DNA of 6,700 nucleotides, from positions 1 through 6,700 of the forward strand of contig JAGLGH010000035.1 in assembly GCA_023144115.1 (NCBI GenBank), given 5' to 3'. Positions 1 to 6,700 of this stretch are shown piece by piece (position 1 is the stretch's first letter; each line of letters opens with the position of its first letter). Both the position numbers and the translations under genes were made by a program. The notes under the pieces were generated by a model. The model saw only the letters and a program-made list of their open reading frames with translations. It was not told the DNA's origin and made no database searches. Source of the DNA: Nanobdellota archaeon. GTDB taxonomy: Archaea > Nanobdellota > Nanobdellia > Woesearchaeales > JAGLGH01.

Positions 1-1629
1 AATGGAGGCACATGCCTCTGCTGTGGAGTAGAAAGCGCAGCAGAGGTTCTGATGGTTGACAAAATAAAAATAGCAATATCAAGGAAAAGCCAAAACTGGA
101 GATACAATGATAATGATCTTATATCCCCTCCTGCTGGATGGACTGAACTTGGATTTAATGATAATTCATGGAAGAAGAAACCAGCTGTATTCAGGAACAG
201 GTACAACTGGATCGGAAACCCAAGCACAATACTTGCTAAATATGAAGGGGACTATTTTTTCAGAAAGAAATTCACTGTGACAAATGTCTCAGCAATAAAT
301 CATTCAAGATTATATGTATTAAGTGATGATGGCGCAGATGTATATCTCAATGGAGTGCTGATTGATAATGACTATAATTCAAGCCATAATGCATTCTACT
401 GGAACAGGGACAGAATCAGCGTAAACACAAGTCTTTTTGTTGAGGGAGAAAACATAATCGCAGCAAGGCTTTACAATAAGGAAAAATGCTTCTGGGGATG
501 GTGCTGGCCTACTGATGTTGCTTTTGATCTTGAGTTAGTCATAAGCGAATCAGAGATAAACCAAACTAAGCTTAAGGCGATAATAATAATGACTGACGGA
601 GAAGCAAATTACAAATGCGATGGGTTTTTTGATGTTGCCCAGGCAAAACAAGATGCTATAGATGCAGCATGCAATGTGTACGAGGACTATGGCATAAGAG
701 TATTCACAGTTGGGTTTGGAAGTAGTGCAGAGGCAGATACATTGATTGCAATGGCCAACTGTTCACAGGGGGAGTATTTCAACAGCTCAAGTGTTGATGA
801 GCTTATGGATGCTTATGACCAAATCACAAATAAGATGCTAGAATTCACCTTAACTCAAACAGGGAATTATTCAGCTTTGCCAGATGCACACCTTTACCCT
901 GACTCATATATTGAATTCAATTATACTTCAATCACAACCCCTCCAACATATGGGGAGATTCCCATAACAATCGAAAGTCCAATCTTCAACAATAACATAA
1001 GTGAGGGTTCAATCTACATACCAAATGATGTTGATCTTATTTCCCTTTCTGCAACAAGCTACTCAGCAGATCAATGGACAAGCTATCTTAATCTTTCAAA
1101 CAGTGACGGACTTTATGAAGTGTTCAACCTCAGCAGCTATAACCAGGATTTCCATGATCTTGGAGATGCATATCAGGTAAATATACCTGTTAATCTTATC
1201 AAAAAAGGAGAATATAATATAATTAATATCATGAATGGAATTGACTCTTATAACTTAAGTGGTGGTTCACCATACAACAGGCTCATCTATACAGTCATGC
1301 TCGATAGTCTGCTTGATTTCTCTGGTGTCTTCTCAAGCAATGAAGGATGCAATTGGTCATTGACATTTGAAGATGGCACAAACAGTTCTCTGCTTGTCCC
1401 TCTGACATATAATGGAACCAAGAATTGCGATTATCTCAATGGCACTTATGATACAGATGATGCTACAGATGAAGCAGCATACAGGCTTTTTGAGAATCTT
1501 GACCTTGATGATAATGGATACCTTGAAGTGAGGCTTGACGAAAGCAACCTCATGCTTGATTTCCTTTCAATATCAGAAGTGCCTTCTATGTGGGGCCCTG
1601 CGATACTGGAGGTGAGAGTATGGCAATAA
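1..1629 (+). CDS. Surface VWA-domain protein with an inserted galactose-binding-like domain (5' partial)
   Basis: Probable secreted or surface-anchored adhesin; the N-terminus lies left of the window. The frame is open from base 1, so the ATG at 52 is internal: the 17 residues before it (GGT, then a CLCCGV stretch and a helix) are the second MIDAS segment of a VWA fold. Numbering from that ATG, residues about 14-165 form a beta-sandwich insert with hallmarks of galactose-binding/CBM-like modules (GWTELGFNDNSW, FFRKKFTV, LSDDGADVYLNGV, GENIIAARLYN, FDLEL). The VWA fold resumes at about 173-260 with IIIMTDGEAN (third MIDAS segment, D182) and RVFTVGFG. Residues 265-525 are a Ser/Thr/Asn-rich, probably beta-rich region ending in a hydrophobic GPAILEVRVW stretch. 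About 17 N-X-S/T sequons suggest an N-glycosylated exterior. The last 10 bases overlap the next gene. The VWA call is strong, the insert call good, and the adhesin role inferred. The first MIDAS motif and any signal peptide or pilin-like leader cannot be seen. Confidence 0.85.
   Translation, partial: NGGTCLCCGVESAAEVLMVDKIKIAISRKSQNWRYNDNDLISPPAGWTELGFNDNSWKKKPAVFRNRYNWIGNPSTILAKYEGDYFFRKKFTVTNVSAINHSRLYVLSDDGADVYLNGVLIDNDYNSSHNAFYWNRDRISVNTSLFVEGENIIAARLYNKEKCFWGWCWPTDVAFDLELVISESEINQTKLKAIIIMTDGEANYKCDGFFDVAQAKQDAIDAACNVYEDYGIRVFTVGFGSSAEADTLIAMANCSQGEYFNSSSVDELMDAYDQITNKMLEFTLTQTGNYSALPDAHLYPDSYIEFNYTSITTPPTYGEIPITIESPIFNNNISEGSIYIPNDVDLISLSATSYSADQWTSYLNLSNSDGLYEVFNLSSYNQDFHDLGDAYQVNIPVNLIKKGEYNIINIMNGIDSYNLSGGSPYNRLIYTVMLDSLLDFSGVFSSNEGCNWSLTFEDGTNSSLLVPLTYNGTKNCDYLNGTYDTDDATDEAAYRLFENLDLDDNGYLEVRLDESNLMLDFLSISEVPSMWGPAILEVRVWQ
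91..546 (+). other. Encoded beta-sandwich (galactose-binding/CBM-like) insert within the VWA domain
   Basis: This is a protein-domain annotation within the first gene, with approximate limits. The segment falls between the VWA helix that follows the GGT MIDAS loop and the strand carrying TDGE. It reads as a complete module: a Trp-rich start (NWRYND), the W-x-x-x-x-F-x-D-x-S-W signature, a YFFRKKF strand, a DDGADVYLNGV strand-turn-strand, and a final GEN-I-AARL strand with FDLEL. Known modules with this pattern are jelly-roll domains that often bind glycans or mediate surface contacts. Two cysteines (KCFWGWCW, C146 and C151 counted from the ATG at 52) could form a local disulfide. Ligand binding is inferred, not shown. 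Confidence 0.7.
1608..1615 (+). promoter_or_regulatory. Strong Shine-Dalgarno that fixes the start of the second gene
   Basis: GGAGGTGA matches the complement of the archaeal 16S rRNA 3' end and lies 4 bases before the ATG at 1620, inside the coding sequence of the VWA protein. It favours ATG 1620 over the upstream in-frame GTG at 1590, which would add ten residues with no comparable site. Confidence 0.8.
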
Positions 1630-2612
1630 AGAATTTGCCTGGCAAATTTTTTAAACAAACCAAAAGCAGAAAATTAAATAAAAAAGGTATATTCTTCACA
1701 TTTATAGCTATAGGTCTTGTCTCTCTGCTTGTATACTCTTTTGCCATCAATACAGGTTATATCTACAGAAATTCCATGTCAGTTATAGAGACAAGAGTAA
1801 ATACAATCAATAATTTCATCAAAGATGTTGATACTGATATTGACAGGGGATTCTATATCTCAAGCTTCAGGTCGATGCTTGCGATAGGGGATTTCATAAC
1901 AGCTAATAATACATTCATGCCTGATATAGATGCTGCTTTTGAAGAGGCTCTTATCAATGCAACAATCATGAATGAAAGTCATGCTCTGCTGACAGGGGCT
2001 TCTTTTACAGAGTGGACTGAAAAGATTAAAGATGAAGCCTTGAAGATTGACATCATCATAGATTTTATTGTATCCAATATAACATTAAACCAGTCAGATC
2101 CCTGGAAGATGGACATGGAAATGGACATAACATACAACATCACTGATAAAAAGCAGACTGCAAGCTGGATGATATCCAAGCATATTGAAACAGAACTCAG
2201 CATAATAGGGTTGGAAGATCCAATGTACAGCCTAAATACATATGGAAAAATAATAAACAAGATAACCAAGGCAAATGAGACAAATTTTGATGATTTTGAT
2301 GTGCTTAAGAATCACATAGCTAGTTCATATTACATAGAGTCTGAACGTGGACCAAGTTTCCTTATGCGTCTTGAAGGCAACTTTTCAAATTCAACAGATG
2401 GAATAGAGAGCATAGTCAATCTAAAAGAGCTTGAGATACAGGGACTTAGCATAAATAATGCAAGCGCAGTGGATTATATCTATTTCAGCAATGAATCAAT
2501 AAGCAACTGCATCATAAATGAGACTATTAATGAAACAGCATCATATAACTGGTTCAGGCTTGATGATGCAGATAGCTATCACCTGAATCTATACAATGTC
2601 AATTGCACATAA
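1620..2612 (+). CDS. Pilin-like membrane-anchored surface protein with sequon-dense ectodomain
   Basis: A 330-residue protein; I know of no characterised family for it. A basic N-terminal tail (KQTKSRKLNKKG) leads directly into one hydrophobic helix at residues 24-43. This resembles an archaeal class III (type IV pilin) leader, with possible cleavage after G23 in KKG and the helix as the pilin stem; uncleaved, it would be a plain N-terminal anchor. The rest is predicted extracellular, with about 14 N-X-S/T sequons (for example N96, N113, N153, N254, N300, N304, N328), and contains RGFYISSFRSMLAIG at about 76-90 and GPSFLMRLEGN at 244-254. Similar phrases recur, as I recall, in uncharacterised DPANN surface proteins. 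The start is set by GGAGGTGA four bases upstream. It overlaps the VWA gene by 10 bases, so the two are co-transcribed and probably translationally coupled, and the products may share a surface structure. The ORF is certain, the pilin-like reading moderate. Confidence 0.85.
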   Translation: MAIKNLPGKFFKQTKSRKLNKKGIFFTFIAIGLVSLLVYSFAINTGYIYRNSMSVIETRVNTINNFIKDVDTDIDRGFYISSFRSMLAIGDFITANNTFMPDIDAAFEEALINATIMNESHALLTGASFTEWTEKIKDEALKIDIIIDFIVSNITLNQSDPWKMDMEMDITYNITDKKQTASWMISKHIETELSIIGLEDPMYSLNTYGKIINKITKANETNFDDFDVLKNHIASSYYIESERGPSFLMRLEGNFSNSTDGIESIVNLKELEIQGLSINNASAVDYIYFSNESISNCIINETINETASYNWFRLDDADSYHLNLYNVNCT

Positions 2613-2650
2613 AGTAAAAAGTTTCCTAAGGGAATTTCTTACAAATCTAA

Positions 2651-2666
2651 ACGAAAGGTATATAAA
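2651..2666 (+). promoter_or_regulatory. Archaeal TATA/BRE-like promoter for the wHTH/coiled-coil gene
   Basis: TATATAAA at 2659-2666 is preceded by the purine-rich ACGAAAGG, a plausible BRE. The box centre lies about 27 bases before the ATG at 2690. With the usual archaeal TATA-to-start distance, transcription would begin at or within a few bases of the start codon. No Shine-Dalgarno precedes the ATG, which fits a leaderless mRNA. The element lies in the 77-base gap after the pilin-like gene and suggests the coiled-coil gene is transcribed independently. Confidence 0.6.
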
Positions 2667-2689
2667 CTCACAAGAAAATATTTAAGAAA

Positions 2690-3826
2690 ATGGTTCCAGC
2701 ACTAATACAAACAGGAATTGATAAGCTTATCAATATTGTAAAAGAGCAAGGAAGAATCTCAGTGCCTCGCGTTGCCAGAGAGATTGGTGTAAGTAAGTCT
2801 GTAATAGAAGGATGGATTAAGTTTCTTGAAGATGAAGACCTTATCAGCATTGAGTATAAACTTACAGTTCCCTATATAGTTTATAAGGAACTCTCCAAGA
2901 AAGATCTTCTGCATAAAGCAAGAGAATTCAAAAGCAAGAAAGAGTCATTTATCAGTAAAGCTTCAGTAAGCCTTAGTTTCATTGAAAAAGAGGGAGAAAA
3001 GTTAAAAGGAGCAAAAGGTCAATTCGACAGGCTAAAAAAAGAGCTGGGGATGGAGATAGATAAAGTAAGAGATGAATTAAAAGAGCTAGAGAGATATGAC
3101 AAGCTTAAGTCAGAACTCGACCAGAAGATGATGGAGCAGAAAAAGGGCATGGAAGAATCACTGAAAGAGTATGATTTAAAAGTAAATATAGAGCAAAAAA
3201 AATACGCAGAGATTATTGGTAGTATTGACAAAGAAGAGAGAAGGCTTGTTGAGGAAGAAAAAGATGCTCTTGCTCTGGAGGATCAGGAAAAGCAGCTTTT
3301 TACAAAACTAGACTCAATCAAGGATGTAATAAAAGATATTGAATCAAAGATAAAAGGAAAAGAAGACAAGGCAAAAAAATTCAGAGAAGAGATTGCAGGT
3401 CTAAAAGAATTTGCAGACAAGATAAGAAATGACGTGGAATCAAAGAAGAAAGATTTGCTTCCTGTTGTTGAAGAATCAAGAAGAAAAGCAAAAGATATAG
3501 AGAAGATGCAGGACCTTATCTTTGAGAAGATATCCAAACAGAAAAGAAACCTGAAAGACACACAAGAAGTGACTGATAGATTTAATAAGTTCTTTGACCA
3601 GAACCTTAAGGTCGAGAGTTTGCTGACAAAAATTAATAAGGACAGAGACGAACTTGAAAAAAAGCTTAAGGAAGTTATCAATAAAGCACAGGCCTTCAGG
3701 ATTACTGCGAAAGATAAAGATGTAGGTAAGCATGTTATAGAGCTTGAAAAGATGTTTGGGGAAGTTGAAAAGAAAACATCTTTCTTTGAAGAAGAACTGA
3801 GAAAGTTAAAAAGCCTGTTTGGGTGA
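2690..3826 (+). CDS. Winged-helix plus long coiled-coil cytoplasmic protein, unknown function
   Basis: A 378-residue protein with no signal peptide or membrane segment. Residues about 8-65 look like a winged helix-turn-helix: a first helix, then ISVPRVAREIGVSKSVIEGW with recognition helix around 34-46, then a LISIEYKL...YIVY wing. Residues about 68-375 are almost unbroken Lys/Glu-rich helix with heptad-like hydrophobic spacing, predicted coiled coil; a proline at 258 (DLLPVVEE) may mark a hinge. It could be a DNA-binding regulator with a dimerising stalk, or a wHTH reused for protein contact in a cytoplasmic scaffold, loosely like the coiled-coil FlaC/D/E proteins of archaella, but no homology to those is claimed. 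ATG 2690 is the only good start: an in-frame stop sits at 2663 and no ATG, GTG or TTG lies between. It has its own promoter and no ribosome binding site. Its place just before a secretion operon suggests a linked role (inference). Confidence 0.85.
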   Translation: MVPALIQTGIDKLINIVKEQGRISVPRVAREIGVSKSVIEGWIKFLEDEDLISIEYKLTVPYIVYKELSKKDLLHKAREFKSKKESFISKASVSLSFIEKEGEKLKGAKGQFDRLKKELGMEIDKVRDELKELERYDKLKSELDQKMMEQKKGMEESLKEYDLKVNIEQKKYAEIIGSIDKEERRLVEEEKDALALEDQEKQLFTKLDSIKDVIKDIESKIKGKEDKAKKFREEIAGLKEFADKIRNDVESKKKDLLPVVEESRRKAKDIEKMQDLIFEKISKQKRNLKDTQEVTDRFNKFFDQNLKVESLLTKINKDRDELEKKLKEVINKAQAFRITAKDKDVGKHVIELEKMFGEVEKKTSFFEEELRKLKSLFG

Positions 3827-3848
3827 TAATTGTTTGATTTTAGTTTTA
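3827..3848 (+). terminator. T-rich stretch after the coiled-coil gene, possible archaeal terminator
   Basis: Right after the stop codon the + strand has closely spaced T runs (TTT, TTTT, TTTT). Archaeal RNA polymerase can terminate on oligo-T tracts without a hairpin, and no convincing hairpin is visible. A separate promoter lies downstream, so termination here is plausible but not proven. Confidence 0.3.
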
Positions 3849-3976
3849 TGATAAAGGATTCTTCTGGAAATATTTATTCTGTTATTTGTAGATAGTGGGA
3901 AATCAGAGATAGTGCTTTTTGGATAAAATATTTAGAAAATACTAGTTTTAGTTAATGAGAAAATCAAATTAAAAAA

Positions 3977-3992
3977 GAGAAGCATTTAAATA
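3977..3992 (+). promoter_or_regulatory. Archaeal promoter (BRE/TATA-like) for the secretion operon
   Basis: GAGAAGCA followed by TTTAAATA (3985-3992) has the layout of a BRE plus TATA box. Transcription would be expected to start near 4014, leaving a leader of about 25 bases that contains the Shine-Dalgarno GAGGTG. The rest of the 214-base gap (3827-4040) is AT-rich, with no ORF over about 15 codons and no strong hairpin. Confidence 0.55.
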
Positions 3993-4032
3993 TGAGAAGT
4001 TATATTATGTGATAAAGTAGTTAATTTAAAAA

Positions 4033-4038
4033 GAGGTG
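4033..4038 (+). promoter_or_regulatory. Shine-Dalgarno of the ATPase gene
   Basis: GAGGTG lies two bases before ATG 4041, a somewhat tight spacing. It supports the start that includes the unusual Lys/Ala-rich tail, which is therefore probably translated and not an annotation artefact. Confidence 0.6.
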
Positions 4039-4040
4039 TA

Positions 4041-5753
4041 ATGTTGGCAAAAAAAAGGGGTGCGACTAAATTAAAGGTAGCTGGAAATCTGCTAAAAAAA
4101 GTCGCTAAAAGTACTCTTTCTCCTAAAAAAAATATAAAAAAAGCAAAAGATAACAAGAATACTCATGCACAAAAGCCTAAACAAGTTGCAAAGGGGGGAA
4201 AAGTTGCAAAGGGAAAAGCTGTAGCAAAAAAGGTTGCTGGAGTAAAAGAGAAAGCTAAAAAGAAGGAAGAAAATATAATTGATACCTATTCTTTCCAGTC
4301 AGGAAAGATTCCTATAACGATTAATATTCGCCGTGTCAAAGAAGAATTTGTGCCTATATACGATGTATCTATTGCAGCCATAAGCAGAGATACTGAATTT
4401 GTGCTGGAAAAAATAAGAGAAGAGCTTATCGAACAGGTAAACCTGGGCATAGTGGATATTATTAATATCAAAGAAAAGAATCTCATAGAAGATAAATTTA
4501 AAGAAGCTATCATTCTCCTGATAAAGAAATATTTTCCAGAAGTAGATGAGCAGACATCAGAGTTCCTTATAACATTTCTTGTCCAGAGAAGCCTTGGGCT
4601 GGGGTCTATAGAAATATTGATGAGTGACCCAAATCTTGAAGAAATAGCAATAAATTCAGCAAAAGAACCAGTATGGGTGTATCATAGAAAGCATGGATGG
4701 ATTAAGACAAATATTACAATAAAAAGTGAGGAACAAACAAAGCATTATGCTTCAATGATAGGAAGGAAAGTAGGAAGACAGATAACAATACTTGAACCGT
4801 TGCTTGACGCAAACATGATTAATGGAAACAGGGTTAACGCAACTCTTCACCCAATATCCATAGACGGAAATACCATCACATTAAGGAAGTTCGCTGCCAA
4901 GCCATGGACAATCACAGACTTCCTCACCACAAGCACAATGTCTGTTGATATTGCAGCACTTATATGGCTGTGCATACAATATGAGATGAGCATACTTGTC
5001 GCAGGAGGAACTGCAAGCGGAAAAACAAGCATGCTTAATGTTGTCAGTAATTTTTGCCCGCCAAACCAGAGGATTCTTACAATTGAGGATACAAGAGAAT
5101 TAAGGCTGCCACGATTCCTTCATGTCCTGCCAATGATCACAAGGCTGCCTAACCCAGAAGGTAAAGGAGAAGTATCTATGCTTGATCTTCTGGTCAACGC
5201 TCTTAGGCAGAGGCCTGACAGGATATTTGTAGGAGAGATAAGGAGAAAGCGCGAAGCAGAAGTATTGTTTGAAGCTATCCACACAGGGCATGCAGTATAT
5301 GCTACAGTACACGCTAACAGTGCCAAAGAAACAATCACAAGAATGACAAATCCGCCAATAGAAGTCCCAAAAACAATGGTGCAGGCAATCTCTCTTGTAA
5401 TTGTCCAGTACAGGAACAGGAGAACCGGGGCCAGGAAGACTTTCCAGATCGCTGAAGTGCTGGAAGGTGCTGAAACAAATGTCATATACCAATATGATCC
5501 AAAGAAAGATTCTTTTTTCAAGCCCAACAAGCCAAAGCTCATATTTAAGGATCTTGAGATGCATACTGGAATGACACAAAAACAATTCAATATAATTCTT
5601 GCTGAGATGACAAGAGTATTGAACTATCTCATGAAGCACAATATAAATACTGTCGATGGAGTCGGAAAGATTATTGCGATGTATTATACATCTAAAAAGG
5701 AGCTTATGGATATCATAAGAAAAAATAAGCTGCCTGAAGGTATAGGTGATTAA
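4041..5753 (+). CDS. Type II/IV secretion (FlaI/TadA/VirB11-like) ATPase with Lys/Ala-rich N-terminal tail
   Basis: A 570-residue hexameric-type motor ATPase of the PilT/VirB11/FlaI superfamily, which powers assembly of type IV pilus-like filaments or secretion at the inner face of the membrane. Visible motifs: an N-terminal domain from about 78 with the conserved LEPLLDANMINGNRVNATLH segment (251-270); Walker A GGTASGKTS (322-330, K328); Asp box TIEDTREL (347-354); RQRPDRIFVGEIR with Walker B/catalytic E399; His box ATVHANS (421-427, H424); and a C-terminal helical region (about 505-570) typical of FlaI/CpaF-type ATPases. All catalytic motifs appear intact. Residues 1 to about 77 are unusual: a histone-H1-like Lys/Ala/Gly tail with short repeats (QVAKGG, KVAKGK, AVAKKV). 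It has its own promoter and SD, and overlaps the downstream T2SSF gene by 8 bases, as expected for a motor-platform pair. The family is certain. The exact system (archaellum, adhesion pilus, DNA uptake or secretion) is not determined; no FlaH-like gene adjoins it. Confidence 0.96.
   Translation: MLAKKRGATKLKVAGNLLKKVAKSTLSPKKNIKKAKDNKNTHAQKPKQVAKGGKVAKGKAVAKKVAGVKEKAKKKEENIIDTYSFQSGKIPITINIRRVKEEFVPIYDVSIAAISRDTEFVLEKIREELIEQVNLGIVDIINIKEKNLIEDKFKEAIILLIKKYFPEVDEQTSEFLITFLVQRSLGLGSIEILMSDPNLEEIAINSAKEPVWVYHRKHGWIKTNITIKSEEQTKHYASMIGRKVGRQITILEPLLDANMINGNRVNATLHPISIDGNTITLRKFAAKPWTITDFLTTSTMSVDIAALIWLCIQYEMSILVAGGTASGKTSMLNVVSNFCPPNQRILTIEDTRELRLPRFLHVLPMITRLPNPEGKGEVSMLDLLVNALRQRPDRIFVGEIRRKREAEVLFEAIHTGHAVYATVHANSAKETITRMTNPPIEVPKTMVQAISLVIVQYRNRRTGARKTFQIAEVLEGAETNVIYQYDPKKDSFFKPNKPKLIFKDLEMHTGMTQKQFNIILAEMTRVLNYLMKHNINTVDGVGKIIAMYYTSKKELMDIIRKNKLPEGIGD
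4183..4213 (+). repeat. Short direct repeat coding the Lys-rich tail of the ATPase
   Basis: AAGTTGCAAAGGG occurs at 4183-4195 and again at 4201-4213, a period of 18 bases or six codons. The encoded units read QVAKGG and KVAKGK, with a diverged third unit, AVAKKV, following. This is consistent with tail growth by in-frame duplication or slippage in A-rich sequence. Confidence 0.75.
5736..5741 (+). promoter_or_regulatory. Shine-Dalgarno supporting a GTG start of the T2SSF gene
   Basis: GAAGGT lies four bases before GTG 5746, inside the last codons of the ATPase. No ATG occurs in the T2SSF frame until about 5863, within the first membrane segment, so the GTG start is favoured. Confidence 0.55.
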
Positions 5754-6567
5754 TATTTTTGAACAATTCTTTGTTAGTGTCGCAAGGGCTTTTCCTGACC
5801 TTGAACTGAAGATACGGCGAGCAGGGATATATGATACTCCCAGAGCATTTATCAAGAAGACAATGATCATGGCGCTTTACATGAGCATTGCCATTGAGAT
5901 TATTATATTCATGCTTATTGCTAAAAAAGGAATGACATGGGTGTTAATCATTCTCTTCCCAATCCTGATAATTATATTATTTTCCTATTTTATGCATCTG
6001 CCTGATGTTAAGATAATAAAAAAAGAGAAAGAAATAAACAAAGAGATTGTATTTGCAGGGAGATTTATAATCATTGAGATTGGCAGCGGAGTATCGCTGT
6101 ATAACACAATGATAAGCGTGGCAGATCATTACAAACATGTTGGCCAGTATTTCAAGCAGATTCTGCAAAAGGTTGACATGGGGACATCTCTGGAAGATGC
6201 GCTGAATGAAGAAGTAGAGCTGATTCCTTCTGAGAATCTTAAAAGAATTCTGTGGCAGATTATTAACTCGCTAAAAACTGGAGCTGACATGGCAAATTCT
6301 CTGCAGGTTGTCCTGGAACAAATAAGCAAAGAGCAGTTTATAGAGATTCAAAAATATGGGAGAAAGCTTAATCCTATGGCAATGTTCTATATGATGATAG
6401 CAGTCATAGTTCCCTCGCTAGGAATTACTATGATGGTAATAATTGCGTCATTCATTGATATAGAGATTGGTCTGGTCATTCTGTTTATTATTGTAGGGTT
6501 TCTCTCATTTATCCAGTTCATGTTCCTTTCGGTGATAAAAGCATCAAGGCCAGCGGTTGAGTTATGA
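5746..6567 (+). CDS. Type II secretion system F (TadC/FlaJ-like) membrane platform protein, half-size
   Basis: A 273-residue integral membrane protein that should form the platform contacting the upstream ATPase in a type IV pilus-like machine. The order is a short cytoplasmic N-terminus with LKIRRAGI (21-28), hydrophobic helices at about 39-59 and 64-83, a cytoplasmic T2SSF domain at about 100-210 (EIGSGVSLYNTM, VDMGTSLEDAL, LKTGADMANSLQVVLEQI), then helices at about 211-237 and 241-264. This single-T2SSF, four-helix layout is the size of bacterial TadB or TadC; archaellar FlaJ is about twice as long with two such domains. It probably starts at GTG 5746, overlapping the ATPase stop by 8 bases, and its own stop overlaps the next gene as ATGA. 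The family call is strong. Whether it works as a homodimer or pairs with a second T2SSF protein downstream cannot be seen. Confidence 0.93.
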   Translation: MINIFEQFFVSVARAFPDLELKIRRAGIYDTPRAFIKKTMIMALYMSIAIEIIIFMLIAKKGMTWVLIILFPILIIILFSYFMHLPDVKIIKKEKEINKEIVFAGRFIIIEIGSGVSLYNTMISVADHYKHVGQYFKQILQKVDMGTSLEDALNEEVELIPSENLKRILWQIINSLKTGADMANSLQVVLEQISKEQFIEIQKYGRKLNPMAMFYMMIAVIVPSLGITMMVIIASFIDIEIGLVILFIIVGFLSFIQFMFLSVIKASRPAVEL

Positions 6568-6700
6568 TGGGATTTAAGCTTATCAAAAAAAAAAGGCAAG
6601 TATTGAAAGGCGAAGAGGCAATCAAAGAGATAGCTGAAGCTAAAAAAAAGGAAGAATATCTTAAAGTCAAGAAGCAGAAAGAAAAGGCAGAGAAAAGAAA
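6564..6700 (+). CDS. Start of a Lys/Glu-rich protein, coupled to the T2SSF gene (3' partial)
   Basis: An open frame begins at ATG 6564, which overlaps the T2SSF stop as ATGA, and runs to the right edge (45 codons visible); the adjacent ATG 6567 is an alternative start. The visible part is MMGFKLIKKKRQVLKGEEAI followed by a highly charged Lys/Glu/Ala-rich, probably helical stretch. There is no clear Shine-Dalgarno, only a weak GGTTGAG nearby, so translational coupling is likely. The frame contains a run of ten A (6585-6594). No family can be named from this fragment. In this position a second T2SSF-domain protein with a charged cytoplasmic tail, or a small accessory protein, would be plausible; this is inference from context. 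Confidence 0.65.
   Translation, partial: MMGFKLIKKKRQVLKGEEAIKEIAEAKKKEEYLKVKKQKEKAEKR

Follow-up and report, generated by a model that had tools for sequence, protein, structure and literature searches.

Partner-cell recognition by DPANN archaea is poorly understood, and PMC11291902 names type IV pilus loci as candidates only. Here, we analysed a window that comprises a whole contig of 6700 bases, taken from a 1.72 Mb genome (87% complete), on which a truncated gene for a VWA protein lies close to pilus genes (Table 1). An original prediction, made from the sequence, had proposed that the VWA domain of this protein is split by a carbohydrate-binding-like module. The locus raises the question of what separates the two halves of the VWA domain, and whether the protein could serve as an adhesin of the pilus encoded next to it.

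Table 1 Features of the window
Position	Strand	Feature	Basis
1..1629	+	VWA protein, C-terminal 542 residues	frame open at 5' end; gene truncated by contig start
1..54	+	end of first VWA half: MIDAS loop NGGT (T = residue 4) and helix with family motif GTCxCCG	alignment of 67 relatives; HMM 502-519; helix 504-517 in P0076 model
55..546	+	module inserted as residues 19-182; beta-sandwich (jelly-roll) predicted, galactose-binding / GH2 sugar-binding-domain type	HMM break; AlphaFold2; Foldseek and VIA-align
322..354	+	SDDGADVYLNG, core motif of the module	27-row alignment
487..507	+	CFWGWCW, Trp-rich Cys loop	alignment; common to the window's clade
547..870	+	second VWA half	PF00092 residues 192-273; strand 685-692 of P0076 model; HMM from 519
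592..603	+	TDGE with MIDAS aspartate (D199)	within second VWA half
871..1629	+	C-terminal beta-rich part, common to insert-free members	unbroken HMM match to model position 878; alignment; strands in P0076 model
1620..2612	+	TMp330, one N-terminal hydrophobic stretch (by eye); start overlaps end of VWA gene	ORF; ATG at 1620 picked by eye, GTG at 1590 listed
2690..3826	+	coiled-coil protein (by eye) with sub-threshold winged helix at N-terminus	HTH_24 19.2 bits, cut-off 21.9
4041..5753	+	FlaI/TadA-type secretion ATPase, type IV pilus family	PF00437 128 bits; NF058587 268 bits, under cut-off of 550
5746..6567	+	TadC/FlaJ-type platform protein	PF00482 58.7 bits, cut-off 25.2
6564..6700	+	second TadC-type gene, start only, cut by contig end	MMGFKLIKKK..., by-eye comparison with T2SSF gene L033:2501-3616

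An interrupted VWA domain

The first VWA half with its DxSxS motif is absent from the window because the contig begins inside the domain. The ortholog from a same-genus genome (L033 in G001, 1043 aa) reads DISKS at this place, and the window itself holds T4 and D199 of the MIDAS. Pfam sees the second VWA half only, at 27.1 bits for PF00092 and thus above the curated cut-off of 23.8, since an insert breaks up the domain, whose beginning is cut off by the contig start. Across the family, the MIDAS is canonical in 107 of the 114 members in which all five columns are filled. The C-terminal part of the window protein additionally gave a weak CBM_35 match (12.7 bits, Pfam up to E 1).

The GGT and the helix that had been read at the contig start were found there (GGT at nt 4-12, helix to about nt 54). 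The strand ending in IIIMTDGE indeed follows after a long gap, although at nt 580-603 and not at about 568 as first given. From T4 to D199 the distance is 195 residues, compared to 30 (T505 to D535) in the consensus of an insert-free HMM, so that the spacing is as unusual as had been claimed. Counted in alignment columns from GGT to TDGE, it amounts to 31-40 residues in 63 of 67 aligned relatives and to 200 in the window; among the remaining four, P0002 and P0003 have 196 and 194, and P0001 and P0044 start within an insert. Mapping of the borders employed an HMM built from 33 insert-free members only: its positions 502-519 correspond to window residues 1-18, and position 519 resumes at residue 183.

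The ortholog carries a 164-residue insert at the identical site. Identity between both proteins is 77% in the insert, 65% in the next VWA half and 72% in the C-terminal part; dN/dS is 0.10-0.15 with saturated dS, and low in the insert as well. As the contig start cuts the gene, one might suspect that assembly or binning fused two genes. However, the reading frame is intact, dN/dS is low, and the ortholog and independent metagenome proteins, which have the same insert with the same borders, exclude such a joining, to which we assign a vanishingly small probability. In the predicted models, the VWA halves pack as one Rossmann-type fold despite the insert, and the insert itself is a beta-sandwich, both as anticipated.

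The GTCxCCG motif beside the MIDAS threonine and a cysteine soon after TDGE are nearly invariant in the family. In P0076, residues T502, C503, C505, C506 and C700 are conserved in at least 90% of 52 alignment rows. This arrangement of cysteines suggests a disulfide-latched MIDAS.

Fold and relatives of the insert

An AlphaFold2 model of nt 58-570 (pLDDT 85.8, pTM 0.84) shows twelve strands, and no helix in it reaches four residues. Foldseek and VIA-align superimposed the insert over the whole domain on GH2 N-terminal jelly-rolls (among the families that VIA-align lists), with 7-20% identity among the 50 matches listed. Models and fold searches bear out the proposal of a complete galactose-binding/CBM-like sandwich that splits the VWA domain, and the insert is predicted to be a beta-sandwich of the galactose-binding-like jelly-roll / GH2 sugar-binding-domain type. 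Its fold is like that of the GH2 sugar-binding jelly-roll and the alpha-L-rhamnosidase beta domain, whereas the insert-bearing protein has no catalytic domain. A NCBIfam rhamnosidase profile matched the window protein weakly (E 0.002, far below its cut-off). Within the window insert, Pfam returned no CBM family or GH2 domain (PF02837) up to E 1; the relative L081 matches PF02837 at 18.6 bits, under the cut-off of 28. A search of solved structures by sequence yielded four weak rows only, with ATP synthase alpha as the best (E 0.03) and 4rck, which recurs in the fold search, at E 1.9. In GH2 enzymes, the role of the jelly-roll is mainly structural, and the fold is therefore no proof of sugar binding.

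Residues D90, D91, G92, Y96, N98 and G99 of the core motif are nearly invariant in 27 rows that include accessory domains of other secreted proteins. Loops like CFWGWCW are present in P0001, P0002 and P0076, and the ortholog reads CFLIWCW; in the alignment, such a loop is missing from P0003, P0068-P0071 and P0073. We regard it as a candidate ligand-contact loop.

Our first protein search missed most complete insert-bearing relatives because of its length limits, set at 0.55 to 1.75 times the 542 residues of the query. With the insert region of P0003 we obtained 150 proteins at E ≤1e-3 and recovered the complete relatives P0068-P0071, P0073 and P0076 (996-1054 aa) as well as the longer P0139 and P0151. 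The simple GBD-type insert is present in 12 non-redundant members (the window, its ortholog and ten others). The archaeal (DPANN) origin that had been proposed for the protein is supported. Among the best 120 of the 150 proteins, those besides the VWA family mostly have Pfam domains of secreted enzymes (metallophosphatase, PhoX, rhamnogalacturonan-lyase type), and the named organisms are bacteria, except for P0151. Outside the VWA family, the insert has its relatives in accessory regions of secreted proteins such as phosphatases and lyases.

The N-terminal domain of the family distantly resembles the insert (hhalign E 5.8e-5, probability 66, 69 columns). A recent internal copy of this domain is disfavoured as the source of the insert, since accessory modules of other secreted proteins match far better (P0072 with E 6e-64 and P0074 with E 1e-45, the best direct-search matches among those listed).

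One loop, different modules

We surveyed 279 genomes from the phylum with a completeness of at least 80% and scored up to three candidates in each; 69 of these genomes had a family match at E ≤1e-90. The site was readable across in one frame in 67 genes, 55 of them single matches and 12 split matches read by hand; nine partial rows, the window's own among them, were excluded from this count. Single matches are bimodal in length, with 46 of 814-922 residues, judged insert-free by this length alone, and nine of at least 1008. A large insert precedes TDGE in 15 of the 67 genes, directly follows it in two and is found only elsewhere in four; L038, one of the 15, has a second insert at another place. 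Among 115 non-redundant members, 35 carry an insert of at least 100 residues at model positions 515-548 (including L079 and L082, whose inserts come after TDGE) and five carry one elsewhere, L038 being counted in both; this set is biased towards long genes, so that 35/115 is no frequency and 15/67 the fairer figure.

The site holds either nothing, a simple jelly-roll (the window and its kin), a jelly-roll split by a second module, or LamG. The lectin-like LamG domain occupies the loop before TDGE in L035 (with DUF2341), L038, L063 and L080, and other sites in L038, L049 and L078. DUF2341 has been linked with PilY adhesins and archaeal pilus loci (PMC4858521). Both halves of a split jelly-roll were recognised in 13 non-redundant proteins, the first half at E ≤0.06.

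Two-level nesting, in which the jelly-roll that splits the VWA domain is itself split by a beta-rich-looking module, was seen in L034, L055, L058, L070, L081, P0139, P0151 and others. Seven of nine nested inserts scanned (L034, L036, L055, L058, L070, L077, L085) gave no Pfam match at E 0.01, and those of L040 and L081 matched below threshold. In L079 (2129-3016) and L082 (1854-2765), tandem W-rich repeats that look propeller-like by eye lie just after TDGE, a place like that of ARM2 in RrgA; Pfam found no credible domain in these repeats, and a 17-residue PF00390 match in L079 looks spurious.

A quick tree of 118 members, computed with the insert columns removed, has long branches, some of which meet (L037, L038). 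On this tree, insert occupancy requires at least 12 changes; for the label 'none', five are forced by the well-supported branches alone. The four LamG cases do not group together, and the window belongs to a five-member jelly-roll clade (SH-aLRT 99). The labels are clustered, with fewer changes than after shuffling, and many inserts are thus inherited rather than new. The site has been filled repeatedly, or filled and then emptied, and at the level of sequence the loop before TDGE works as a grafting site. The family protein of L063, on a contig assigned to Elusimicrobia (MNXB01000016.1), is identical over 1086/1086 residues to L064 from Pacearchaeota (DANJ01000013.1); MNXB01000016.1 is for this reason very likely a misbinned contig.

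The variety at this site bears on a reading in which the VWA protein is a pilus tip component and the sandwich a passive spacer or brace that stiffens the VWA base or sets a distance, and binds nothing. Its nearest folds, the GH2 jelly-rolls, are structural in those enzymes, the insertion site is by topology at the pole opposite the MIDAS, and the fold may already serve the N-terminus of the family, given the distant likeness of the domain there. Yet unrelated modules at one site (LamG, DUF2341 with LamG, nested inserts) would be unexpected of a specific brace, and 46 of 67 complete genes do without an insert. We consider a mere brace unlikely.

Pilus genes next to the VWA gene

The pilus context that had been claimed for the VWA protein was corroborated by the ATPase and TadC genes in the window and by conserved neighbours: the protein is encoded together with a type IV pilus machine. 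In 17 loci chosen for strong VWA matches (on 16 contigs, L047 and L049 sharing one), a TMp330 homolog flanks the VWA gene in all 17. Within the stretches examined, ATPase homologs occur in 13 and TadC homologs in 12 of these loci, and four have no ATPase homolog. Homologs of the coiled-coil gene are close by in several loci. In the ortholog's locus, a second TadC-type gene also follows, and upstream of the VWA gene there are three small genes: one of them matches a class III signal slightly under the threshold (21.8, cut-off 23.7), and another looks like an archaeal pilin by eye. Divergently oriented upstream of that pilus locus, L033:13533-15671 encodes a secreted-looking protein of 713 residues with a DUF5122 propeller match. 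A prepilin peptidase (PF01478) was detected in three of four genomes (G001, G011, G007) and was not found in the window's own, 87% complete genome.

The coiled-coil gene lies beside the ATPase and TadC genes, like the genes of the DPANN coiled-coil proteins that PMC11291902 likens to a viral attachment protein. Its sub-threshold winged helix and the lack of a signal sequence by eye would be in keeping with a regulator in the cytoplasm. The winged-helix reading is kept as a remark only, since the match in the window is below threshold and just one of eight homologs gave a weak row (HVO_A0114, 17 bits against 27.6). In cluster 2 DPANN, Woesearchaeota among them, the same paper describes pilus loci that combine a CpaF-type ATPase with TadC and a coiled-coil protein. 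The window is similar, and its locus may be one of the two reported there; in the main text as available, VWA, von Willebrand and vWF occur zero times.

Among complete N-termini, 100 of 111 conform to a permissive prepilin-like pattern that was written after the N-termini had been seen: approximately, a basic residue is followed by G/A/S/N, an aromatic stretch, S/T/A and finally D/E-A. The motif is a look-alike of a class III signal, its acidic residue being shifted by one position towards the C-terminus relative to bacterial type IV pilins. The P0076 model has a 26-residue helix (9-34) of low confidence, compared to a pilin helix of roughly 50 residues.

Could the protein, in the manner of TadG/CpaL or PilY1, mainly sense surface contact or prime assembly, by starting the pilus or reporting force, with adhesion as a secondary role? 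CpaL is predicted to combine a pilin with a VWA domain whose beta-rich interruption points away from the MIDAS, and the cysteines by the MIDAS of P0076 (C503, C505, C506, C700) recall the force-relevant disulfide of PilY1 (PMC12607857); moreover, an HTH_10 regulator gene lies two genes past the second TadC gene in L033. On the other hand, HTH_10 and the sub-threshold winged helix apart, Pfam recognises no known signalling protein in the tested genes of the window and L033, and an exchange of modules suits changing ligands better than constant mechanics, which leaves a sensor fairly unlikely. It is also conceivable, and in our estimate quite unlikely, that the module binds S-layer or envelope glycans of the archaeon itself and is a home anchor involving no foreign cell. 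A glycan-type fold is silent on whose glycan is meant, and the hydrophobic N-terminus of relatives already puts the protein at the cell surface; the repeated change of modules rather fits changing targets outside.

Comparison with known systems

Insert-bearing VWA proteins of pili have been described in bacteria (PilB, CpaL, RrgA, Mfa5). The original prediction had pictured an archaeal analogue of adhesins such as pneumococcal RrgA, with a MIDAS and a lectin-like arm. The split VWA domain, the sandwich, the archaeal source and the pilus association hold; the RrgA-like placement of the arm does not. According to PMC7835359, ARM2 of RrgA, GBS104 and Mfa5, which belong to other filament systems, follows strand 4 and precedes helix 4, next to the MIDAS, and ARM1 lies in strand C, whereas the window insert lies before the TDGE strand. 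In the bimodular type IV pilin PilB of Streptococcus sanguinis, two arms flank the MIDAS of the VWA domain (PMC8179133); the window family instead has the jelly-roll grafted before TDGE and further beta-rich parts on both sides. CpaL/TadG of Caulobacter crescentus shares with our protein a Tad-type pilus and a VWA domain interrupted by a beta-rich region away from the MIDAS. Its interruption (204-384) lies between DxTxS and the MIDAS threonine 470 and has no clear structural match (PMC12607857), in contrast to the window, where the split falls between threonine and aspartate and the insert matches GH2 jelly-rolls. A similar idea is embodied by S. sanguinis PilC, a type IV pilin with a glycan-binding lectin module proposed to be at the tip (PMC9934059); there, the lectin is grafted on the pilin, here the module lies inside the VWA domain. 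The Entamoeba Gal/GalNAc lectin was rejected as an analogue, having a VWA-like domain without MIDAS and sugar binding on another chain (PMC12948311). The window family differs from the bacterial proteins in the loop that receives the graft, in what is grafted (a complete jelly-roll or LamG modules, in some cases nested), in being archaeal, and in that a single site has been filled repeatedly. Among the matches listed in a search of open-licence literature, none dealt with the window's VWA family or its graft site.

Proposed function

In the protein encoded at the start of the window, a predicted jelly-roll of 164 residues separates the MIDAS-threonine helix of the VWA domain from the TDGE strand, and we judge it rather probable that this protein is the adhesin of the neighbouring type IV pilus. 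The prepilin-like N-terminal segment seen in relatives would anchor the protein in the filament or pass it to the filament, which would place it at the surface and probably at the pilus tip. The VWA domain would hold a metal at its MIDAS, judging from the motif in the ortholog, and bind a protein or surface ligand. The sandwich would project as a side arm from the pole opposite the MIDAS, as VWA topology and the order of helix and strand in the P0076 model suggest, and would provide a second contact, probably with a glycan. The module may act as a lectin and its target may be a host; the predicted fold itself matches GH2 jelly-rolls. Since relatives carry nothing, a jelly-roll, a nested jelly-roll or LamG at this site, binding specificity could switch while the VWA core stays as it is.

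Type IV pili of an ultrasmall episymbiotic bacterium help in host binding (PMC12206443), and by analogy pilus-based host binding by DPANN archaea is plausible, not proven. More tentatively, DPANN archaea may swap, accept and nest carbohydrate-binding-type modules in a single loop of a conserved pilus-tip VWA protein and thereby set which partner cell is held, with core and machine kept constant; we see this as possible and put it below an even chance. The graft site is unlike the ARM2 site of RrgA, GBS104 and Mfa5, and some relatives nest modules at two levels. The VWA family provides the pilus loci of DPANN archaea with a specific adhesin candidate, whose swappable module has defined borders.
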